Source of the DNA: Haloplanus sp. HW8-1
GTDB taxonomy: Archaea > Halobacteriota > Halobacteria > Halobacteriales > Haloferacaceae
NCBI RefSeq assembly: GCF_023703795.1
Contig: NZ_CP098518.1
Coordinates: forward strand, 3,038,001 to 3,102,000
Direction: 5' to 3'
DNA: 64,000 nt
Position numbers and translations under genes: made by a program. Of the stretch, positions 1-64,000 are shown piece by piece (position 1 is the first letter of the stretch; each line of letters begins with the position of its first letter). Under the pieces are notes generated by a model. It saw only the letters and a list, made by a program, of their open reading frames with translations, made no database searches and was not told the origin of the DNA.

Positions 1-248
<248 letters not shown>

Positions 249-385
249 ACTGACCGGGACCTCCTTCACGGGAGGCCCACCACACGGCCACTGCCGTCCA
301 CGGTTCGCCCACCGCACCGATCGGGCACCGTAGAACCACCACGGCTCACACCACTACGCCAACGCTTCCGCCCTGTGGTGGAAGC
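249..385 (+). other. 16S-23S spacer, first part
   Basis: Transcribed spacer between 16S and tRNA-Ala. A short hairpin (CCTCC/GGAGG arms) lies just after the 16S end at about 259-276. A stronger one, CGCTTCC/GGAAGCG at 363-386, runs into the first base of tRNA-Ala. The 3' half of the 16S processing stem should lie here, but its 5' partner is outside the window, so it cannot be assigned. Confidence 0.6.
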
Positions 386-457
386 GGGCCCATAGCTCAG
401 CGGTAGAGTGCCTCCTTTGCAAGGAGGATGCCCTGGGTTCGAATCCCAGTGGGTCCA
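386..457 (+). tRNA. tRNA-Ala(TGC)
   Basis: 72-nt cloverleaf in the 16S-23S spacer, the usual place for tRNA-Ala in euryarchaea. Acceptor arms GGGCCCA/TGGGTCC with one G-T pair, anticodon TGC at 418-420 in loop TTTGCAA between CCTCC/GGAGG arms, T-arm with TTCGAAT, discriminator A457. CCA is not encoded and there is no intron. Confidence 0.97.
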
Positions 458-595
458 TGCCAACCCACCCGCGCCGAATCGCACGCCTTAAGTGCGAGAC
501 GGCGTTGGGTTGGGTTACGCAAGACCGATGCACCAGCCCGCGAAAGCGCGGCTGGGAAGGGTCGAACGCGCTCGCATCCACGAGAGCGTAATGAG

Positions 596-636
596 ACCGT
601 GTGTACGTGCGATCCAGGCGTCCACTGGACCCGACA
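596..636 (+). other. 23S pre-rRNA processing stem, 5' arm (bulge-helix-bulge)
   Basis: Left half of the long stem that brackets 23S. Bases 596-617 pair with 3636-3657 (one G-U). Bases 618-621 (GCGT) pair with 3629-3632 (GCGC). Bases 622-624 (CCA) are unpaired. Bases 625-636 (CTGGACCCGACA) pair with 3617-3628. Two 3-nt bulges on opposite strands flank a 4-bp helix, which is exactly the archaeal splicing-endonuclease (EndA) substrate. Cleavage here would release pre-23S. Confidence 0.9.
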
Positions 637-669
637 GTCAAACCGGGTCACTAGTGTGACAACGATCAA

Positions 670-3580
<2,911 letters not shown>

Positions 3581-3616
3581 CATTGGAGTTCGCACTGTGA
3601 CCCGATTCGATTTGAT

Positions 3617-3657
3617 TGTCGGGTCCAGGCGCAAACTGGATCGCACGTACATACGGT
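3617..3657 (+). other. 23S pre-rRNA processing stem, 3' arm (bulge-helix-bulge)
   Basis: Right half of the 23S processing stem. TGTCGGGTCCAG at 3617-3628 pairs with 625-636. GCGC at 3629-3632 pairs with GCGT at 618-621. AAA at 3633-3635 is the 3' bulge. CTGGATCGCACGTACA at 3636-3651 and its extension to 3657 pair with 596-617. Confidence 0.9.
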
Positions 3658-3702
3658 CAGACCGACGCTGGCGTGACGACGGTTCGATTCCGTCGGTCGG
3701 CA
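3655..3702 (+). ncRNA. tRNA-like element abutting 5S rRNA
   Basis: Resembles the 3' half of a tRNA. It has a 5-bp T-stem GACGG/CCGTC (3678-3682/3690-3694) around the 7-nt loop TTCGATT, followed by a 7-nt acceptor-like strand GGTCGGC and A3702. There is no D-arm, anticodon arm or proper 5' acceptor strand, so it is not a functional tRNA. It ends one base before 5S. In Haloferax volcanii a tRNA-like structure directly upstream of 5S is known to direct tRNase Z to make the 5S 5' end. The same role is inferred here. Confidence 0.75.
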
Positions 3703-3824
3703 TGAAGGCGGCCAGAGCGGCGGGGGCACACCCGTACCCATCCCGAACACGGACGTTAAGCCCGCCTGCGTATCGAGCAGTACTGGAGTGGGCGACCCTC
3801 TGGGAGTCTCGGTTCGCCGCCTCA
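3703..3824 (+). rRNA. rrf: 5S rRNA
   Basis: About 122 nt. The 5' strand TGAAGGCGGCCAGAGCGG and the 3' strand TTCGCCGCCTCA close helix I. The conserved CCCGTACCCATCCCGAACAC block at about 3731-3750 and the CAGTACTGGAGTGGGCGA segment are typical of haloarchaeal 5S. It lies immediately after the tRNA-like processing element. Confidence 0.95.
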
Positions 3825-3841
3825 CTACTCATACTACGGAT

Positions 3842-3873
3842 GGCGAGCGACGCGTTCGGACGCGTCGCTCGCC
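3842..3873 (+). terminator. Strong hairpin after 5S
   Basis: A perfect 13-bp GC-rich stem (GGCGAGCGACGCG / CGCGTCGCTCGCC) with loop TTCGGA, followed by CTTTCC. It lies 18 nt past the 5S end and 61 nt before tRNA-Cys. It probably separates or attenuates rRNA and tRNA-Cys transcription, or serves as a processing stem. Archaeal termination depends mainly on T-runs, so the terminator role is an inference. Confidence 0.55.
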
Positions 3874-3934
3874 CTTTCCATATACACGGAGCGACCGCTA
3901 GGCTTAAGCGACGGACGCCGATACTATCGACTGC

Positions 3935-4010
3935 GCCAAGGTGGCAGAGTCCGGCCTAACGCAGCGGCCTGCAGAGCCGCCCATCGCCGGTTCAAATCCG
4001 GCCCTTGGCT
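3935..4010 (+). tRNA. tRNA-Cys(GCA)
   Basis: Distal tRNA of the rRNA operon. Acceptor GCCAAGG/CCTTGGC, anticodon loop CTGCAGA (anticodon GCA) on GCGGC/GCCGC, T-arm GCCGG-TTCAAAT-CCGGC, discriminator T4010. CCA is not encoded. tRNA-Cys downstream of 5S is a common haloarchaeal arrangement. Confidence 0.97.
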
Positions 4011-4104
4011 CTCACACTTTTCCCTGAAGCCCAAGACGACTACGTCTTGGCAACTCCCCTTATTTCGAGGCGCTATGTACGGTTATCGAGAGGAAGGAGA
4101 TCGA

Positions 4105-4368
4105 CTACTCCGAATCGTCGTCGGACTCGTCGCTCGCTTCGAGGATCTCCGCCGCTACATCCGTTACGTGCTGCTGGTGGGCAACCGACGTCTGGACGCT
4201 TTGGGCTGCATCGAGCTGGTCGTTGACGACTGCGTTCTGCTGTGGTCCCCACGTCTCAGGGGGTTCGGACTCGATGTATTCGACCCAGCGCTTGATGCCT
4301 TCGATGCGCTGCTCACGGTTGCGTTCGTGCTTCGCATCGAGGCACTCATGCGCGTTTGAGTCGCTCAT
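4105..4368 (-). CDS. Small acidic protein paired with nucleotidyltransferase-like gene
   Basis: 87 aa, acidic, with no family I recognise. The N-terminus has Cys9 and a charged helix-like stretch; a tryptophan pair sits near residues 28-40 and the C-terminal third is Asp/Glu/Ser-rich. Its ATG lies 23 bp inside the 3' end of the preceding DUF6036-like gene on the same strand, so the two are almost certainly cotranscribed and translationally coupled. The arrangement resembles a two-gene toxin-antitoxin module in which this would be the small partner, but that is inference. Base composition is visibly lower in GC than the core genes. Confidence 0.65.
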   Translation of the reverse strand: MSDSNAHECLDAKHERNREQRIEGIKRWVEYIESEPPETWGPQQNAVVNDQLDAAQSVQTSVAHQQHVTDVAAEILEASDESDDDSE

Positions 4369-4948
4369 ATTCGGCTTCGACGTCGAGTCGCGTTACCCAC
4401 TCTTCGAGGCGGGGGACACTAAGACTTTCCTCGAAAAGGGCGTAGAGGTGGACCGCATCCTCGACGTCCTTCTGCGCGCCGAGGTAGAGTTTGTATGCGA
4501 TCTGGAGCTCTAAGGGGCCTATCGGAATTGTCTTTCCACCGATTCGGGCCGTTGTAGCGTTTTCGAGGGACGTGCGGTCGAACTCGTCGCGCGCGAACTT
4601 GACTTCGAGGTGCGGCGTGATCTGATCCGTTGGCGCGACCCAGATGTTATCCCCGTTGTCGAGCATCTCGTACATCGATGTGAGTGGCATTGCCGGTCCC
4701 CAGAACCCTTTCTCGTCAAGCGTCTCTGCGAGTTCGTCTGCGGTCTCCTCGTCGATCTGTTCGATGAGGACGTCGACGTCTTCGGTAGAGCGCGCCCGAC
4801 CAGCGAGGATGGTAACGTATCCCGCGATGTAACCGTGCTTGATGTCAAAGTGACCGAGAATCTCGGAGAACCCAATCGCCAACTCGTCGAGCCGATTTGG
4901 CTCACGCTCGACGATGAGTGTTCCGTTCCGTAGCTCGATACCGCCCAT
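4346..4948 (-). CDS. DUF6036-like / AbiEii-type nucleotidyltransferase-fold protein
   Basis: 200 aa. Residues ~38-62 read G-Y-I-A-G-Y-V-T-I-L-A-G-R-A-R-S-T-E-D-V-D, the pattern of minimal nucleotidyltransferases (Gly-rich strand, then R-x-T-x-D-x-D with the metal-binding Asp pair). This matches DUF6036 and AbiEii-like proteins, several of which are toxins or antitoxin-like kinases/AMPylases. A Lys-rich helix follows (ELQIAYKLYLGAQKDVED, ~residues 147-164), as in AbiEii relatives. It is first gene of a pair with the 87-aa ORF. Family assignment rests on the motif; the biological role is unknown. Confidence 0.7.
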   Translation of the reverse strand: MGGIELRNGTLIVEREPNRLDELAIGFSEILGHFDIKHGYIAGYVTILAGRARSTEDVDVLIEQIDEETADELAETLDEKGFWGPAMPLTSMYEMLDNGDNIWVAPTDQITPHLEVKFARDEFDRTSLENATTARIGGKTIPIGPLELQIAYKLYLGAQKDVEDAVHLYALFEESLSVPRLEEWVTRLDVEAEYERLKRA

Positions 4949-5083
4949 AGAGGTTCGTTTGCAGGTGGGCGCATAAATTGTCGGGAGTCTCTAGTCAACT
5001 CTCGAGTCCGACTTTGGTTCCCTGCTCCAAGGATCGTTCGGAGCAGAGCGTCCGAATCTTTTCCCGTGCGGGGGACCGGACCG

Positions 5084-5884
5084 TCATCGTCGCTCTTCGA
5101 GGTCGTCGATCGCTCGGTAGAACTGCTCGGTGTTCGCTGGTTGCTCCGACGTCGCTTGATCTTCTAGCGCACCGATATACTTCTCGAACTCGTCTTGGTC
5201 AGAATCGGCCGCGAGCACGCACTCGACGTATCCGTCGAGGGCAAACTCCAAGGCTTTGGCGTAGTGGTCGTATGCGGCGTCGATGCGGACTTCGTTATCG
5301 TCGATCTCCTCGAACAGCGCGCGATAGACGGCCGCGGCTTCCAGGTAGCGCTCGCGCTCGTGGTACTGCTCAGCCAACTCGAAGAAATGCGAGAAGTCGA
5401 TGGCGTCGGTGACGACCGGATAGTCCTGTGTGTGCCGGTCGAACAGGTGCTCGATTTCGGCGCGATACTCTTCGACGGATTTGCTGGTGTCGGCAAAGCG
5501 TGCGAGGAACTGATCACGGAGATCCGGGCGTTCGGCGAGTACGTCGCGTAGGAATGGCCGGAGACCGTCGGCCGAGACGTTTTGGAGTACTGAGTCCACA
5601 CGTCCGCTCTCGTCTCGGGGTGGATCGGCGGCAACGTCCAGCAACACTGCGACGACGTGTTTGCACTCGCCAGCATCATCGTAGGGACACGTACACCGGG
5701 CGTCGATGGTCTTGTCTCCCAGCTCGACGGTCACGTCGTATTGAGACGATCCCTGTACGACGGCGGTGACGACGTCGTCGAATCGTTCGATTCGCTGGAT
5801 GCGTCTCTCGTTGCGGTACTTCTGCCCCCGCTCGAACACGGCATCAGTACACAGATCTCGGATGGTCGTTTCGTCGATGTTCAT
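5084..5884 (-). CDS. SWIM zinc-finger protein
   Basis: 266 aa. The N-terminal ~85 residues hold a SWIM domain: a basic segment (FERGQKYRNERRIQRI), then C-T-C-P-Y-D-D-A-G-E-C-K-H, the Cx1Cx(n)CxH zinc ligands. The rest is acidic and helical (about residues 100-265), possibly repeat-like with TPR character around EQYHERERYLEAAAVYRALF. SWIM domains bind DNA or proteins and occur in SWI2/SNF2 and recombination partners; no such partner is adjacent. It starts at the ATG at 5884. Its GC is lower than the flanking core genes, like the pair beside it. Confidence 0.75.
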   Translation of the reverse strand: MNIDETTIRDLCTDAVFERGQKYRNERRIQRIERFDDVVTAVVQGSSQYDVTVELGDKTIDARCTCPYDDAGECKHVVAVLLDVAADPPRDESGRVDSVLQNVSADGLRPFLRDVLAERPDLRDQFLARFADTSKSVEEYRAEIEHLFDRHTQDYPVVTDAIDFSHFFELAEQYHERERYLEAAAVYRALFEEIDDNEVRIDAAYDHYAKALEFALDGYVECVLAADSDQDEFEKYIGALEDQATSEQPANTEQFYRAIDDLEERR

Positions 5885-6393
5885 CCGTCAAGGCGTACTA
5901 TGGAACTGAGGTCGTTTTGTTCCCTGGTCGTGTGGATGGCCTCCACCACGATCAACCGCCGTCCCCGCACTAGTAGTGCCGCGCTCTCGGGTTGACTCGT
6001 ATTCGGGCTTGAGATACGACTACTCCCGAAATTCACCTCGTTTCCAGCCTCGTACTATATGAAACACTGCCTTAACTCAGGCGCTTGGCTTTCTCGGTCC
6101 GGACTTCTATTTCACGCACTGCACAGCGACTCTCGGTCGACAGTCCCGTCAGTGGCGACGCCGTCGACCGCTGGCCGAAGCGTTGGGGTGGGTTCGTACG
6201 ACAACGCGGGCCGATGCCGACCGGTACCCAGGCGGTGGTGACCCCGTGTACGGCTCACCGTTTCGAGACACGGGGGACACGTGACGGTCGCTCCCGTCCC
6301 CCGGATTCGATGCCCACGAGGGATAGAGCGATGGCTGCAGACCGACGCGGCCGAACAAAAACTGTTAACCATCCGATTGACTATCTTGGACCG
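5885..6393. other. Intergenic region without a convincing gene
   Basis: About 500 bases between the SWIM gene and the membrane protein gene. The open frames here have unusual composition and no homology I recognise. A TATA-like stretch CGTACTATATG at about 6051-6061 could drive a transcript to the right. The frame of the next gene stays open back to 6085, so a longer N-terminus is possible, but that sequence is not protein-like. Confidence 0.5.
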
Positions 6394-7131
6394 ATGCAGA
6401 CGGAATCCGAACTCGTCGCTGCGGTCAGAGCCGATTTCTTCCGGCTGCTAACTGCCTGGCGTGAGCTTCTGTTCTCGATGCACTCGGCCAACCACCCGGT
6501 TCGAAATCAGTGGCGTCCCCGCACGACACGAGATCGCCTCGCGTTCTGGGTCTGGAGTGTACTGGGGACCGTGCTGATCGTCGCCGTGTATCCCTTCGCA
6601 GTCATTGGGTTTTGGATTCGATACGTGACTCGACGGCTCAATCACGTCGCGACAGGGCTGGGATTGCTCGCTATCGTCGCTGCCGCGGCCGTCGCCTGGA
6701 GTGCGCTGACGGCGCTGGCGTGGGGGAGTTTTCCGGCCGCCGGATTCAAGGCCGTACTCACGGCAAGCGCGGTCGCAACGGTCTCGGCCGGACTCGCGTG
6801 GGGAACCACCCGTGCCGGTGGTCGGCGGGTGACGCTTCTCGCGGCGTATCCGTTCGCCGTCGCAGCGATCTTTCTCCCGCCCGTAACGGCTGCACTCTTT
6901 TCGCCCACGTTGGGTGCGATCATCTTGCCGAGCAGTACGTCGTTGGCCGAGTGGATCCTCGACAATATCTTGGTGGTCGGCGATCTCAGTGGCGTCATTC
7001 GACAGCAGTTCGACTTATCCGGCATCGCGTTCGTGGGGATGTGGTCCGGGCTTGCCGTCCCGATCGGGTGGGGACTGGGCCTTCTCGTCACGTTCGCGAA
7101 CGCGGTCCGCCCCCACGACGATGGGGGGTGA
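6394..7131 (+). CDS. Multi-pass membrane protein of unknown function
   Basis: 245 aa from the ATG at 6394. About five membrane segments can be read (~residues 50-76, 86-108, 116-138, 147-172, 210-237), with an Arg-rich cytoplasmic N-terminus ahead of the first. I recognise no family. It converges on the two CetZ genes with a 29-bp gap. The start follows where the sequence becomes membrane-protein-like; the frame is open upstream, so the start is uncertain. Confidence 0.65.
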   Translation: MQTESELVAAVRADFFRLLTAWRELLFSMHSANHPVRNQWRPRTTRDRLAFWVWSVLGTVLIVAVYPFAVIGFWIRYVTRRLNHVATGLGLLAIVAAAAVAWSALTALAWGSFPAAGFKAVLTASAVATVSAGLAWGTTRAGGRRVTLLAAYPFAVAAIFLPPVTAALFSPTLGAIILPSSTSLAEWILDNILVVGDLSGVIRQQFDLSGIAFVGMWSGLAVPIGWGLGLLVTFANAVRPHDDGG

Positions 7132-7160
7132 CGGTGGTCGGCCGTCGACGAGCCGGGCGA

Positions 7161-8315
7161 TCAGTTCGACTCTTCGGGTGCCCGAAGTTCGCCAGTACCG
7201 CGTTCGTATTCGACGGCCTGCTGCTGTATCGCGTCGATCCTAGGCACCTCGGTAACGTTGGCGAGTAACACGACGGCCGCGACGGTCGACGAGTCGGATC
7301 GTGGGTCGTCGCCGGCGAGTACTTCGACCGTATCCGTCTCCTCTTCGAGCCACTGGCGGGCGCTTTCGAAGCCCCGTCGGGAGAGTTCATCCGGGGGACC
7401 GGACAGCACGACGAGTACTCGCTCGGCGCTTGATACCTCACACGGGAGCGTCAACTGTGAGTTGAGCGATTGCCGGACGAGGCTCTGGGTCTTTTCGGCG
7501 TCCGTCCGATCGTCTGCCGTCTCGTTTTCTCGGCTTCCGGTGAGGAGCGACCGGAGCCACGACAGAAATCCGCCGCCGTCCTCGAGTTCGGTTGCGGCAT
7601 AGCCGACCGATGCGACCCCACCCGGCGAGAGCGTACGGATGATGTCGCTGGAGTCCAGGGTGTTCGCCCCGATCGACGAGGGATCGGAGTCGTCCCTGGC
7701 AAACAGCCTCAGGACTCGGGCGGCCAGTTCGCGGTTCGCAGGCTCGTACGGATATTCGGTGGCATCGGCCTCGGCGTCGGCATCGGCGCCGACCCATCGG
7801 TCGTTGTCGAACAGGAGGGTGCTGTCGGCCGCCGGCACGATCGACCGGAGCGAGCGAGCGGCGTTCAACGCCGCCTTGCCACCGTCGTTCGCCCCCGGCA
7901 GGACGCCGAGGACGTACACCGGCTTGTCGTACATCTCCTGTAGCCGCTCGACGAGTACGGCGCCGGCGCCACTCCCGGTGCCCCCACCGAGGCTCGTCAC
8001 GACCAGCATTCCGTCCAGTTTGCGCATGGTGATCGAGTCGAGGGCACGGTGTATCTCGGGAAAGTCGGTACGGGCGATCTCGACCGCCAGATCCTGATCG
8101 CCGTCGACGCCGTCCTCGACCTCGCGGTGTGTGTCGCCGATCGTCACGTGTTGTTCCTGGGGGACGTGATCGAACTCGTCGCCGACCGTGCGCGAGATAT
8201 CGACCGTCATCAGGTTCCCGTAACACAGTTGTCGGTCGCCCTCGGCCTCGATACTGCGGATGGTATCGACGAGACGGCTCCCGGTACCGCCGATGCCGAC
8301 CAGCGCGAGTTTCAT
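7161..8315 (-). CDS. cetZ: CetZ-family tubulin-like GTPase (second of tandem pair)
   Basis: 384 aa. The N-terminal nucleotide-binding G-box is V-G-I-G-G-T-G-S (residues 6-13). The tubulin signature GGGTGSG is near residue 108, with the T7-loop-like D-S-S-D-I-I-R-T-L near residue 230 and a C-terminal domain sharing long identical blocks with the next gene upstream. CetZ proteins are archaeal tubulin/FtsZ relatives that polymerise with GTP and control cell shape and motility in Haloferax. The start is the ATG of MKLALVG at 8315; the frame is open further upstream but that part lacks the fold. It lies 47 bp behind its paralogue, probably in the same operon. Confidence 0.9.
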   Translation of the reverse strand: MKLALVGIGGTGSRLVDTIRSIEAEGDRQLCYGNLMTVDISRTVGDEFDHVPQEQHVTIGDTHREVEDGVDGDQDLAVEIARTDFPEIHRALDSITMRKLDGMLVVTSLGGGTGSGAGAVLVERLQEMYDKPVYVLGVLPGANDGGKAALNAARSLRSIVPAADSTLLFDNDRWVGADADAEADATEYPYEPANRELAARVLRLFARDDSDPSSIGANTLDSSDIIRTLSPGGVASVGYAATELEDGGGFLSWLRSLLTGSRENETADDRTDAEKTQSLVRQSLNSQLTLPCEVSSAERVLVVLSGPPDELSRRGFESARQWLEEETDTVEVLAGDDPRSDSSTVAAVVLLANVTEVPRIDAIQQQAVEYERGTGELRAPEESN

Positions 8316-8362
8316 CGCTGCCCCCGTTGCGGGGCCGGAGCGAGTGCGGTTCGAGACACGGT

Positions 8363-9544
8363 TCAGACGACGGGGTCGAGGTCGTCGTTCTCGTCGGTGA
8401 TCAGGTCGTTGATCTTTTGCTCGCGGGCCGCCTGCTGTTCGGCGATCTGTTCCTGCGCGTCGACGGCCTGGTTCTGAAGCGTCTCGATCCGGGAGGCGCC
8501 CGAGACGTTCGAGAGGAGTACGGCCGCCGCGAGCTGTGATGAATTCTCCCGTGGATCGTCGCCGACGAGTACTTCGACCGTTCCGGCTTCCTGTTCGAGC
8601 CACTGGCGGGCACTCTCGATCCCCTTTCGGGAGAATTCGCCTGGCGGTCCGGAAAGCACGACGAGCACTCGCTCGGCGCTCGACACCTCACACGGCAGCG
8701 TCAGCCGCGAGTTGGTCGCCCGCCGGACGAGGGACTTGATCTTCGTCGCCTGGCTGGCGTCGTCGAGGGGGTCGTCGTCGGCATCGTTGCCGCCCCACCT
8801 GTCGAGCAGGCCTTCGGGCTGTGCGTCGACCGCCGTGGCGGCGTAGCCGATCGAGGACACCCCGTCGGTGGCGAGCGTTCGGATGATGTCACTCGAGTCC
8901 ATCGCGTTCTCCGCGACGTCCGTGTCGTCGGTTTCACCGGCCGCCAGCAGCGTCACGATCCGGGCTGCCAGCTCGCGGTTCATCTCCTCGTATCCTTCTT
9001 CGATCGTCTGGTCGCGGGCGCGCCAGGCGTCGTTGTCGAAGCCGATGAAGTTGTCAACCTTGTTGACGAACGACTGGAGGGAGCGGGCGGCGTTCAGCGC
9101 CGGGCGTCCCCCCTCGTACTCGCCGGGGAGGATTCCGAGGGCGTACACCGGTTCGTCGTACATATCTTGGAGGGCATCGATGACGACCGGGCCGCCGCCG
9201 CTACCGGTACCACCACCGAGGCCTGCGGCGACGAGGATCGCATCGACGTTGTGGATCTCGATGTCGTCGAAGGCACGACGTATCTCGTCGATATCCGCCG
9301 ACATGACTTCGGCACCGATCTCCACGTCTCCACCCACTCCGTGGCCCTTCGATTTCTGATTCGTATCGCCGACCAGGACGCGCTGCTCTTCGGGGATGTA
9401 TTCGGGCTTCGCGAGGTCCGTTCGGGCGGTGTTGATGGCATGGACGTGGCGACAGAGGTTCCGGTTGGTCTCGGATTCGAACTCGACCATCCGATCCACG
9501 ACCTTGCTTCCGGCGTTGCCGACACCGATTGTAGCGAGTTTCAT
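8363..9544 (-). CDS. cetZ: CetZ-family tubulin-like GTPase (first of tandem pair)
   Basis: 393 aa. It begins MKLATIGVGNAGSKVVDRM, where the CetZ/FtsZ GQAGG box is changed to G-N-A-G-S. GGGTGSG lies near residue 111, the T7-like D-S-S-D-I-I-R-T-L near 222 and a charged C-terminal tail ends DDLDPVV. It shares LTLPCEVSSAERVLVVLSGP exactly with the downstream paralogue, so the two arose by duplication. It is longer at the C-terminus than its partner. Both appear catalytically intact for GTP binding. They differ from CetZ1 as I remember it (GQAGG), so the cellular role should not be copied from CetZ1. Confidence 0.92.
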   Translation of the reverse strand: MKLATIGVGNAGSKVVDRMVEFESETNRNLCRHVHAINTARTDLAKPEYIPEEQRVLVGDTNQKSKGHGVGGDVEIGAEVMSADIDEIRRAFDDIEIHNVDAILVAAGLGGGTGSGGGPVVIDALQDMYDEPVYALGILPGEYEGGRPALNAARSLQSFVNKVDNFIGFDNDAWRARDQTIEEGYEEMNRELAARIVTLLAAGETDDTDVAENAMDSSDIIRTLATDGVSSIGYAATAVDAQPEGLLDRWGGNDADDDPLDDASQATKIKSLVRRATNSRLTLPCEVSSAERVLVVLSGPPGEFSRKGIESARQWLEQEAGTVEVLVGDDPRENSSQLAAAVLLSNVSGASRIETLQNQAVDAQEQIAEQQAAREQKINDLITDENDDLDPVV

Positions 9545-9676
9545 AACCGTCGGTCGTGTTGACTGTACGGAGGGGTATAGTTAATTTGGTTCGACAGCCG
9601 CTGGTCTCGGCGTTTCCGTTCGATCCCCCGTACCATCCGTGGGGTGACGGCTCCGGACGCGGTACGGACTCCGGTT

Positions 9677-9994
9677 TCAGGCCCGGTTCTCGTCGAGGGC
9701 GCGTTCGATACCTCGCCGGATCGCCGCGTCTCCGTCGACGCCGTCGTCGACGGCGGCCTCGTAGCCCGCGGTGAAGGAGACCATGACGTCTTTGGCCAGT
9801 TCGCGCGCGTCGGCCTCGGTTGGCTGGACGTTCTCGACGGCCGCCGATTCGTCAGCCTCCTCGTCGACGACCCACACTTCGAAGGTGCCGTCCTGTTCCG
9901 GCGTAGGTTGGAACTTCACCTCGACTTCGACGGTTCGGTTCTCGTACTCCCGGCGGCCGGTTTTTAGCCAGCCTTCGGGCACTGCTCGGCTCAT
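9677..9994 (-). CDS. Conserved haloarchaeal hypothetical protein
   Basis: 105 aa from MSRAVPEGW. Acidic, with alternating beta-like strands in the first half (EVEVKF, FEVWVVD) and a helical, Ala-rich C-terminus. No motif points to a function. It follows the ABC transporter gene by 41 bp on the same strand and may be cotranscribed. The ATG at 9994 is preferred over the one at 10039, because the extra residues overlap the transporter's stop region and add nothing conserved-looking. Confidence 0.6.
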   Translation of the reverse strand: MSRAVPEGWLKTGRREYENRTVEVEVKFQPTPEQDGTFEVWVVDEEADESAAVENVQPTEADARELAKDVMVSFTAGYEAAVDDGVDGDAAIRRGIERALDENRA

Positions 9995-10035
9995 GCGGGG
10001 TACTGGGTCCGTAATCAGGATAAGCGTATCCGTCG

Positions 10036-11934
10036 TCAATCGTCGGCGAGGGGGGCGGTGTCGGTGTCGGCCTGTGCGTGCCAGAGGGCGGCGTAATCGC
10101 CCTCGGCGGCGAGGAGGTCGGCGTGGGTCCCCGACTCGACGATCTCGCCGTCTTCCAGCACGACGATCCGGTCGGCGTCCTGGATGGTCGATAGCCGGTG
10201 GGCGATGACGAAGGCGGTCCGGTCCTCGACGAGGCGGTCGAGGCTCTGCTGGATGCGTTCCTCGGTTTCGGTGTCGACGTCGCTGGTCGCCTCGTCGAGG
10301 ACGATGATCGCGGGGTCGTTGAGGAGGGCGCGGGCGATGGCGATCCGCTGGCGCTGACCGCCGGAGAGTTTGACGCCACGCTCCCCGACGAGCGTGTCGT
10401 ATCCCTCGGGCAGGTCGGCGATAAACGCGTGCGCTTCGGCCGCCTTCGCGGCCTCGATCACCCGGTCGCGCGCCGGGGTTTCGTTCCGGCGCTCGGCGTC
10501 GAGCGCCGCCCGATCCCCGTAGGCGATGTTCTCCGCGACGGTGCCCGAAAAGAGGTAGGGGTTCTGTTCGACGACGGCAATCTCTTGGCGGAGGGCGTCG
10601 AGGGCGTACTCCCGGACGTCGACGCCGTCGACCCGGACGGCGCCCGAATCCACGTCGTGAAACCGGGGCGGGAGTTTCACAAGCGTCGATTTCCCCGCGC
10701 CGGTGGTGCCGGCGAAGCCGACGGTCGCCCCGGCGGGCACGTCGAGCGAGACGTCCCGGAGCACCGGCTCCCGATCGCCGTAGCCGAAGGTCACCCCGTC
10801 GAACGCGACGTCGCCGTCGACGGTGTCCGGGCGGTGGGGGTCGGGCGGCGAGGTGATCGTCGGCTCCTTCCCGAGGAGGCCGAAGATGCGTTCCGCGCTG
10901 GATTTCGCGAGCTGGTATTTGTTCGCGGACTTCCCGACCCGGCGCATCGGCGAGTAGAGGCGGCGGAGGTACAGAAAGAAGAGGGCGAAGCTACCGGCAG
11001 TGAGCGCACCCTCGGCGCCGGTGATGTTGTCGAGGCCGCCGATATAGAGGACGAGGACGAAGACGACGCCGGTGAGGAGACGGAGTGCGGCGAAGAAGGC
11101 CCGCCGGATGCGTAGGGCGCCGACCTTCTCGTCGTGGTAGGTCTGGCTCCGGTCGGCGACGCGGTCGCGTTCGAACGCGTAGCGGTCGAACGTCTTGATG
11201 ACCGCCGCGCCGCCGAGGTTGTTCTCGAGACGGGTGTTGAGCCGCGAGACCGACTCCCTGATCGACTTGTACCGGGGCTCGATCCACGTGAGAAAGCGAC
11301 CGCTCGCGAGGCCGATGAGGGGGACGGGAGCCAGTGCGATCAGGGCGAGTTTCGGCGAGTAGTGCCAGAGGACGACCGCGATGCCGCCGACGGTGGCGAC
11401 GACCCGGATCACCTGTCGGAACTCGGTGTTGAGAAACTGCTCCAGGCGGTTGACGTCGCTGTTGAGGACGGACATCATCGCCCCGGTCTGGTGGTCGACG
11501 AAGAAGTCCATCGAGAGATGCTGGAGGTGGTCGTAGGTGTCGTCCCGGAGGTCACGCTGGATCTTCTGGGCCGCCGACTGGAGGAGGTAGCGGGAGACGA
11601 AGCGGGTGATCGACCGGACGAGATAGGCGAGCGCCGCGATGACGACCAGTCGTTCGAGGAGGGCGGTCCGGGCCGCCGTCCCGACGATGGGAGCGGCCGG
11701 CAGGAGACCCACCTGGGCCAACAGTCCCGGGTCCGCGGGACCGTTGATGACTCGGTCGATGGCGGTGGCGACGAGGATCGGCGGGACCAGCCTCGCGAAG
11801 CGGGTACAGAACGAGGCGAGGACGCCGACGGTCAGCCGGGGCCAGTAGGCGCGAGCGTACGCCAGCAGGCTCACCATCGGGTGTCCGTCGAGTGACTCCC
11901 TGACGTCCTCGAAGCCCCCGTGTTCGTCGGCCAT
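10036..11934 (-). CDS. ABC multidrug/lipid exporter, fused permease-ATPase
   Basis: 632 aa half-transporter. Six membrane helices lie in residues ~20-330, then the nucleotide-binding domain. Walker A is G-T-T-G-A-G-K-S-T, the Q-loop is in VVEQNPYLFSG, the signature is LSGGQRQRIAIARALL, Walker B is IIVLDEATSDVDTETE and the H-loop is in IAHRLST. The architecture is that of MsbA/LmrA-type type IV exporters, which work as dimers to expel lipids or drugs; the substrate cannot be read from sequence. Two prolines right after Walker A (LVKLPPRF) replace the usual hydrophobic residues. Confidence 0.92.
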   Translation of the reverse strand: MADEHGGFEDVRESLDGHPMVSLLAYARAYWPRLTVGVLASFCTRFARLVPPILVATAIDRVINGPADPGLLAQVGLLPAAPIVGTAARTALLERLVVIAALAYLVRSITRFVSRYLLQSAAQKIQRDLRDDTYDHLQHLSMDFFVDHQTGAMMSVLNSDVNRLEQFLNTEFRQVIRVVATVGGIAVVLWHYSPKLALIALAPVPLIGLASGRFLTWIEPRYKSIRESVSRLNTRLENNLGGAAVIKTFDRYAFERDRVADRSQTYHDEKVGALRIRRAFFAALRLLTGVVFVLVLYIGGLDNITGAEGALTAGSFALFFLYLRRLYSPMRRVGKSANKYQLAKSSAERIFGLLGKEPTITSPPDPHRPDTVDGDVAFDGVTFGYGDREPVLRDVSLDVPAGATVGFAGTTGAGKSTLVKLPPRFHDVDSGAVRVDGVDVREYALDALRQEIAVVEQNPYLFSGTVAENIAYGDRAALDAERRNETPARDRVIEAAKAAEAHAFIADLPEGYDTLVGERGVKLSGGQRQRIAIARALLNDPAIIVLDEATSDVDTETEERIQQSLDRLVEDRTAFVIAHRLSTIQDADRIVVLEDGEIVESGTHADLLAAEGDYAALWHAQADTDTAPLADD

Positions 11935-11958
11935 CGACGCGCGATACTCGACGGACGG

Positions 11959-13410
11959 TCAAGTACTGTGGGGTTCGGGATCGGACCGCCGCAGTTCGAC
12001 ACAGAAAACGGCGCCCGTGGGGTCGTTGTCCTCGACCCAGACCGACCCGCCGTAGGTGTCGACGAGGTTGTCGACTAGGTAGAGTCCGAGGCCGCTCCCC
12101 GGGCTCTCAAGGCCCTTCTCGCCGCGGCCGAACACCTCGCGCTTTCGCGAGTCGGGGACGCCGGGGCCGTTGTCGGCCACACGGACGACGGCCGTGGCCT
12201 CGGTCACGTCGACCCCGACGTCGATCTCGACTTCGGACTTGTCGTTGTGGAAGACGGCGTTGTCGAGGAGGTTCCCGAACACCGAGGTGAGGATCGGCGT
12301 GGCCCAGACCGACACCGCCGGCAGGTCGTCGTCGCCGCGGACCGTGATCGACTGCGACCGGTAATCGAAGTTCGACCGAACGCGATCGATCTCCGTGCGG
12401 AGGACTGGAGCCAGCGCCATCGCTTCGAGTTCGGGATCGGTCGTGCCGAGGATGTCGACGAGGTCACCGACCGCCTCGGTGAGTTCCTTGGTGTGGGTGG
12501 CGGCGGTCATGATCCGTTCGAACGCGTCCGTATCCTCGGGGTCGATACGGTCGGCGAGTTCGCCACCCCAGCCCAGCGCGACCGACATGTCGTTGCGGAT
12601 GTCGTGACGGACGATCTGGTTGAGGAGGGCGAGCCGATCGCGCTCGGTTTCGAGGTCCCGTTCGGCCTGCTTGCGGTCGGTCACGTCCTGCTGGAAGCCG
12701 ACGTAGTGTGATGGCTCGTCGTTCTCGTCGTACAGCGGGGCGATGGTCACTTGATTCCAGAACTCCTCGCCGTTCCGTCGGTAGTTGCGCACCTCGACCG
12801 ACACGGGCTCCCAGTTGTCGACCGCACGGCGCATCCGGGCGACCGTCTCGGGGTCGGTGTTCTCGCCCTGCAGAAACCGGCAGTTTCGACCGATCACTTC
12901 CGAGACCGGGTAGCCCGTGATGCGCTCGAAGGCGGCGTTGGCGTAGATGACCGGGTTGTCCGGTAGCGAGGGGTCCGAAATCGTGATACCGATGGGGGCC
13001 TCGTCCATCGCTCGCTCCTTGAGCCAGATCCCAACGGACGACCCCTTTCGGTCCTCCCGGTCCCCGTGTGAGATGACGGCGTACCGGTCGCCGTCGTGGA
13101 CCAGCGCCGAGAGGTGGACGCGAAGTCCCTTCCCGTCCTCGTCGGCGTGGTACGACAACTCCTGCTCCGAGCGGCCGGTGCCGCCGAGGAGCGACCGTAG
13201 TTTGGTGCCGATCATCGACGCCTGGTCGTTCGTCGACCGGGTGAGCGCGTCGAGGTACGGCCGCTCGTCGTCGGGAACGAGCGGATGGTCGTGAGTTTCG
13301 GCGAACGTCCGCCACGGCGCGTTCGACTCGACTATCCCTCCCGTTTCGTCGAGGACTGCGATCCGGTCTGGGAGGGCATCGAGCACGTCGTCCATCAGCC
13401 ACGGTGGCAT
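11959..13410 (-). CDS. LOV/PAS-domain sensor histidine kinase, probable blue-light sensor
   Basis: 483 aa. A degenerate PAS-like N-terminus (~1-120) is followed by a LOV domain (~125-250) and a histidine kinase. LOV hallmarks are present: NPVIYANAAFERITGY, then G-R-N-C-R-F-L-Q-G with the cysteine that forms the flavin photoadduct, then NYRRNGEEFWNQ with the FMN-contact asparagines, and YVGFQQDVT with the switch glutamine. The H-box is IVRHDIRND, the N-box LLDNAVFHND, the G1 box DNGPGVP and the G2 box GSGLGLYLV. No membrane segment, so it is cytoplasmic. No response regulator is adjacent, as is common in haloarchaea. Confidence 0.9.
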   Translation of the reverse strand: MPPWLMDDVLDALPDRIAVLDETGGIVESNAPWRTFAETHDHPLVPDDERPYLDALTRSTNDQASMIGTKLRSLLGGTGRSEQELSYHADEDGKGLRVHLSALVHDGDRYAVISHGDREDRKGSSVGIWLKERAMDEAPIGITISDPSLPDNPVIYANAAFERITGYPVSEVIGRNCRFLQGENTDPETVARMRRAVDNWEPVSVEVRNYRRNGEEFWNQVTIAPLYDENDEPSHYVGFQQDVTDRKQAERDLETERDRLALLNQIVRHDIRNDMSVALGWGGELADRIDPEDTDAFERIMTAATHTKELTEAVGDLVDILGTTDPELEAMALAPVLRTEIDRVRSNFDYRSQSITVRGDDDLPAVSVWATPILTSVFGNLLDNAVFHNDKSEVEIDVGVDVTEATAVVRVADNGPGVPDSRKREVFGRGEKGLESPGSGLGLYLVDNLVDTYGGSVWVEDNDPTGAVFCVELRRSDPEPHST

Positions 13411-13531
13411 ACTATCGCCGTCACGACTCTTCTCTGTCGGGCCACGGTATTAGAACTGTTCTCTCGTCCGTGCGATACGCACCTCCGGAAAAACACGGGT
13501 TTTTGTGCCAGCACGCCGTCACGTCGCACAC

Positions 13532-14548
13532 ATGACGAACACGATGCGCGCGGCGGTCGTCACCGAGGCTGGCGCCGACTTCGACGTGGTCGAACGGCCG
13601 ATTCCGGATCCGGATTCGACGGAGGTCCGCGTCGCCGTCGATGCCTGTGGAATCTGTCACAGCGACGCCTTCGTGAAAGAGGGGACGTTCCCCGGCGTGA
13701 GCTACCCCCGCGTTCCGGGCCACGAGGTGGTCGGTCACATCGACGCCGTCGGCGCGGACGTCACCGCTTGGAGCGAGGGTGACCGCGTCGGCGCCGGGTG
13801 GCACGGCGGCCACTGTTTCACCTGTGATCCGTGTCGGCGCGGCGATTTCCTCCAGTGTGAACACGGCGAGATAACGGGTCTCACCTTCGACGGCGGCTAC
13901 GCGGAGTACGCGACCGTCCCCGCGGAGGCGCTGGCGGCCGTCCCCGCGGAACTGGCGGCGGTCGACGCCGCACCACTCCTGTGTGCCGGCGTCACTACGT
14001 ACAACGCCCTCCGGCATAGCGACGCGCGCCCCGGTGATTTGGTCGCCGTCGTCGGCGTCGGTGGCCTCGGCCACCTCGGGGTCCAGTACGCCCGCGCCGC
14101 TGGCTTCGAGACGGTGGCCGTCTCGCACAGTCCGGACAAACGCGACCTGGCGCTCGACCTGGGCGCCGATCACTTCGTGGACGCGAGCGAGCGGGACCCC
14201 GCGGCGGCGCTGCAGGATCTGGGCGGCGCGCGGGTCGTCCTCTCGACGGCGCCCTCGGCGGACGCCATCGAATCGGTGCTCGGCGGTATCGGCGCCGACG
14301 GCGAGGTCGTGGTCGTCGGCATCCCCGGCGAACCGGTCTCGACCGACGTCCAGCAACTCGTCGGCACCCGCGGCGCCGTGTCCGGGTGGGGATCCGGACA
14401 CGCCCGCGACTCCCAAGACACCCTCGAGTTCAGCGCCCTGCGCGACATCACGCCGGTCGTCGAGACGTTCTCCCTCGACGAGGTGGGCGACGCCTACGAC
14501 CGGATGATGGCCAACGACGCCCGCTTCCGTGCCGTCCTCGACGTCTGA
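13532..14548 (+). CDS. Zinc-dependent alcohol dehydrogenase, MDR family
   Basis: 338 aa. N-terminal GroES-like domain with the catalytic zinc ligands C-G-I-C-H-S and G-H-E near residues 37-65, and the structural zinc cluster C-x2-C-x2-C-x7-C (CFTCDPCRRGDFLQC). The Rossmann domain carries G-V-G-G-L-G-H-L-G near residue 172. It oxidises alcohols or reduces aldehydes with NAD(P)H; the substrate is unknown. The ATG at 13532 (MTNTMRAAV) fits the family; MRAAVV twelve bases later is possible. A TATA-like TTTTTGTG lies about 30 nt upstream. Confidence 0.9.
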   Translation: MTNTMRAAVVTEAGADFDVVERPIPDPDSTEVRVAVDACGICHSDAFVKEGTFPGVSYPRVPGHEVVGHIDAVGADVTAWSEGDRVGAGWHGGHCFTCDPCRRGDFLQCEHGEITGLTFDGGYAEYATVPAEALAAVPAELAAVDAAPLLCAGVTTYNALRHSDARPGDLVAVVGVGGLGHLGVQYARAAGFETVAVSHSPDKRDLALDLGADHFVDASERDPAAALQDLGGARVVLSTAPSADAIESVLGGIGADGEVVVVGIPGEPVSTDVQQLVGTRGAVSGWGSGHARDSQDTLEFSALRDITPVVETFSLDEVGDAYDRMMANDARFRAVLDV

Positions 14549-14725
14549 GTTCCGTCCGGTCACAGCAGCGTTGCCATGGTTCGAACGCCGCGTCGGGGGA
14601 GTCGTGCGGCGACGACCACTAGCCGTCGGGCGATATTCGACAAAATCTGCCGCCACCGAAACGGGATAGTGCCAGTCTGCCGTCACGGCCGGGCGACCAT
14701 GGTGGACCGACGAGCAACGCTCGGC

Positions 14726-14899
14726 ATGTCGTTCTCGGAACTGGTGATGGTTCGCATCGGGCACGGAGTCGCCGCGCTGTGTCTGCTCTTTTTGCTCCCC
14801 ATCCTGCCGTTCGTCGCCGCCGCGGCGGCCGTCTCGGCGCTGGTTCGGCCCGACGGGGATCGTCCGGAGCCCTCCTACCGGCCGGACTGGGCGGAGTGA
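14726..14899 (+). CDS. Small membrane protein
   Basis: 57 aa from the ATG at 14726; in-frame ATGs at 14699 and 14576 would lengthen it. One or two hydrophobic stretches fill residues ~8-38, followed by a short acidic tail ending RPDWAE. Many haloarchaeal genomes carry small single-span proteins like this, and no function is known to me. It stands alone between the dehydrogenase and the AAA ATPase genes. Confidence 0.5.
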   Translation: MSFSELVMVRIGHGVAALCLLFLLPILPFVAAAAAVSALVRPDGDRPEPSYRPDWAE

Positions 14900-15067
14900 G
14901 CTGCGCGTCGAGACGGGCGTTCCACGTCGGACGGAGGCTCCGGCATTCCGAGCGGACGTCTCGACGGCGATCCGACGACCCGTGTCGGGTGGACAGTTCC
15001 CCGTTCGGGCATCGCCCGGTTGGGGCTGCAGGAGGGTGACCGATCGGTTGCGACTTCTCGTCCCCGA

Positions 15068-16441
15068 TCAGTGATCGTGATCGTGGTCGCCCTCGGCGTG
15101 CCCGCCGTCGCCGGCGACGAGGGCGTCGGAGTCTCCGTCGATCATGTCCATGTTCTTGAGGTTATCGCGCTCCTCGAAGTCCTCGACCGCGTCGAGGACG
15201 TCCTCCTGGGTGAGCGTCGTGCGTTCCTCGGTGAGCGCTTCCAGCACGGCTTCCCGCAGGACCATCCGGAGGTCACTCCCGGTGAGTCCCTCGGTGCGTT
15301 CGGCGACGGCTCCCGGATCGAACTCCGCGATGTCCATCCGCCGCGTGATAACGTCGAGGATGTCCGACCGCATCTGCCGGTCGGGTTTGGGGAAGTTGAC
15401 GATCTCGTCGAAGCGACGCCACGCCGCCGCGTCGAGCTGATCGGGGTGGTTGGTCGCGCCGATCAGGAGCACCTCGTCGCGGATGAGGCTGATGTCGTCG
15501 ATGCTCTTGAGCAGGGTGTTGACCGCCCGCTTGAGTGCGGCGTGTTCGTCCGAGCGGCGGGTTTTGGCCACCGAGTCGAACTCGTCGATAAAGAGGATAC
15601 ACGGCGAGAGTCGCTTGGCGACCTCGAAGGTCTTCTCGACGTTCTTGGCCGTCTCGCCGAGATATTGGCTGGTGATCATCGAGAGTTTCACCTCGACGAA
15701 AGGAAGGCCGAGTTCGTGCGCGAGCGCCCGTGAAGCGGTCGTCTTTCCGGTTCCCGGCGGCCCGACGAAGAGCAGTTTGCCGATCTCGCGGAGGCCGATC
15801 TCCGCCAGATACTCGCGGTGTTCGATGGCCTTGACTATCTTCTGGATCTCGCCTTCCTGGTCCCGGGTGAGCACGAGGTCGTCGAGCGTCATCTCGATCT
15901 CCTCGGGGGCGCGCACCTGGACGAGGTCGAGCATCTCGCCGTCCTCGTCCTCGTCGAAGTAGGCGTCGAGGAGGCTGTCGATCCACACGCGGTCGGCGTG
16001 GATCGGTCGCGTCTGTTCGCGCGCCTCGGCAAGTGTCACGTCGACGTCGTCGCGGTCGGCAGCGGCCGACGCGAGCGTCGGGTTGGTCGCCAGGCGGTCC
16101 CGGTCGGCGCGCTCGATCACCCAGTCGATCGCCATCTCCGGCTGGGTGAGCGAGATGCGCCCCGAGAAGTTCTCCTGTTCGGTAAAGAGAAGCTCCGAGA
16201 CGGCGTCCCAGGGGTGTTCGACCCCGGTCGCCTGTCGCGCGGTGGTCTCGGTGACGACGAGCGGCCGCTCGATCCCGCCGGTCGGCGACGGGTCGTCGCC
16301 CTCGTCGTCGGCCTCGTCCTCGTCGGCCCAGAACACCCGCCGGTATCGTGGCGGCAGGTCGTCCTCGTCGAGGCTCCGATCGTCCGTATAGATGTGGGCC
16401 GTGAGGAGGAACTCCACGACTTCGAGAGCCGGATCGGTCAT
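15068..16441 (-). CDS. AAA-family ATPase with His-rich tail
   Basis: 457 aa from MTDPALEVVEF; the frame continues upstream but 16441 begins the protein-like part. Residues ~1-190 are acidic and of unknown fold. A single AAA module follows: Walker A G-P-P-G-T-G-K-T, Walker B C-I-L-F-I-D-E-F-D-S, sensor 1 G-A-T-N-H-P, and R-R-F-D as the arginine-finger region, then a small lid helix domain. The C-terminus ends GHAEGDHDHDH, a possible metal-binding tail. It resembles Cdc48/PAN-type AAA modules, but a single copy with this N-domain is not a proteasomal ATPase. Substrate unknown. Confidence 0.85.
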   Translation of the reverse strand: MTDPALEVVEFLLTAHIYTDDRSLDEDDLPPRYRRVFWADEDEADDEGDDPSPTGGIERPLVVTETTARQATGVEHPWDAVSELLFTEQENFSGRISLTQPEMAIDWVIERADRDRLATNPTLASAAADRDDVDVTLAEAREQTRPIHADRVWIDSLLDAYFDEDEDGEMLDLVQVRAPEEIEMTLDDLVLTRDQEGEIQKIVKAIEHREYLAEIGLREIGKLLFVGPPGTGKTTASRALAHELGLPFVEVKLSMITSQYLGETAKNVEKTFEVAKRLSPCILFIDEFDSVAKTRRSDEHAALKRAVNTLLKSIDDISLIRDEVLLIGATNHPDQLDAAAWRRFDEIVNFPKPDRQMRSDILDVITRRMDIAEFDPGAVAERTEGLTGSDLRMVLREAVLEALTEERTTLTQEDVLDAVEDFEERDNLKNMDMIDGDSDALVAGDGGHAEGDHDHDH

Positions 16442-16532
16442 CCCTATCCAGTTCTCGTGGCAGCCGTTTAAGATCGTCGGATCGCACAACGGCACCGACA
16501 CGGCGCGTGAGTTCGACCCACGTCACCCGATC

Positions 16533-18401
16533 TCACGACTCGTCAGGGTGGGCGAACGAAAGCGCCTCCGTGACCGACTCGGCGTCGCCGATGAACGTGA
16601 TGCGGTCGCCGCGTTCGAGCGTACAGTCGCCGTCGGGGACGATGGTCTGGCCGTCACGCGACACCAGTGCGATGAGACACCGTGGCGGAAGCTCCGGCCC
16701 GATCTCCGCAATGGTCTTGCCGATGAGTTCCTCTGAGGTCACCTCGATCTCCTGCACCTCGCCCTCGTGTCCGATCTCGCTCATCCAGTTGACGAGCGAC
16801 GGACGCTCGATGTAGTCGTCGAAGGCCATCGCCGTCGCCTCGGTTGCGGAGATAGCCCGCACGCCGAGATCCTCGAACGCGTCGACGTTGTCGGGGTTGT
16901 TCACCCGCGCGAGGATGGTGTCGGGTGTGAACTTCGAGTCCGCAAGCTGGGATACCAGCAGGTTCACGTCGTCGTCGCCGGTGGTCGCGGCGACGATCTT
17001 GGCGTTTTCCGCCCCGGCGGAACGCAACACCTCGGTGTCGGTGCCGTCGCCGTGGTGGACGGTCAGCCCCCCGTTTCTGGCCTGTTCGACGTTGTTCGCG
17101 TCCCGTTCGATCAGGACGACGTTCTCTCCGCGGTCTTCGAGGCGCTGGGCGAGGGTCCGGCCCACGTTCCCGGCGCCGATGATGATTACACGCATGGGTA
17201 TCACGTCGAGGAATTCGGCGATCTGTCTGGCGAAGCCGGCCTCCAGGGCGACCGTCAGGAAGATGACGAGAAAGACGGTGCCGACGAGGACGTTCGCCTC
17301 CGCGGCCATCCCCTGGGCCCGAAACTCGACGGCAAACAGCGTCGCGACGGACGCGGGGATGATCCCCCGCGGTCCGACGAAGCTCATGAAGAGTCGCTCC
17401 CCGCGAGTGAATCGGTCACCCTCGGTACTGACGAACACGAGCAGCGGTCGGATCACGAGCGCGACGAGGGCCGCGACGATTAGCCCGCCGACCCCCAGTC
17501 CGAGCAGATACTCGAACTGGAGGAGCGCCGCGAGCGTGATGAAAACAAACGAGAGGACGATCAACGTCACGTCGCCCTTGAAGTCCGTGATCTCGTCCTC
17601 GTAGGGCACGTCCGTGTTGCCGAGCAGGATGCCCGCGGTGGCGACGGCGGCGATGCCGGCCTCGGTGGCGACCGCCTCCGCGGCGCCGTAGGCCACCAGT
17701 GCTCCACCGAGCACCAGCAGTCTGGCGTTCTGGGGCGCGTTCCCCGGCGAGAGATCGACGTATCTGAGCGCGTAGAAGACGACGGCCGCGACGGCGATGC
17801 CGACGACGATGCCGGTCCCGAGTCGCTGGGTGAACAGCACGAACAGTTCGCCCGGTGCGCGGACGTCTTGAATGATCGCCTCGAAGATGACGACCGCGAG
17901 GATCGCGGCCGTCACGTCGTTGACGATCCCTTCGGTTTCGAGGGCGGTCCCGACGCGGTTCCGTACCGGCACCACCTCCAGGATCGGGGCGATCACGGTC
18001 GGCCCCGTGGCGACCAGCAACGCGCCGATCAGCGCAGCGACCATCCACCCCGCATCGAGGGCGTAGTGGACGACGATCGTCGTCCCGAGCAGTGCGATGG
18101 CGCCCCCGAGCGTCACCAGTTTGAACGTCGCGGCCGGGGCTTCACGCAGGCGGTCGATTCGCAGGTGGAAGGCGCCCTCGAAGACGATGATCGCGACCGA
18201 GAGGCCCACGATGGCCGACAGCGCGTTCCCGAACGAGTCGGGGCCGACGACCCCCAGCACTTCGGGACCGAGGATGACGCCCGACGCCAGCAGGAAGACG
18301 ACGCTCGGGATCCGGAAGCGATCCGAGAGGAGTTGTGCGACGACGCCGACTCCGATCAGGGCAGCGACCAGCGTGATGAGATTCCCGCCCCCGGCGGCCA
18401 T
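16533..18401 (-). CDS. NhaP-type cation:proton antiporter with TrkA regulatory domains
   Basis: 622 aa. An N-terminal CPA1/NhaP exchanger with about 12-13 membrane helices (residues ~1-395) includes ATGPTVIAPIL and the ion-binding E-G-I-V-N-D motif. A RCK/TrkA-N domain follows (I-I-I-G-A-G-N-V-G near residue 400) and then a TrkA-C domain. It exchanges Na+ or K+ for protons and is gated by a nucleotide bound to the RCK domain. This suits a salt-in osmotic strategy. The start at MAAGGGN (18401) removes a non-conserved 29-residue extension. Confidence 0.9.
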   Translation of the reverse strand: MAAGGGNLITLVAALIGVGVVAQLLSDRFRIPSVVFLLASGVILGPEVLGVVGPDSFGNALSAIVGLSVAIIVFEGAFHLRIDRLREAPAATFKLVTLGGAIALLGTTIVVHYALDAGWMVAALIGALLVATGPTVIAPILEVVPVRNRVGTALETEGIVNDVTAAILAVVIFEAIIQDVRAPGELFVLFTQRLGTGIVVGIAVAAVVFYALRYVDLSPGNAPQNARLLVLGGALVAYGAAEAVATEAGIAAVATAGILLGNTDVPYEDEITDFKGDVTLIVLSFVFITLAALLQFEYLLGLGVGGLIVAALVALVIRPLLVFVSTEGDRFTRGERLFMSFVGPRGIIPASVATLFAVEFRAQGMAAEANVLVGTVFLVIFLTVALEAGFARQIAEFLDVIPMRVIIIGAGNVGRTLAQRLEDRGENVVLIERDANNVEQARNGGLTVHHGDGTDTEVLRSAGAENAKIVAATTGDDDVNLLVSQLADSKFTPDTILARVNNPDNVDAFEDLGVRAISATEATAMAFDDYIERPSLVNWMSEIGHEGEVQEIEVTSEELIGKTIAEIGPELPPRCLIALVSRDGQTIVPDGDCTLERGDRITFIGDAESVTEALSFAHPDES

Positions 18402-18527
18402 CAGAACACCTCCATCGTGTGCTCGCCGATGTGTGCGATGAGGATAAAACCAGTCCTTTCGCTCCCGAAACTTTGGCCGACGGACCACACGATCGATACC
18501 GTTCTCGCCGAACGACTGGACGACCGG

Positions 18528-19421
18528 TCAGTCGTCGTCGAGGTAGCCGAGGACGCCCCGGACGTTGAGGCGGTACTCGGCCCGCGTCTTGCGTGCCCCC
18601 CAGGGTTCGATCGGGTCGGCCGTCGCGGCGAAATGCTCGACGACGGCCTCGTCGTCGTTGAGTTCCGCCCGCTTTTCGCGCACCCGATCGACCCACGCCG
18701 AGAGGGTCTCGGCGTACTCGTCCATCAGCGCGGGGGAGAAGTCGGTGCCGCCGAAGTGGCCGAAACAGATGGTCCCGGGGTTTCGCTCGGCGATGGTCGC
18801 CGCGTCGTCGAGGCAGGTTTCGAGGTCGAAGTTCACCGGCGGGGAGGTCTGGAAGAGGTCGCCGGTGCCTCCCGGTCGGATGCCGCCCGCGTCGCCCGAA
18901 AAGAGGACGTCGTCGCCCCGGTCGTGGAAGACGACCTGGTGGGGGGCGTGGCCGGACGCGTGGATCACGTCGACGGTGCGGTCGCCCAGATCGATCGTGT
19001 CGCCGCCCGACAGCGGTTCGATGCGGTCCTCGGGGACGGGTTTCGGATCGACGTAGTACTGCCACTGGTCGCCGACGGCGGCTTTCGTCCCCGCGACCAG
19101 CCGCGAGGGGTCGATCAGGTGATCCACGCCGATTTCGTGGGTCAACACCGTCGCCCCGGGGAACGCCTCGGCCAGCAAGCCCGCGCCGCCGGCGTGGTCG
19201 AGGTGGACGTGGGTCGTCAGCACGTAGGTGAGGTCGTCGATGCCCACTTCGTCCAGCGCGTCGATCACGAGGTCCACGTTGGTCCCGAGACCGGGATCGA
19301 CGACTGCGGGTCGCTCGGCGTCGACGAGGTAGACGGAGCCGTACCCGGGGACGTCGTAGGCACCGACGTCGACGTAGTGAGTGTCGGTACTGGAGACGGC
19401 GGCGAGGTCGCCGATGGCCAT
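18528..19421 (-). CDS. MBL-fold metallo-hydrolase
   Basis: 297 aa from MAIGDLAAV. Zinc-binding motif T-H-V-H-L-D-H-A-G-G at residues ~70-79, a later His in SGHAPHQ, the bridging Asp in FSGDAGG and a further His in FGHFGG give a complete dinuclear metal site. The C-terminal ~70 residues are helical, with a charged segment. It is probably a cytoplasmic hydrolase of thioesters or related compounds; the family does not reveal the substrate. Divergent from serS with an ~88-bp gap that must hold both promoters. Confidence 0.85.
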   Translation of the reverse strand: MAIGDLAAVSSTDTHYVDVGAYDVPGYGSVYLVDAERPAVVDPGLGTNVDLVIDALDEVGIDDLTYVLTTHVHLDHAGGAGLLAEAFPGATVLTHEIGVDHLIDPSRLVAGTKAAVGDQWQYYVDPKPVPEDRIEPLSGGDTIDLGDRTVDVIHASGHAPHQVVFHDRGDDVLFSGDAGGIRPGGTGDLFQTSPPVNFDLETCLDDAATIAERNPGTICFGHFGGTDFSPALMDEYAETLSAWVDRVREKRAELNDDEAVVEHFAATADPIEPWGARKTRAEYRLNVRGVLGYLDDD

Positions 19422-19508
19422 GCGCGAACGCCGGCGTCGTCGGTGAAAAGCGTTCTGTCGTGCGTCACGTCCCGACACGGTTTTGTCTCGCCCCCGAGAA
19501 CTCCGCCC

Positions 19509-20891
19509 ATGCTCAGCAGGCAGTACCTCCGGGAGAATCCGGACGTGGTGCGTCGAACGCTGGAGGACCGGGGGATGGCCGACGACGTGGATCTCGACCG
19601 ACTGCTTGAGATCGACGAGGAGTGGCGGTCGCTCAAAAGCGAGGGTGACGACCTGCGACACGAGCGCAACCAGGTGAGCGATCGGATCGGCCGTCTGAAA
19701 GCCGAGGGCGAGGATGCGGAGGCCGCGGACGCCATCGAGCGCTCCCAGGAACTCAAGGAGCGACTGGAGGAGATCGAGTCCAGAGCCGACGACCTCGAAG
19801 CCCAGTTGGAGGCGGGGCTGATGGAGATTCCGAACGTCCCTCACGAGGACGTGCCCGTCGGGGCGGACGAGAGCGACAACGTCGAGGACCGGCGCCACGG
19901 CTTCGACGACCTGCGGGACCTGCCCGACGGGATCACGCCCCACTACGACCTCGGCGAGGACTTGGACATCATCGACGAGGCCCGCGGTGCCAAGACCACG
20001 GGTGCTGGCTTCTACTTCCTCAAAGGCGACGGCGCTCGCCTCGAACACGCCCTGATCCAGTTCATGCTGGACGTCCATCGCGAACAGGACTACGTCGACC
20101 TGTTCCCGCCGGTTCCCGTGAACTCGGCGTCGATGGAGGGGACCGGCCAGTTGCCCAAGTTCGCCGAGGACGCCTACCGTATCGGCGGGGCGGAGACCGA
20201 CGAGTACGACGACGACGACCTCTGGCTCTGTCCCACCGCGGAGGTCCCCGTCACCAACATGTACGCCGACGACATCCTCCTGCGGGATGATCTCCCGTTG
20301 AAACACCAGGCCTACACCCCGAACTTCCGGCGAGAGGCGGGCGAACACGGCACCGAGACCCGCGGGATCGTCCGCGTCCACCAGTTCAACAAGGTGGAAC
20401 TCGTCAATTTCGTCGAACCGTCGGAGAGTTACGACCGCCTGGAGGGACTGCTCGACGAGTCCGAGGAGGTCCTGCGGCGTCTCGGCCTCCCCTACCGCAT
20501 CCTGACGCTCTGTACCGGCGACCTGACCTTCGCCTCGGCGAAGACCTACGACGTCGAGGTGTGGGCACCGGGTACCGACGCCGCCGACGGCCCCGAGCGT
20601 GGCGGTCGGTGGCTCGAAGTCTCCAGTGCTTCGAACTTCGAGGACTTCCAGGCCCGTCGGGCCGGCATCCGCTATCGTCCCGAGCGTCACGAATCGGCCG
20701 AGTATCTCCACACGCTCAACGCCTCGGGGACCGCCGTGGGTCGCGTCATGGTCGCCCTCCTTGAGTACTACCAGAACGAGGACGGGACCGTCACTGTCCC
20801 CGAACCGCTCCGTCCGTACATGGGGGGGCAGGAGGTCATCGAGGGCCACGAGAAGGTCGGTGAGAGCGCCGTCGGTGCGGGCGAGCGGTGA
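19509..20891 (+). CDS. serS: Seryl-tRNA synthetase
   Basis: 460 aa class II synthetase that charges tRNA-Ser and tRNA-Sec-like species with serine. Residues ~1-110 form the tRNA-binding antiparallel coiled coil (heptads through RLKAEGEDAEAADAIERSQELKERL, quoted by position 60-85). The catalytic core follows: motif 1 around FPPVPVN, motif 2 FRREAGEHGTETRGIVRVHQ read at ~280-299, and motif 3 G-T-A-V-G-R near 425. It is the bacterial-type SerRS used by haloarchaea, not the rare methanogen type. It starts at the ATG at 19509, shortly after a CCCGAGAAC leader. Confidence 0.97.
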   Translation: MLSRQYLRENPDVVRRTLEDRGMADDVDLDRLLEIDEEWRSLKSEGDDLRHERNQVSDRIGRLKAEGEDAEAADAIERSQELKERLEEIESRADDLEAQLEAGLMEIPNVPHEDVPVGADESDNVEDRRHGFDDLRDLPDGITPHYDLGEDLDIIDEARGAKTTGAGFYFLKGDGARLEHALIQFMLDVHREQDYVDLFPPVPVNSASMEGTGQLPKFAEDAYRIGGAETDEYDDDDLWLCPTAEVPVTNMYADDILLRDDLPLKHQAYTPNFRREAGEHGTETRGIVRVHQFNKVELVNFVEPSESYDRLEGLLDESEEVLRRLGLPYRILTLCTGDLTFASAKTYDVEVWAPGTDAADGPERGGRWLEVSSASNFEDFQARRAGIRYRPERHESAEYLHTLNASGTAVGRVMVALLEYYQNEDGTVTVPEPLRPYMGGQEVIEGHEKVGESAVGAGER

Positions 20892-20941
20892 GCGCATCCG
20901 AACCGGCGACGCGCCCCCGCTGATCGGCCACGGCGCCGTCC

Positions 20942-21268
20942 CTAGTCGGTGTACGTCGTCAGCGACTCGATCCGTCCGTCGACGACCCGGAAGGCATCGA
21001 CGAAGCCAAACAGGGCGTCGCCGTCGCGCGTCCGGAGGCGTCCCCGTGCGAACACCGACTCGTCGCCGCCACACACCTCGGCGAGGACGTGTTCAGTGTC
21101 GGTGCGCGGCCGGTCGTCGCGCATGAACGCCACGAACCCGTCCCGGCCCTCGAGCGTCCGGTCGGGGCGCCGGTGGACGAACTCCGGGGCGAGGAGGGCC
21201 GCCAGTCGCTCGTAGTCGCCGCGGTCGATGGCGTCGTAATACTCCCGTACGACGTCGCGCCGGTCCAT
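20942..21268 (-). CDS. NTF2-like / SnoaL-family protein
   Basis: 108 aa, the usual length of a single NTF2-like cone-shaped domain. It begins with a helix (VVREYYDAIDRGDYERLAALLA) typical of SnoaL-like proteins and ends in a beta strand GRIESLTTYTD. Members are small ligand-binding proteins or isomerases. No catalytic dyad stands out and the neighbours give no pathway. Convergent with serS. Confidence 0.8.
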   Translation of the reverse strand: MDRRDVVREYYDAIDRGDYERLAALLAPEFVHRRPDRTLEGRDGFVAFMRDDRPRTDTEHVLAEVCGGDESVFARGRLRTRDGDALFGFVDAFRVVDGRIESLTTYTD

Positions 21269-21351
21269 GCACCCCCTTTCAGCGGGCGGCGGGATGAACC
21301 GTTCGGCCGGACGACCGCGGGCTTTTACTCGCCGGCCGTCTGGATCGGCCT

Positions 21352-21840
21352 GTGGACCTGCACGCGCGCTACGCGGGCGACGACGATCCCCAGAAGTGTA
21401 CGGCCCGCAAACTCGCGCGGTTCGACCTGGTGGACCTGCACCGCTCGGACCGGGAAACGCCGTACGGAGTGGTGCTCAACCCACACGCTGAGCGGGCGCT
21501 CTCGCCCGCCGACGCGACCGACACCCTCGTCGCCCTCGACTGCTCGTGGGAGTCGGCCGGCGAGGCGCGCTTCTCGCTGCCGGGCGAACACCGCGCGCTC
21601 CCCTACCTCGTCGCCGCCAACCCCGTCAACTTCGGCCGGCCGATGCAGTTGACCACGGTCGAGGCGCTGGCGGCGGCGCTGATCGTCCTCGGCGACCGCC
21701 CCCACGCCGAGCGACTGCTCGCGAAGTTCACGTGGGGCGAGACGTTCCTCGAACTCAACGACGAACCCCTTCGGCGGTACGCCGACTGCGCGGACTCCGA
21801 GGCGGTCGTCGCAGTCCAGTCGGAGTATCTGGACCGGTAG
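21352..21840 (+). CDS. tsr3: rRNA acp-transferase Tsr3 (DUF367)
   Basis: 162 aa. Motifs [10 protein letters not shown], the L-D-C-S-W core and [12 protein letters not shown] are diagnostic of Tsr3, which transfers the 3-amino-3-carboxypropyl group of S-adenosylmethionine to a pseudouridine-derived base in small-subunit rRNA. The start is a GTG at 21352. A TATA-like TTTTA at 21323-21327 sits 25-29 nt upstream, which fits a leaderless mRNA starting at this GTG. It lies near the Nog1-type GTPase, another ribosome-assembly factor. Confidence 0.92.
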
Positions 21841-21891
21841 CGGCGCCGACCGTGGCGTAGATTGATATGCGTCGGCTCGGAAGGCGACCGC

Positions 21892-22365
21892 ATGCGATCC
21901 CGACGATTGGTCCCCGTCGCGCTCGCGGCCGCCGGACTGGCGGCCATCGTGATCGGCGTCTATCAGGGGTTGATCCACGTCGCACCGGGGTACGAAGGAA
22001 CGATCATGAGCGGGTGGGACGGCGACCTGAACCACGAAGAGCGTCTGCTCGTCCGACTCGGTCTCGTCGCCGTCGGTGGCACGGTCACCGCCCTTCGGTG
22101 GCGACGCCTCGCCGTCGTCCCCGTGGTGGCGGGCGGCGTCGTCGCGTTCTACGCGCTCCGGGCCATCGTCCACTACGCGCTGGACCCCGGCCTGTACGCG
22201 GAGGTCGAAACGTACGGTGGCCACTCCACCCGGTTCGTCCTCGGCGCCGAACCGTTCCTGCTGGTCGCCGGTGCGGTGCTGCTCGCCGCCGCCGGCGTCC
22301 GCGCGTGGACGGCCCGCCCGTCCGGCTTCGCGGACACCGATTCCGCCCCGTCGTCGGCGACGTAG
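21892..22365 (+). CDS. Membrane protein of unknown function
   Basis: 157 aa with four hydrophobic segments at about residues 7-30, 55-68 (weak), 72-96 and 118-138. The N-terminus is Arg-rich. No family recognised. A TATA-like ATTGATATG at 21861-21869 stands about 26 nt ahead of the ATG, supporting this start and a leaderless transcript. It lies in the same direction as tsr3 and the GTPase gene that follows. Confidence 0.65.
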   Translation: MRSRRLVPVALAAAGLAAIVIGVYQGLIHVAPGYEGTIMSGWDGDLNHEERLLVRLGLVAVGGTVTALRWRRLAVVPVVAGGVVAFYALRAIVHYALDPGLYAEVETYGGHSTRFVLGAEPFLLVAGAVLLAAAGVRAWTARPSGFADTDSAPSSAT

Positions 22366-22433
22366 TCCGGACCCGGCGGTCTCGGCGGGCACGAACGGAC
22401 GCCCTTTTATCCGCGCGTGTCGAAGGGCCGACA

Positions 22434-23438
22434 ATGATTTTCGAAGGCCTGCCGACCACGCCCCGGTCGGAGGAACTCGTGGACAAAGCCTTCTCGCGGG
22501 CCGCCCGCTCCGGGCGAGCGAAGTCGGGGCTGGAGGCCCAGCAGTCGATGCTGCAGACGGCGGGCAACATCCTCTCGGACAACTTGGAGAACGTGGTGAC
22601 CGAGTGGCCGGATTTCGGCGTCGTCGACCCCTTCTACAGGGAGCTCGCGGACGCGGTGTTGCGGCGCGAAATGGACTCGCGGACCGGCGACGACGGCGCC
22701 GAACAGGTGGGGCTCGACGCCCTCCGCGCCAGCCTCTCGGAGGTGACGTGGGCGAGCCGCCAGGTCGAGGAGATCCAGCGAGAGTACAACGCGAAACTCC
22801 GCAAGACCGACCCCGAGACGGCCCGGAAACACCGCAAGCAGGCGTTCGCTCGCATGGCCGACGTGGTCGAGGAGGTAGCCGAGGATCTCCGGCGCGTCGG
22901 CGACGCGCGGAACGCACTCCGTGACCTACCCGACATCCGCCCGGACGAACCGACGATCGTCGTCGCCGGCTACCCCAACGTCGGCAAGTCGTCGTTCGTG
23001 AACGCGATCACCCGCGCCGACAACGAGATCGCGCGTTACCCGTTCACGACCCGGGGCATCCAGATCGGACACTTCGAGCGGGGCCACATCCGCTATCAGA
23101 TCATCGACACCCCCGGTCTTCTGGACCGCCCCGAGGCGGAGCGCAACGACATCGAGGGCCAGGCGGTGAGCGCGCTGGCCCACCTCGCCGACGCCGTGCT
23201 GTTCGTCGTCGACGCCAGCGAGGCGTGTGGCTACCCCCTCGACGCACAGCTCGCGCTCCGGGACGCGGTCGTCGACCGGTTCGACGCGCCCGTCCTCACG
23301 ATCTGTAACAAGAGCGACCGGTCGCGGAACGTCGAGGCCGACGCCTACATGAGCGTCAGCGAGGGCGAGAACGTCGACGCGGTGCTCGACCTGGCCGTCG
23401 AGACGGTCGACTGGGAACCGGATCTCCCCTCCCGCTAG
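22434..23438 (+). CDS. Nog1-type ribosome-assembly GTPase
   Basis: 334 aa. The helical N-terminal domain (~1-160) typical of Nog1 precedes an OBG-family G domain: G1 G-Y-P-N-V-G-K-S-S, switch region YPFTTRGIQIG, G3 D-T-P-G-L-L-D-R-P and G4 N-K-S-D. Nog1 acts in late assembly of the large ribosomal subunit. A TATA-like CTTTTAT at 22404-22410 lies 24-30 nt upstream of the ATG, so the transcript is probably leaderless. The stop overlaps the convergent SIMPL gene by the 4 bases CTAG. Confidence 0.93.
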   Translation: MIFEGLPTTPRSEELVDKAFSRAARSGRAKSGLEAQQSMLQTAGNILSDNLENVVTEWPDFGVVDPFYRELADAVLRREMDSRTGDDGAEQVGLDALRASLSEVTWASRQVEEIQREYNAKLRKTDPETARKHRKQAFARMADVVEEVAEDLRRVGDARNALRDLPDIRPDEPTIVVAGYPNVGKSSFVNAITRADNEIARYPFTTRGIQIGHFERGHIRYQIIDTPGLLDRPEAERNDIEGQAVSALAHLADAVLFVVDASEACGYPLDAQLALRDAVVDRFDAPVLTICNKSDRSRNVEADAYMSVSEGENVDAVLDLAVETVDWEPDLPSR

Positions 23439-24073
23439 GCGGCCGCGTAGGTCACGTCGACGGTGGCGGTCACCGTCACGGGAGCGGGCTGGAAGACCGT
23501 CTCCGCCCCGGTAACGTCCTCGAACCGGGCGACGGGGAACACCTCGAACTCGGTGCCGGCAGCCGCGTGGCTCACGCCCGTCACCGACAGGTCCGCCGCC
23601 GCGATGCCGTCGGCGGCGCCACGCGCGGCGGTCATCGCGCGATCGAGTGCCGTCGCCCGGAGTTCGGCCCGGAGTGCGTCGCTCGGCGTGAACCGGACGC
23701 CGTCGACGGTCTCACCCGCGCGTCCGGGTTCGGCCTCGACGGCGAGCGAGTGAGCCCCGCGGTGGCCGCGCAGTCGTCGTTCACCGTCGTCGAAGTCGTA
23801 GATGGGGGCGATACCGAACCCCGCCGTCGTCACGTTCGCTTCGGAAACGCCCGCATCGGCGACCCCCGTCCGAATCCGGCAAACGTTCCGTGCCACGCCC
23901 GCTCTGGCCGCGGTCACTTCGACGCCGAGACTCACGACCGTCAGGTCCGCCTCGGCGTTCGCGGTGCCGGTCGCCGATACCGAGATGGTCGATCGGTCAC
24001 TGGTGCCCGCCTCGGCTCCCGTCTGGAGGGGACCGACACAGCCGGCGAGGAGGACGGCGTACCGTCGTCTCGT
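23435..24073 (-). CDS. SIMPL (DUF541) domain lipoprotein, start codon unclear
   Basis: A SIMPL/DUF541 domain runs from ISVSATGTANAEADLTVVSLG to the C-terminus, with the usual long alternation of beta strands and an Ala-rich helix (LDRAMTAARGAADGIA). The first available GTG, at 23935, would remove the first strand of the domain. Upstream in the same open frame lies R-R-R-Y-A-V-L-L-A-G-C, a twin-Arg plus lipobox pattern of a secreted, lipid-anchored protein. However, no ATG, GTG or TTG occurs between that segment and the upstream stop (24110-24112). The coordinates given run to the ACG at 24073. Extracellular location is inferred; function unknown. Confidence 0.6.
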   Translation of the reverse strand, partial: TRRRYAVLLAGCVGPLQTGAEAGTSDRSTISVSATGTANAEADLTVVSLGVEVTAARAGVARNVCRIRTGVADAGVSEANVTTAGFGIAPIYDFDDGERRLRGHRGAHSLAVEAEPGRAGETVDGVRFTPSDALRAELRATALDRAMTAARGAADGIAAADLSVTGVSHAAAGTEFEVFPVARFEDVTGAETVFQPAPVTVTATVDVTYAAA

Positions 24074-24136
24074 GGGTTCACACGGCGGCGAGCTACGAAA
24101 GCTAGCTCGCTACGAGACACTCCGCTCCACGGCCGA

Positions 24137-25549
24137 TCAGACCGCGACGGGTGTCGTCCGTGTGGACCGGCGCGCCGTGTGGCGCGGGGCAGCCGTCGGC
24201 GCGACTCGTCCCGCCGCCGTCCGGTCCTCGTTCGTCGCCGAGCGTGCCCGCTGGACGACGACGTATCGCACCTCGACAGTGACGGGTCGGTTCGCCCTGA
24301 AGGGTGTGCTGGTGATGGGTCCGAGGCGCTCGGCGAGGCGCCCGGCGAGTGCCGGCGTGTCGCTCCCCGGCGGGTGGCCGACGACGACGGTTACCTGCTC
24401 CGGACGGGTGAAGGGGAACGTCTCCTCGTATCGGACCGTGATCGAGATGCGTTCGAGGCGCTCGTAGTCGTCGAGGGTGGCGCCGACGGCGGCCCGGGTG
24501 TCCTCCTCGAAGGCCGCGGTCCGGTAGGTGCTGTACGTCACACCCGCGAGCAGCGTCGAGAGGACGAGCAATGCGGCTCCGAGCGCGGCGATGCGTTTCA
24601 GCGTCGCCACGCGCGCTTCCTCGTCCCGGAGCCACCCCCTGGGACGGTAGCCGGTCGCCCACAGGACCGCGAGCGCCGCGAAGTTGATCGAGAGGAAGTT
24701 GACGAGGACGAGGACGAGGGCTCCCGAGACGGTACGGGGCGAGCCCCACGCGAGCCCGATGCCGACGACGGCCGTCGGCGGGACGAGCGCGGCGGCGATC
24801 ATGACGCCGACCAGGGCGGTCGAGACGCCGGTCGAGAGGGACAGCGCCCCCGCGGCGCCCGCCCCGAGGGCGATGACCAGCGACAGCACGTCGGGGACGA
24901 GTCGTTCGCGCACCTCGTCGATGGCGAACACGTCGGCCGTCTCCAGCGGGACGATGTGGCCGGTCCGCAACAGACCAGCGAATATCGTGGCGGCGACGAC
25001 GGCCAGAACCCCTCCGACCACCTGCTGTTTCACGCCCCGCACGAGCAACTCGCGGTCGTCGACGACGGATCCCGTACTCGTGGCCATCGCCGGCCCGATC
25101 AGCGGGGCGATGACCATCGATCCGACGACGACGGCCGCGGAGTCGAGCAGCAGGCCGGCGGTGGCGACGACCGAACTCACGACCGTCATGATCGTGAACG
25201 TCCGCCAACTGGGCGCCAGCGAGCGCGCCCGCGCGGCGAGTTCCTCGCGGGCGATCCGGTCACCGTTCTCCTCGCCCTCCTCGTAGCGATCGACCAGGTC
25301 GTCGAACCGCCGGGAGATAACCGTCTCGGCGTTCAGAACGACCGTGTAGGCCTCTCGGTCCAGCCCCGCCTCGTGGAGGCTTTCGAGGACGGGTTCGACC
25401 GCCGCTTGCGGGAGCGGGAAGGTGACCGAGGCGGTGTACTCGCGGTTGCTCGTCTCTTCGGCGACGACGTAGTCGATCCCCTCCTCGTCGAGGGTCCGCA
25501 GGATGGCGTCGCGTTTCCCCGGCGGGACCATGACTTGGACGAGTCGCAC
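24137..25549 (-). CDS. DUF389 (TIGR00341-type) membrane protein
   Basis: 470 aa from a GTG giving MRLVQVMVPPGKRD, the usual beginning of this family; an ATG 27 bases earlier is possible. Residues 1-90 form a soluble ACT-like domain. A block of about eight membrane helices follows (~130-360), containing G-S-M-V-I-A-P-L-I-G-P and A-L-V-P-P-T-A-V-V-G-I-G, the two hallmark motifs. A soluble C-terminal domain (~365-450) ends the protein. The family is widespread and of unproven transport function. Same strand as the SIMPL gene, 64 bp upstream of it. Confidence 0.88.
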   Translation of the reverse strand: MRLVQVMVPPGKRDAILRTLDEEGIDYVVAEETSNREYTASVTFPLPQAAVEPVLESLHEAGLDREAYTVVLNAETVISRRFDDLVDRYEEGEENGDRIAREELAARARSLAPSWRTFTIMTVVSSVVATAGLLLDSAAVVVGSMVIAPLIGPAMATSTGSVVDDRELLVRGVKQQVVGGVLAVVAATIFAGLLRTGHIVPLETADVFAIDEVRERLVPDVLSLVIALGAGAAGALSLSTGVSTALVGVMIAAALVPPTAVVGIGLAWGSPRTVSGALVLVLVNFLSINFAALAVLWATGYRPRGWLRDEEARVATLKRIAALGAALLVLSTLLAGVTYSTYRTAAFEEDTRAAVGATLDDYERLERISITVRYEETFPFTRPEQVTVVVGHPPGSDTPALAGRLAERLGPITSTPFRANRPVTVEVRYVVVQRARSATNEDRTAAGRVAPTAAPRHTARRSTRTTPVAV

Positions 25550-25613
25550 GGTGGGACATCCATCTCCCGGCGGCATATAGCCTGCCGTCGTCTCGGTCCG
25601 CCGTCGCCGGTCG

Positions 25614-26318
25614 TCACTCCCGTTTCAGCCGTTCCAGCAGCGGCATCTCGGCGAGTCGCTCGTCGCTCAGGGCGTCCCACCGGATTCCGGACGGCTTCGT
25701 CGTCGCACCCGTTCGGACGGTTCGGTCAGGCGTCACGACCAGATCCATCGGGACGTCGTGGGATGCCGGCGGCGGGACGTCGCCGACGACCTGACGCTCG
25801 TGGACCGTCGTCACTGTCGTCGTTTCCCCGTCCACAAGGTCGAACCCTCGGAGAACGGCGAACTCCAGGTCGCTGAACCCCTCGCCTTTGCCGACGCGGG
25901 CCCCGTCACGGTTCACGGCGACGCTCCCGCTGACGATCAGGTCGATCCGTTCCATCTTCGCGGGACCGACCGGCGTGCCGTACTCGTCGATGCCGGAGAC
26001 GGTGGTCGCGGCGTCGTAGTCGTCGACGGCGTCCGGATCGAGGCGGCGGAACGCCCGTTCGTCGCGCAACCGCGGGACGGCGACGTACACCGTCTTGCCG
26101 GCCCGGAGCGCCGCCCGCCGAACCGGGAGCTGTGGGGCGTCGGGGTTGGCCTTGACCGTCGCGGCCGCCTGCCACTCGGCCGTCCCGGCGAGTCGCTCGG
26201 CCGCCCCGTCCGCGCCCGCGAAGTTGGGGATGCGGCCGTGGGGCGGGAACGGGAACCGTGCCGCGCCGGAGTCCTCCAGGTCGTCCCAGACGCGCTCGCG
26301 GAGGCGATCCTTGTCCAT
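25614..26318 (-). CDS. 5-formyltetrahydrofolate cyclo-ligase family protein
   Basis: 234 aa. The ATP/folate-binding motif appears as V-G-K-G-E-G-F-S-D-L-E near residue 142, with RIPNFAGADGAAERL and AAATVKANPDAPQ in the N-terminal half. The enzyme makes 5,10-methenyl-THF from 5-formyl-THF using ATP. Haloarchaea use tetrahydrofolate as well as methanopterin-type carriers, so this role fits. Divergent from engB; the 81-bp gap holds the engB TATA element. Confidence 0.88.
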   Translation of the reverse strand: MDKDRLRERVWDDLEDSGAARFPFPPHGRIPNFAGADGAAERLAGTAEWQAAATVKANPDAPQLPVRRAALRAGKTVYVAVPRLRDERAFRRLDPDAVDDYDAATTVSGIDEYGTPVGPAKMERIDLIVSGSVAVNRDGARVGKGEGFSDLEFAVLRGFDLVDGETTTVTTVHERQVVGDVPPPASHDVPMDLVVTPDRTVRTGATTKPSGIRWDALSDERLAEMPLLERLKRE

Positions 26319-26399
26319 ACCCGATCACGACGCCGGAGACGCATACGTTCCGCGCCCCCGAGACGCCGAACTTAAACCCGTTAGCCGTCTACGCCGCCC

Positions 26400-27014
26400 A
26401 TGTTCGAGGACCGCCCGGACCGCGACGAGGTCGTCCTCGTCGGCCGGTCGAACGTCGGCAAGTCGACGCTGATGCGTGAGCTGACCGGCCACGACGTCTC
26501 CACGGGCCGCAAACCGGGGGTGACTCGCCAGCCCAACCACTTCGACTGGGCGTCGGAGAAGTTCATGTTCACCGACCTCCCCGGTTTCGGCTTCATGTCC
26601 GGCGTCCCCGAGGAACAACGCGAGCGGATCAAGACCGACGTGGTGCGGTACGTCGAGGAAAACGCCGAGGACGTCCTCGCCGGCGTCCTCGTCGTCGACG
26701 GCAAGAGCGTCGTCGACATCATCGACCGCCACAGCGGCGAGGGCGAGGTGCCCCACGACGTGGAACTGTTCCACTTCCTCCGGGACGTGGGGGTCCCGAC
26801 CGTCGTCGCGGTCAACAAGATGGACAAGGTCGACGACCGGGACGAGCGACTCGACGACCTCTGTGACCGCCTCGGCATCCTCCCGCCGTGGCAGCAGTGG
26901 CGGGACACGATTGCGCCGATCTGTGCGAAACGCGGCGATATCGACCCTCTGACAGACGCCCTCGAAACCCACTTTCACGAGGCGAAACGCGACGACTTGC
27001 TGAAGTTCCTCTGA
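26400..27014 (+). CDS. engB: EngB/YihA-type GTPase
   Basis: 204 aa. G1 G-R-S-N-V-G-K-S-T near residue 15, switch I P-G-V-T-R-Q-P, G3 D-L-P-G-F-G and G4 N-K-M-D. EngB helps assemble the large ribosomal subunit. A TATA-like CTTAAA at 26371-26376 is 24-29 nt before the ATG, pointing to a leaderless mRNA and supporting this start. Confidence 0.95.
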
Positions 27015-27027
27015 GCGGCTGCCGGGA

Positions 27028-27966
27028 TCAGACGACGCGGTTCGTCGGCGACTCGTCCGCCGCGAGACGACGCAGGTTCTCCCGAACGATGGTCGCCACC
27101 CGCTCGTAATATTCGTCGTTGATCCCCGCGGCGTGTGGCGTGACGATCACCTCCTCGCGGTCCCAGAGCGACGAGTCCGCGGGGAGCGGTTCGGTCTCGA
27201 ACACGTCGAGACCGGCGCCGGCGACGGTTCCCGCGTCGAGGGCGTCGACGAGGGCCGCCTGGTCGACGACGGGGCCGCGGGCGACGTTGAGCAGGTAGGC
27301 GTCCTCGCGCATCGCGTCGAGTTCGGGCGCCGCGATCATGCCCTCGGTGTCGTCGGTCAGCGGCACCGCGAGTGCGACGAACCGCGCGTCCGCGATGGCC
27401 GTGTGGAGGTCCTCGGGGGGGACCACCTCCTCGACGCCGTCGACTGGCGTCGGCGTTCGCTTCACGCCGGTCACGTCCACCCCAAGTGCCGACGCCCGGG
27501 TGGCGATCCCTCTACCGAGCGTGCCGAGACCGACGACGCAGGCCGACTCCCGGCGCAGCGGGAAGGCTTCGTCCCACGCGGGCGTCCGCCAGTCGCCGCG
27601 CTCCTGGTTCGACCGGTGGACGTGCAGACGACGGGCGAAGGCGAGCATCATGCCGACCGCCGTCTCCCCGACGACGTCGCCGTGGATGCCGGTGCTGTTG
27701 GTGAGGCTGATCCCTCGCTCGGCCAGCGCGTCGAACGGGAACCGGTCCACGCCCGCCTGGATCGAGTGGATCCAGTCGAGGCCGGCGTCGAGGAACCGCT
27801 CCTCGTAGGCGAAGGTGACGAGGGCGTCACAGGCCGCGAGGTCGTCCCCGCCGCTCCCGACGACCCGGATCGACGGATCGGCGTCGGCGAGTGCGTCGCG
27901 GAACACCGTCGTGGGGAACACTTCCTCGACCGACTCGTGCACGCCGAGCGTCGACACTGACGACAT
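27028..27966 (-). CDS. D-2-hydroxyacid dehydrogenase
   Basis: 312 aa. NAD-binding fold with V-V-G-L-G-T-L-G-R-G near residue 143. The catalytic triad of the family is visible: Arg in N-V-A-R-G-P-V-V-D, Glu in F-E-T-E-P-L-P and His in V-T-P-H-A-A-G-I. It reduces 2-keto acids to D-2-hydroxyacids or the reverse; the substrate is not evident and it is not clearly SerA. The start MSSVSTLGV at 27966 is preferred to an upstream ATG adding nine residues. Convergent with engB. Confidence 0.9.
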   Translation of the reverse strand: MSSVSTLGVHESVEEVFPTTVFRDALADADPSIRVVGSGGDDLAACDALVTFAYEERFLDAGLDWIHSIQAGVDRFPFDALAERGISLTNSTGIHGDVVGETAVGMMLAFARRLHVHRSNQERGDWRTPAWDEAFPLRRESACVVGLGTLGRGIATRASALGVDVTGVKRTPTPVDGVEEVVPPEDLHTAIADARFVALAVPLTDDTEGMIAAPELDAMREDAYLLNVARGPVVDQAALVDALDAGTVAGAGLDVFETEPLPADSSLWDREEVIVTPHAAGINDEYYERVATIVRENLRRLAADESPTNRVV

Positions 27967-28329
27967 GGCGCCGGCTACCCAGTCCGGGAGCAAAAGCCTA
28001 TCTTCGAACCGCGACGGTGGCTCAGGGAGTGGGTGTCATCACACGGGGCTGAGTGGGGGTAACCGTCATCATCGCCACCGCCCCCATCTTGGATATCGCC
28101 GAGTAAAGAACTCACGGCCACCGGGCGGTCGGGTCACCCTGCCGATCGGTCGTCGCTCGCCCGCGCCGGCAGCGACGTGTCGCGTGACCGGCGGCGACGA
28201 CGGACACACCCGCGTTCACCGAGCTTTATCCGGATTGAATCCGGCTTAAGGCTGGTTCAAACCGCAGAAAATCCGGGTTTACGGCATCAGGGATTCAATA
28301 CCCCCTGGCCACAGTGTCCGAGCGCAACG
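27967..28329. other. Intergenic region with inverted repeat and probable promoter
   Basis: About 360 bases without a convincing gene. The right-hand 110 bases are AT-richer and contain the palindrome at 28230-28244, further ATCCGG-like copies (28268-28274), and TATA-like elements CTTTATCC (28224-28231) and GGTTTACGG (28275-28283) that could serve the secreted-protein gene at 28330. Confidence 0.5.
28230..28244. promoter_or_regulatory. Perfect palindrome CCGGATT-G-AATCCGG, possible operator
   Basis: A 7+1+7 perfect inverted repeat that overlaps the end of the TATA-like element CTTTATCC. A related AAATCCGGGTTT lies about 25 bases downstream. The position, about 86 nt before the start codon at 28330, would suit a repressor operator. 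The binding protein is unknown and the role is inferred. Confidence 0.4.
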
Positions 28330-28737
28330 ATGACCCGAACGAAACTCGTCGCGATCGCGTTCGCGGCCCTCGTGGTGACCGTCGGTACGGTGGCCGCGAC
28401 GCCCGGGAACGCGCCCGTCGATGTCGGTACGGACGACCAGTACGACGACCAGGCCGAGGCGACCGGTGACGACGCCGAGGCGCCCGCCGACGCGGGCAAC
28501 GAGTCCGCCGAGCCGACCGACGTGCCGCCCGCCAACGCGGGCAACGGATCCGCCGCCGAGGCGGTCAGTGACGCCGACCGACGCGGCCCGCCCGCCGACC
28601 TGCCCGCCGCGGTGCCGGACCACGTCTCGGCCGTCCACGACCTGATCCGGTCGTTCCTCGGGGGCGACCTCGACGGCTCGCCCGGTGACGCCGTGAGCGA
28701 CGCGACGCCCGACGACGGAGACGCGGACGCGGCGTAA
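28330..28737 (+). CDS. Secreted acidic low-complexity protein
   Basis: 135 aa. Residues 1-23 form a Sec-type signal peptide (TRTKLVAIAFAALVVTVGTV) with a likely cleavage after A-A-T or V-A-A. The mature part is rich in Asp, Ala, Glu and Asn, with two similar segments carrying N-A-G-N or D-A-G-N, and no predicted fold. Only residues ~95-112 (VPDHVSAVHDLIRSFLGG) look helical. Function unknown; probably exported to the cell surface or medium. Confidence 0.7.
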   Translation: MTRTKLVAIAFAALVVTVGTVAATPGNAPVDVGTDDQYDDQAEATGDDAEAPADAGNESAEPTDVPPANAGNGSAAEAVSDADRRGPPADLPAAVPDHVSAVHDLIRSFLGGDLDGSPGDAVSDATPDDGDADAA

Positions 28738-28807
28738 CGACCGGACTCACCCCGACCCCGCCCGAACGGCCGTCTCGCTCCGTGCCACGTGTCCCCCGCT
28801 TCGGCCC

Positions 28808-30037
28808 TCAATCGCGCCGTTCGTCCCACTTCGCGTTCGCTTCGTGTTCCGCCGCCACCGAGCGCACGCCCTCGCCGTCCAGTACGCCTCGCTCGGTGAC
28901 CACGCCGGTCACTAGATCCGCGGGCGTCCGATCGAAGATCGGGTTCGCGACTGACACCGGCGCCGCGCCGTCGTAGAGGTCGGTCGCGTCGCCGTCCTCG
29001 CCGTGGAACCGCTCGTCCGGTCGCACCGTGTCGGCGGCGGCGGCGACGTACACCGGCACCCCGGCCCGAGCGGCGGCGAGCGCCAGGCTACGAGTGCCGA
29101 CCTTGTTGACGACGCTCCCGTCCGCGAGCACCGCGTCGGCGCCGACGAGGACGGCGTCGGGAGTCCGGGCCGCGAGTTCCGACGGGAGCGCCGCGTCGGT
29201 CGTGAGGGTCACGTCCAGTCCCGCCACCGCGAGCGCGTCGGCCACCTCGGTCCCCTCCCGGGCGGGTCGCGACTCGCCGATCAGGACGCTCGGTCGCGCC
29301 CGTTCTAGCGTCGCCCGGACGGTTCCCGACCGCGAGAGGGTGGCGACGGACTCCCCACATCGCTCGGCGGCACGTGCGGCGGCCTCGGCGTCGGCGTCGA
29401 GGGCCGCCTCGACGGCTTCGGCGGCCCGGTCGCGGATCGCCACGACCGTTCGTTCGGCTTCCCTCATCACCCGGTTCACGCGGTTCGCGACGGCGGCCAT
29501 GCTCGGGCGGGCGTCGCGCAGGTCGCGCGCGACGGTCGCGACGGCCGCGTCGTCATCCGCAACCGCAGCGCGGTCGCGCAGGACCTCGAGCGCACGCACG
29601 GATAGCCAGGCCGAGCCGTGGGTCCGGTCGCCGGCGACCGTCTCGACCGTCGGCCCCACGGCGGCGTAGGCATCCCACAGGCCGGGAACCGTCTCGCGGT
29701 CACGGATCGCCGGCGGCGACACCCACTTGTGGGCCGCGATCTCCTCGTTGGGCGTCACCTCGCGGTCCTCGGTCTCGAAGAGGAAGGGGTGGACGGTCCA
29801 CTCCCGGTCGCTGTCCTGGATCTCGACGGGGTCACCGGCGCGGACGAGCGTCGCGTCGTCCCGGCCGGTCTCCTCGCGGATCTCGCGGCGGGCGTCCCGT
29901 TCGGCGTCGGCGGGGTCGCCCTCGACGTAGCCGGAGATCCCCGCCCAGCGACCCGTGTAGGTGCCGACGGCGTCGCTCCGGCGTCCGAGCAGGATCGCCG
30001 TGCGGTGACGCAGGAAGCAGGTGACCACGTGGGTCAT
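28808..30037 (-). CDS. NUDIX hydrolase fused to eIF2B-like / R15P-isomerase-like domain
   Basis: 409 aa. Residues ~1-140 are a NUDIX domain whose box reads G-Y-V-E-G-D-P(x)n-R-E-I-R-E-E-T-G, with the catalytic REEx(1)E cluster. Residues ~150-405 belong to the eIF2B-alpha/beta/delta-like superfamily, with VLIGESRPAREG, the substrate-loop D-A-V-L-V-G-A-D-A-V and NKVGT. Archaeal members include ribose-1,5-bisphosphate isomerase of nucleoside salvage. A bifunctional enzyme that hydrolyses a nucleoside-diphosphate compound and handles the phosphosugar is plausible but inferred. The start at MTHVVTCF is set by the NUDIX domain. Confidence 0.85.
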   Translation of the reverse strand: MTHVVTCFLRHRTAILLGRRSDAVGTYTGRWAGISGYVEGDPADAERDARREIREETGRDDATLVRAGDPVEIQDSDREWTVHPFLFETEDREVTPNEEIAAHKWVSPPAIRDRETVPGLWDAYAAVGPTVETVAGDRTHGSAWLSVRALEVLRDRAAVADDDAAVATVARDLRDARPSMAAVANRVNRVMREAERTVVAIRDRAAEAVEAALDADAEAAARAAERCGESVATLSRSGTVRATLERARPSVLIGESRPAREGTEVADALAVAGLDVTLTTDAALPSELAARTPDAVLVGADAVLADGSVVNKVGTRSLALAAARAGVPVYVAAAADTVRPDERFHGEDGDATDLYDGAAPVSVANPIFDRTPADLVTGVVTERGVLDGEGVRSVAAEHEANAKWDERRD

Positions 30038-30119
30038 GGGCCGCCTTCGGCCGCCGCGGATACGGATCTTGCGGCGCCGATGGAACACCGATTTGACGCT
30101 CGGCGCCCAACCCCTGCCT

Positions 30120-30611
30120 ATGCGACTGGCGATCATCAGCGACACGCACGTCCCCGCCCGCGCGACGGGAATCCCGGACTGGGTTCGCGAACGCGCCGAC
30201 GCCGCGGACCACGTGATCCACGCCGGCGACTTCGAGACGCCGGCCGTCGTCGACGAGGTTCGCTCGCTGGCCGACGGATCGTTCACGGGCGTCCGAGGCA
30301 ACGTCGACCCCGCGGGCGTCGACCTCCCGGCCGTGGCGACCGTCGAACGCGGCGGCGTCGTGTTCGTGGTCACCCACGGCACCGGCGACCGGATCGGATA
30401 CGAGGACCGCGTCGCCGCCGCCGTCGACGAACACGGCGGCGACGTGGGAATCGCTGGCCACACTCACGAGCACCTCGATACGGTCCACGACGGAGTGCGC
30501 CTCCTGAATCCGGGGTCGGCGACCGGCGCCGCCCCCGCCACCGAGACGACGATGCTGACGATTACCGTTGCCGACGGCGACTTTGACGTGACGCTCCACC
30601 GCGGGGAGTGA
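30120..30611 (+). CDS. YfcE/MJ0936-type metallophosphoesterase
   Basis: 163 aa. Calcineurin-like motifs in order: I-S-D-T-H (residues 6-10), H-A-G-D (~38-41), R-G-N-V-D-P (~59-64), T-H-G-T-G (~83-87), G-H-T-H (~113-116). This makes a complete dimetal site. It cleaves phosphodiester or phosphomonoester bonds; small archaeal members act on unknown physiological substrates. Divergent from the NUDIX-eIF2B gene with 82 bp between the starts. Confidence 0.9.
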   Translation: MRLAIISDTHVPARATGIPDWVRERADAADHVIHAGDFETPAVVDEVRSLADGSFTGVRGNVDPAGVDLPAVATVERGGVVFVVTHGTGDRIGYEDRVAAAVDEHGGDVGIAGHTHEHLDTVHDGVRLLNPGSATGAAPATETTMLTITVADGDFDVTLHRGE

Positions 30612-30668
30612 CCCGGTCGTCCCCGCCCGTGGCGCGGCGCTTTTCACCGCCGGACGCCGAGAGGGGAC

Positions 30669-31427
30669 ATGAACGTCTTCGCCGTCCCGGACCTTCCGGA
30701 GGTCCGTCCGGGCGACTCGCTCGCCGCGCTGATCGACGAGCGGGTCGATCTCCGCCCCGACGACGTAGTCTGTGTCGCCAGTACCGTCGTCTCGAAGGCC
30801 GAGAGCCGGATCGCCGACCTCACGCAGTTCCCGGCGGGGGGCCGTGCCCGCGACCTCGCCGCCGGCCTCGAACGCGCCACGGGCGAGGGGAAGGATCCCC
30901 GGTTCGCCCAGGCCGTCCTCGAGGAGAGCACCGACCTCCTCATGGAGGCGCCCTTTCTCCTCACCGAGACGCGGTTCGGGCACGTGACGGTCAACGCGGG
31001 CATCGACCGCTCGAACGTCCCCGGCGGTGACCTGTTGCTCCTGCCCGAAGATCCGACGGCGAGCGCCGCCCGGATCGCAGCGGGACTCGACGCCGATCGG
31101 GTGATCGTCACCGACACCTGCGGGCGCCCGTTCCGACACGGTCAGCGCGGCGTCGCCATCGGCTGGGCGGGCACGCCCGCCGCCCGCGACTGGCGCGGGG
31201 AGCGCGACCGCGAGGGTCGCGAACTCGACGTGACCGTTCAGGCGGTCGTCGACGAACTCGCCGCCGCCGCCAACCTCGTCGCCGGGGAGGGCGCGGGCGG
31301 GACGCCCGCCGTCGTCGTGCGCGGCTTCGAGTTCGGCGACCACGGCGGGAGCGACGCGCTCTTTCGCGACGTCGAGGGGGATTTCGTCCGCCAGGCGCTC
31401 CACGAGTGGTCGTTCGAGGCGGACTGA
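30669..31427 (+). CDS. cofE: Coenzyme F420-0:L-glutamate ligase
   Basis: 252 aa. It begins with NVFAVPDLPEVRPGDSLAAL and contains S-T-V-V-S-K-A-E-S, the N-A-G-I-D-x-S-N motif (VNAGIDRSNVPGGD) and D-T-C-G-R-P-F-R, all diagnostic of CofE. It adds glutamates to F420-0 with GTP, the last step of coenzyme F420 synthesis. A TATA-like CTTTTCA at 30640-30646 is about 26 nt upstream of the ATG. It is followed by mer, an F420-dependent enzyme. Confidence 0.95.
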   Translation: MNVFAVPDLPEVRPGDSLAALIDERVDLRPDDVVCVASTVVSKAESRIADLTQFPAGGRARDLAAGLERATGEGKDPRFAQAVLEESTDLLMEAPFLLTETRFGHVTVNAGIDRSNVPGGDLLLLPEDPTASAARIAAGLDADRVIVTDTCGRPFRHGQRGVAIGWAGTPAARDWRGERDREGRELDVTVQAVVDELAAAANLVAGEGAGGTPAVVVRGFEFGDHGGSDALFRDVEGDFVRQALHEWSFEAD

Positions 31428-31568
31428 CGTCGCCCCCCGACCTCGACACCGACACCGGCAGGTCCCGTGACCGACGAACGGTTTTTGCGTGTCCGCGCCA
31501 ACCGACGCACGAATGCACTCGACGCCTTCGTCCACCACGATCCGCTGCGGGAGGGTCAGGCATCGCTG

Positions 31569-32552
31569 ATGTTCGGAATCGAACTCACGCCCGAACACCC
31601 GGCCGACCGGCTGGTCGACCTCGGGACGGCCGCCGAACGCGCCGGCTACGACACCGTCTTCGTTTCCAGTCACTACAACAACCGATCGCCGTTTGCCGTC
31701 CTGTCGCGGCTCGCGGCCGCGACCGACGAGGTTCGGCTGGGTCCCGGCGTGGTCAATCCCCTCGAACGCCACCCCGTCACCCTCGCGGGCGAGGTGGCGA
31801 CTGTGGCGGAGGCGAGCGACGGCCGCGCGGTCTTCGGGATCGGTCCCGGTGACCCCTCGACGCTCTCGAACCTCGGCCTCGCCGAGGACCGCGGCCTCCG
31901 GCCCGTACTGGAGGCGTTCAAGGTGGCCCGACGGCTCTGGGCGGGCGAGCGCGTCACTCACGACGGCACCTTCGAGGCCGTAGACGCCGGCCTCAACTTC
32001 GAGGTCCCCACGCCCATCCCCACCTACGTCGGCGGCGAGGGGCCACACATGTGCAAGATGGCGGCCAAACACGCCGACGGGCTGCTCTTCAACGGCTCCC
32101 ACCCCGCCGACCTGCGGTGGGCGCGCGAGCAGGTCGCGGACGGCCTGTCCGACCGACTCGACGACCTCGGGGCGTTCGACCTCGCGGCCTACGCGAGCGT
32201 CAGCGTCGCCGCGGACGAGACGGCCGCCCGCGAGGCGGCCCGGCCGCCCGTCGCGTTCATCGCCGCCGGCGCCGCCCCGCCGGTCCTCGCGCGCCACGAC
32301 CTGGACGCCGACCGCGCCGACGACATCGGCGAGGCGATCAGTGCGGGCGACTTCTCGTCGGCCTTCGACCGCGTCTCGCCCGCCATGATCGACACTTTCT
32401 GTATCGCGGGGACGGTCGACACCGTCGCCGACCGGATGGCCGCGGTCCTCGACCACGCCGATAGCCTCGTCGTCGGGTCGCCGCTCGGCCCGGATCTCGA
32501 CGCCGCCGTCGACCTCGCGGCGCGAGCCCACGACCGCGCGACCGACCGTTAA
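31569..32552 (+). CDS. mer: F420-dependent 5,10-methylenetetrahydromethanopterin reductase-like enzyme
   Basis: 327 aa luciferase-like monooxygenase-fold protein. The F420-binding family motif appears in G-P-G-V-V-N-P-L-E-R-H-P-V, with ATVAEASDGRAVFGIGPGD and IPTYVGGEGPHMCKMA typical of Mer. In haloarchaea such proteins are assigned to methylene-H4MPT/H4folate reduction, though some may act on other substrates. The ATG at 31569 is chosen; sequence upstream in frame is not conserved-looking. It is 141 bp after cofE. It overlaps the convergent small gene by 4 bp. Confidence 0.87.
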   Translation: MFGIELTPEHPADRLVDLGTAAERAGYDTVFVSSHYNNRSPFAVLSRLAAATDEVRLGPGVVNPLERHPVTLAGEVATVAEASDGRAVFGIGPGDPSTLSNLGLAEDRGLRPVLEAFKVARRLWAGERVTHDGTFEAVDAGLNFEVPTPIPTYVGGEGPHMCKMAAKHADGLLFNGSHPADLRWAREQVADGLSDRLDDLGAFDLAAYASVSVAADETAAREAARPPVAFIAAGAAPPVLARHDLDADRADDIGEAISAGDFSSAFDRVSPAMIDTFCIAGTVDTVADRMAAVLDHADSLVVGSPLGPDLDAAVDLAARAHDRATDR

Positions 32553-32758
32553 CCGACGACTGCGTCGCGGAGGGCATCGAGCAACGCACCGACGGTCAGC
32601 AGGCCGAAGAAGCCGGCGGCGAACGTCGTGAGGACCGCTCCGGTGAGAAAGACCAGTAGTCCGATCGGGTCCTGCGTGGCCACGTCGGTCGCGAAGATGA
32701 TGACGAGGTCGACGACGCTCCGAACCAGTTCGACGACGAGTTGCGTGACCGTGGCCAT
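32549..32758 (-). CDS. Small two-span membrane protein
   Basis: 69 aa. Two hydrophobic helices at about residues 5-25 and 31-60 (GLLVFLTGAVLTTFAAGFFG) with few charges. No family recognised. Its 3' end overlaps that of mer on the opposite strand by 4 bases. Confidence 0.65.
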   Translation of the reverse strand: MATVTQLVVELVRSVVDLVIIFATDVATQDPIGLLVFLTGAVLTTFAAGFFGLLTVGALLDALRDAVVG

Positions 32759-32836
32759 ACGTCACGAACGCGCGGCGCTCACTTGGCCGTTCCGCCCGGC
32801 GACACGGCTAAGCGCCTCGCCGCCGTGGTGCCGGCC

Positions 32837-33046
32837 GTGCCCGACCGACCGCTCGACGAGTTCGTGACCGAGGACGGGGCCGAGAGCGAGGCCGATCGCA
32901 CCGACGGGGCCGAGCCTGCGGCGCCGAGCGTCCCGACCATGCGCTGGTCGCCCGACGGCCCCCCCTGCGACGCCTGCGGCGAGAGCGTCGCCCGCCGGTG
33001 GCGGTCCGACGGCGCCTTCGTCTGTGCCGACTGCAAGGAGTGGTGA
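32837..33046 (+). CDS. Small zinc-ribbon-like protein
   Basis: 69 aa if started at the GTG at 32837 (GTGs at 32825 and 32828 are alternatives). An acidic N-terminus precedes C-D-A-C-G-E-S and C-A-D-C-K, two CxxC pairs that would hold one zinc. Small two-CxxC proteins are numerous in haloarchaea and some affect biofilm or motility, but this one has no assigned role. It ends at the base before the mutL stop on the other strand. Confidence 0.65.
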   Translation: MPDRPLDEFVTEDGAESEADRTDGAEPAAPSVPTMRWSPDGPPCDACGESVARRWRSDGAFVCADCKEW

Positions 33047-34699
33047 TCAGCCCCGGCGCGGGTGGCGATCGAACCCCCGGGCCAGGTGTTCCTCGTCGAT
33101 GGCGAGGACCGTCGGTCGCCCGTGCGGGCAGGCGAAGGGTCGGTCGCAGGCTCCCAACCGCTCGACGAGGGCCGCCGCCGCCTCGTCGGAGAGGTCGTCG
33201 CCGGCCTTCAGCGACGGGTGACAGGCCAGGTCAGCGAGGAGGGCGTCCCGGCCGTCCGGAGCCTCACCCTCGCGCAGGCCCGCCAGCGCGTCACGAAGCG
33301 ATTCGGGGTCGGCCACCCGGCCGAGCGGTGCCGGCACCGCCCGTACGCGGACGGCCCCTCCACCGAAGGGTGCGGCGTCGAAGCCCAACGCCGACAGGTC
33401 GTCGGCGTGGGCCTCGACCGCCGCCGCGGCGTCCGGCGAGAGCGAGAGCGTCGCCGGCGGATCGAGCCGTCTCGACGGCACGTCGCTCGCCGCGACCGCC
33501 GAGCGCAGGCGCTCGTAGTTGATTCGTTCGTGGGCGGCGTGCTGGTCGACCACCAGCAACTCGTCGCCGTCGCCGGCCGCACAGAGGACGTAGCTGTCGC
33601 GAAACTGGCCGATCACGTCGACATCGCCCAGCACCGAGGGCGCCGTCTCGACCGGGTCGAGCGCTGCCTCCAGGTCCATCGCCACGTCCGCCGACCGCCG
33701 CAGGTCGGCCGTCGAGAGCGCGTCGGCGGCGGCTTCCTCGACGGCGTCGGCAACGGCGTCGGCCGCCCGGAGCGCCACCCGCTCTTTCGTGGGGTGGACG
33801 TTCGGGTCGACGGCTCGGGCGGGTAGCGACACCGACAGCGCGGCGACGGGGTGGCGGTCACCCGGGAGCAGCGAGCCGTACCCCCGTTCGATCGCCCGGC
33901 GGAGGTCGGGCATCGCCACCGGCCGTCCGTTGATCGCGACGCGGACGTGATCGGTCGACGCCCGGGTGATCGAGGGGTAGGCGAGCAGACCCCGCACCTC
34001 GACGGACACTTCCCGGTCGTCGACGGCGACGCCCGTCTCGGCGCCGAGGGTCGTACTCTCGCGTGCCACCTCGCGGTCGTAGACCGCCAGCGCGGCGTCC
34101 GCGACGGATCCCGACCCGGGGGTGGCGAAGGTCCGTCGACCGTCGTGATCGAGGGTGACGGCGACTTCGGGACGGAGGAGCGCGTACGCGGCGACGCGGT
34201 CGCTGATCCGCTCGAACTCCGTCGCCGGCGCGGCCAGCGACTCCCGGCGCGCCGGGCGGTTGTGGAACAGGTCCGTCACCTCGACGGTCGTCCCCCGTCC
34301 GCGGCCGGTGGTATCGACGGTCACCTCGCCGTCCTCGACCCGGACCCGCGTCCCCCGCGGCCCGCCGTCGTTCGTCGTCAGCGTCAGCGTCGCAACGTCG
34401 GCGATGCTGGCGAGCGCCTCCCCCCGAAAGCCGAGCGTCTCGACCGCCCGGAGGTCGCCCTCGGGGAGTTTGCTCGTCGTATGGCGCTCGACGGCGAGTG
34501 TCGCCTCGTCCTCGCTCATCCCGCGGCCGTCGTCGTCGACGCGGATCCGCTCTGTGCCGCCGCCCGTCACCGCGACCTCGACCCGGTCGGCCCCGGCGTC
34601 GAGCGCGTTCTCGAGGAGTTCCTCGACGACCCGGGCCGGCCGCGTCACCACCTCGCCGGCGGCGATTCGGTCGACCGTCTCCCGATCCAGGCGTCTCAT
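33047..34699 (-). CDS. mutL: DNA mismatch repair protein MutL
   Basis: 550 aa. GHKL ATPase motifs: E-N-A-L-D-A-G, D-D-G-R-G-M, HTTSKL and G-F-R-G-E-A-L, followed by a transducer domain (NGRPV, NPNVHPTK-like [12 protein letters not shown]). The C-terminal dimerisation domain carries the endonuclease motif D-Q-H-A-A-H-E-R-x(n)-E plus A-C-H-P-S-L and C-P-H-G-R-P-T, so it should nick DNA like MutL of organisms without MutH. ATG overlaps the mutS stop by 4 bases (ATGA), giving translational coupling. Confidence 0.96.
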
Positions 34700-37377
34700 G
34701 GCTCCTCGACCCGCGATTGCAGGTCCGCGAGGAGGTTCAGCGCCTCGATGGGCGTCGTCGTCGCGAGGTCCACGTCCCGGAGGTCGGCGACGACGGCCGG
34801 GTCGACCGTCGCGTCGGCCCCCCCGTGTGTCCCGTCGGTCTTGCCGCCCTCGTCGGCCACCGGGGCGCCGCCGACCCCCGACAGCGTCACCTGTATCCCC
34901 CCGTCGTGGCCGTTCGTGGTCCCGTCGGCGCCCTCCTCGACGAGCGCACGCGCCCGTTCGACGACTGGTTCGGGGACGCCGGCCATCCGCGCCACCTCGA
35001 CGCCGTACGACGAGGACGCGGGCCCCTCGGCGACCCGGTGGAGGAAGGTCACCTCCGGCCCGTCGGCGGACGATCCCGCGGCGTCCCGTTCCCCGTCCTC
35101 TCGGTCGGCGGCGAAATGCAGGTTCCGGACGCGTTCGCGCTCGTCGGCCAGTTCGGTCAGATCGTGGTAGTGGGTGGCAAAGAGCGCCGTCGCGCCGACC
35201 TCGTCGTGGATGAACTCGGCGGCTGCGCGGGCGATGGCGCGGCCGTCGGCGGTGCTGGTGCCACGCCCAACCTCGTCGAGCAGGATCAGCGAGTCGGCGG
35301 TCGCCTCGTGCAGGATCTCGGTGAGTTCGGCCATCTCGCGCATGAACGTCGACTGCCCGCCCGCGATGTCGTCGCTCGCGCCGACGCGGGTGAACACCCG
35401 ATCGACGACGGGGAGTCGCGCCGCGTCGGCCGGGACGAACCCGCCCGCCTGTGCCAGCACGACGATCAGCGCCACCTGGCGCATGTACGTCGACTTGCCG
35501 CTCATGTTCGGCCCCGTCACGAGCGTCACGCTCCCCGGCGGCAGCGCGGCCTCGTTCGGGACGAACCGCTCCTGGGTCGCCTCGACGACCGGGTGGCGGC
35601 CCGCCTCGATTTCGATCCCGCCGTCGTGGAACGTCGGCCGGACGTAGTCCCGGTCGACGGCCACCGTCGCCAGCGACGCCAGCGCGTCGAGTTCGGCGAG
35701 GGCGTCCGCGAGCGCCTGGAGGCGGTCCGTCTCCGCGGCGACTGCCTCCCGCACCTCGCGAAAGCGCTCGTACTCCAGCGCGTCGGCCCGCTCGGCCGCG
35801 CCGAGGATCTCGTCCTCTCGGCGCTTCAACTCGGGCGTGTAGAACCGCTCGGCGTTCTTCAGCGTCTGGCGGCGCGTGTAGTCCTCGGGCACCCGGTCGA
35901 GGTTCGGGTCGGTCACCTCGATGTAGTAGCCGTGAACCTGGTTGTGGCCGACCGACAGGGAGCCGATCCCGGTTCGCTCCCGCTCGCGGGCTTCGAGATC
36001 GGCCACCCACTCGCGGCCCTCGCGTTCGGTCGCTCGCAGGTCGTCGAGTTCGTCGTCGAACCCCTCGCGGATGACGCCGCCCTCGGTCACCTCCACCGGC
36101 GGATCGGGGTGGATCGCCCGTTCGATCAGGTCGCGGACGTCGTCGAGGGGATCGATCCGCTCGCGTAGGTCCCGCAGACGCGGGGCCTCGGCGTCGTCGA
36201 GGGCGTCGACGACGGCGGGTACGGCATCGAGCGTCGCCGCGAGCGACCGCAGGTCACGGGCGTTCGCCCGGCCACGCGAGACGCGGCCGGCGAGGCGTTC
36301 GAGGTCGTACACCTCGCACAGCGCCTCGCGGATCGTCTCCCGGGTGAGCGCCTCGGTGGCGAGTTCCGCGACGGCGGCGTGTCGCGCCTCGATCCGCTCG
36401 CGGTCGACGAGCGGCCGTCGGAGCCAGCCGTCGAGCGCCCGTCGGCCGAGCGCGCAGGCCGTCTCGTCGACGACCGAAAAGAGCGTCTCGCTCGCGCCGG
36501 CACCGCGGTTCTCGAACAGTTCGAGGCTCCGGATCGCCGTCGCGTCGAGCGCGAGGGCTTCCCGGGGATCGTACCGTCGGATCCGGGTGACGTACGAGAG
36601 GGGGCCGTCGTCGCCCTGCGTCCACTCCGCGTAGGCGAGGACGACCCCGCAGGCCCGGCGTTCGGCGGCCGACGCGACCACCGACTCCGGGCTGGCGACG
36701 TAGGCTTCGAGCCGTTCCGTCGCCGCCGCCTCGTCCATCTCGGCGGCCTCGTGGTCGGTCACCATCGGTTCGACGGTCAGCGCCTCGTGGTCAACCGTCG
36801 CGTCGGGGCCGACGAGCAGTTCCGCGGGCGCCAAGCGGTCGAGTTCCGCGAGCAGACGGGCGTCGTCCTCGACGCTCGTCACCAGACAGTCGCCGGTCGA
36901 GGCGTCGACGGCGGCGACGGCGCGGGTCGTCCCCGCCCGGACCACCGCGGCGACGTAGTTGGTCGTCCCCGTTCCGAGGAGTTCGTCGTCGACGACGGTG
37001 CCCGGCGTCACCACCTGCGTCACCGCGCGGTCGACGAGCCCCGACGCCGCTTCGGGTGGCTCGACTTGTTCCGCGATGGCGACGCGATAGCCCGCGTCGA
37101 GCAGGCGTTCGACGTACGTGGCGGCGTCGTCGACGGGGATGCCCGCCATCGGGTAGGTGCCGGTGCTGTCCTCGCGTCTGGTGAGGGTGAGTTCACAGCG
37201 CCGCGCCGTCTCCTCGGCGGCCTCGCAGTAGGTCTGATAGAAGTCGCCGTTCTGGAAGAGCAGGAGGGCGTCCTCGTAGTCGGCACAGCACTCGAAGTAC
37301 TGGCGCAGCATCGGCGTCAGTTCCTCCCGGGCGTCGAGCATCCCGTCCGGGGGGCCGGTCACGGCGTCCGCGTCCAT
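34696..37377 (-). CDS. mutS: DNA mismatch repair protein MutS
   Basis: 893 aa. An N-terminal mismatch-binding domain, connector, levers, clamp and C-terminal ABC-type ATPase are all present: Walker [11 protein letters not shown], Walker [15 protein letters not shown]-loop F-A-T-H-Y-H. The mismatch-probing Phe-x-Glu motif reads F-Y-Q here (N-G-D-F-Y-Q-T-Y), so the Glu that contacts the mispaired base is replaced by Gln. An acidic, Gly-rich insert of about 40 residues lies near the C-terminus (~835-870). Starts at MDADAVT. Operon with mutL. Confidence 0.95.
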
Positions 37378-37476
37378 ACACCCAGTCGGGCGGTCAAGAA
37401 CCAAAAACCGTCAGGGTCGCCGACCGCCGCCTCCCGGGCGCGACCGAACCGGACACGGCCGGGACGGCGGCCGCGC

Positions 37477-37896
37477 TCAGAGTTCCGTCACCCACGCCCG
37501 GTAGTCGTCGTCGAGATCGTAGGTGACCTGCAGGGCACGGTCGAGGAACTGGCCGAGCCGGCTGGCGTCCGAGCGGGCGGTCACCCGCACGTTCGCGCCC
37601 TCCGCCTCCTCCGGCCGCTCGATTTGCTCGATGCGAAACTCCGGGAACTCGGCGAGCAGGTCCTTCAGTCGGCCGAGCTCCGCGTCGGTACAGTCGAGGT
37701 TGAACGTCTGCTCCGCGAACTGGATCCAGGGAGCCCCGCCGCCGTCTGCACCCTCCCCGTCGCCGTCCGTCTCCGGCGCGTCCGACGGGTCGACCTCGAC
37801 GGTGAGGAAGGAACTCCCGCGGTTCCGGTGGGCGAGCACCGCCTCCGCGAACAGTTTGCGTCGACCGGCAGCGTCGGCGGCGTCGAACCGTGTCAT
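37477..37896 (-). CDS. Conserved haloarchaeal protein of unknown function
   Basis: 139 aa from MTRFDAADA. Mixed alpha/beta, with an acidic linker (residues ~45-58) rich in Asp and Gly. The C-terminal half (residues ~90-139) reads like a small ferredoxin-like fold: strand, helix SRLGQFLDRALQVTY, ending DYRAWVTEL. No catalytic motif. It sits upstream of mutS on the same strand, 100 bp away, but separate transcription is likely. Confidence 0.65.
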   Translation of the reverse strand: MTRFDAADAAGRRKLFAEAVLAHRNRGSSFLTVEVDPSDAPETDGDGEGADGGGAPWIQFAEQTFNLDCTDAELGRLKDLLAEFPEFRIEQIERPEEAEGANVRVTARSDASRLGQFLDRALQVTYDLDDDYRAWVTEL

Positions 37897-38045
37897 GCTC
37901 CCTGCTTGAACCCCCGAGAGTAAAAGCCGGGGGGGTCCCGTCCCGGTGGTGTGGGTCGCCGCTCGGGGCGACGACGCCCCTCCGCCGACCACCGGACGCC
38001 CCCGTATCCGAACGCCTTTTGCCGTCGCGACCTTCCCTCGGGTCG

Positions 38046-39836
38046 ATGAACACGCTGCTGTGGGTGCTCGTCGGCGTTCTCGTCTACTCTCTCGTCGCGA
38101 AGGCGCTCCAGATTCGGGGCTTCCTCCCGGACGCGATCAGGCTACAGGGCCCGATCGCCACGATCCACACCCGTCGCGGCCGCGCCCTCCTCACCCGCCT
38201 CGCCCGACCCAAACGCTTCTGGCGGGCGTACAGCAACCTCGGCGTCGGCGTCGCCCTCGTCATCATGGCTGGGATGTTCCTCCTCTTGCTCTTCCAGGCG
38301 ATGACCATCCTCCGGAATCCGCCGCCGCCGTCGGCGGTCAACCAGCCACAGAACTTCCTCGTCGTCCCCGGGGTCAACGATTTCCTCCCCCTCGCGGTCG
38401 CGCCGGAGATCGTCTTCGGCCTACTGCTCGGCCTCGTCGTCCACGAGGGGGGCCACGGCCTGCTCTGCCGGGTCGAGGACATCGACATCGAGTCGATGGG
38501 CGTCGTGTTCCTGGCGCTCATCCCCGTCGGCGCCTTCGTCGAACCGGACGAGGAGAGTCAGCGCGAGGCCGACCGCGGCGGCCGCACCCGGATGTTCGCG
38601 GCCGGCGTCACCAACAACTTCGTACTGACCGCCGTCGCCTTCGCCCTCCTCTTCGGTCCCGTCATCGGTGCCGTCGGCATCGCTCCCGGCGTCGCGGTCG
38701 ACGGCGCCTACGAGGGGTCGCCGGCCGCCACTGCGGGCATCGCCAACGGCGACCGCATCACCGCCGTCGCGGGGACCGCCGTCGAGACGGACGGCGACAT
38801 GGACGACGCCCTCCTCGCCGCCGAAAATCGGACCGTCTCGGTCGAACTGAACGGCGAGCGGACCGTCAGGGTCGAGCGCTCGCTGGTCGTCGTCGGGAGC
38901 GTCGCGGGCAACCCCGCCAACGTCTCCGTCGAGAGCGGGAGCGATCCCATTCGAGTGACGGCCGTCAACGGCACGCCCGTCAACACCCGTGGGGAGTTCC
39001 GCGCGGCGACGGTCGACCGCGAGTTCGCCCGCATCGAGACGACCGCCGGCGACGCCGTCGTGCCCGTGGGGGCGTACGTCACCCGCGTCGCTCCGAACGG
39101 TCCGCTGGCGAACGCCAGCGCGCCGACCAACGCCAGCCTGATCGTCACCGGCATCGACGGCGAGCGCGTCACCTCCTCGGACTCCCTGGCGCGCGTCCTC
39201 GACGAGTACGACGAGGGTGCCCGCGTCCCCGTCCGTGCCTACGTCGACGGCGAGTTCGAGACGTACGACGTACGACTCGGCGAGAACCCACGCGACGGCC
39301 GTGGCTTCCTCGGCGTCGACATCTTCCCCGGCACGAGCGGCCTGCTCGTCACCGACTTCGGCGTCCGGAGCTATCCGGCCGGCACCTACCTCGAACTCCT
39401 CGGCGGCGACGGTGGGTCGAGCGCGGCGGCGTCGTTCCCGGGACTGACCGACTCGCCGCTCAGTCTCGTCTACGTCGCGCTCGTCCTGCCGCTCGCCTCC
39501 GTCGTCCTCGGGATACCCAACTTCCCCGGCTTCACCCCGTCGGTGACGAACTTCTATGTCGTCCAGGGACCGCTCGCCCCGCTCGGTGACGGGGTGTTCA
39601 TCCTCGCGAACACCCTCTTCTGGGCCGCCTGGGTCAACCTCCAACTCGGGCTGTTCAACTGCATCCCCGGCTATCCGCTCGACGGCGGGCGCATCCTCCG
39701 GATGTGCGCCGAGGCGGTGGTGTCGCGGCTCCCCGTCGGCGACCCCGAACGCCTCGTCCGCACCGTCACCACCGGCGTCGGGCTGACGATGCTCGCGTCG
39801 CTGATCCTGATGATCTTCGGGCCGCAGCTACTCTGA
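38046..39836 (+). CDS. Site-2-protease family membrane metalloprotease (M50) with PDZ domains
   Basis: 596 aa. The zinc motif H-E-G-G-H lies in a membrane helix near residue 135, and the second site motif P-L-D-G-G near residue 548 supplies the Asp ligand. Between them are two PDZ-like regions (~220-320 and ~330-425) with G-S-P-A-A-T-A-G-I and a long extracytoplasmic insert. About six to seven membrane helices in total. It should cleave membrane-anchored regulators or signal-peptide remnants within the lipid bilayer. The hairpin repeat begins about 20 bases past its stop. Confidence 0.92.
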   Translation: MNTLLWVLVGVLVYSLVAKALQIRGFLPDAIRLQGPIATIHTRRGRALLTRLARPKRFWRAYSNLGVGVALVIMAGMFLLLLFQAMTILRNPPPPSAVNQPQNFLVVPGVNDFLPLAVAPEIVFGLLLGLVVHEGGHGLLCRVEDIDIESMGVVFLALIPVGAFVEPDEESQREADRGGRTRMFAAGVTNNFVLTAVAFALLFGPVIGAVGIAPGVAVDGAYEGSPAATAGIANGDRITAVAGTAVETDGDMDDALLAAENRTVSVELNGERTVRVERSLVVVGSVAGNPANVSVESGSDPIRVTAVNGTPVNTRGEFRAATVDREFARIETTAGDAVVPVGAYVTRVAPNGPLANASAPTNASLIVTGIDGERVTSSDSLARVLDEYDEGARVPVRAYVDGEFETYDVRLGENPRDGRGFLGVDIFPGTSGLLVTDFGVRSYPAGTYLELLGGDGGSSAAASFPGLTDSPLSLVYVALVLPLASVVLGIPNFPGFTPSVTNFYVVQGPLAPLGDGVFILANTLFWAAWVNLQLGLFNCIPGYPLDGGRILRMCAEAVVSRLPVGDPERLVRTVTTGVGLTMLASLILMIFGPQLL

Positions 39837-39854
39837 CCGACCTTTTGCTGCGCT

Positions 39855-40031
39855 CCGACCTTTTGCTGCGCTCGTTCGTTCGCTTCGCTCACTCGCTGGC
39901 AAAAGCTCGACCACCGCCAGAAATCGAAGATTTCTGGCTGTTCAGCCAGAACGCTCTGCGTTCTGGCGACAAAAGCCTTCGAGCCTCCCTCCGGTCGGCT
40001 CTCGGCCCGCTCGCTCACTTCGTTCGCTCGC
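39855..40031 (+). repeat. Hairpin repeat, copy A
   Basis: 177-bp element almost identical, in reverse orientation, to 45767-45947. It carries two perfect hairpins with 9-bp arms: 39917-39937 (CCAGAAATC-GAA-GATTTCTGG) and 39946-39966 (CCAGAACGC-TCT-GCGTTCTGG). The pair is embraced by CGCCAG...CTGGCG, so it can also fold as one larger structure. The ends carry CTCACTTCGTTCG-type motifs. The first ~13 bases of the element are also duplicated immediately upstream. It holds no ORF with coding character. It lies between the site-2 protease and pitA. Confidence 0.9.
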
Positions 40032-40061
40032 GGTCGACAGCCCTCCCCACAGCTCCCCACA

Positions 40062-40180
40062 GCGACGGCCCCGCCACCGCGACGGCCCCGCCACCGCGAC
40101 GGCCCCGCCACCGCGACGGCCCCGCCACCGCGACGGCCCCGCCACCGCGACGGCCCCGCCACCGCGACCGCCCCGCCCTG
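40062..40180 (+). repeat. 17-bp tandem repeat (minisatellite)
   Basis: Six perfect head-to-tail copies of GCGACGGCCCCGCCACC (40062-40163) and a seventh degenerate unit (40164-40180). The unit length is not a multiple of three and no gene covers it. It begins about 30 bases after hairpin repeat A and ends 71 bases before pitA, so it sits in the pitA upstream region. Copy number could vary by slippage. Confidence 0.93.
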
Positions 40181-40251
40181 CGCCCGTTCCGGTTCCCACC
40201 GACTGACGCCGACACGCAACTCCCATACTCCCCCGGTCCTAACCTCCCTCC

Positions 40252-41745
40252 ATGCGAGAGCCTCCCCAGACGGACGAAGGCTGGTACGCACTGCACGACT
40301 TCCGTCGCCTCGACTGGGCGGCGTGGCGTGACGCCCCCCAGCGGGAGCAAGAGCGGGCGATCGAGGAGGGCGTGGAGCATCTCCAGCACCACGAGGCCGT
40401 CGCCGACGCCGAGGACGGCGCCTCCGCCGTCTTCTCGATGGTGGGTCACAAGGCCGACCTGCTGATCGTCCACCTGCGGCCGACGCTCGATGCCCTCTCG
40501 ACGGCCGAGCGACGCTTCGACCGAACGGCCCTCGGTGCCTTCACCGAGCAGTCCACCTCCTACGTCTCCGTCACCGAGGTGAGCGGCTACGTCTCCGACG
40601 ACTACTTCGCGGAGGACGAGACGGAGGTCGACGCCGGACTGAAGCGGTACATCGAGGGGAAACTCGAACCCGAGATTCCCGAGGACCAGTACGTCAGTTT
40701 CTACCCGATGAGCCGCAAGCGGGGCGAACAGGACAACTGGTACGACCTTCCCTTCGAGCGCCGCCGGGAGATGATGGAAGAGCACGGCGAACACGGCCGC
40801 GAGTTCGGTGGTCGGGTGAAACAGATCGTCGCCTCCTCGGTCGGCCTCGACGACTGGGAGTGGGGCGTCACCCTCTTCTCCGAGGATCCCACGGATCTGA
40901 AGGATATCGTCTACGAGATGCGCTACGACGAGGCGAGCGCCCGCTACAGCGAGTTCGGTCCCTTCTACGTCGGCCGGCGTTTCCCGCCCGAGGACCTGCC
41001 CGCGTTCCTCGCGGGCGAGACGGTTCCGGCCGACGAGGCCGACGACGCTCACGGCCACGCTCACGGCGAGGATGGTGGACACCACGACGACGGCGACGGG
41101 CACCACGACGGCGACGCGGAGCACACCCGCGGCGACGGCGACGCCGACGCCGAGGACGACGCCGACGATATCCGCGGCGAACTCGAAGATCTGGACATCT
41201 ACGCCGGCAAACCCCACGGCGAGGACGTGTACGCGACGGTGCTCTACTCCGAGGCCGACGCCGACGAACTGTTCGAGGAGGTCGACGGTCTGCGGTCGAA
41301 CTTCGACCACTACGACACGCACGTCAAGACCGCGGTGTACGACGCCCTCGACCGGGACCGGCGGGCGGTCGTGAGCATCTGGGACACCGCGAGCGCGGCC
41401 GACACCGCCGCGGGCTTCCTCTCGGAGCTTCCCGACGTCGTCAGCCGGGCGGGCGAGGAGTCCGGCTTCGGCACCATGGGGATGTTCTATACGGTCAAGT
41501 CCGAACACCGCGAGGACTTCGTCGAGAAGTTCGAGACGGTCGGCGGCCTGCTCGCCGACATGGAGGGCCACGGCGAGACGGACCTGATGATCAACCTCGA
41601 AGACGAGAACGACATGTTCATCGCCAGCCAGTGGCGGTCGAAAGAGGACGCGATGGGCTTTTTCCGCTCCGACGAGTTCGCGGACACAGTCTCGTGGGGA
41701 CGCGACGTGCTCGCTGACCGCCCCCGACACGTCTTCCTCGCGTAG
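40252..41745 (+). CDS. pitA: PitA-type chlorite-dismutase-like heme protein fused to ABM domain
   Basis: 497 aa. Residues ~1-265 form a chlorite-dismutase/HemQ-like domain: W-Y-A-L-H-D-F-R near the start, Y-P-M-S-R-K-R, and E-H-G-E-H-G-R-E-F with the proximal heme His. A linker (~266-305) is extremely rich in His and Asp. Residues ~315-497 carry antibiotic-biosynthesis-monooxygenase-like (ABM) sequence, ending in SQWRSKEDAMGFF. This fusion is known as PitA in haloarchaea. HemQ relatives decarboxylate coproheme to heme; that or peroxide-related chemistry is likely. Preceded by the 17-bp repeat. Confidence 0.9.
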   Translation: MREPPQTDEGWYALHDFRRLDWAAWRDAPQREQERAIEEGVEHLQHHEAVADAEDGASAVFSMVGHKADLLIVHLRPTLDALSTAERRFDRTALGAFTEQSTSYVSVTEVSGYVSDDYFAEDETEVDAGLKRYIEGKLEPEIPEDQYVSFYPMSRKRGEQDNWYDLPFERRREMMEEHGEHGREFGGRVKQIVASSVGLDDWEWGVTLFSEDPTDLKDIVYEMRYDEASARYSEFGPFYVGRRFPPEDLPAFLAGETVPADEADDAHGHAHGEDGGHHDDGDGHHDGDAEHTRGDGDADAEDDADDIRGELEDLDIYAGKPHGEDVYATVLYSEADADELFEEVDGLRSNFDHYDTHVKTAVYDALDRDRRAVVSIWDTASAADTAAGFLSELPDVVSRAGEESGFGTMGMFYTVKSEHREDFVEKFETVGGLLADMEGHGETDLMINLEDENDMFIASQWRSKEDAMGFFRSDEFADTVSWGRDVLADRPRHVFLA

Positions 41746-41822
41746 ACGGTTCCGCCGCGCAGATTCCCGGCGGATACGCACACCCGAACCCCTTTGGGTA
41801 CCCCCGACTTACCACGCCTGCA

Positions 41823-42716
41823 ATGACGAAGCGCCACGTCTCGCTGCCCGTCGAGGCCGACGCCGGGGTCAGGGAGTTCATCGACCACGTCGACGAGCGC
41901 TTAGCCTCCGACGAGGACACCTGCCGAGTCGTACAGGACGTGTTGATCGACCTGTTCGGGGACCGCGAGGCGTACGAGCGGTGGCAGGACGGCGGCGACG
42001 TGTCGCCGGCCGAACGCGTCCGTCTCCAGGGGTACGACCCCTGTAACGCCACGCTCGAAAGCGAGTACTACGCCGAGAAAGACGAGGACCGCTTCGAGGA
42101 GTCGAAGTATCTCCAGTGGCTTTGGCGACAGTTCGACGCCACGCCGATGGCCGACAACGTGGAGTTCGCGCTGCGCTTCCGGTCGATGCTCGCCGATCAC
42201 CTCTTCGCGGAGTGTGGTGACGACTGCCGGTTTTTCAAGGGCATCACCTTCACCTACGGGCACAACATCTCGGTCGGCGACAACGTGGTCGTCCACGACG
42301 ACGTCCACCTCGACGACCGGGGGAAGTTGACGATCGGCGACCGCGTCTCCATCTCCGACGGCGTCCACATCTACAGCCACGACCACGACATCGTCGACCA
42401 GACCGAGGTGCGAAACTACCACACCGTCATCGAGGACGACGCTCGCGTCACCTACGACGCGATGGTGCGTGCGGGCTGTCGGATCGGCGAGAACGCCGTC
42501 GTCGGCGCCCGGGCGGTCGTCCAGGGTGACGTCCCCGACCACCACGTCGCCGTCGGGATGCCGGCCAAGAGCGTCCGCGTCAAACCCGGCTGGGAGGACC
42601 GCGCCGCCCCCCTCGACGTCGGCGGTGAGAACCGACAGGAGTCGCGCCGCATCGAGTACGACCTCCCCGACGACCTCGACGTATTCGACGAGTTCCAGCG
42701 GGACCCCTCGACGTAG
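41823..42716 (+). CDS. Left-handed beta-helix acyltransferase-like protein
   Basis: 297 aa. An N-terminal helical part of about 120 residues is followed by hexapeptide-repeat coils (I-S-V-G-D-N-V-V-V-H, L-T-I-G-D-R-V-S-I-S, R-I-G-E-N-A-V-V-G-A) and the closing G-M-P-A-K-S motif of bacterial maltose/galactoside acetyltransferases. The H-I-Y-S-H-D-H-D region supplies the expected catalytic histidine. It transfers acetyl or another acyl group from CoA to an unknown acceptor. It lies 77 bp after pitA. Confidence 0.85.
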   Translation: MTKRHVSLPVEADAGVREFIDHVDERLASDEDTCRVVQDVLIDLFGDREAYERWQDGGDVSPAERVRLQGYDPCNATLESEYYAEKDEDRFEESKYLQWLWRQFDATPMADNVEFALRFRSMLADHLFAECGDDCRFFKGITFTYGHNISVGDNVVVHDDVHLDDRGKLTIGDRVSISDGVHIYSHDHDIVDQTEVRNYHTVIEDDARVTYDAMVRAGCRIGENAVVGARAVVQGDVPDHHVAVGMPAKSVRVKPGWEDRAAPLDVGGENRQESRRIEYDLPDDLDVFDEFQRDPST

Positions 42717-42746
42717 GCTTTTACCAGTCGAGCCCCCAGTGCGGAC

Positions 42747-43868
42747 ATGGACCGACGACGCTACCTGGCGACCCTCGGTGCCGCGGCGGCGCTCGGCGGG
42801 TGTGCTGGCCGGCCCCGCGACGGAGGCGCGGACGGAGCGGACGGAGTTTCTCCCACCGTCACGGACGGCGACACGCCGACCCCCGCCTCGGGTGACGGCG
42901 TCGCCGTCGAACCCCTCGCCACCGACCTGTCGGTGCCTTGGGGCGCCGCCTCCCGCGACGGCGACCTCTATCTCACCGAACGACCGGGGCGGATCGTCCG
43001 CCTCGCAGACGGGGCGATCGAACCGGTCGTCGAAGACGTCCCCGTGGCGGCCGTCGGCGAGGGCGGCCTCCTCGGTCTGGCCTTCCACCCGGAGGCACCG
43101 TACGCCTACACCCACCAGACGTACGAACCCGACGGGGGCGGGACGGCGAACCGACTGGTGCGACACGACCTGGACGACGACTGGGCCCCGGAGCCCCTGA
43201 TCGAGGGGATTCCGGGCGCACACATCCACGATGGCGGGCGACTCCTGGTTCACGACGACGCGCTCTACGTGACCTGCGGCGACGCCGCGACCGGCGCACA
43301 CGGGCAGGACCGCGACGTCCTCGCGGGATCCGTCCTCCGGGTCACCCCCGACGGCGACCCCCACCCCGACAACCCCTTCGACTCCCCGGTGTTCAGTTAC
43401 GGCCACCGCAACCCCCAGGGGCTCACCGTCCGCGACGGCGCGGTGTACAGCACCGAACACGGCCCCTCGGTCGGCGACGAGATCAACGTCCTTCGGGCAG
43501 GGAAGAACTACGGCTGGCCCGAGGTGACGGGAGCGAGCGACGACGGCCGCTTCGCCGACCCCGTGACGAGTTACTCGCCGACGATCGCTCCCGCGAGCGC
43601 GGCCGTCTACGACGGACCGATAGAGGCGTGGCAGGGCGATTTCTTCTTCGGGACGCTCGCGGGCGAACACCTCCATCGCGTCCGATTCGACGGTGACGAG
43701 GCTCCCGGTGTCGCGGCCGAGGAACGGCTGTTCGACGGCGAGTTCGGGCGGGTCAGAACGGTCTTCACCGGACCGGACGGTCACCTCCACCTCACGACCA
43801 GCAACCGGGACGGTCGGGGGGATCCCGTCGCGGCCGACGACCGCGTGCTTCGGGTCGTCCCCGCCTAA
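42747..43868 (+). CDS. PQQ-dependent sugar dehydrogenase-like lipoprotein (GSDH family)
   Basis: 373 aa. Residues 1-20 are a Tat-type lipoprotein signal: R-R-R-Y-L-A-T-L-G then lipobox L-G-G-C at ~18-21. The mature part is a six-bladed beta-propeller of the glucose/sorbosone dehydrogenase family, with LATDLSVPWGAA, GGLLGLAFHP and F-S-Y-G-H-R-N-P-Q-G-L. It probably oxidises aldose sugars at the outer membrane face with PQQ. A TATA-like CTTTTAC at 42718-42724 is 23-29 nt upstream of the ATG. The next gene begins at the base after its stop. Confidence 0.9.
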   Translation: MDRRRYLATLGAAAALGGCAGRPRDGGADGADGVSPTVTDGDTPTPASGDGVAVEPLATDLSVPWGAASRDGDLYLTERPGRIVRLADGAIEPVVEDVPVAAVGEGGLLGLAFHPEAPYAYTHQTYEPDGGGTANRLVRHDLDDDWAPEPLIEGIPGAHIHDGGRLLVHDDALYVTCGDAATGAHGQDRDVLAGSVLRVTPDGDPHPDNPFDSPVFSYGHRNPQGLTVRDGAVYSTEHGPSVGDEINVLRAGKNYGWPEVTGASDDGRFADPVTSYSPTIAPASAAVYDGPIEAWQGDFFFGTLAGEHLHRVRFDGDEAPGVAAEERLFDGEFGRVRTVFTGPDGHLHLTTSNRDGRGDPVAADDRVLRVVPA

Positions 43869-44576
43869 ATGGCCCGAGCCGTCGCCGTCAACGTCGGCGC
43901 CAACGCCACGCTTCCGGGGTTTCGGGGGCCGATCCTCCCCGACCGGCGGTTCGCCTACGTCCCCATCCCGGAACGGGAGCCGACGGCCGATCCGGTGCCA
44001 ACGTACGCCGACCTCGACGTCCCGTTCGACGTGGACGTCTCGGCCGTCGCCGACCGCCGCGTCCATCTCGATCCCGAGTTTTCAGGACTGTACGGCTCGA
44101 CCGCCTACACCTACGGCGACGAACACGGCGTGAAGGCCGGGCCACTCTCGGCGCTCGATCCGGGCGACTCCCTCTTTTTTTACGCGACGCTCTCGCTTCG
44201 CGGCGACCCCGCGGACGCGCCGGCCCTCCCGCCGGAGTGGGGTGCCTACCTGATCGGCGAGTTCCGCGTCGATCGGGCGATCACCGGCGCGGCGTATCAG
44301 GAGTTGCCGCCCGCCGAGCGCGAGCGGTTCGCGAGCAACGCCCACGTCAAGCGCGCCGCGTTCGACGCGAAGGTGCTCGTGGCCGGGAGCGAGGACTCCC
44401 GGCTGTTCGAGCGGGCGGTGCCGCTGAGTTCCCCCGAGCAGGGTGCGACGGCCGGCCCCCTCGTGACCGACCTCTCGGCCGACTCCGGGAAGGGACCGTG
44501 GTGGCGGCGCGTCCTCCGATACGACGCCGACGCCACCGAGCGACTCCGGGCCGCCGTCGACGACGCCCAGCCGTGA
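43869..44576 (+). CDS. Nmad3-like protein (putative nucleotide-modification-associated)
   Basis: 235 aa. It starts MARAVAVNVGANA-TLPGFRG and has H-L-D-P-E-F, K-A-G-P-L and F-F-Y-A-T-L-S-L motifs that I associate with Nmad3, a domain proposed from gene neighbourhoods to act in nucleotide modification. That role is untested. Its ATG follows the stop of the sugar dehydrogenase gene with no spacing (TAAATG), so the two are probably cotranscribed, an odd pairing. Convergent with the M48-like gene, ending one base before that gene's stop. Confidence 0.7.
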   Translation: MARAVAVNVGANATLPGFRGPILPDRRFAYVPIPEREPTADPVPTYADLDVPFDVDVSAVADRRVHLDPEFSGLYGSTAYTYGDEHGVKAGPLSALDPGDSLFFYATLSLRGDPADAPALPPEWGAYLIGEFRVDRAITGAAYQELPPAERERFASNAHVKRAAFDAKVLVAGSEDSRLFERAVPLSSPEQGATAGPLVTDLSADSGKGPWWRRVLRYDADATERLRAAVDDAQP

Positions 44577-45683
44577 CTACCGCCCGCGGAGGCGGTCGAT
44601 CCGGTCGCCGAGAGCGACGTTCACCGAGAGCGGATTCGGCACGCGCCGGCGGGTCGGCGCCAGCGCGTGGACCGCGGCGTAGCGTTCGAGGGCGTCCGCG
44701 ACCGCGTCCGCGCCGACCCGGTCCGCGGCGTCGTCGTCGGCCGCCCGGACGGCCCACCGACAGCATCGGAAGCCGACGAGGAGCGCGACGAACGCCGCGC
44801 CGAGTAACACCCACCGTGGCCCCCGCCCGGCGACCGACGCGACGAGGGGGACGGCGGCAGCGACGACACTCACCCCACGCAGGAGGTCGACGCGGCCCTC
44901 GATCCGCCCCGCCTGTACCGCCAGCAGCGCCGCGGCCGTCCCGTCGTCGAAGCGATCCAGGAACGTGCTCGTGACGAACAGCCGCCGGTAGCCCGGCGGC
45001 CCACGGACGTGGACCGTCGCCGTCTCCTCGTCGCCGGTGTCGAGCACCAGCGTGTCCCGCACGTCGAGTCCCGCCCGCTCGCGGAGCGCGTCGAGGCGGT
45101 CGCGGGTCGCGCCCGTCGGCGTCGTCGTCGAGCGCACCGCGGCGACGATCCAGGGCGCCCCGCCGAACAGCACCGCGACGGCGAGGACGAGGACGCCCGC
45201 CAGTCCCAGCGGCGACGCGATGTTCGTGAGGTGGAGCGGACCGAGGGCGAGGGCGACGACGGCGCTCACGCCGACGACGTAGCGGCCCATCCGGGCCAGC
45301 GCCCACCCGGTCGACAGGTCGATGCCGCGGGCCGCCCGCACGCCGCGGATCGTCGGCGCGTACGCCGCCAGTCCGACCAGGCCGCCCCCGAGGAGTCCCG
45401 CGAAGTCGGCGAGGACGGCCGCGGCGACGCCCTCGGTCCCGCCGAGGACGGCCGCCGCCACCGCGTCGCCCAGGCTCAGGAGCGCGAGCACGCCGTACGC
45501 GAGCAGCGCGAACGGGAGCAGGACGCCGACGTAGAGGAGTCGGTACTTGCCGACGGGGTTCGAGAGACGGCGAGCGACGGCGCTGCCGGCGGCACCGACG
45601 ACGACCCCGAGGACGACGAGGACGGCGAGGATGGCCAGCGGCGGCGCGAGTGCGGGTGTCGACTGGAGGGCGACGGCGAACAC
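44577..45683 (-). CDS. M48-like membrane protein lacking the HExxH zinc motif
   Basis: 368 aa from a GTG (MFAVALQSTP). Four to five N-terminal membrane helices (~15-205) are followed by a soluble part that follows the M48 (HtpX-like) pattern: RLFVTSTFLDRFDDGTAAAL then L-A-V-Q-A-G-R-I-E-G-R, where active enzymes have H-E-x-x-H. The helix is present but both histidines are gone, so it should be proteolytically dead. Two further membrane helices and a basic C-terminus follow. The frame runs upstream through the hairpin repeat, but that part is repeat sequence, not protein. Confidence 0.75.
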   Translation of the reverse strand: MFAVALQSTPALAPPLAILAVLVVLGVVVGAAGSAVARRLSNPVGKYRLLYVGVLLPFALLAYGVLALLSLGDAVAAAVLGGTEGVAAAVLADFAGLLGGGLVGLAAYAPTIRGVRAARGIDLSTGWALARMGRYVVGVSAVVALALGPLHLTNIASPLGLAGVLVLAVAVLFGGAPWIVAAVRSTTTPTGATRDRLDALRERAGLDVRDTLVLDTGDEETATVHVRGPPGYRRLFVTSTFLDRFDDGTAAALLAVQAGRIEGRVDLLRGVSVVAAAVPLVASVAGRGPRWVLLGAAFVALLVGFRCCRWAVRAADDDAADRVGADAVADALERYAAVHALAPTRRRVPNPLSVNVALGDRIDRLRGR

Positions 45684-45766
45684 GGGCGCCGGTGGGTCGC
45701 GACGACACAAAAATCGTGGCGCCGGGGTTCCGGGCGTGTGACCCGGCGGTGTCGAGTGCGGGTCCT

Positions 45767-45947
45767 GCGAGCGAACGGAGTGAGCGAGCAGGTCGAGAGC
45801 CGACCGAAGGGAGGCTCGAAGGCTTTTGTCGCCAGAACGCAGAGCGTTCTGGCTGAACAGCCAGAAATCTTCGATTTCTGGCGGTGGTCGAGCTTTTGCC
45901 AGCGAGTGAGTGAGCGCAGCGAACGAACGAGCGCAGCAGAAGGTCGG
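45767..45947 (-). repeat. Hairpin repeat, copy B (inverted relative to A)
   Basis: 181-bp reverse-complement copy of 39855-40031. It differs by a 4-bp insertion (CACT duplicated) and a few substitutions. The ~97-bp core from the GGCAAAAGCTC block through both hairpins appears identical. Hairpins lie at 45832-45852 and 45861-45881. It fills the gap between the M48-like gene and tRNA-Gly, with further CGAACGAAGTGAG motifs continuing to 46023. Confidence 0.9.
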
Positions 45948-46005
45948 AGAATGCGCCATCCGGGAGTCCCGCGAGCGAACGAAGTGAGCGAGTGGAACTA
46001 CGGGC

Positions 46006-46030
46006 GGCGCACGAACGAAGTGAGTGCGCC
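46006..46030. repeat. Inverted repeat overlapping the tRNA-Gly 3' end
   Basis: GGCGCAC (46006-46012) and its complement GTGCGCC (46024-46030) flank GAACGAAGTGA. The right arm is the 3' acceptor strand and trailing base of tRNA-Gly. The spacer is the same CGAACGAAGTGA motif found at the ends of the hairpin repeats. It can act as the tRNA 3' trailer hairpin or is the edge of the repeat family. Confidence 0.6.
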
Positions 46031-46095
46031 GTCCGGGAATTGAACCCGGGCTAGTGGCTTGGGAAGCCACTGTCCTACCACTGGACCAACGGCGC
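46025..46095 (-). tRNA. tRNA-Gly(CCC)
   Basis: 71-nt cloverleaf. Acceptor GCGCCGT/ACGGCGC, D-arm TGGTCCAGTGGTAGGACA, anticodon stem GTGGC/GCCAC with loop TTCCCAA (anticodon CCC), T-arm CCGGG-TTCAATT-CCCGG, discriminator A. CCA is not encoded, no intron. It reads the rarer GGG glycine codons. Hairpin repeat B begins about 80 bases past its 3' end. Confidence 0.97.
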
Positions 46096-46186
46096 TCGCA
46101 TCACGACGTCTCTCGGCGGCCCACTTCAACGTAGCGTTTCGGGGAACGAACGCTTATACTGGCTCGCGCCGTAGTTACGGGGTGAT

Positions 46187-46477
46187 ATGACCACCAACCA
46201 GTCGTTCGAAGTGTTCCTGACCGACGAGGCGAGCGAGGAGTTCGGCGACTCGTCGATCCGCGCCGAGTCGGTGGACTTCTACGACTCGGGGGTCTGGCTC
46301 ACCCACGCCGACGGCCGAGATTTCTTCCCGTACCGTCGCGTCCTCCGGATCAGCGAGGGTGCCACGACGACGGACCCGGCGACAGAGGGTGGGCGTGAGG
46401 GATCGGTGGCCGAGCGTCGGGACGCCGCAAGCGGGACCGCCGGCGCCGCCGACGACACCGAACTCGACGTGACGTGA
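46187..46477 (+). CDS. Conserved haloarchaeal hypothetical protein
   Basis: 96 aa. Residues ~5-55 look like a compact beta-rich domain (FEVFLTDEA, VDFYDSGVWLTHADG, FFPYRRVLRI). The remainder is acidic and disordered. No family or catalytic motif recognised. A TATA-like CTTATACT at 46152-46159 lies about 30 nt upstream of the ATG and supports this start. Confidence 0.7.
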   Translation: MTTNQSFEVFLTDEASEEFGDSSIRAESVDFYDSGVWLTHADGRDFFPYRRVLRISEGATTTDPATEGGREGSVAERRDAASGTAGAADDTELDVT

Positions 46478-46581
46478 CGAAACCACCAATACCGTCGGTT
46501 TCGGCCGGGCAATACGGACGCATGTCCACCACCTCCGGCTGATGAGAGAGTATTTCAAACCCGGCGCCGTATCCACGTCCG

Positions 46582-47439
46582 ATGAGCGACGAATCCGTCA
46601 TCCTGGAAGCGTCGGCGCCGCTCGATCTCCGTCTCTCGGAGGCGGAACTGGCGGCGACCCGAGAACACATCGAGACCTTCGTCGAACGAACGGTCGACGA
46701 CGCCGCGGCCGAGGGCGCGGTGCTCGGTCTCTCCGGCGGTATCGACAGCACGCTGACCGCCCACCTCGCAGTCGAGGCACTGGGTTCGGATCGCGTTCAC
46801 GGACTCGTGATGCCCAGCGACGTGAACGCGGCCGACAACATGAGCGACGCCGAACGCGTCGCTCGCGACCTCGGGATCGAATACGACGTGATCGACATCG
46901 CCCCCATCTACGACGCCTTCGTCGAGGCGTTCCCCGGTGAGGCGACCGAACGGCGGGTCGAGACCGATCCGCTCCGCACCGCCGCCGGTAACGTCCGCGT
47001 GCGGATCCGTGCCGTCCTGAACTACTTCGTCGCCAACGCCGAGAACCGGATCGTCCTCGGGACGGGCAATCGGAGCGAGGCGCTCACCGGCTACTTCACG
47101 AAGTACGGCGACGGCGCGGTCGACTGTCACCCGATCGGCAACCTCTACAAACAGCAGGTGCGACAGCTCGCCGCCCATGTCGGGGTTGACGAGGACCTCG
47201 TAACCAAAACACCCTCGGCGGAGATGTGGACGGGACAGACCGACGAGGAGGAGATGGGACTCGGGTACGACACGCTCGATGCCATCCTCGCGCTCCACGT
47301 CGATGGGCCGCTCTCGCGGTCCGCGACGGTCCGTCATCTCGACGTGACCGCCGAACAGATCGAGCGTGTGGTCTCCCTCTACGAGATGAGCACCCACAAG
47401 CGGTCGATGCCTCCCTCGCCCGATCCGCTCCACCTGTAG
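46582..47439 (+). CDS. nadE: NH3-dependent NAD+ synthetase
   Basis: 285 aa. The ATP-pyrophosphatase P-loop S-G-G-I-D-S-T lies near residue 51. G-T-G-N-R-S-E and K-Y-G-D-G-A-V-D (ammonia and deamido-NAD sites) follow, with P-S-A-E-M-W-T-G-Q-T-D-E-E near residue 212. No glutaminase domain, so it uses ammonia. It makes NAD+ from deamido-NAD+ and ATP. Preceded by a TATA-like GAGTATTTCAAAC element 33-45 nt upstream of the ATG. Confidence 0.95.
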   Translation: MSDESVILEASAPLDLRLSEAELAATREHIETFVERTVDDAAAEGAVLGLSGGIDSTLTAHLAVEALGSDRVHGLVMPSDVNAADNMSDAERVARDLGIEYDVIDIAPIYDAFVEAFPGEATERRVETDPLRTAAGNVRVRIRAVLNYFVANAENRIVLGTGNRSEALTGYFTKYGDGAVDCHPIGNLYKQQVRQLAAHVGVDEDLVTKTPSAEMWTGQTDEEEMGLGYDTLDAILALHVDGPLSRSATVRHLDVTAEQIERVVSLYEMSTHKRSMPPSPDPLHL

Positions 47440-47555
47440 TCGCGGCCGTCGTCGGTGGTCGTTCGGCCGGCGACGAGACGACGGTCACGCCGATCTCCCG
47501 GCCGCGGCCGGGCGTTTCCAAAGGTCTTTGGCTATCGCCCCGCAACCGTACGGCA

Positions 47556-48209
47556 ATGGACAAAGCCGTGCGGGCCCGGCGTGCCGCCCGCGACGCGCTC
47601 GCCGACATCGAGCCCGAACGGCTCGGCGAGGTGCTACAGGACCGCCTCGCTGACGCCTCGATGACGCCGAGCGTCCTGACGCTGGTGAGCGCCCGGGCAC
47701 TCGACGGCAGCGTCGATTCCGACCACCTCGCCGAACGCGCCGCCGGCGTCCAACTCATCTACGAGGGGCTCCGGCTCACCCGCTCGCTGGCCCACACCGA
47801 ACCCTGGGTCGGCGACGACGACAGCGCCCGTCGGGCCGACCTCGACATCCTCGCCGCCGACGTGTTCGTCTCCCGCGGGTTCTACCTGCTCGCTCGGACC
47901 GAGACTGCCGACCGCGCCGTCGAGGTGGTTCGCTCGTTCGGCCGGGACCAGACCCGCCGCCGCGAACCGGGCGCCGACCGGGGCGCGCTGGATCGCAGCC
48001 TCGAAGCCGACGTGTTCGTCCTCGCCGTCGCCGCCGGGACGACCGCCGTCGGGGTCGTCCCCGGCGACGACCTCCTCGAGTACGCCGCCGACCTCGCCCG
48101 CGAGTTCGACGGCGATCTCCCTCCGCCCGACGCCGCGCTCCCCGACGCGGTGGCTACCCGCGTGCTCGCCCTCGCCGGAGGCGACGCCGCCCCACCTGCC
48201 GACCCGTAA
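47556..48209 (+). CDS. DUF7114-like helical protein
   Basis: 217 aa, almost entirely helical and acidic. The block AERAAGVQLIYEGLRLTRSL and A-D-L-D-I-L-A-A-D-V-F-V-S-R-G-F-Y-L-L-A resemble class I polyprenyl-synthase-like small subunits. I recall similar haloarchaeal proteins as DUF7114. No pair of D-D-x-x-D motifs typical of active prenyltransferases is present; D-D-D-S and D-L-D-I-L are the closest. Enzymatic function is unproven. Confidence 0.7.
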   Translation: MDKAVRARRAARDALADIEPERLGEVLQDRLADASMTPSVLTLVSARALDGSVDSDHLAERAAGVQLIYEGLRLTRSLAHTEPWVGDDDSARRADLDILAADVFVSRGFYLLARTETADRAVEVVRSFGRDQTRRREPGADRGALDRSLEADVFVLAVAAGTTAVGVVPGDDLLEYAADLAREFDGDLPPPDAALPDAVATRVLALAGGDAAPPADP

Positions 48210-48252
48210 ATCGAAACGCCTAAAGACAACTCCGGCCAAGCGGTGTACGCGT

Positions 48253-48324
48253 GCCTGGGTAGCTTAGCGGTAAAGCGCGTCCTTGGTAAGGACGAGAGCC
48301 CGGGTTCAAATCCCGGCCTAGGCT
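48253..48324 (+). tRNA. tRNA-Thr(GGT)
   Basis: 72 nt. Acceptor GCCTGGG/CCTAGGC with one G-T pair, D-arm TAGCTTAGCGGTAAAGC, anticodon stem CGTCC/GGACG with loop TTGGTAA (anticodon GGT), T-arm CCGGG-TTCAAAT-CCCGG, discriminator T. CCA is not encoded. A T-rich run CTTTCT follows at once and may terminate transcription. Confidence 0.96.
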
Positions 48325-48740
48325 CTTTCTACCGTACACACGCTGTACGCGCACTCTTTGGGCACCACTTCGTTGAAATCACTCCAGTCAAGAATCCCCT
48401 CTCGCTAACCAAGGTGCCCCACGCTGTATTTCGATTCACCACCGTATCAGGAAAACAAACCTCGTGTTTTGCCTGGCTCGATGAAGGCCCAGGCTTTCAC
48501 TCCCGTTTTCGGGCGTTTCGGCGTCCCTCGGTCGCTCGAATACGATCTCGACGCACGACGAGTCGAGTCGAGACGCCGGCACACGACTGCACATGGGGGT
48601 CACGTACCGCGAGTACCGCCGCGAACCGGGCAAGTGGATCTCCCCTCGACAGAACCGAACCGCGCCGTGGGATACGGCCACGACACGCACCCCGGCCGAA
48701 TCCTCCCGAAGCGGCGACCTCCGTCGGTTGCGGCAGCAGC
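48325..48740. other. Intergenic region, AT-richer than its surroundings
   Basis: About 415 bases between tRNA-Thr and the Hsp20 promoter. The left half (48330-48490) is clearly lower in GC by eye. Open frames cross it, but none has haloarchaeal coding character or a recognisable product. No duplicated tRNA end, integrase or attachment site was found. Confidence 0.5.
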
Positions 48741-48760
48741 AAAAGATTTTTATAGAACCG
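48741..48760 (+). promoter_or_regulatory. Promoter of hsp20
   Basis: AAAAGATTTTTATAGAACCG contains a TATA box TTTTTATA (about 48747-48754) with a purine-rich BRE-like AAAAG just before it. Transcription should start near 48776, leaving a leader of about 20 nt with the Shine-Dalgarno-like GAGGTGA at 48783-48789 ahead of the ATG at 48796. Confidence 0.75.
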
Positions 48761-48795
48761 CGAACAACATTCAGTTGCAATCGAGGTGACCAGCC

Positions 48796-49167
48796 ATGGC
48801 GTTGCGACCGAATCCGCCAAGTTCGTGGACGAGCGGCATGGACTTTCCCAGTCAGTTCTTCGAAACCGGCCGTGACGACTACGAACTGTACGAGGAGGAC
48901 GACGAATTCGTCCTGAGCGTCGAGATGCCGGGGTTCGATCCCGAGGATATCGACGTGACGTGGGACGACAGCGTCCTCAACGTCGCAGCGGAGCGATCGG
49001 ACGAATCGCGGAACCGACGACGGACCTACCACCGCCGGTTCCGCTTCCCGAAGACCGTCGCCGACGAGGACATCTCGGCGCAGTATCGTAACGGCATCCT
49101 CGAGATTCGGCTCCCGGTACTCGAAGGTGCGGCGGCTCAGGGCACGGAAATCGAGATCGAGCACTGA
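48796..49167 (+). CDS. hsp20: Hsp20/alpha-crystallin small heat-shock protein
   Basis: 123 aa. The alpha-crystallin domain spans ~28-115: F-V-L-S-V-E-M-P-G-F, P-E-D-I-D-V-T-W-D-D, then the R-R-F-R-F-P-K-T-V motif and Y-R-N-G-I-L-E-I-R-L-P near the end. It acts as an ATP-independent holdase in the cytoplasm. It has its own clear TATA promoter and ribosome-binding site. The short N-terminus is Pro/Ser-rich. Confidence 0.93.
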   Translation: MALRPNPPSSWTSGMDFPSQFFETGRDDYELYEEDDEFVLSVEMPGFDPEDIDVTWDDSVLNVAAERSDESRNRRRTYHRRFRFPKTVADEDISAQYRNGILEIRLPVLEGAAAQGTEIEIEH

Positions 49168-49713
49168 TCCGGACGAAGGATCGACCGACGACGCCGAAGC
49201 GGTCGGACGTCGTCGAACTTCCCCCCGGAACTCGATGCCCGGCCCCGTGAGCGTGTACGGGCCTTCGCTCCGGAACGTCGCGGCCGAAGACGGCGCCGTG
49301 GGGGAACGGCGCCGAGCACCGAGGTGCCAGTGGGGTGTGCCGGGCGCGCGGGTGGGGAGGATGGGAACTGAAGCCGGTAGTGCGCGCCCAGTCGGACGGT
49401 TGCCGTCCCTCGACTTAAATATACGTCAGACGATGGTGAGGTTGCCGACACGTCGACGGGGGGCAGTTGACCGGCCGGAAGCCGTGACGACACCGTCCAC
49501 AGTCGGTGATCGACGCGACCGGAGCGGGTCGAAATTCGTAGCCCCCCTCCGTCGTCGTCGGGCGACGGACCCGTGATCCGGAGCGACCGACCCACGGCCA
49601 GTCGAGGGGTTCGAAGGGTCGTTCCAACGGTACCGAGGGATCGGGAGTGGCGCATACTGGAAAATATAAAAATTATAAACAGTATTCAGACACTGCCGGA
49701 CAGCAGTATCTGG
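49168..49713. other. Long upstream region of the ECF operon
   Basis: About 545 bases. Two TATA-like elements are seen: CTTAAATATACG at 49413-49424 and a very AT-rich AAAATATAAAAATTATAAAC at about 49661-49680. The first would give a leader of some 260 nt, long enough for an RNA switch. I could not match it to cobalamin, TPP, preQ1 or other known riboswitch cores. Confidence 0.5.
49661..49681 (+). promoter_or_regulatory. Promoter of the ECF operon
   Basis: The most AT-rich stretch in the window, with overlapping TATA boxes (AATATAAAAA, TTATAAAC). Its centre lies about 40 nt before the ATG at 49714, giving a short leader for the first ECF gene. Confidence 0.65.
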
Positions 49714-50568
49714 ATGTCGCTGACAAACCAGCAGGAAGAAGGGTTGTTCAGTTTCGACAATCAGGACATGATGGTGTTCATACTCGTCATGTCACTTCAC
49801 GGATTGCAGATGATGTTCGCGGAGCTGCTTCCGTCGTTCTCGCTCGGGGGGTTGGAACTCGAACTGGGGCCGTTTCTCTTCATTTCCTACACGCTCGTCT
49901 TCCTCTTTCGGTCCTTCTGGGCGTGTCTGGCCGTTCCCGTCGGTGGCATCGTCTTCGGCGAAATCCTGATAGGTGATTTCAGTGCGTTCGGGGCCGTCGA
50001 GAGCCTCCTCATGATCACGATTTCGCTGTACATCGCGACGACGATGATCAGCGATCCGGAGGACGTGAAGTGGCTCGCGGTGCTGGCGGTGGTCGCCAAG
50101 GGGCTGGAGGAACTCGCGGCACAGTTCATCGACGTCGGGAAGTTCTACGTCGGCGTCGAATCACTGGAGGCCATCGAGTGGCTTCCGGAGACGATTTGGG
50201 CCGTCGAAGTCGCGGGTGCGACCACCCAAGTCATCATCGCGGGGATTATCTTCGGTGCGCTTCCGATGATGTACTTCTATCCGCGGATGCGCGGGAAGAT
50301 CGAACCGCTGCTCGGGATGGAACCGGTCGAGGGACATCCGAGCGGCAAGCGGATCAACCGGGACACGTACAAGGGACTTATCGCGTGGGTCGTTCTGACG
50401 CCCATCGCGTTCGTCTTCGAGGCCTTCAGCGAGACCAGCGGTGCGTTCCTCGTCTTCGAACCGCAGTTCGTCGAGTCCTACGGACAGGTCTTCTTCGCGG
50501 TCCCAATCGTCGCCGCCGCAGTCGTCGCCTACGGCGTGGTGTACTACCGCCAGCGGGACACCGCGTAA
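49714..50568 (+). CDS. Probable ECF transporter substrate-binding (S-like) membrane protein
   Basis: 284 aa with six to eight membrane helices (about residues 19-37, 48-66, 68-86, 92-111, 118-133, 166-188, 222-240, 256-276). It precedes an EcfA-type double ATPase and EcfT on the same strand, so it takes the place of the S component that binds the substrate. It is longer than typical 170-220-aa S components. It matches no vitamin- or metal-specific family I know, so the substrate is unknown. The start at MSLTNQQEE is set by the first membrane segment and the promoter position; the frame is open upstream without protein character. Confidence 0.7.
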   Translation: MSLTNQQEEGLFSFDNQDMMVFILVMSLHGLQMMFAELLPSFSLGGLELELGPFLFISYTLVFLFRSFWACLAVPVGGIVFGEILIGDFSAFGAVESLLMITISLYIATTMISDPEDVKWLAVLAVVAKGLEELAAQFIDVGKFYVGVESLEAIEWLPETIWAVEVAGATTQVIIAGIIFGALPMMYFYPRMRGKIEPLLGMEPVEGHPSGKRINRDTYKGLIAWVVLTPIAFVFEAFSETSGAFLVFEPQFVESYGQVFFAVPIVAAAVVAYGVVYYRQRDTA

Positions 50569-50595
50569 TCGCAACGGCTCGATTTTTATACTCCA

Positions 50596-52305
50596 ATGGC
50601 TTCAACGACAATCACTGTCGAAGACCTGACATTCAGATACCCGGGGAGCGACGACCCAGTGTTACGGAACGCGAACGTCGAGATCGACTCCAGTGAGTTC
50701 ACCGCGATCATCGGCGGTAACGGGAGCGGCAAAACGACGCTCTGCAAGGCGTTCAACGGACTGGTCCCGCACTTCTTCGACGGAACGTTCGAGGGGACGG
50801 TGACGGTTGGTGACACCGTCACGACCGAGAGCGACGTCTCGGCGCTCTCCCGGACGGTCGGGTACGTGTTTCAGGACTTCGAGAACCAACTCGTCCAACC
50901 CATCGTCCTCGACGACGTGGCGTTCGCTCCGAAAAATCACGGTCTGGAAGACTACCGAGCCCGTGCGATGGACGCACTCGAAGCGGTGGGGCTCGGCGAT
51001 GTGGCTGACCGCTTCATCTGGGAACTCAGCGGCGGCCAGCAACATCTGGTCGCCCTCGCCGGGGTATTGGCGATGGCACCGGACGTCATCGTCGTCGACG
51101 AGCCAGCGGCCCAACTCGACCCCGACAACGCCCGCCGAACCTACGAACAGCTCCGGGAGATCCAACGAAGCACCGACGTCGGCGTGATCGTGATCGAGCA
51201 CCATACGGAGTTCATCGCCGACTACTGTGATCGGCTCGTCATGGTCGCCGACGGCGACGTGGCGTGGACCGAACCGGTCGACGCCGGTCTGAATCGGGTC
51301 GAGGAACTGCTCGACGCGAACATCCATCCGCCACAGGTCACCCAGATCGCTCGGCGACTCCCGGAGGGGGACGGAGCCTTGGCGAACGGCCGGTATCCGG
51401 TGACGGTCGAACAGGCCGTCGATGCCTTTCCGGCGGCCGTCCCCGAAGGGAGGCGTACGGTTACGCCGGACGGCAGTGGGGGTGCTGAGACCCTCGTTAG
51501 CGTCCGCGACGTGACCCACGGATATCCGACGCTCCGCGAGGGCCGAAAGACGGTTCTCGACGGGGTCGATATGGATCTGTACGCCGGGAACAGGGTCGCA
51601 CTCGTCGGTGCCAACGGAACCGGGAAGTCGACACTACTCCGGTTGCTAACCGGCCTCGAATCGCCGGACGAGGGTTCCGTCGTCGTTCTCGGCAACGATA
51701 CGAACGATACGCTCCCCGAGGAACTGGCCGAGGAGACGGTGTACATCCACCAAAATCCCGAGGAGATGTTCGTCGAGGAGACGGTCCGGGAGGACGTCGC
51801 GTACTACTTGAAAAATCGGGACGCGCCGAACGTCGACGAGCGGGTCGACGACGTCGTCGACTTTCTGGACCTCGAAGGGATCGCTGACCGGGACGGTCGC
51901 CTCCTGAGCATCGGCCAACAGCGACGGGCGTCGCTGGCTATCGGTCTGGCGACCGAGCCGACCATCGTGTTGCTGGACGAACCGACCGGGAGCCTCGACC
52001 TCCAGAGCCGCCGCGAGGTGACGCGAATGCTCTCGCGGTCGGAGTCCCGGACGGAGACGGTCGTCGTCGCTACCCACGACCTCAAGCTAGTGGCCGAGTG
52101 GGCGGATCGGGCCGTAGTTCTCGGTCCCGACGGGATCCTCGCCGACGAAACTCCACGGTCGCTGTTCGAACGGCCCGAACTCTTGGAGCGGGCCCACCTC
52201 CGGGCACCGCAAGTCGTCGAACTCAGTGAACGACTCGGAATCGACCCGCCCTCGCTGACGACGTCGGATATCATCGAGCGGCTGTCGAAACAGGAGGCCC
52301 GGTGA
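50596..52305 (+). CDS. ecfA: ECF transporter ATPase, two ABC domains fused
   Basis: 569 aa. First ABC domain (~1-240): Walker A G-G-N-G-S-G-K-T-T, Q-loop F-Q-D-F-E-N-Q-L, signature L-S-G-G-Q-Q, Walker B V-I-V-V-D-E-P-A. Second (~295-520): Walker A G-A-N-G-T-G-K-S-T, signature weakened to L-S-I-G-Q-Q-R-R, Walker B T-I-V-L-L-D-E-P-T-G. This is the EcfA1-EcfA2 pair in one chain, powering uptake with EcfT. A TATA-like TTTTTATA ends only six bases before the ATG, too close to serve this start. Its TGA overlaps the ecfT ATG by one base. Confidence 0.92.
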   Translation: MASTTITVEDLTFRYPGSDDPVLRNANVEIDSSEFTAIIGGNGSGKTTLCKAFNGLVPHFFDGTFEGTVTVGDTVTTESDVSALSRTVGYVFQDFENQLVQPIVLDDVAFAPKNHGLEDYRARAMDALEAVGLGDVADRFIWELSGGQQHLVALAGVLAMAPDVIVVDEPAAQLDPDNARRTYEQLREIQRSTDVGVIVIEHHTEFIADYCDRLVMVADGDVAWTEPVDAGLNRVEELLDANIHPPQVTQIARRLPEGDGALANGRYPVTVEQAVDAFPAAVPEGRRTVTPDGSGGAETLVSVRDVTHGYPTLREGRKTVLDGVDMDLYAGNRVALVGANGTGKSTLLRLLTGLESPDEGSVVVLGNDTNDTLPEELAEETVYIHQNPEEMFVEETVREDVAYYLKNRDAPNVDERVDDVVDFLDLEGIADRDGRLLSIGQQRRASLAIGLATEPTIVLLDEPTGSLDLQSRREVTRMLSRSESRTETVVVATHDLKLVAEWADRAVVLGPDGILADETPRSLFERPELLERAHLRAPQVVELSERLGIDPPSLTTSDIIERLSKQEAR

Positions 52306-53144
52306 TGGGGTATCTCGACGCGCTCCGGAACGTCACAATCGCCGACATCAAGGTCGACCTCATGCGGACAGCCTATGACAACGACGACGCACTGCTGAAC
52401 AAGTTCGATCCGCGCGTCGTGATCATCTGGTCGGCGATATTCGTCATCGTTCCCTGGTTCTTCTACGAGCCCGAACCCCTGTTCGTGATGCTCGTCGCGT
52501 CGCTGCTCCTGGCGTACCTGTCACAGACCAGTATCTACCTCCTCGCCCTCCTGATCTGGGGGAGCCTCTCGAACATCGGCTTCATCGTCATCGTCAGTTC
52601 GGTCGTCTACTGGTGGCAAGGTGGATCGGGAGGGCTCCAGGGCGCGGTCGTCGACAACAGCGTCGCGCTCCTGCCGTTCACGATGAAACTGACCGTCATC
52701 TCGGTCGTGAGTCTGGCGGCGTTCTCGGCGATGAGTCCGAAGAAACTCGCCAAGGGAATGTTGAGCCTCGGGGTTCCCCGTCCGTTCACCTTCGCAATCG
52801 CGTACGGCTACCGGATGATGCCGGTCCTGCTCGAGGAGTACCACGATCTGGTCAACTCGTTGCGGCTCCGAAACAAGGCCCCCGAGAACCGCGGTCTACT
52901 GCGGTGGCGATACTACCTGTATCTGCTGAAACTCTCTATCAAGGCGTTCTACCCGATGGCGTTCAACGTCGCGAAACGCTCCAGAGTCACCGTCGAGGCG
53001 ATGGAGACCAAGGGGTTCTCCCACTCGCTGGGCGACGAGGCCAGCCGGGAACTCAGGCTGGGCGGCCTCGAAATACAGCCTCGCGACGTGACGTTCCTGT
53101 TGGTGTCGCTGCTGTTCGTGGTCGTCGTCGCGGTATTCCTGTAG
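52305..53144 (+). CDS. ecfT: ECF transporter transmembrane component EcfT
   Basis: 279 aa from the ATG at 52305; a GTG three bases earlier is possible. Membrane helices lie near residues 38-58, 60-82, 90-108, 125-145 and 258-278. The long cytoplasmic coupling helices include SPKKLAKGMLSLGVP and the R-V-T-V-E-A-M-E-T-K-G-F segment that stands for the A-R-G coupling motif contacting the ATPases. It links the S component to EcfA. Last gene of the operon. Confidence 0.9.
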   Translation: MGYLDALRNVTIADIKVDLMRTAYDNDDALLNKFDPRVVIIWSAIFVIVPWFFYEPEPLFVMLVASLLLAYLSQTSIYLLALLIWGSLSNIGFIVIVSSVVYWWQGGSGGLQGAVVDNSVALLPFTMKLTVISVVSLAAFSAMSPKKLAKGMLSLGVPRPFTFAIAYGYRMMPVLLEEYHDLVNSLRLRNKAPENRGLLRWRYYLYLLKLSIKAFYPMAFNVAKRSRVTVEAMETKGFSHSLGDEASRELRLGGLEIQPRDVTFLLVSLLFVVVVAVFL

Positions 53145-53189
53145 GTCGACGACCGTCGGGTGACGCGTTCGACACGCGACCCCCGGCCG

Positions 53190-53960
53190 CTACGCCAACA
53201 GGTCGTCGACCCCGACGAGTTCGATAGCCGCGTCGTCGGTGACGTCGCGAAGCGCCGGGACGCGATCGGTCAGTTCCCCCGGTCGGTGGCTGTCGCTCCC
53301 GAGGACGAACCCGACATCGCGGTCGGCGAACGGGCCGAACATCGACGGATCGGGGTGGGGGCGTCCCAGTGCCCGGTCGATTCGCCCGGCGTTGAGTTCC
53401 GGGACGGTCCGTGAGTCGGCCAGCGCCGCGGCGACGCGTTCGTAGTCCTCAGCGCGCGAGTGACCGCGCAGCGTCTCCAGTCGCTCGGGCAAGTCGAGGT
53501 GGCCGAGCACGTCGAACAGGTCCGATTCGACCAGGCTGACGACGGCGTCGTAGTACCGTTCGACCGCTGCCCGACGGAACCCGTCGCTCTCGCCGACGTA
53601 GGGGGTGTCGCTGGTGTAGTCGTACTCGCCGGCGAAGTGGACGCTGCCGATGGTGTAGTCGAAGCCGGCGGTTTCGAGGAACGCCTCGGTCGTGTCGGTC
53701 TCGCTCCCGACGTAACTCACCTCCGCGGAGTCGTACAGCGTCAGGTCGACGCGCTCTCGGGCCGCCTCGATGACCTCCCGCCGGCGCTCGTACGTCTCGA
53801 CGAGGTCGTATCGCGTCCGGCGACCGAACGCGTCGTCGGCCACGATGCAGTGGTCGGTCAGTCCCAGAGCGTCGAGGCCGGTGTCCTCGGCCGCATCGAT
53901 CATTGTGGACAGTTCGGAGCCGTCGGAGAAGGTCGTATGCGCGTGGACGTCCGTCCGCAT
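53190..53960 (-). CDS. PHP-domain phosphoesterase
   Basis: 256 aa. Metal-binding PHP motifs in order: D-V-H-A-H-T-T-F-S-D-G at residues 4-14, L-T-D-H-C near 34, a Glu in A-E-V-S, H-F in GSVHFAG, G-H-L-D near 155 and S-D-S-H near 225. The family includes histidinol-phosphate phosphatase and DNA-polymerase-associated PHP proteins. The stand-alone form here is most like histidinol phosphatase, but the substrate is open. The ATG overlaps the comB stop (TGATG), so the two are translationally coupled. Confidence 0.85.
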   Translation of the reverse strand: MRTDVHAHTTFSDGSELSTMIDAAEDTGLDALGLTDHCIVADDAFGRRTRYDLVETYERRREVIEAARERVDLTLYDSAEVSYVGSETDTTEAFLETAGFDYTIGSVHFAGEYDYTSDTPYVGESDGFRRAAVERYYDAVVSLVESDLFDVLGHLDLPERLETLRGHSRAEDYERVAAALADSRTVPELNAGRIDRALGRPHPDPSMFGPFADRDVGFVLGSDSHRPGELTDRVPALRDVTDDAAIELVGVDDLLA

Positions 53961-54652
53961 CACGCGCTACCGGCGACGTCGTACAGTTTCTGGCCATCGA
54001 GTTTCGGCACGACGTCCCGGCTGTCGACAGCCAGGGCGTACTCGTAGAGGTCGGTGCGCTTGATCTGGGGCCGCCGTTCGTACTTCGGCCCCTTCGAGAA
54101 CGCGACCATCTCGTGGTAGACCGCCAGTTCGCGGTCGGTCGGCGGATCGCCGAGCAGGTGGCGCGCGATGAACAGCGCGCCGGCGACGTCCTCCGGCGAC
54201 GGCTTCCCGTTGGAGCCGGCGGCGACGAAGTACGTCTCCGCGTCCTGTTCGCGGAGGTGATCGGCCAGCGCGACGCCGTTGGTCAGGCCGCCGACGTAGA
54301 CATCGACCTCGTCGCCGCCGGCCGACCGGAGGTCGGTGACGGCGTTGCCGCCGTTCGTGGAAGTCATCGCCGTCGGGCAGCCCGCGACGTCGACGCCTTG
54401 GACGAAACTCGGCGAGTTGAAGAAGTCGTAGCCCGGCTCTCCCCGGTAGTTCGGACCGGAGCCGCCACCGATCTTCGCCCGGGGGTTGGCTTCCTTGAAC
54501 GCCAGTTCGTCGCCCCGGTCTTCGGTGACGTGGACGTACGTCGCGCCGTTGGCGAACAGTTCGGGCACCGTCGTCGAGAACTGCGCCACGTCGACGACGA
54601 CGTAGTTCCCCGGGGTCGGATCCTCGGGGATCTGTGCCCGTGCGGGAATCAT
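53960..54652 (-). CDS. comB: 2-phosphosulfolactate phosphatase-like protein (ComB family)
   Basis: 230 aa from MIPARAQIP. Core motifs Y-V-V-V-D-V-A-Q-F-S-T-T, G-G-G-S-G-P-N-Y, F-F-N-S-P-S-F and S-T-N-G-G are typical of ComB. In methanogens ComB makes sulfolactate for coenzyme M. Haloarchaea are not known to use coenzyme M, so the substrate here may be another phosphorylated sulfo- or hydroxyacid. The frame is open further upstream, but the chosen ATG matches the family's beginning. Confidence 0.85.
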   Translation of the reverse strand: MIPARAQIPEDPTPGNYVVVDVAQFSTTVPELFANGATYVHVTEDRGDELAFKEANPRAKIGGGSGPNYRGEPGYDFFNSPSFVQGVDVAGCPTAMTSTNGGNAVTDLRSAGGDEVDVYVGGLTNGVALADHLREQDAETYFVAAGSNGKPSPEDVAGALFIARHLLGDPPTDRELAVYHEMVAFSKGPKYERRPQIKRTDLYEYALAVDSRDVVPKLDGQKLYDVAGSA

Positions 54653-54904
54653 CCGGTCGAGAGGGAGAGACGCCGCCGTCCCGTCTGCGAGTAGGCTCAC
54701 GCTCGCAGAACGCCGGACGATCACATGAGTGTAACTAAGAGGACTATATGCCACTACGAAGCCCTCTCGAGTTGCGGGGGAGCGGCGTCCGACACCACGG
54801 ACCGAGGGGCCGTCCCGGTGCGACGCGGGACGCGCCGCCGCCCGTGCAAGGCACACCGACCGGCGAGGTTAAGCCTCTTTATCCCTCGTGACCCAGCGTC
54901 GGCC

Positions 54905-55015
54905 GTGACATCGACTTGGGACGACCTCTTTGCGCGCGCCGACGACTACGACCGGACCGAGGCCGACGTCATCGACGCCCTCCGTCGCCACCGTACGGCC
55001 GCCGACGATGATTGA
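54905..55015 (+). CDS. 36-aa small protein overlapping a PIN-like gene
   Basis: 36 aa from a GTG at 54905, acidic and helical (TSTWDDLFARADDYDRTEAD then VIDALRRHRTAADDD). It lies in the haloarchaeal codon pattern and its last 8 bases overlap the start of the PIN-like gene (ATGATTGA), giving tight coupling. A TATA-like CTCTTTATCC at 54872-54881 precedes it by about 25-30 nt. Its size and position resemble a small antitoxin, but no antitoxin family is recognised. Confidence 0.6.
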   Translation: MTSTWDDLFARADDYDRTEADVIDALRRHRTAADDD

Positions 55016-55478
55016 CCCCGCGCCGACGCGGGTCGTCGCCGGCGCCGACGTCCTCGCGGCGGACGTCCTCGTCGGCGACCCCTCGCGAGCGGCGCTCGAT
55101 CACGTCCGCGAACACTCGTGGATGACCCTCGTCGCGGGCGACCCTCTCCTCGACGACGCCGAGGCCGTAATCGCCGACCTCGGCGACGAACGGCTGGCGG
55201 CGGACTGGCGCGTCCGCGCCGCCGAGGCCTGCGAACTCGTCGACCATCCCCCCGAGGACCACCCGGCGCTCGCGGCCGCCTACCGCGGCGGTGCGATGCA
55301 CGTGTTGACCCTCGACGAGTCGCTGCTGTCGGCGTCGGCGGGGGCAGCCATCCGCGGACGAGTCGAGGCGAGCGTTCGCCACCCGCGGGCCTTCGCGACG
55401 CTTTTCGACGCCGAGAGCCTCTATCGCGAGGCCGTCGGCGGGGCGTATCCGGGGCCGGACCGCGATTCGCGAGACTAG
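55008..55478 (+). CDS. PIN-like domain protein (DUF7384-like)
   Basis: 156 aa. The pattern V-V-A-G-A-D-V-L-A-A-D-V-L at the start and H-V-L-T-L-D-E-S-L-L near residue 99 fits a PIN-like fold, whose acidic residues (Asp14, Asp near 102, further C-terminal Asp/Glu) would bind metal. I recall related haloarchaeal proteins as DUF7384. PIN proteins are often RNases in toxin pairs or rRNA processing. It starts within the 36-aa ORF and ends with a 4-bp overlap with the convergent RdgB gene. Confidence 0.65.
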   Translation: MIDPAPTRVVAGADVLAADVLVGDPSRAALDHVREHSWMTLVAGDPLLDDAEAVIADLGDERLAADWRVRAAEACELVDHPPEDHPALAAAYRGGAMHVLTLDESLLSASAGAAIRGRVEASVRHPRAFATLFDAESLYREAVGGAYPGPDRDSRD

Positions 55479-56110
55479 CGGTTCGGATACCACTCCGCGA
55501 ACTTCTCCAAGGCGCGGCCGCGGTGGGAGACGGCGTTTTTCTTCGCGGGCCCCATCTCCGCGAAGGTCGTTCCGTCGTACTCGAACACGGGATCGTAGCC
55601 GAAGCCCTCGTCGCCGCGCGGGTCGACGAGGCGCCCGCGGACCGAGCCCACGAAGAGTTTGACCGGGAGGTCGTCGGCATCCTCGTCCTCGTCCTCGTCG
55701 GCCGCCGCGGCCGCGGCCCGTTCCCCGCGGTCGATGGGGTCGGGGCTGGCGTCGAAGGGGTCGCCGTCGCAGTACGCGAGGACACACCGGAAGGCGGCCC
55801 GTGCCGGGTCGGGATCCGCCGCCTCGCGGGCGAGGGCGCTCACGCGCTCGATCCCGAGTTTCTCCTCGGCGTACGCGGTGTAGGGGCCGGGAAAGCCGTC
55901 GAGGGCGTCGACGAACAGGCCGGCGTCGTCGACGAGGACCGGCCCGTCGGCGTGGCGGTACGCCTCGCGGGCGCCGCGGGCGGCGATCGGTTCGAGGGTC
56001 GGCGCCTGGATCTCGGCGTAGTCGAACTCGAGCTGGGCGACCGAGCCGTCGTCGAGATACTCCCGGACCTCCCGGACCTTCCCCGGGTTGGTCGTGACGT
56101 AGTTGAGCAT
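55475..56110 (-). CDS. rdgB: XTP/dITP diphosphatase (Ham1/RdgB family)
   Basis: 211 aa. The family's opening T-T-N-P-G-K-V-R-E at residues 6-14, active-site [11 protein letters not shown] near 62, [14 protein letters not shown] and S-H-R-G-R-A are all present. It removes deaminated purine nucleotides from the pool. An acidic insert (~125-150, many Asp/Glu/Ala) lies between two core strands, a halophilic elaboration. Divergent from the aIF2-gamma gene. Confidence 0.93.
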
Positions 56111-56216
56111 ACCGACGGTGGGATCGGTCGTGGCAAAGAGGCGTCGGTCCGCTCCGCGCCGGAGAACAGCAACTTTATCACCGGCAGGGAGCGAAATTCC
56201 TCCAAGATTACTCTCA

Positions 56217-57449
56217 ATGGCGACGGAAACACATCAGCAACCGGAGGTGAACATCGGTCTCGTAGGCCACGTGGACCACGGCAAGACGACGTTGGTCCAG
56301 GCCCTCAGCGGATCGTGGACGGACCAACACTCCGAGGAGATGAAACGCGGTATCTCCATCCGACTCGGATACGCGGACGCGACGTTCCGTCGGTGTCCTG
56401 GCGTCGACGAACCGGAGTGTTACACCGTCGACGAGACCTGTCCCGACGGCTCGGAAAGCGAGGTCCTGCGGACGGTCTCGTTCGTCGATGCGCCCGGCCA
56501 CGAGACGCTGATGGCGACCATGCTCTCGGGGGCCGCGCTCATGGACGGCGCGGTGCTCGTCGTGAGCGCGACCGAACCGGTCCCGCAAGCCCAGACCGAG
56601 GAGCACCTGATGGCGCTCGACATCATCGGCGTCGAGAACATCGTCATCGCCCAGAACAAGATCGACCTCGTCGATCGCGAGCAGGCGGTCCGTAACCACC
56701 AACAGATCGAGGAGTTCGTCGAGGGCACCGTCGCCGAGGACGCTCCTATCGTCCCCATCAGCGCCCAGCAGGAGGTCAACATGGACCTCCTCATCGACGC
56801 CGTCGAGCGGGAGATCCCCACGCCCGACCGCGAGGAGACCGACGCCGCACGGATGTTCGTCGCGCGGAGCTTCGACATCAATCGCCCGGGGACGACGTGG
56901 GGCGACCTCAAGGGTGGTGTCGTCGGCGGGAGCCTCGTCGACGGGACGCTCGAAGCGGGCGAAGAGATCGAACTTCGACCGGGCCGCGAGGTCGACGAGG
57001 AAGGCCAGACCGAGTGGCGGCCCATCACGACCGAGGTGCGATCGCTCCAGGCGGGCAGCCAGTCGGTCGGCGTAGCCCGCCCCGGCGGCCTCTTGGGCGT
57101 CGGTACCGGGCTCGACCCGTCGCTGACGAAAGGCGACGCGCTCGCGGGCCAGGTCGCCGGCGACCCGGGGACGCTCCCGCCGACCCGCGAGGCCTTCGAG
57201 ATGGACGTCGAACTGCTGGATCGCGTCGTCGGCGAGGACGGCGACGAGATCGAGGAGATCTCGACGGGCGAACCCCTGATGCTCACCGTCGGCACCGCGA
57301 CGACCGTCGGGGCCGTGAGCAGCGCGCGCTCCGGCGAATGTGAGGTATCGCTGAAACGTCCCGTCTGTGCCGAGTCGGGGTCGAAGATCGCCATCAACCG
57401 CCGCGTCGGGGCCCGCTGGCGGCTCATCGGCATCGGCACGCTCAAGTGA
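56217..57449 (+). CDS. eif2g: Translation initiation factor aIF2 gamma subunit
   Basis: 410 aa GTPase. G1 [10 protein letters not shown] near residue 17, G3 D-A-P-G-H-E, G4 N-K-I-D-L. The zinc-knuckle region has R-C-P-G and E-C-Y then C-P (Cys pairs at ~60-77). Domains II and III follow to the end, L-I-G-I-G-T-L-K. It carries initiator Met-tRNA to the small subunit with aIF2 alpha and beta, which are not in this window. A TATA-like ACTTTATCA lies about 40 nt upstream. First gene of a tightly packed cluster. Confidence 0.97.
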
Positions 57450-57838
57450 CAGGGCCACCCGTCGCCATGGACACCAGTGCGCTCATGATGCCGGTCGAAT
57501 GCGACGTGCGGGTGTTCGACGAACTCGACCGCCTCCTCGGCGACGTCGAGTTCGTGACGCCAGCCGCGGTGATCGCGGAACTGGAGTCCCTGTCGGTGGG
57601 CGCGGGCGCGGGCGAGGAGGCGACGGCCGCCAGCGTCGGCCGGGATCTGGCGGAGCGCTGTCGCGTGGTGGAGACGGACGTATCGCACGCAGACGACGCG
57701 CTCGTCGAACTCGCCGACCGGGGCGAGTGCGAGTACGTCGTGACGAACGACGGTCCCCTTCGTGACCGGCTGCTCGAACGTGGCGTTCGGGTGATCGGTT
57801 TAAGGGGTCGGAACACACTGAACATAACACAACCTTAG
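57446..57838 (+). CDS. PIN-domain protein linked to aIF2 gamma
   Basis: 130 aa from a GTG that overlaps the aIF2-gamma stop by 3 bases; an internal ATG at 57467 (MDTSALMMP) is possible. PIN motifs: D-T-S-A-L-M near residue 9, E-L-E-S-L near 45, D-A-L-V-E-L near 88 and V-T-N-D-G-P-L near 99. It resembles the Fcf1/UTP24-like archaeal PIN proteins suspected in rRNA processing. The position between aIF2-gamma and rpo7 recurs in haloarchaea and argues for a housekeeping role, not a toxin. Confidence 0.88.
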
Positions 57839-57839
57839 C

Positions 57840-58412
57840 ATGTACAAACGGGTACGACTCAAGGACACGGTCGAGGTGCCCCCGCGGCACCTCGCCGACG
57901 TGACGCCCGAGCGGGTCAAGCGCCTGCTCCAGGACAAACTCGAAGGTCGGATGGACGAGGAGGTGGGGAGCGTCGTGAGCGTCATCAAGGTTCACGACAT
58001 CGGTGACGGCGCCGTGTTGCCCAACCGCCCCGGGGTCTACTACGAGGCCGACTTCGACGCCATCACCTTCGATCCACAGATGCAGGAGGTCGTCGACGGC
58101 ACCGTCGTCGAGGTCGTGGAGTTCGGCGCCTTCGTCGGGATCGGTCCCGTCGACGGCCTGCTCCACGTCTCACAGATCTCCGACGAATATCTCGCCTACG
58201 ATGGCGAGAACCAGCAACTCGCCTCGACCGAGACCAACCGCACCCTCGGCGTCGGCGACGAGGTCCGGGTTCGCATCGTCACCAAGAGCGTCGACGAGCG
58301 CAACCCCCGGGACAGCAAGATCGGGCTGACGGCGAAACAGCCGGGGCTCGGCAAACACGGCTGGCTCGAGGAGGAGCGACAGAAACGCGAGGCACAGATG
58401 GAGGGTAACTGA
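57840..58412 (+). CDS. rpo7: RNA polymerase subunit Rpo7 (RpoE')
   Basis: 190 aa. The N-terminal RNP-like domain (YKRVRLKDTVEVPPRHL) and C-terminal S1-type OB domain (~82-160, with G-T-V-V-E-V-V-E-F-G-A-F-V and H-V-S-Q-I-S-D) are those of archaeal Rpo7, which forms the stalk with Rpo4 and binds nascent RNA. Its TGA overlaps the spt4 ATG by one base. Confidence 0.97.
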   Translation: MYKRVRLKDTVEVPPRHLADVTPERVKRLLQDKLEGRMDEEVGSVVSVIKVHDIGDGAVLPNRPGVYYEADFDAITFDPQMQEVVDGTVVEVVEFGAFVGIGPVDGLLHVSQISDEYLAYDGENQQLASTETNRTLGVGDEVRVRIVTKSVDERNPRDSKIGLTAKQPGLGKHGWLEEERQKREAQMEGN

Positions 58413-58609
58413 TGGCCGAGGACCGCCTCGCCTGCCGTGAGTGTCACTTCATCAACGACCCCGACACGCAGACCTGCGCGAACTGCGGGTCGTCGAGCCT
58501 CACGGAGGACTGGGCGGGCTACGTCATCATCACCCACCCCGAGCGCTCGGAGGTCGCCGAGGAGATGAACGTCTCCGAAGCCGGCGGGTACGCGCTGAAG
58601 GTCCGCTGA
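58412..58609 (+). CDS. spt4: Transcription elongation factor Spt4 (RpoE'')
   Basis: 65 aa. Four-cysteine zinc finger C-R-E-C-(x)n-C-A-N-C-G, followed by S-S-S-L-T-E-D-W-A-G-Y-V-I-I, is typical of Spt4. It pairs with Spt5 to keep RNA polymerase processive. One-base overlap with rpo7 at the start. Confidence 0.96.
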   Translation: MAEDRLACRECHFINDPDTQTCANCGSSSLTEDWAGYVIITHPERSEVAEEMNVSEAGGYALKVR

Positions 58610-58611
58610 CC

Positions 58612-59154
58612 GTGCTCGAACTCCCGGACGACCTTCGCGGGGCGTTCAAGGAGCCGCTGGGCCGGGTGTTCACCGATCCTCGGGCGCTTCTCGCCGCCGA
58701 CGGCGCCGGCGACCCACTCGTCGCGGTCGGCGACGTGGTCACCGCCCACCTCGTCGACGCCGGCCGGCGGCCGGACGTGGCCGTGATCGACGGCAAGACC
58801 GAACGCCACGCCGTCGACGATGAGGTGGCGCGGGTTCTCCCGAAGCCGGACGTCGAGGTGACGAACCCGGCGGCGACGCTCTCCCGGGACCTGCTGTCGG
58901 CGCTCGTGACCGCCCTCGACGACGGCCCGACCGTCATCGGCGTCGACGGCGAGGAGGACTTGGCGACGCTCCCGGCCGTCCTCGCGACGCCGCTCGGCGG
59001 CGCCGTCGTCTACGGACAACCCGGTGAGGGGATGGTGCTCGTCCCCGTCACCGACGAGTCGCGAGCGACCGCTCGCGACCTGCTCTCGCGGATGACTGGC
59101 GACGTCGACGCCGCCCTCGCGCTCCTCGCCGACGGGGATTCGGGCGCTTCGTAA
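58612..59154 (+). CDS. GTP-dependent dephospho-CoA kinase (DUF359)
   Basis: 180 aa from a GTG two bases after the spt4 stop. It has P-L-G-R-V-F near residue 15, V-G-D-V-V-T near 39, V-I-D-G-K-T-E-R near 58, G-V-D-G-E-E-D-L near 112 and Y-G-Q-P-G-E-G-M near 139. These match DUF359, shown in archaea to phosphorylate dephospho-CoA with GTP, the last step of coenzyme A synthesis. The Asp/Glu cluster provides metal ligands. Confidence 0.9.
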   Translation: MLELPDDLRGAFKEPLGRVFTDPRALLAADGAGDPLVAVGDVVTAHLVDAGRRPDVAVIDGKTERHAVDDEVARVLPKPDVEVTNPAATLSRDLLSALVTALDDGPTVIGVDGEEDLATLPAVLATPLGGAVVYGQPGEGMVLVPVTDESRATARDLLSRMTGDVDAALALLADGDSGAS

Positions 59155-59195
59155 TCCTTTTGTCCGGTTCGAGACCACGTATGGGTAACTGAACG

Positions 59196-59522
59196 ATGGA
59201 TATCGATATCATCGAGGAAGACGAGAACCCCATGTTGCACCGCACGGACGTGCGTTTCCGGATCACTCACGAGGACGCGACCCCCTCCCGTCTCTCGGTT
59301 CGAGACAGTCTCGCGGCCAAACTCAACAAGGACTCCGCGGAGGTCGTCGTCCACGAACTCGACACGAAGTTCGGGATGCGCAAGACCATCGGCTACGCCA
59401 AGGTGTACGAGAGTCCGGACCACGCCCGCGACGTGGAACAGGACCACATGCTCGACCGGAACAAGATCAGTCCCGACGCCGAGGACGCCGAGGACGCCGA
59501 AGCGGACGCCGAAGAAGCGTAG
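59196..59522 (+). CDS. rps24e: Ribosomal protein eS24
   Basis: 108 aa. It begins MDIDIIEEDENPMLHRTDV, contains F-G-M-R-K-T-I-G-Y-A-K-V-Y (eS24 signature) and ends in an acidic tail with repeated E-D-A. In other haloarchaea the small eS31 gene rps27ae usually follows; here the kae1 start is only six bases after the stop, so eS31 is not encoded at this place. Confidence 0.96.
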   Translation: MDIDIIEEDENPMLHRTDVRFRITHEDATPSRLSVRDSLAAKLNKDSAEVVVHELDTKFGMRKTIGYAKVYESPDHARDVEQDHMLDRNKISPDAEDAEDAEADAEEA

Positions 59523-59528
59523 CGGTCG

Positions 59529-61130
59529 ATGCGGATTCTCGGCATCGAGGGGACGGCGTGGGCGGCCAGCGCCGCGGTCTTCGCGTACGACCCCGACGAC
59601 CCCACGCCCCTCGACGCCACCAATCCCGTGATCGAAACCGACGCCTACCAGCCCGAGAGCGGCGGCATTCACCCGCGCGAGGCAGCCGAACACATGGGCG
59701 AGGCCATCCCCACCGTGATCGAGACGGCCCTCGACGCCGCCGACGGGCCCATCGACGCCGTCGCCTTCTCCCGTGGGCCGGGACTCGGTCCTTGTCTGCG
59801 CATCGTCGGCACGGCCGCCCGCGCCCTCGCGGGGACGCTCGACGTGCCCCTCGTCGGCGTCAACCACATGGTCGCACACCTCGAGATCGGGCGCCACGGT
59901 GCTGGCTTCGACTCTCCGGTCTGTCTCAACGCCAGCGGTGCCAACGCCCACCTCCTGGGGTATCACGACGGGCGGTACCGCGTCCTCGGCGAGACGATGG
60001 ACACCGGTGTCGGCAACGCCATCGACAAGTTCACCCGGCACGTCGGCTGGTCACATCCCGGCGGACCGAAAGTCGAGGCGGCGGCCGCGGACGGCGAGTA
60101 CGTCGACCTGCCCTACGTCGTCAAGGGGATGGACTTCTCATTCTCGGGGCTCATGAGCGCCGCCAAGGACGCTTACGACGAGGGGACGCCCGTCGAGGAC
60201 GTCTGTTTCTCCCTCCAAGAGACGATCTTCGCCATGCTGACCGAGGTGGCCGAGCGCGCCCTCTCGCTGACCGGGTCGACCGAACTCGTCCTCGGCGGTG
60301 GCGTGGGACAGAACGAGCGCTTGCGGGAGATGCTGTCGACGATGTGTGCCGACCGCGGCGCCGCGTTCTACGCCCCCGCGGCCCGATATCTCCGGGACAA
60401 CGCCGGCATGATCGCCGTCCTCGGAGCGAAGATGTGCGCGGCCGGCGAGACGATCACCGTCGGGGAGTCGGCGGTCGACCCGAACTTTCGGCCGGACGAG
60501 GTGGCCGTCGCGTGGCGGAGCGACGAGTCGGTCGCCATCGATCCCGTCGAGACGACGGAGCGACAGGGCGCCGAAGCCGTCGTCACGGTCGAGGCGGATC
60601 GCGTGATCAAGCGTCGCCTGCCGAAAGCCTACCGGCATCCCGCTCTCGACGCGCGACTCCGTCGGGAGCGCACGGTCGCCGAGGCTCGCCTGACGAGCGA
60701 GGCACGGCGCCGGGGCGTCCCGACGCCGGTCGTGCGTGACGTCGACGTCGCCGAGGCGACGCTCACCCTCGACCGGATCGGCGACCGTGACCTCGCTGCC
60801 GCGCTCACACCCGCCCGTGCCCGGGTCGTCGGCGCCCATCTCGCGACTCTCCACGACGTCGGCATCGTCCACGGCGATCCGACGGTGCGGAACGTCCGGA
60901 TCGGCGGGGGCCGGTGCTACCTGATCGACTTCGGCCTCGGCTACCACAGCGGCCACGTCGAGGACCACGCGATGGACTGTCACGTCTTCGAAGGGAGCGT
61001 TCGTGGGACGGTCGCGGCGGCGGACGCAGAGAACGCCCTGTCGGCGTTCGAAGCGGGGTACGCCGAGGCGGGCGACGGAGCGGTTCTCTCACGACTCCGG
61101 GAGGTCGAGGGTCGTGGTCGGTACCAGTGA
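59529..61130 (+). CDS. kae1: Kae1-Bud32 fusion, KEOPS tRNA t6A modification
   Basis: 533 aa. Residues ~1-325 are Kae1/TsaD: G-I-E-G-T-A at the start, metal site N-H-M-V-A-H-L-E-I, and NASGANAHLLGY. Residues ~335-533 are the Bud32 atypical kinase: V-I-K-R-R-L-P-K, R-R-E-R-T-V-A-E-A-R-L, catalytic H-G-D-P-T-V-R-N and L-I-D-F-G-L-G. The protein makes threonylcarbamoyl-adenosine at A37 of ANN-decoding tRNAs with the other KEOPS subunits, absent here. Final gene of the cluster. Confidence 0.96.
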   Translation: MRILGIEGTAWAASAAVFAYDPDDPTPLDATNPVIETDAYQPESGGIHPREAAEHMGEAIPTVIETALDAADGPIDAVAFSRGPGLGPCLRIVGTAARALAGTLDVPLVGVNHMVAHLEIGRHGAGFDSPVCLNASGANAHLLGYHDGRYRVLGETMDTGVGNAIDKFTRHVGWSHPGGPKVEAAAADGEYVDLPYVVKGMDFSFSGLMSAAKDAYDEGTPVEDVCFSLQETIFAMLTEVAERALSLTGSTELVLGGGVGQNERLREMLSTMCADRGAAFYAPAARYLRDNAGMIAVLGAKMCAAGETITVGESAVDPNFRPDEVAVAWRSDESVAIDPVETTERQGAEAVVTVEADRVIKRRLPKAYRHPALDARLRRERTVAEARLTSEARRRGVPTPVVRDVDVAEATLTLDRIGDRDLAAALTPARARVVGAHLATLHDVGIVHGDPTVRNVRIGGGRCYLIDFGLGYHSGHVEDHAMDCHVFEGSVRGTVAAADAENALSAFEAGYAEAGDGAVLSRLREVEGRGRYQ

Positions 61131-61445
61131 TCAGCAGTCGGAGTCCGCCGAGGGGCGGCCGCCGAGCAGCGTCGTCCACGTCGACCAGTAGTCCGTCCAG
61201 GTGTCGACACACCGGTCGAGCGAGGACGCGGCGCTTGTCGGCTGTGGCTCCGGGGCACGCCGCTCGTCCACGACCGATCTGCAGTCGGGACAGCGGACGC
61301 AGCGGTGTCCGGCGACGGTTCGCTCGTCCCAGTCGCCGTCGAGTGGACTGGCGTGTCCACAGTCGGGGCAAAACAGCGTCGCCTTGCGGCCCTCACTCTC
61401 CCGAGGAGACGACCGGGAGGGGGTGACAGCGGAGGTGTGTTCCAT
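61131..61445 (-). CDS. Small haloarchaeal zinc-finger protein
   Basis: 104 aa from MEHTSAVTP. Two C-P-D-C motifs, F-C-P-D-C-G and R-C-P-D-C-R-S, can hold one zinc in a ribbon. The C-terminal part is Trp/Ser-rich (TWTDYWSTW). No function known. Its stop codon lies one base past the kae1 stop on the opposite strand. Confidence 0.6.
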   Translation of the reverse strand: MEHTSAVTPSRSSPRESEGRKATLFCPDCGHASPLDGDWDERTVAGHRCVRCPDCRSVVDERRAPEPQPTSAASSLDRCVDTWTDYWSTWTTLLGGRPSADSDC

Positions 61446-61652
61446 GGAGATGACGTACGTGCCCAGAAGGGATAATTCTGGCGTCACAGCGTTCAGAACG
61501 GACGATAGTGAACGATTCGGGATGCGGAATCGTCGCCGGACTGCCGCCGCGTCCGCCGCCCCGTCGACGCCCCTGCGACCCGGTGGCCGTGGCAGGGTCA
61601 TCCCCGCTCCCGAGCCGAAACGATTTATCCCGGGGAACCGTACCATCCCCCC

Positions 61653-61937
61653 ATGGTCGACAAACCGCAGTCCGGTTCGATTCTCGGTATCCCGTACAAC
61701 TTCGAACGCCCGAGCCTCGGGCGCCTGCTCTCCGCACACTGGAAACCCGGCGAGGGGATGGTCGTCGAGAAGCCCTTCGGCATCGGCTACACCCTGAACC
61801 TGGCGAACTGGCGGTCCTGGCTCGTCGTCCTCGTCGCCGGCGTTCTCCTCTGGCAGGAGAACGACGGCGGCCTGACTCCGGACGCGGACGCCGACGGCGG
61901 CGACGACGACCCCGTGGAAGTCGTCGTGGACGACTGA
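61653..61937 (+). CDS. DUF5808 domain protein
   Basis: 94 aa. It begins with S-I-L-G-I-P-Y-N-F-E-R-P-S, which I associate with DUF5808. One membrane helix at about residues 52-68 (WLVVLVAGVLLW) precedes an acidic tail, so it is membrane-anchored with a short basic/aromatic domain on one side. A TATA-like GATTTATC at 61622-61629 is 24-31 nt before the ATG, consistent with a leaderless mRNA. Function unknown. Confidence 0.75.
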   Translation: MVDKPQSGSILGIPYNFERPSLGRLLSAHWKPGEGMVVEKPFGIGYTLNLANWRSWLVVLVAGVLLWQENDGGLTPDADADGGDDDPVEVVVDD

Positions 61938-61948
61938 TAACGGGCGTG

Positions 61949-62947
61949 GTGACGGAGTACGCGTTCGAACTGGCGCTGTGTTCCCACCTCGAAGACCGTC
62001 GTGAGTGGGTGCTTGGCCGCCAGCTCGGCGCCGCCGTCGCCGATCCCGGATCTCGCGTCGTCGACGTCTGTGCTGTGGTCCCCGGCCCGGCGTTCGACCA
62101 CCGCACGGCCATCACGAGCGAGACGATCCCACCGCGAGCGATCGAGAGCGACGTGGGTCCCGGCCGGGCGGTCGATCCCGTCGACGCCTTCGACTGCTCG
62201 CCGGACGCCGCCCGCCGCGCCGCCGACCGCGCGGTCGAGGTGGACTTTTTCGAGGCGGAGCGACGCGGAAGTCGCCGGTACGTCCGCCAGACGACCCGCT
62301 ATCCCGACTGGATCGGCCGGCTGATCGGCATCGAGAACAAACCCGACCTCGGCCGGCCGGGGGAGCTGGAGTGGCAGTTGCGCCGCGACGTCAGCCTCGG
62401 CCTCTTCGACGCCGTCGTCCTCGCCACCGAGAGCTACGTCACCGGCGCGCACCTGAACCGGATCCCAGAGGCCGTCGGAGTCTGGCGATTCTGCGGAAGC
62501 GGGGAGCCACGACCTGCGGACACCCTGGCACGGTCCGACGACGGAGAGTTCACGGTCGTCCGGGAGCCGACGCCGCTCGCACCCGACGAACCGGGCATCG
62601 AGCCCCTCGACGAGCGGCCGCTCCGGACGGACGTGGTCGTCGTCCCGCCGGCCGAGAAGGCCCGAAAACGGCGGGCGATCGCCGAACGCGCCTACGGCAA
62701 GGGGTGGCGTCCCCGGTCGTATCCGCCGTGTGCGTCGATGTGCCCGACCGACGACGGGCGGCCCTACTGTGCGGCGTTCGATCGGGTCGTCGATCCAGGG
62801 AGCGCGTGTGGCGAGTCGTGTCCGGCCTTCGAGCCGGGTGATCGGCCACCCGTTGACCGCGAGGGGCTACGCGACGCGCGGACGCCGTGGATCGCCGATC
62901 CCGACGGGGTTCGGCGGCGGCAGGCCGGACTCGACCGGTTCACCTGA
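61949..62947 (+). CDS. DUF5787 protein with PD-(D/E)xK-like motif and cysteine cluster
   Basis: 332 aa from a GTG (61949; 61946 also possible), 11 bases after the DUF5808 stop. The start TEYAFELALCSHLEDRREWV suggests DUF5787. Near residue 131, Y-P-D-W-I-G-R-L-I-G-I-E-N-K-P-D-L has the strand-turn-strand look of a PD-(D/E)xK nuclease active site (Asp then E-x-K). Near residues 259-290 five cysteines (C-A-S-M-C, Y-C-A-A-F, C-G-E-S-C-P-A-F) could bind a metal or Fe-S cluster, recalling Cas4-like nucleases. No CRISPR genes lie nearby. Nuclease activity is inference. Confidence 0.7.
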   Translation: MTEYAFELALCSHLEDRREWVLGRQLGAAVADPGSRVVDVCAVVPGPAFDHRTAITSETIPPRAIESDVGPGRAVDPVDAFDCSPDAARRAADRAVEVDFFEAERRGSRRYVRQTTRYPDWIGRLIGIENKPDLGRPGELEWQLRRDVSLGLFDAVVLATESYVTGAHLNRIPEAVGVWRFCGSGEPRPADTLARSDDGEFTVVREPTPLAPDEPGIEPLDERPLRTDVVVVPPAEKARKRRAIAERAYGKGWRPRSYPPCASMCPTDDGRPYCAAFDRVVDPGSACGESCPAFEPGDRPPVDREGLRDARTPWIADPDGVRRRQAGLDRFT

Positions 62948-62970
62948 GGCGCCCGGACTCGCGACGGCTC

Positions 62971-63147
62971 TCAGCGCCGCCCTGCGAGCGCGGTGAGGCC
63001 GGCGACGGCGACGCCGAGGACGAGTCCGACTGCGGCCGCCCGCCGCGGCTCCGGGGCGCCGAGAACGAGTAGGGAGACGGCGATCCAGACGAGCGCCCCC
63101 GCCAGCCCGCTGGCGGCGCCGCGGCCGAGCGTCGAGACGACGGTCAC
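62971..63147 (-). CDS. Small two-span membrane protein, leaderless GTG start
   Basis: 58 aa. Two hydrophobic helices (~10-32 and ~38-55) separated by a short charged turn, EPRR. A TATA-like element ACGTATAACC (reverse strand, centred near 63175) lies about 27 nt upstream of the GTG at 63147, the usual spacing for a leaderless archaeal transcript; this decided the start. A GTG at 63189 is an alternative. Function unknown. Confidence 0.55.
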   Translation of the reverse strand: MTVVSTLGRGAASGLAGALVWIAVSLLVLGAPEPRRAAAVGLVLGVAVAGLTALAGRR

Positions 63148-63185
63148 GGCTGTGACTGTGGCCGACCGCGGGTTATACGTTTTGT

Positions 63186-64000
63186 TCACAGGTCGTAGGT
63201 CTCCCCGTCGACGGCGAGGGGTTCGGCGAAGGCCTCCTCGGCGGGATAGAAGTGCGCGAGGTGGACCAGTCGGGTCCGATCGGTGTCGAGTTCGGCCGCC
63301 AGTTCCAGCGCCCCCTCGCGGGTCATGTGTTTCGTGCCGAAGGTGCGGGGGACGCCCTCGGCGTTCCGGTGTGAACCACCGTGTGGGTGGTGTTCGCACA
63401 GCGACGCCGGAACGATGGCGTCCGCCAACAGGAGGTCGGCTCCGGCGAGGGCCGCCCGCGACTCGTCGGGGATGTCGAAACTCGTGTCGCCGGTGAGCGC
63501 GCATTTCGCGCCCGTCTCTGGATCCTCGACGACGACGCCGTAACACAGGAGCGGGGGATGATCCACGGGGACGAACCGCACGTCGAGCCCACAGATCCGG
63601 ACCCGTTCGTGAGGGGCGTGGTCGTGGACGCTCACCCGATCCAAGTAGTCGTACTTTCGGCGGATCGTCTCGGCGACGCTCTCCCCGGTGGCCGGATCGA
63701 CGACGTCCGTCGCGTGGACGGGCAGGTCGTCGAACAGGCGGTAGGCGTTGCCGAGGCCGTCGAGGTGGTCGAAGTGGATGTGGGTCACCAGGGCCGCGTC
63801 CGGGAGCGGAACGTCCTGTGTGAGAAACTGGTGGCGAAAATCGGGGCTACAGTCGACCAGCAGCGACTCGCCGGTCCGGTCGTTCTCGACGTGGACCGAG
63901 AAGCGTGAGCGTTCGACGCCACGGGCAGTGGCACGTTCACAGGTGGTACAGTCACAGCCGACGGTCGGGGTGCCGGTCGTGTCGCCGGTGCCGAGGAGCG
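63186..64000 (-). CDS. PhnP-like MBL-fold hydrolase (5' end outside window)
   Basis: At least 271 residues; the coding frame is open to the right edge, so the start is beyond 64000. The N-terminal part seen reads L-L-G-T-G-D-T-T-G-T-P-T-V-G-C-D-C-T-T-C, the hallmark of PhnP-like phosphoribosyl cyclic phosphodiesterases with a structural zinc site. The catalytic T-H-I-H-F-D-H-L-D-G follows, then T-G-D-T-S-F and L-A-H-F near the C-terminus. PhnP hydrolyses a cyclic phosphoribose in phosphonate use; archaeal relatives may act on other cyclic phosphates. The internal ATG at 63788 is not the real start. Confidence 0.85.
   Translation of the reverse strand, partial: LLGTGDTTGTPTVGCDCTTCERATARGVERSRFSVHVENDRTGESLLVDCSPDFRHQFLTQDVPLPDAALVTHIHFDHLDGLGNAYRLFDDLPVHATDVVDPATGESVAETIRRKYDYLDRVSVHDHAPHERVRICGLDVRFVPVDHPPLLCYGVVVEDPETGAKCALTGDTSFDIPDESRAALAGADLLLADAIVPASLCEHHPHGGSHRNAEGVPRTFGTKHMTREGALELAAELDTDRTRLVHLAHFYPAEEAFAEPLAVDGETYDL

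Follow-up and report, generated by a model that had tools for sequence, protein, structure and literature searches.

A putative ECF-type importer with an orphan S-component-like family and exchangeable phosphoesterase genes in Haloplanus sp. HW8-1

Gene content of the locus

The analysed window comprises 64,000 nucleotides of the Haloplanus sp. HW8-1 genome and contains a three-gene operon on the plus strand, whose coordinates were confirmed. It encodes a 284-aa membrane protein (49714..50568), a fused EcfA-EcfA' double ABC ATPase of 569 aa (50596..52305) and the transmembrane coupling protein EcfT of 279 aa (52305..53144). The last two genes overlap by 1 bp, as the A at position 52305 is common to the TGA stop codon of ecfA and the ATG start codon of ecfT. 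The fused ATPase matches TIGR04520 with 372 bits (cut-off 315) and each half carries a Walker A, a signature and a Walker B motif; EcfT matches the CbiQ family PF02361 with 58.5 bits (E 1e-15, cut-off 25). An earlier note, made from the sequence alone, had described a multi-span protein, a fused double ATPase and EcfT with this overlap, and coordinates and profile matches bear it out in these points. A promoter region with a TATA-like element lies at 49660..49700 on the plus strand, and in a clade of relatives it reads TTATAA-N4-TTCAAAT, approximately 44 bp 5' of the S start codon.

The unit is larger than previously described, since two minus-strand genes at 53190-54697, convergent to the ECF operon and absent from the earlier note, also belong to it. 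The first (53190..53963) encodes a HisJ-like PHP-domain phosphoesterase of 257 aa and overlaps by 4 bp with the second (53960..54697; start codon uncertain, the ORF opens at 54856), which encodes a divergent protein resembling 2-phosphosulfolactate phosphatase, hereafter ComB-like. Among solved structures the PHP protein matches the histidinol phosphatase 2yxo from T. thermophilus (E 3e-15), and its scores against the HisJ models remain below the cut-offs (TIGR01856, 73.7 of 90.2 bits; NF005596, 96.3 of 202 bits). The ComB-like protein is a member of PF04029 (81.2 bits, cut-off 26.4) with 1vr0, annotated as 2-phosphosulfolactate phosphatase, as nearest solved structure (E 5e-7).

The GC content of the operon is 0.620 compared to a window mean of 0.680. 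The decrease proposed earlier by eye is thus real but weak, as 51 of 606 sliding windows of the same size are as low or lower. The GC3 values of the S, A and T genes (0.82, 0.80 and 0.86) are close to those of six nearby genes (0.79-0.88), so that much of the decrease is attributable to membrane-protein composition.

The S-like protein

Neither the single 284-aa sequence nor its family yielded a match in Pfam, NCBIfam or PDB. None of the 27 family members matched an S family (PF12822, PF09819, PF02632 and others) in Pfam or NCBIfam at E values up to 10, and the profile built from the 27 rows found no match in the PDB, including the solved S components, at the same limit. The earlier statement that the first gene fits no known S family was therefore borne out by these searches, and its reading as a transporter for an unassigned substrate gains support. 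When its profile was compared with those of BioY and CbiM, S components of other ECF systems in haloarchaea, no similarity emerged, but this comparison had no power, as the positive control BioY against CbiM failed too; BioY is also encoded in the host genome.

The hydropathy peaks of the 27 aligned sequences can be read as eight helices. Lys and Arg residues at positions 66, 119, 191-195 and 212-220 fit a core of six transmembrane helices (residues ~1-200) with the N-terminus inside and a tail of two further helices, and 40 of the 42 invariant columns lie within residues 15-204. Hydropathy and charge pattern together fit a six-helix S component carrying a poorly conserved C-terminal tail. The protein is indeed long, as previously remarked, but its core is of normal S-component size and the tail explains the additional length. 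A structure prediction, also proposed in the earlier note, was run with four close sequences as input and gave an unusable AlphaFold model with a pLDDT of 37.7. On the presumed outer side the invariant residues are mostly acidic (E37, D140, E152, E159 and E165), and K143, missing in one member, is the only positive one. Judged by its sequence, the protein is a putative S component of a family that is new with respect to Pfam, NCBIfam and the PDB.

Group I ECF systems carry a dedicated S component, and here an S-like gene of its own precedes ecfA and ecfT in 41 of 41 haloarchaeal and both bacterial loci. Combined with the EcfA and EcfT matches, this makes the classification as a dedicated, group I-like ECF-type importer, as first suggested in the earlier note, well supported, with the S role of the first gene deduced. 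The predicted function of the operon would be the ATP-driven uptake of a bound nutrient.

Distribution and exchange of partner enzymes

Of 391 Halobacteria genomes, 41 carry the S gene, and in each of them it stands directly before ecfA-ecfT. The constancy of this order indicates more than a chance arrangement. Homologs in the same order were detected on plasmids of Niallia and Streptomyces. A scan of the phylum detected the gene in nine of 392 genomes. All nine belong to the same taxonomic order, so that none of them bridges haloarchaea and bacteria. No relative turned up in viral contigs, and none in phages.

In genomes of the same genus a block corresponding to 49432..54898 is missing, and the empty site lies between a conserved non-coding stretch and the DUF7384 gene; the right edge varies between 54898 and 54912 depending on the genome compared. 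This block of ~5.5 kb was gained or lost as a unit. The acquisition considered possible in the earlier note is thereby supported by the empty site and not by the low GC content, which we dropped as evidence.

A ComB-like gene lies within ~7 kb of the S-A-T genes at 36 of 41 loci. Across Halobacteria it is present in 38 of 41 S-positive and in 23 of 350 S-negative genomes, which are not independent of each other. Per locus (n=41), ComB-like and PHP occur together 22 times, ComB-like and an AP2 TIM barrel 14 times (in one of these genomes, G004, the ComB-like gene is situated at the end of another contig) and ComB-like alone once; genome G220 is without a PHP or AP2 partner. At the remaining four loci an inositol monophosphatase and a CehA-type protein stand in place of ComB-like with PHP or AP2. 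PHP and AP2, which are unrelated, never occur together (0 of 41). The Niallia locus carries a PHP gene as its single phosphoesterase, the Streptomyces locus a tandem HAD phosphatase and a LacI regulator. In one genus the ComB-like gene comes after an ABC ATPase and PhoU.

On the S-A-T tree the partner type (PHP, AP2 or inositol monophosphatase rows) changes at least six times, which indicates that unrelated enzymes were swapped repeatedly, their one shared theme being phosphoester chemistry. At family level the partners are relatives of ComB (PF04029), HisJ-type PHP and CbiR-type AP2 proteins, but all stay below the equivalog or subfamily cut-offs. Other activities are also possible for proteins of the AP2 TIM barrel and PHP types.

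Neither a kinase nor a downstream pathway was detected, and the phosphoesterase genes are the only functional clue. A larger neighborhood common to two inositol monophosphatase genomes of one genus was rejected as functional evidence, as it holds mixed genes (DHH, NUDIX, HSP20, glycosyltransferase, TFB and MCP). ComB-like genes with PHP or AP2 are also found without a transporter, and an ATP-grasp-looking gene adjoins ComB-like loci without ECF genes.

Proposed function and relation to known systems

We favor, at a rough probability of 0.45, an importer of the group I ECF type whose S component represents a new family and whose substrate is probably a small phosphoester that is dephosphorylated in the cell; the most likely candidates are a sugar or polyol phosphate or a phosphodiester, e.g., a glycerophosphodiester. 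The S protein would capture the substrate and dock on EcfT, ATP hydrolysis by EcfA-EcfA' would tip the loaded S component inward, and in the cytoplasm the PHP or AP2-type enzyme together with the ComB-like or inositol monophosphatase-type phosphatase would open and dephosphorylate the substrate. What we infer here is that the first gene encodes the S component, that transport runs inward, how the steps follow each other and to which class the substrate belongs. Several observations count against this reading: the acidic outer residues, odd for a phosphate-binding pocket, the phosphoesterase pairs without transporter, the single phosphoesterase in Niallia, the missing PHP or AP2 partner in G220, the other activities possible for AP2 and PHP proteins, the lack of a kinase or downstream pathway and, for the S protein itself, the lack of a sequence link to any solved or curated S component.

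The first two of these fit a competing interpretation, tentative but to be taken seriously, in which the same importer serves a non-phosphorylated micronutrient (vitamin-like, an amine or a polyol) and the phosphoesterases either work on a phosphorylated derivative of intracellular origin or are part of a separate, co-travelling pathway. It lacks a linked kinase, and mere hitch-hiking does not predict several unrelated phosphoesterase families in varied arrangements at all 41 haloarchaeal and both bacterial loci. Instead of an S component, the first gene might encode a membrane protein with an accessory role in an ECF-like system of another purpose. The undetectable sequence link to S families and the poorly modelled fold would agree with this, but the gene directly precedes ecfA-ecfT at all 41 loci and the topology of its product fits an S component, which renders this improbable. 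Comparably improbable is that the imported compound is a sulfonate or a C3 acid of the phosphosulfolactate type and that the ComB-like protein acts as in coenzyme M synthesis: its PF04029 membership and the annotation of 1vr0 agree with this, yet it scores only 32-46 bits against seven ComB-type NCBIfam models (cut-offs 175-345), the ComB-like set has another residue in place of the arginine in the D-x-x-R-A-T motif of 1vr0 and 2z0j (although some stronger PF04029 haloarchaeal proteins are also without this arginine), and inositol monophosphatase takes its place at four loci. Least probable is corrinoid salvage, with a cobamide or fragment imported and cleaved by the AP2 protein in the manner of CbiR, which splits the cobamide phosphodiester (PMC7733943, in the part available), because this best NCBIfam match of AP2 reaches 78 bits against a cut-off of 105, AP2 occurs at just 14 of 41 loci, its nearest PDB relative is the uncharacterised MJ1311 and the scanned neighbors include no cobamide gene.

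One of the closest known systems is the group I thiamine/HMP transporter YkoEDC of Bacillus, likewise a dedicated three-gene operon for S, fused double ATPase and T. The S component of YkoEDC has an additional C-terminal helix (PMC5037267, in part), comparable to the two-helix tail predicted here. Differences are that no YkoE (PF09819) match occurs among the 27 S-family members, PF09819 being absent from 97 Halobacteria genomes including the host, that no Rfam match above the gathering threshold, and thus no THI box, lies near the operon, and that the present system has phosphoesterase partners. To our knowledge, the QrtT, MtsU, MtaT and CbrT systems are without such phosphoesterases. These are listed in TCDB together with HtsTUV, whose substrate is given as 'unknown' in the available part of PMC3654945. 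The S family may be identical with HtsT. The consulted parts of the literature, including PMC3654945, PMC11109136, PMC7733943, PMC9258230 and PMC5037267 and lying mainly outside subscription papers and the 2009 ECF vitamin-transporter survey, describe neither the S family nor the ECF-ComB-PHP cassette.

The set of scarce nutrients that a microbe can scavenge is defined by its ECF S components, a number of which are still without an assigned substrate. The family described here spans the divide between archaea and bacteria, moves as a compact cassette and brings a specific, testable clue in its swapped phosphoesterases. It is a bold and rather doubtful proposition that it represents the first ECF-type importer family for organic phosphoesters in archaea and bacteria, by which a phosphodiester or sugar/polyol phosphate would enter whole and be dismantled by interchangeable PHP, AP2 TIM barrel, ComB-like, inositol monophosphatase and HAD enzymes. 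If the clue from the phosphoesterases holds, ECF transport would also cover organophosphates in intact form, from which archaea living in brines might draw phosphorus.

The ECF operon and its S protein

The window comes from a haloarchaeal chromosome and has archaeal rRNA genes at its start. The earlier note had described a three-gene ECF operon, and this arrangement was confirmed: the ORF of the 284-aa multi-span protein S (49714-50568) is followed by ORFs for a fused double EcfA ATPase (50596-52305) and EcfT (52305-53144). The ATPase reached 372 bits against the ECF ATPase equivalog TIGR04520 and carries the full set of Walker and signature motifs twice, and the third gene matched CbiQ/EcfT. 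We assign a probability of about 0.9 to the operon product acting as an importer, and the first gene very likely encodes its S component. The claim that S fits no known S family held as well: searches with the single sequence were negative in Pfam (to E 5), NCBIfam (to E 1) and PDB (to E 10), and the 27-row S alignment retrieved nothing from PDB and no S family from Pfam or NCBIfam, with chance-level matches only (best E 0.06 and 0.13, respectively). Profile-profile comparison was without power, and a structure model from an alignment of just four near-identical sequences was unusable.

Homologs of S were detected in 41 of 391 Halobacteria genomes and 18 of 86 genera, the window's own genome included; the others share 40-97% identity with it. 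Within the phylum sample, matches occurred in nine of 392 genomes, all within the same order. Plasmid records contained members from Niallia taxi (37.5% identity to the window S over the matched part) and Streptomyces cavourensis (36.4%), and in each case genes for a fused double ATPase and an EcfT-like protein come next; the family therefore spans archaea and bacteria.

Averaged hydropathy of the alignment peaks at about residues 20-38, 50-67, 69-84, 92-111, 118-138, 166-189, 221-240 and 260-278, which we read as eight helices with these boundaries. Basic residues at 66, 119, 191-195 and 212-220 fit a predicted core of six helices (N-in), from which a cytoplasmic linker leads to two further helices; K129 and K143 lie outside this pattern. 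The unusual length of S noted earlier is real, but the core is of ordinary size and the excess a poorly conserved extension, because 40 of the 42 invariant columns fall within residues 15-204 and the tail holds two. Extra terminal helices have also been described for the group I S components NikM and YkoE (PMC5037267).

In one carrier clade the S promoter comprises TTATAA-N4-TTCAAAT about 44 bp ahead of the start codon. This motif occurs 20 times in 1.53 Mb of loci (expectation 0.2, mononucleotide shuffle); ten occurrences could be tied to an S gene, and the remaining ten lie in S-gene loci lacking a gene table in that analysis, at positions compatible with an S promoter. Similar elements are conserved upstream of S in L041-L046, L052, L057, L060 and L097. 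This conservation may reflect descent and not an operator.

Partner enzymes

On the strand opposite EcfT and 45 bp beyond it lies a gene for a HisJ-like PHP phosphoesterase (53190-53963), overlapping by 4 bp a gene for a divergent PF04029 protein, here called ComB-like (53960-54697, same strand, start uncertain). Across all 41 S-positive haloarchaeal genomes, the partners were ComB-like plus PHP in 22 loci, ComB-like plus an AP2 TIM barrel in 14, ComB-like alone in one (G220) and inositol monophosphatase plus a CehA/McbA-type protein in four, one of which (G319) has its ComB-like gene elsewhere. Among the AP2 genomes, the ComB-like gene is 6.1 kb distant in G087; in G004 it lies near one contig end and the S locus near another, and G004 was left out of the 36 genomes with ComB-like on the same stretch as S. 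No locus of the 41 combines PHP with AP2 within about 9 kb. In Niallia a PHP-looking gene of CehA/McbA type (NCBIfam, below cut-off) directly follows EcfT, and a divergent gene without NCBIfam match was read by us as an RpiR/SIS regulator; in Streptomyces the locus includes genes for a tandem HAD protein and a LacI regulator. On a tree of the joined S, A and T proteins, built by a quick method and with long branches flagged, partner type changed at least six times among the PHP, AP2 and monophosphatase rows.

ComB-like genes were present in 38 of 41 S-positive versus 23 of 350 S-negative genomes, an association (Fisher) that is descriptive only, because the genomes are related. Stronger PF04029 proteins (15 hits), divided from ComB-like by our own split at E about 1e-30, were found in none of the 41.

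The surroundings were inspected in all 23 genomes with ComB-like but without S (L072-L094). The next gene is AP2 in four (L074, L075, L090, L093), and PHP adjoins in two (L092, L094) and lies some genes off in two (L080, L089). The enzyme pair is thus a module in its own right, often joined by the importer. The genes of L077 (5557-9284) run from an ABC ATPase through PhoU and a second regulator-like gene to ComB-like; PhoU was demonstrated for L077 alone, L079 being alike by sequence start and L078, L081 and L095 (from S-positive G319) by size pattern. This order suggests that ComB-like belongs to the phosphate regulon in one genus, where the module has a phosphorus connection. The remaining loci of L072-L094 had no AP2-, PHP- or PhoU-type partner in this search.

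By our reading, an ATP-grasp-looking protein of about 245-284 aa recurs beside ComB-like in ECF-free loci (L074 9508-10326; L075 7212-8024; L090 5901-6734 and 8813-9550; L093 2523-4331; L072 9815-10606); the two tested had no Pfam match. In L080 and L089 ComB-like adjoins sugar-acid-metabolism-looking genes, of which the HpcH/HpaI aldolase of L089 was the one tested.

Empty site of the cassette

Four same-genus genomes (G233, G240, G335, G281), all without S, have the sequence left of 49431-49438, a short interval and then the sequence right of 54899-54913. The HSP20-DUF7384 distance is 345 bp in G233 versus 5.76 kb in the window; G281 has its HSP20 gene at another site, but the non-coding stretch described below is present. 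The genes for S, A, T, PHP and ComB-like have thus come or gone together, in a single block of about 5.5 kb. In G290, the nearest carrier, DUF7384 adjoins the ComB-like gene and HSP20 lies elsewhere.

Across five same-genus genomes, about 110 bases of the non-coding stretch (49223-49431, minus strand) hardly vary. A TATA-like element precedes the stretch, and 37 of 194 Halobacteria genomes, from 17 of 65 genera, contain a match to it. The stretch lies 128-275 bp ahead of DUF7384 in G080 and G173, both without S, and in G135, where the cassette sits at a different location. Rfam returned no family; a 10-bp stem is predicted, with a whole-fold z of just -1.0. The stretch has the look of a small haloarchaeal RNA that is so far undescribed; the ECF block starts at its promoter edge.

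Substrate of the importer

Phosphoester chemistry is the single feature uniting the PHP, AP2-type, ComB-like, inositol monophosphatase and HAD partners. The window PHP and ComB-like proteins are probably cytoplasmic, since no export signal was seen by eye. The simplest account would be that an intact phosphoester enters through the importer and then has its phosphate freed by the linked enzymes; a phosphoester substrate is a tentative assignment, at slightly under even odds. The sugar-type regulators of the bacterial loci, LacI and the gene that we read as RpiR, point to an organic moiety resembling a sugar or polyol.

On the presumed outer face of S, most invariant residues are acidic; the one lysine among them, K143, is replaced in L056. 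This counts against a phosphoester, and a non-phosphorylated ligand would explain these residues best; the objection would be milder for a phosphodiester of zwitterionic or polyol type. CbiR-type cobamide cleavage was also weighed, CbiR being the nearest NCBIfam model of the AP2 partner, but the score is under the cut-off and AP2 occurs in just a third of the loci. ComB-type sulfolactate chemistry would agree with the family of the ComB-like protein, but its equivalog scores are far under cut-off and the D-x-x-R-A-T arginine seen in 1vr0 and 2z0j has given way to Q, H, S, Y or F. This loss is not unique to ComB-like, being shared by stronger PF04029 proteins (those of L099 and L102-L104).

A partnership of the S family with phosphoesterases was not found in print in the literature search made. 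With phosphoester import as the tentative reading of its substrate, the ECF cassette is a known kind of machine with a new substrate-capture family.
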